From Caldilineaceae bacterium (GTDB lineage: Bacteria; Chloroflexota; Anaerolineae; Caldilineales; Caldilineaceae), in NCBI GenBank assembly GCA_012032975.1, contig JAAUPU010000275.1, positions 1 to 5,427 on the forward strand: 5,427 nucleotides of DNA, in the 5' to 3' direction. A model generated the notes under the pieces. That model saw only the letters and a list, made by a program, of their open reading frames with translations. It had not been told where the DNA came from and made no database searches. The position numbers and the translations under genes are program-made. Each line of letters starts with the position of its first letter. Position 1 is the first letter of the stretch. Shown piece by piece: positions 1 through 5,427 of the stretch.

Positions 1-2
1 GC

Positions 3-599
3 AACTCCGAAGGCACGCTGCACGCGCTCAACTATCAGCGTCAGGCAACCGACACGCCGCTGGCGGGCTTGATCCTTGCCGCGCCTCCGGGACGCCCCTT
101 GCAAGCTGTGTTGCGCACACAATTAGCGGCGCAAATGGCCGCTTTACCCGATCCGGAAGGGATGATGGCACTGTACGATGAGGCGGTCGCCCGTTTTATC
201 GCCGGTGAACCGATAGACCCCAGCCCCGACTTGCCGGAAGGTGTCCAGCAGCTTTTGCTTGGCTTTGAAGCGCCGGTCAATCTACCATTTACACGTGAAC
301 TGTTGGTGGCCGATCCGGCCGAATGGCTGGCGGCAGTCGAGGCGCCCGTCCTGATCCTGATCGGCAAGAAAGATATTCAAATTGATTGGGAACTGGACGG
401 GCAGCCGTTGGAAGCGGCAGTCGCAGACAGAGAAACGGTGACCTTTGTCTATCCTGAAAATGCCAATCACGTGTTCAAATATGAGGAGAAACCGGCCGAA
501 GACCTCACAGCCAACGATGGTGCGTCATACAACGTAGCCGGTCGTGTGCTGGACGACGAATCGCTTGCGATTATGCTTGATTGGTTGGCTGCACAGTAG
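3..599 (+). CDS. Alpha/beta hydrolase, C-terminal part (5' end outside window)
   Basis: The frame is open from the first bases to the TAG at 597-599, giving 198 visible residues without an N-terminus. The first residues read N-S-E-G; the two preceding bases (gc) fit a Gly codon, which would complete the nucleophile elbow G-N-S-E-G with Ser encoded at 6-8. The other triad candidates are Asp at 372-374, in G-K-K-D after the hydrophobic strand PVLILI, and His at 468-470 in N-A-N-H-V-F. Their order and spacing match serine hydrolases of the alpha/beta fold (S33-like / COG1073-like). Residues between strand and Asp form a helical, Ala/Leu/Pro-rich lid region. Such enzymes cleave ester, thioester or amide bonds in the cytoplasm; the substrate cannot be read from the sequence. 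An in-frame TTG at 69 is not the true start, because catalytic Ser lies upstream of it. Fold assignment is confident, specific function unknown. Confidence 0.85.
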   Translation, partial: NSEGTLHALNYQRQATDTPLAGLILAAPPGRPLQAVLRTQLAAQMAALPDPEGMMALYDEAVARFIAGEPIDPSPDLPEGVQQLLLGFEAPVNLPFTRELLVADPAEWLAAVEAPVLILIGKKDIQIDWELDGQPLEAAVADRETVTFVYPENANHVFKYEEKPAEDLTANDGASYNVAGRVLDDESLAIMLDWLAAQ

Positions 600-600
600 C

Positions 601-747
601 GGCCAAGGCTATGTCACAGACCGCGACTATGCACAGCAGACCGACCGTGCCAAAGCAACGCGCAGCCTCGATTTCAAGAAGTTGATTGAGATTGAGATGA
701 TTGAGCGGCAGGGACGAGGACGGAGTACGTATTATCAGCGGAAATGA
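601..747 (+). pseudogene. Winged-helix tail of a Fic-like or regulator protein, relic
   Basis: This frame begins two bases after the hydrolase stop and reads about 48 residues to TGA at 745-747. The segment Y-V-T-D-R-D-Y, then A-T-R-S-L and later G-R-G-R-S-T-Y-Y matches the usual pattern of a C-terminal winged helix: entry helix 'GY(I/V)T..DY', recognition helix 'TATRDL..LVE.GLLE' and wing 'G.GRSTYY'. Such tails end many Fic-family AMP-transferases and some ATP-binding regulators. The catalytic part (HPFxxGNGR for Fic) is absent, and no start codon with a ribosome binding site lies inside it: the only in-frame ATG upstream (544) is inside the hydrolase gene in another frame. I therefore read it as the 3' remnant of a deleted gene. 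A short stand-alone DNA-binding peptide translated by read-through coupling is less likely. Confidence 0.55.
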
Positions 748-815
748 TTGCGGAGTAGATTCAAAATGCAGCCCGATATTTCAGGATACATTCGACAACC
801 AATGGAGCACTGAAA

Positions 816-1706
816 ATGACCCAAATAAACGCAACATTTGACACAAGCGGTGCGGCCAGAACAGGCGACGCCCCCACATTTATCGTGGCGGTGGAGCAAA
901 ATTTCCCTGCCGAAGAGCGCATTATTGAGGATAGCCTGGCCCCCAAAATTCTATCGCGCTCCTATCGATTCATGTTCAATCTGACCCGGCTACCTGCACT
1001 ACGAAACTGGATGGTGCGCATCACAAATAATGCGGTTCAGGGTGGCTGGAGCGCCTTTCTGGTTCGCAAGCGCTATATTGATGATCGGCTTATCGAGGCA
1101 GTTGCCGAGCAACAAGTTGATGCTGTGGTCAACCTCGGCGCCGGCAATGATACGCGCCTCTACCGACTGCCCGCCCTTCAGACTATCCCCGCGTGGGAAG
1201 TCGATCAGGCCGTGAATATTGACCCCAAACGCGAGCGATTGCATAGGGTCTTGGGCGCAATACCCGATCACGTGACATTGGTCTCCATGAATTTCATGGA
1301 ACAGAGCGTAGGTGATGTGCTGAGTGAACAGGGTTATTCGGGCGCGGATAGAACCTTTTTCATCTGGGAAGCTGTTTCACAATATCTGACTGAGCCGGCC
1401 GTTCGCAAGACCTTTGACTTCTTTGCCACAGCGCCTGCCGGCAGCCGATTGGCCTTCACGTACGTCCTCAAAGATTTTGTGGAAGGCGAAAATTTCTATG
1501 GCGATGAAAAACTTCATAAGCAATACGCCGGCATCTGGCATTTTGGCTTTGATCCCGCCCAGTTGGCGGATTTCCTGAACGACTATGGCTGGCGCCTAAT
1601 CGAAGATTTGAGCTACGAGGAACTCGGCAATCGCTATGTGAAGCCGACTGGGCGGCAGCTTACCTCCATGCAAATTGAGCGCATGGTCTTTGCCGAAAAA
1701 TTGTAA
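816..1706 (+). CDS. SAM-dependent methyltransferase, LCM / TIGR00027-like
   Basis: An intact 296-residue protein starts at ATG 816, with GGAG at 804-807 eight bases upstream. It is a class I Rossmann methyltransferase of the leucine-carboxyl-methyltransferase-like group. Visible motifs are R-K-R-Y-I-D-D (residues 84-90, the conserved Arg/Asp entry segment), SAM-binding motif I L-G-A-G-N-D-T-R (107-114), acidic motif II W-E-V-D-Q (127-131) whose Asp normally contacts SAM ribose, and F-I-W-E-A-V-S-Q-Y-L (182-191), the family's 'WEGVxxYL' box with Ala in place of the usual Gly. The length fits the family (roughly 260-310 residues). Relatives O-methylate carboxylates or small natural products; the acceptor here cannot be deduced. 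There is no signal peptide or membrane segment, so it is cytoplasmic. It sits 68 bp after the winged-helix relic and stands alone, with the structured block starting 9 bp after its stop. Confidence 0.88.
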   Translation: MTQINATFDTSGAARTGDAPTFIVAVEQNFPAEERIIEDSLAPKILSRSYRFMFNLTRLPALRNWMVRITNNAVQGGWSAFLVRKRYIDDRLIEAVAEQQVDAVVNLGAGNDTRLYRLPALQTIPAWEVDQAVNIDPKRERLHRVLGAIPDHVTLVSMNFMEQSVGDVLSEQGYSGADRTFFIWEAVSQYLTEPAVRKTFDFFATAPAGSRLAFTYVLKDFVEGENFYGDEKLHKQYAGIWHFGFDPAQLADFLNDYGWRLIEDLSYEELGNRYVKPTGRQLTSMQIERMVFAEKL

Positions 1707-1741
1707 AGAATCGGGCTCTCTGAAGTTTTGTGTGGTCGACC

Positions 1742-1763
1742 GCCACCGAATCAATTCGGTGGC
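1742..1763. repeat. Hairpin 1 of the array (9-bp stem, TCAA loop)
   Basis: Arms GCCACCGAA and TTCGGTGGC are perfectly complementary around the loop TCAA. The inner part GAATCAATTC is 9/10 identical to the inner part of hairpin 4. Confidence 0.75.
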
Positions 1764-1773
1764 TGACATGGGA

Positions 1774-1791
1774 AACCCGCTTCAGCGGGTT
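1774..1791. repeat. Hairpin 2 of the array (7-bp stem, TTCA loop)
   Basis: Arms AACCCGC and GCGGGTT pair perfectly around TTCA. The left arm directly abuts GGGA (1770-1773), which can pair with TCCC right after hairpin 3. Confidence 0.75.
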
Positions 1792-1807
1792 GACGCTCGA
1801 CGTTGAC

Positions 1808-1825
1808 AACGTGCTTTAGCACGTT
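1808..1825. repeat. Hairpin 3 of the array (7-bp stem, TTTA loop)
   Basis: Arms AACGTGC and GCACGTT pair perfectly around TTTA. The right arm directly abuts TCCC (1826-1829). Confidence 0.75.
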
Positions 1826-1836
1826 TCCCGTAGCAG

Positions 1837-1856
1837 GCGGCGAATGAATTCGCCGC
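1837..1856. repeat. Hairpin 4 of the array (8-bp stem, TGAA loop)
   Basis: Arms GCGGCGAA and TTCGCCGC pair perfectly around TGAA. The GCAATTGC palindrome (1866-1873) lies just downstream, next to the right terminal repeat. Confidence 0.75.
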
Positions 1857-1938
1857 TGCCGCCCGGCAATTGCTCAGAGAGCAGCATGATCACAGCGCTG
1901 CTTGATAGGTGTCAATCGTAATTTCAAGCCATCTATGC

Positions 1939-1942
1939 GGAG
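1939..1942 (+). promoter_or_regulatory. Ribosome binding site fixing the nuclease start
   Basis: GGAG lies seven bases before ATG 1950. The alternative upstream TTG at 1902 has no such site and would add 16 residues that do not belong to the GIY-YIG fold, so 1950 is preferred. Confidence 0.6.
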
Positions 1943-1949
1943 AAATGCG

Positions 1950-2342
1950 ATGCCAGTGAGAACATACTTCGTCTACATCATGGCCAGCCAGAAGAACGGG
2001 ACTCTCTATATCGGCATGACAAACGACCTTGTCCGGCGTGTGTACGAGCATAAAAATGATGCCCATGAGGGATTCACCCAAAAATACGGCGTTCACCGGC
2101 TCGTTTATTACGAATCGACGAATGATGTCACGGCGGCCATCACGAGAGAGAAGCGTATGAAAAAGTGGAAACGACAATGGAAGATCAACCTGATTGAGGA
2201 ACGAAACCCAGACTGGAAGGATCTTTCAGAAGGCTTTTCGATAGCAATGGACCCCTGCCTGCGCAGGGGTGACAGAAGCCCGACCAGGGGCGACATGAGA
2301 CACGACTGTCATTCCTGCGAAGGCAGGAATCCATTTTGTTGA
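1950..2342 (+). CDS. Single-domain GIY-YIG nuclease with repeat-encoded tail
   Basis: Start at ATG 1950 gives 130 residues. The fold core covers residues 5-92: F-V-Y-I (7-10) takes the place of 'GIY', then L-Y-I-G (19-22) is the 'YIG' strand, followed by N-D-L-V-R-R (25-30, catalytic Arg29 expected), H34, E-G-F-T (40-43), K-Y-G-V-H-R-L-V (45-52) and R-E-K-R-M-K-K-W (66-73), with the metal-binding Glu expected at 67. This is the small YhbQ/UPF0213-like group; members are presumed DNA endonucleases, and physiological targets are mostly unknown. The core ends at N-P-D-W-K-D-L (86-92). Residues from about 99 on are translated from an inverted pair of REP-like palindromes and have a low-complexity Cys/Arg/Gly/Asp make-up unlike the core. 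So the stop at 2340-2342 is probably not ancestral. It sits between two palindrome families, with the dikinase start 16 bp downstream. Confidence 0.87.
   Translation: MPVRTYFVYIMASQKNGTLYIGMTNDLVRRVYEHKNDAHEGFTQKYGVHRLVYYESTNDVTAAITREKRMKKWKRQWKINLIEERNPDWKDLSEGFSIAMDPCLRRGDRSPTRGDMRHDCHSCEGRNPFC
2245..2275 (+). repeat. REP-like palindrome, copy A
   Basis: Stem ACCCCTGC (2251-2258) pairs with GCAGGGGT (2263-2270) around the loop CTGC, with flanks CAATGG and GACAG. It matches the reverse complement of copy B at 25 of 31 positions. It lies inside the 3' end of the nuclease frame. Confidence 0.8.
2306..2336 (-). repeat. REP-like palindrome, copy B (inverted)
   Basis: Stem ATTCCTGC (2311-2318) pairs with GCAGGAAT (2323-2330) around GAAG, with flanks CTGTC and CCATTT. 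From memory, this is the widespread dispersed repeat whose other frame reads like V-I-P-A-K-A-G-I. It is inverted relative to copy A and separated from it by 30 bp, a BIME-like arrangement. Confidence 0.8.
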
Positions 2343-2358
2343 TCAAAAGGATACGCTA

Positions 2359-3147
2359 ATGACCTACACAGTTCCATTCTCAGAACTCAACAAAGCCGAC
2401 ATCCCCACTGCCGGCGGCAAAGGCGCGAATCTGGGTGAGATGACCGCGGCGGGCTTTCCCGTGCCCGCGGGCTTCGTGCTGACTACGGAAGCCTATGATG
2501 CCTTTGTGCAGGCGCATGGCCTGCAACAACAGATCGTCGATCTGGCACTCAAGGCGGCGACAGACGATCCGCAATCCAACGAAGCGGCCGCGCAGAAGAT
2601 TCGCGCCTTATTCATGCAGGGCGAAATTGAGAGGGATTTGGCGACCGAGATCACAACCGCCTATCAAACGTTGACGCAGAACGGCGACTCTTCGACAAGC
2701 TCGGACCACCGCAATGCCGTTGCCGTGCGCTCTTCCGCGACGGCCGAAGACCTGCCGGACGCAAGTTTTGCCGGACAACAGGATACCTTTCTCAATATTC
2801 AGGGGGAAGACGCGTTGCTGGAAGCAGTGAAGCAATGCTGGGCCAGTCTGTGGACCGCGCGCGCCATGGCCTATCGGCTGCGCCAGGGGATTGACCCGGC
2901 AAGTGTCAGCCTGGCTGTGGTCGTGCAGAAGCTCGTTGCCGCCACTTCGGCAAGCTCAGTGCAGGCTCTATCTTCCGGCATTCTCTTCACCGCCAATCCG
3001 GTCAACGGCGAGCGCGACCAAATTCTCATCAATGCAACGTGGGGCCTGGGCGAGGCGATTGTGGGCGGGCTGGTGACGCCCGACAGCGTAGTTGTCGATA
3101 AAACAACCCACAAAATCCTCTCTCGCGAGACTGCCGCTAAACCATGA
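2359..3147 (+). CDS. PEP synthase / rifampin phosphotransferase-like dikinase, ATP-grasp part
   Basis: First of three pieces of one gene (2359-5173; about 938 residues if both frameshifts are repaired). ATG 2359 follows AAAAGGA (2345-2351) by seven bases. The 262-residue piece is the PPDK_N ATP-grasp domain: G-G-K-G-A-N-L-G-E-M (19-28, nucleotide-contacting Lys21), P-A-G-F-V-L-T-T (36-43), V-R-S-S-A-T-A-E-D-L (123-132), A-G-Q-Q (138-141), S-G-I-L-F-T-A-N-P (206-214) and W-G-L-G-E-A-I-V-G-G, then the frame is lost at A-K-P. Family enzymes use ATP to phosphorylate a mobile-domain His and pass the phosphate to pyruvate or another acceptor, releasing AMP and Pi. Two loops carry extra residues (about 109-117 and 195-204) encoded by copies of a short repeat. 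The TGA (3145-3147) overlaps the next ATG as ATGA. Frame loss may be mutation, assembly error or a genuine gene split. Confidence 0.85.
   Translation: MTYTVPFSELNKADIPTAGGKGANLGEMTAAGFPVPAGFVLTTEAYDAFVQAHGLQQQIVDLALKAATDDPQSNEAAAQKIRALFMQGEIERDLATEITTAYQTLTQNGDSSTSSDHRNAVAVRSSATAEDLPDASFAGQQDTFLNIQGEDALLEAVKQCWASLWTARAMAYRLRQGIDPASVSLAVVVQKLVAATSASSVQALSSGILFTANPVNGERDQILINATWGLGEAIVGGLVTPDSVVVDKTTHKILSRETAAKP
2690..2702 (+). repeat. Short dispersed repeat within dikinase gene, copy 1
   Basis: CTTCGACAAGCTC differs from copy 2 (2945-2957) at one of 13 positions. It encodes part of an extra Ser-rich loop (residues 110-116) just before the conserved V-A-V-R-S-S. Confidence 0.5.
2943..2961 (+). 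repeat. Short dispersed repeat within dikinase gene, copy 2
   Basis: The core CTTCGGCAAGCTC (2945-2957) matches copy 1 at 12 of 13 positions; the segment is bounded by CACT and AGTG. It encodes extra residues about 195-204, placed between V-V-V-Q-K-L-V and S-S-G-I-L-F, which are adjacent in typical relatives. Confidence 0.55.
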
Positions 3148-4946
3148 TGACGGTGCGGACGGCGATGGGGACAGAAGAGCAAGCCGTTCCGCCGGCGCAG
3201 CAAGGTCAACCTGTATTGGATGACGCAACAGCCCTCGCCTTAACCCGTTACGGCGCACAAATCGAATCGCATTACCATATGCCAATGGACATCGAATGGG
3301 CCATTGCCGACGGTGAGATCGCCATCCTACAGGCAAGACCCATTACCTCTCTGCCGGCCGCTCCGCTGAAAAATGTCGTGTGGGAACCGCCCACGCCCAA
3401 TACGGCCTGGATGCGCCGCCAAATTGTCGAACACATGCCCGAACCGCTCTCGCCGCTCTTTGAAGACCTCTATCTGAAAGAGGGAATGATTGTCACGCTG
3501 AACGACTTGCTCGTCTCTTTGGGGTCTGTCGCCGATGTTCGCTTCGATCTTGCGGCATCATGGCCGCAAGGATTTGCCGACACGATCAACGGCTATGCCT
3601 ACACGACCTCGACCGTCAATCTAAATGCGCAAACTATCAAGGCGGTTTTGAAGGTCTATCCGCGCATCTTCAGAATGCTCAAAATGCCCGCCTTTGATTG
3701 GGAAGGGCATGTGTTGCCCAACTATCAAGCCCTGATTGCGCGCTGGGGTGCGCTTGATTTGGATTCTGCCGAATCGACCGCCCTCCTGCAAGGCATCGGC
3801 GAAATGGCGGCCGCCGACAGTGGATATTGGTTTGGCTCCGCCGCCTATTTGGGGCTTTCACGATTCTTAGACTCCGTTTTCGACAAGCTGCTGAAGACGG
3901 TCTTCCGCGCTGGATTGCCGCAAACCGGTTTGGGCAGTTCCGCCTTTTTGCGCGGCTTCGACTCCAAAGCGCTCGATGCCCAAGCCGACATGGAGCGCAT
4001 CGCCGACGCCATCCGCGCATCCGGCTCCCTGCGCGATCTCGTTCTCAACACGTCCGCCAATCAACTGCAAACCGCCCTCGCCAACCATCCCGACGGGCAA
4101 CCTGTGCTGGAGAGCATCAACGCCTACATCGCGGCCTATGGTCATCAAATCTACAACCTCGATTTTGTCGCGCCGACACAGGGGGAAGAGCCGCAGCCCA
4201 TCTTCCTGAGCCTCAAGGCGTTGGTCAAAAATGCGCCCGCGCAACCCGTGCGGGAGCGACAGGCGCAGATGGCGGCCGAGCGGGATGCGCTCGTCGCACA
4301 GACGGCGCAGGCCCTCAATCCCGCCTCGCGCCGCTTGTTTGCGTGGGTCTGGAAATGGACAAAACAGTTTGGCCCTTATCGTGAACACGTCATGTTCTAC
4401 ATGGGCGCGGCGTGGCCGACGGTTCGCAAGCTGGCCCATGAACTGGGACAACGGCTGACGAGAGCGGGCGTCATCGCCCAGCCTGACGACATTTACTATC
4501 TAAAAAGCAGCGAGATCGAGGCGGCATTCAACGCAGGGGAGAACGGGTCTACACTCAATCTTGCAGACCGAGTGCAAGAACGACGCGATCTGCGCGAGAG
4601 TCGCAAACTGCTCACGCCACAGTCCAAAGTGCCCAAACAGTCCGCCATTGCAATCGGGCCGTTTAAGCTCACCATGTTTGAGCCGACGCCATCCGACGCC
4701 GCCGAAAACGACGGTCCCGTCTTGGCCGGTTACGCCGTCAGCACCGGGCGCGTGACCGCCCCGGCCAGCGTCATTCGCTCGACGGCAGATTTTGACAAGA
4801 TGGAGGACGGATCGATTCTCGTCTGCACGACAACGACTCCGGCGTGGACGCCGCTCTTTTCGCAGGCCGTCGGCCTGGTCACCGATGTCGGCGGCGCGCT
4901 GGCCCATGGTTCCATCGTGGCGCGGGAATACGCATCCCCGCGGTGA
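3144..4946 (+). CDS. PEP synthase / rifampin phosphotransferase-like dikinase, central part and phospho-His
   Basis: This 600-residue piece continues the ATP-grasp domain immediately: M-T-V-R-T (2-6), P-V-L-D-D (23-27), M-D-I-E-W (48-52) and Q-A-R-P-I-T (63-68), which closes the nucleotide domain. Residues about 70-510 are the central acceptor-associated region, starting W-E-P-P-T-P-N-T-A-W. From about 525 comes the PEP-utilizers mobile domain: L-A-G-Y-A-V-S-T-G-R-V, T-T-P-A-W-T-P-L-F and G-G-A-L-A-H-G-S-I-V-A-R-E-Y, with catalytic His588 (codon 4905-4907). The 'AHG' setting and 'PAWTPLF' resemble rifampin phosphotransferases (RPH) more than PpsA, whose box is usually 'TCHAA'. The acceptor is unknown and resistance should not be assumed. 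The frame breaks five codons after A-R-E-Y, where family members read 'GIPAV'; that sequence continues in another frame. Adding one base near 3143 and one near 4932 restores a single protein. Confidence 0.85.
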   Translation: MMTVRTAMGTEEQAVPPAQQGQPVLDDATALALTRYGAQIESHYHMPMDIEWAIADGEIAILQARPITSLPAAPLKNVVWEPPTPNTAWMRRQIVEHMPEPLSPLFEDLYLKEGMIVTLNDLLVSLGSVADVRFDLAASWPQGFADTINGYAYTTSTVNLNAQTIKAVLKVYPRIFRMLKMPAFDWEGHVLPNYQALIARWGALDLDSAESTALLQGIGEMAAADSGYWFGSAAYLGLSRFLDSVFDKLLKTVFRAGLPQTGLGSSAFLRGFDSKALDAQADMERIADAIRASGSLRDLVLNTSANQLQTALANHPDGQPVLESINAYIAAYGHQIYNLDFVAPTQGEEPQPIFLSLKALVKNAPAQPVRERQAQMAAERDALVAQTAQALNPASRRLFAWVWKWTKQFGPYREHVMFYMGAAWPTVRKLAHELGQRLTRAGVIAQPDDIYYLKSSEIEAAFNAGENGSTLNLADRVQERRDLRESRKLLTPQSKVPKQSAIAIGPFKLTMFEPTPSDAAENDGPVLAGYAVSTGRVTAPASVIRSTADFDKMEDGSILVCTTTTPAWTPLFSQAVGLVTDVGGALAHGSIVAREYASPR

Positions 4947-5173
4947 TGGGGACCGGCGTGGCGACCGAACGCATCAAACCGGGCATGATGCTGACGGTGG
5001 ATGGAGATGCAGGCACGGTGACCTTGCTTGATGAGGAGGACGCAACGACAGGGGAAGCAGCACTGGCCCCGCCCGCAGCGACAGGGCGCAAGAAGATCGC
5101 GACGGCGTTGGTTGTCGGAATCGCCGCGTTTATCATCTGGCGTAGGCGACGCCGTCGCCGTAACGGGGAATGA
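4946..5173 (+). CDS. Dikinase C-terminal end: His-domain rest, linker, hydrophobic segment, Arg tail
   Basis: Third piece of the dikinase. Homology resumes in this frame from about 4934 (I-P-A-V-M-G-T-G), upstream of the first usable ATG at 4946; started there it gives 75 residues. It completes the phospho-His domain with G-V-A-T-E-R-I-K-P-G and V-D-G-D-A-G-T-V-T-L-L. An acidic then Ala/Pro-rich linker follows, then K-K, a 15-residue hydrophobic run (I-A-T-A-L-V-V-G-I-A-A-F-I-I-W), seven consecutive Arg (codons 5141-5161) and N-G-E. Ordinary PpsA and RPH proteins end at the His domain, so the tail is an addition. It could peripherally anchor the enzyme to the membrane, although 15 residues is short for a full span. 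The ATG at 4946 overlaps the previous stop as TGATG. Independent expression is possible but a broken single gene is the simpler reading. Confidence 0.6.
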   Translation: MGTGVATERIKPGMMLTVDGDAGTVTLLDEEDATTGEAALAPPAATGRKKIATALVVGIAAFIIWRRRRRRRNGE

Positions 5174-5195
5174 GCGGCGAGTATTTGCTCATTCC
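5167..5195. other. 9-bp inverted repeat over dikinase stop (possible terminator)
   Basis: GGAATGAGC (5167-5175) and GCTCATTCC (5187-5195) are perfectly complementary around an 11-base loop. The dikinase TGA is inside the left arm. The position, between convergent coding regions, suits a bidirectional terminator, but neither strand has a T-run after the stem, so a classical intrinsic terminator is not supported. Confidence 0.4.
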
Positions 5196-5222
5196 AGAAT
5201 CGCAGCCAATCGTCCACTGCTT

Positions 5223-5351
5223 CTACCCCGGCAGCAGTTGAAGGCCATCTGCGCGATATTGCTCGATTCTCTTCTCCTGGGTGATGAGCGTATAGCCATA
5301 TATCATGGCCTGCCATATGAGCAGACGGTCCAAGGGATCTCGATGGTCATC
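5223..5351 (-). pseudogene. VapC-like PIN toxin C-terminal remnant
   Basis: On the minus strand, in a different frame from the antitoxin fragment, residues D-H-R-D-P-L-D-R-L-L-I-W-Q-A are followed by G-Y-T-L-I-T-Q-E-K-R and Q-Y-R-A-D-G-L-Q-L-L-P-G before TAG (5225-5223). This is the C-terminal third of VapC-type PIN ribonucleases ('HRDPFDRLLIAQA...LVT.D..F..Y'), including the late acidic residues of the active site. The N-terminal PIN half, with the first catalytic Asp, is absent. The frame is closed upstream by TGA at 5387-5385 without a plausible start, so no toxin is made. The pair is most simply a deletion that removed the antitoxin 3' end and the toxin 5' end. Confidence 0.65.
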
Positions 5352-5427
5352 TTTCTCTTCTCGCCAAAGCTGATGGCGATCTCTTCACCAGCCCGCACCT
5401 GCTCCATGATTTCTGAGAAGCGAGCTT
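5303..5427 (-). pseudogene. Phd/YefM-type antitoxin fragment (N-terminus outside window)
   Basis: Read on the minus strand from the right edge, the frame gives A-R-F-S-E-I-M-E-Q-V-R-A-G-E-E-I-A-I-S-F-G-E-K. This is the typical Phd/YefM pattern 'A+.FSE(L/I)(L)..V..GEE..I', the DNA-binding part of antitoxins that repress their own operon and neutralise a partner toxin. After about K-R-K-M (near 5348) the similarity ends and the frame reaches TGA at 5305-5303 through unrelated residues. The toxin-neutralising C-terminal part is therefore missing. The start and promoter lie outside the window. Functional antitoxin activity seems unlikely, though the DNA-binding half could persist. Confidence 0.6.

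Follow-up and report, generated by a model that had tools for sequence, protein, structure and literature searches.

Genetic organization of the window

The DNA analysed here, referred to as the window, is a stretch of 5,427 nucleotides from a Caldilineaceae bacterium (Chloroflexota). A gene encoding a SAM-dependent methyltransferase (LCM, PF04072/TIGR00027) is located at positions 816-1706 of its plus strand, and a gene encoding a GIY-YIG nuclease of 130 amino acids (PF01541), which we named P0001, is located at positions 1950-2342 of the same strand. Between them lies a 168-bp array of hairpins (1715-1882), which starts 8 nt past the stop codon of the methyltransferase gene and ends 67 nt ahead of the start of the nuclease gene.

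Four relatives of the methyltransferase (47-65% identity) are assigned to Bacteroidales, Flavobacteriaceae, Flavobacteriales and Proteobacteria, a distribution that suggests lateral transfer. We considered whether the array belongs to the methyltransferase gene and rejected this: none of these four relatives, which are from other phyla and one of which (L002) has a 3′ flank of only ~790 nt, has a perfect hairpin (arm ≥8) close 3′ of the gene. Beyond the nuclease gene, a PEP-synthase-like gene (2359-5173) is broken into at least two frames. Its PPDK_N match is divided between two ORFs (2359-3147 and 3144-4946), and its mobile domain is interrupted near position 4946; this gene is either a pseudogene or affected by sequencing errors.

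In excerpts of PMC3733652, CGTC-type REPs are described as having a CGTC or TGTC tag that abuts a stem of 8-9 bp opening with A/T pairs, and a CCA-like tail. Two sequences in the 3′-terminal part of the nuclease gene show the tag, stem, loop and tail of this description. One is located at 2248-2274 on the minus strand (palindrome 2251-2270; stem ACCCCTGC/GCAGGGGT), and the other, in the opposite orientation, at 2307-2333 on the plus strand (palindrome 2311-2330; stem ATTCCTGC/GCAGGAAT); each has a TGTC tag, an 8-bp stem, a 4-nt loop and a CCA tail. Since the reading frame of the nuclease crosses both REPs, its C-terminal tail is REP-encoded, as is the case for several relatives. Thirteen of the 120 nuclease proteins listed, the window's included, carry a terminal extension of at least eight residues, a cut-off that we set ourselves (four N-terminal and nine C-terminal), and eight of these 13 (three N- and five C-terminal, the window's own among them) contain a REP-encoded peptide pattern, as defined by a regular expression that was also ours. 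The named relatives among the 120 are from Caldilineaceae, Anaerolineaceae, Ardenticatenaceae and Chloroflexi/Chloroflexota, or are recorded as “bacterium”. Patterns of P0001 had no match in IMG/VR, and P0001 had none among the PDB sequences at E ≤ 0.001.

The hairpin at 2311-2330 has the form ATTCC...GGAAT, in which it resembles the consensus of dRS3 of Neisseria. CGTC-1 elements in Neisseriae have been equated with dRS3 (PMC3733652, excerpts); the difference is that the window comes from Chloroflexota, outside the five phyla listed there for CGTC repeats.

The array is built from a two-hairpin unit in two inverted copies

A first-pass annotation, based on the letters of the DNA, had described the array as four perfect hairpins enclosed by an outer 9-bp stem, and this description proved to be accurate. 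The left terminal repeat (GCTCTCTGA, 1715-1723) and the right one (TCAGAGAGC, 1874-1882) are exactly where they had been placed and are perfectly complementary. The hairpins between them, which all have 2-nt centres, are arranged in the order A1-B1-B2-A2. A1 (1742-1763) has 10-bp arms and the apex GAAT-CA-ATTC, and its inverted partner A2 (1837-1856) has 9-bp arms and the apex GAAT-GA-ATTC. B1 (1774-1791) and its inverted partner B2 (1808-1825) have 8-bp arms, with the apices GCT-TC-AGC and GCT-TT-AGC, respectively; B1 is assigned to the minus strand, on which a CGTC tag abuts its stem, and B2 to the plus strand. A GTAG tetranucleotide on the plus strand (1830-1833), 3 nt ahead of A2, is possibly a degenerate REP tag in a non-canonical position.

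Half-to-half alignment revealed that the 168 bp are two inverted copies of one two-hairpin unit around position 1799, i.e., an imperfect palindrome with terminal inverted repeats. With the left half reverse-complemented, both halves read hairpin B (AAC..GCT-NN-AGC..GTT), TCCC plus 7 nt, hairpin A (..CGAAT-NN-ATTCG..) and, outward of hairpin A, 17-19 nt followed by TCAGAGAGC. The halves and their spacers align in register with a local score of 21, compared with a mean of 8.5 and a maximum of 17.5 for shuffled sequences (0 of 1000 shuffles equalled it). The similarity stops at the terminal repeat, whose centre (1798.5) is at most 1.5 nt away from the centres of the hairpin pairs (1799-1800). A longer inverted repeat, of 10 bp (1650-1659/1855-1864), lies outside this symmetry.

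Twelve of the 17 half-to-half stem pairs are identical and five are double-changed (two from B1 to B2, and three from A1 to A2), with no one-sided change and no broken pair, although the hairpins were picked for being perfect, so that paired changes are partly expected. Seven of the 15 unpaired positions differ between the halves. The equal spacing, the conserved apices and the conserved TCCC/CAG linkers argue for a common descent of the two halves.

Chance expectations and folding of the array

The region 1707-1934 contains four perfect hairpins (arm ≥8, loop 2-8), while in 1000 dinucleotide shuffles of it the mean was 0.03 and no shuffle had more than one. The outer repeat behaved differently: a 9-bp inverted repeat spaced by at least 50 bp arose in 112 of 2000 shuffles of 1707-1934, and in 442 of 2000 when the test was extended over 1600-2000. 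By itself, therefore, the outer repeat is weak evidence, within chance. When the flanks were shuffled 200,000 times (mononucleotide shuffling), a 9-bp repeat in register with the hairpin centres arose 100 times, and one in any register 482 times, in a post hoc test that was picked after the symmetry had been noticed.

The array had been called a sealed, discrete unit rather than random intergenic DNA, and this is correct because of the palindrome, with its inverted two-hairpin copies, and not because of the 9 bp. A random cluster of hairpins in intergenic DNA rich in G+C would suffice for the outer repeat taken alone, but is scarcely credible as an origin of the four perfect hairpins and of their inverted, compensated symmetry.

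Folded as RNA, the array gave z-scores of -5.5 for the plus strand and -5.4 for the minus strand, and on neither strand were any of 200 shuffles as good. The near-equality of these scores is due to the palindromic symmetry, and hence a coding strand is not indicated. Covariation between the units does not distinguish between RNA and single-stranded DNA, and so is no proof of a structured RNA when taken alone. The first-pass annotation had offered a structured RNA as one of two readings. As a transcribed element, the array would be the 3′ UTR of the methyltransferase mRNA or the 5′ leader of the nuclease mRNA, with a stabilizing or regulating role; its strong fold on both strands and its position close behind the first of two co-directional genes would agree with this. 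We consider it unlikely, because the array had no match at the gathering score in Rfam 15 (a lax search gave only matches far below threshold), no intrinsic terminator was called inside it, and perfect hairpins (arm ≥8) are absent close behind the genes of all four methyltransferase relatives mentioned above. The structured RNA thus gained no specific support.

Comparison with known classes of repeats

REPs are very common bacterial repeats, and those of the GTAG type have RAYT transposases, whose genes are often, though not in every case, located near the repeats. Stems of mostly 6-13 bp and loops often of 2-3 nt are described for GTAG-REPs (PMC3733652, excerpts), and the array, with its 8-10 bp arms and 2-nt centres, has these sizes. 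What it lacks is a GTAG abutting a stem: the tetranucleotide near A2 is displaced, has no counterpart in the left unit and is on the strand with the opposite apex; in the canonical copies in IMG/VR, GTAG abuts the stem. Read on the minus strand, B1 resembles a CGTC-REP, as it has a CGTC tag, an AA.../...TT stem and then TCCCA. No CGTC tag abuts B2, A1 or A2, and thus one of the four hairpins of the array is tagged.

According to excerpts of PMC3733652, a predominant setting of REPs is 3′ of a coding region and between same-strand genes, as for the array, and heterodimers and structured spacers have been described for them. The array resembles the REP dimers, or BIMEs, of the GTAG and CGTC super-families (PMC3733652, excerpts) in its short stem-loops with 2-4 nt centres, its inverted pairs, its heterodimers with unlike stems, its structured spacers and its place 3′ of a coding region. 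It differs from them in that each half holds two unlike hairpins and most hairpins break the tag rule. No RAYT or transposase domain was detected in the six ORFs of the window that were scanned.

The RIME of Sinorhizobium (attributed to Osteras 1995) is said to be an intergenic composite of several palindromes, a feature that it would share with the array; the S. meliloti set has three hairpins instead of the four of the array. RIME elements of Sinorhizobium are cited in PMC2245857 (excerpts). As an element, the array is probably a variant of the REP/BIME/RIME type, in a symmetric double-unit design with compensated stems.

Searches for further copies of the array

Using blastn, no copy of the array was found on plasmids; four records contained one weak piece each of ~46-48 bp (E 0.2-0.6). 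The plasmid of Thermomicrobium roseum did not contain a copy either (best E 0.25). Nor was a copy found in 398 genomes taken as Pseudomonadota and 198 taken as Bacteroidota, in scans in which at most two and four candidates were scored per genome among the matches listed, so that weak copies could escape. The seven short matches at E ≤ 0.001 in these genomes all fall inside open reading frames 331-571 codons long. No match was obtained with a peptide read from the array.

In IMG/VR, the two patterns compatible with the two-hairpin unit of the array gave zero matches; two further patterns with zero matches do not fit the element and are uninformative. The stem of B2 alone was present in 15 IMG/VR stretches, with no array resembling 1715-1882. 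That of B1 alone was present in 91, four of which had a second hairpin with a 2-nt centre within ~150 bp, none of them array-like. The A-type apex GGCGAATNNATTCGCC was present in at least 120 IMG/VR stretches. Inverted pairs of A-type hairpins with an abutting GTAG, that is, REP-like dimers, were found among the matches listed (L040, L047, L059, L107, L113, L121, L129 and L133), with a varied partner stem in some of them, and most other GGCGAATNNATTCGCC stretches among these matches have a lone hairpin. The dimer of L059 had no match on plasmids. On two IMG/VR contigs (L037 and L080), A-type hairpins are 2016 bp apart and might mark the two termini of an insertion element.

The first-pass annotation had also proposed a non-autonomous mobile element, and for 1715-1882 this is plausible. 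One form of it would be a MITE of an ordinary DDE transposon with the 9-bp terminal inverted repeats as its bounds. The array does have such repeats, in register with the internal symmetry, and a length of 168 bp is typical for MITEs. Inspection by eye of the sequence directly beyond the ends of the array showed no target-site duplication, no second copy was found on the plasmids or in the 398 and 198 genomes, and the compensated internal hairpins would be unexpected in a MITE, which makes this origin quite unlikely.

GIY-YIG nuclease genes are often flanked by matching palindromes

With P0001 as query, matches at E ≤ 1e-15 were obtained in 52 of 249 genomes (taken as Pseudomonadota), at 95 places, and 90 of these (L247-L336) were analysed. 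We screened the 400 bp on each flank for perfect palindromes (arm ≥7, loop 2-6), and palindromes were scored as matching when their first 7 nt had at most one mismatch. Palindromes were present within 400 bp at 69 of the 90 nuclease loci, and at 16 of 40 stretches located ~20 kb away on the same contigs. Matching palindromes on both flanks were present at 32 of the 90 loci and at none of the 40 shifted stretches. A further control, 400 kb drawn from 15 of these genomes, yielded matching flanks for 1 of 1260 tiles and for none of 287 ORFs (80 codons or longer); among 64 ORFs that are at least 80 bp away from both neighbours, there was likewise none. The genomes are mutually related, so the Fisher significance of these contrasts is overstated. 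A matched pair is absent from 58 of the 90 loci, and 21 have no perfect hairpin (arm ≥7) within 400 bp. A directly abutting GTC was found for 94 of 184 near palindromes; among the 196 other palindromes at these loci, it was found for 30. In the window, the arms of the array hairpins differ from those of the downstream CGTC-REPs, and the nuclease gene therefore has no matched flanking pair. Downstream of the GIY-YIG gene of another genome, G065, there is a hairpin array with GCTNNAGC apices.

The palindrome ACCCCGGANNNNNTCCGGGGT occurs in 7 of the 249 genomes; the six with at least three copies (3-38) are all nuclease-positive, and the seventh has one copy and no nuclease. The ATTCCCGC palindrome was found in 20 of the 52 genomes with a P0001-like match and in 38 of the 197 without one (E ≤ 1e-15), and thus ATTCCCGCNNNNGCGGGAAT, which is commoner than ACCCCGGANNNNNTCCGGGGT and has these numbers with and without the gene, is only loosely linked to it. 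Nine of the 38 match-less genomes were checked: three (G093, G085 and G094) have a small GIY-YIG frame, five have UvrC-sized frames only, and one has none.

The palindrome labels require 28 changes on a tree comprising 55 nucleases, against a mean of 39.3 after shuffling, with 0 of 200 shuffles as low; the labels were set by hand for 56 of the 90 loci, and the tree is built on few columns and has many open forks. Labels that cluster strongly include GTCCCTGCG, ATGCCAGC, ACCCGGAATC, CCCTCGGG and ATTCCCG, while 7 of the 13 label groups listed, ACCCCGGA included, do not cluster at all. For 22 of 50 nucleases, the nearest nuclease in another genome has the same label (5.1 expected). A nuclease of another genome with the same palindrome is closer than the differently labelled paralogue from the own genome in 16 of 24 cases, and the reverse applies to 8 of 24. 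Paralogues within one genome (e.g., G163 and G204) can bear different palindromes that follow the protein lineage. Palindrome identity thus appears to follow the nuclease lineage in part.

Six named plasmid loci, out of 34 plasmid records, were analysed, of which three have palindromes that match on both sides, two have them on one side and one has none. On Azospirillum lipoferum AZO_p3 (L429, 1357-1975), the GIY-YIG gene, together with its flanking ATCCCCGC palindromes, separates sufB from sufC, as if inserted into an operon. On Sinorhizobium meliloti pSymB (L392, 862-1863), a three-palindrome array, probably RIME elements as we presume, is present three times upstream and in part once downstream of the GIY-YIG gene. 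The GIY-YIG gene of Planktothrix agardhii plasmid p1 (L391) lies between genes annotated as an MmeI-like restriction enzyme and DISARM DrmA, and has no perfect palindromes (arm ≥7) nearby.

A RAYT gene flanked by its own REPs is called a REPtron (PMC3733652, excerpts). Many GIY-YIG loci are similar, as a small nuclease gene is located between copies of a palindrome that partly tracks the protein lineage. The differences are that the enzyme is of the GIY-YIG type and not an HUH tyrosine transposase, and that the window lacks the matched flanks.

Discussion

The 168 bp are probably a non-coding palindromic mosaic of the REP/BIME/RIME class, namely a REP-like heterodimer of two-hairpin units. This assignment is favoured by the symmetry of the array, the stem-preserving double changes, the position 3′ of a coding region between same-strand genes, the GTAG-tagged A-type pairs in IMG/VR, and the hairpin arrays beside the GIY-YIG genes of S. 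meliloti and G065. Against it are the lack of a second copy in the searched data, the displaced GTAG, the CGTC tag on a single hairpin, the lack of a transposase domain in the six ORFs and the unmatched flanks of the nuclease gene. As a REP-class element, the array would be a dispersed repeat in its own genome.

Such an element would fold into hairpins once single-stranded, during replication or in RNA. Its spread, past or present, may have occurred through hairpins of single-stranded DNA and a trans-acting nuclease that cuts them; this nuclease might be a RAYT-type enzyme encoded elsewhere in the genome or the GIY-YIG enzyme. The differences between the stems of the two halves might spare the element from long-hairpin cleavage. 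An escape of this kind has been suggested for heterodimers (PMC3733652, excerpts), and it would explain why the stems are kept in each half yet the halves have diverged.

By association, the neighbouring GIY-YIG nuclease is a candidate for the enzyme, and the array may belong to one system with the nuclease and the CGTC-REPs. The array would then be the Chloroflexota form of a repeat handled by the adjoining nuclease, both making up one mobile module. We regard this as a tentative possibility, to which the contrast in matched flanks between nuclease loci and controls, the CGTC tag abutting B1 and the multi-hairpin arrays that S. meliloti and G065 have next to such genes all lend weight, but which is at odds with array stems unlike those of the downstream CGTC-REPs and with three of the four hairpins lacking the tag. 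Given the mismatch between the upstream array and the downstream REPs, the array could just as well be a REP-like element of unrelated origin that came to lie by the nuclease gene. A rival reading of such GIY-YIG genes is that they might serve in phage defence, which has been raised for two Caulobacter GIY-YIG genes in a source whose excerpts do not discuss repeats (PMC10688885).

For CGTC repeats, excerpts of PMC3733652 report no associated transposase genes, which makes the GIY-YIG family a testable candidate. The text of PMC3733652 contains no mention of GIY-YIG. No link between single-domain GIY-YIG nucleases and CGTC-type REPs was found among the PMC papers listed for GIY-YIG, most of them judged by title and the start of the abstract; in excerpts of PMC9465073, a RAYT and a GIY-YIG protein appear in one gene list, unlinked to each other. 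Our broadest proposal, which we put forward as rather doubtful, is that single-domain GIY-YIG nucleases could be the missing enzymes of CGTC-REPs: each lineage would recognize its own palindrome and cut it as a hairpin, thereby moving the repeat and its own gene, and the 168-bp palindrome would be the Chloroflexota form of this system, or its parasite.

The association of P0001-like genes with matching flanking palindromes, seen in genomes taken as Pseudomonadota, is strong, and the neighbouring GIY-YIG gene may outweigh the array in importance. If dispersed, the array would extend the range of REP heterodimers by a symmetric design of double units whose stems are compensated. With a nuclease family that far exceeds the controls in lying between matching, often GTC-tagged palindromes, the mover of CGTC REPs becomes testable.
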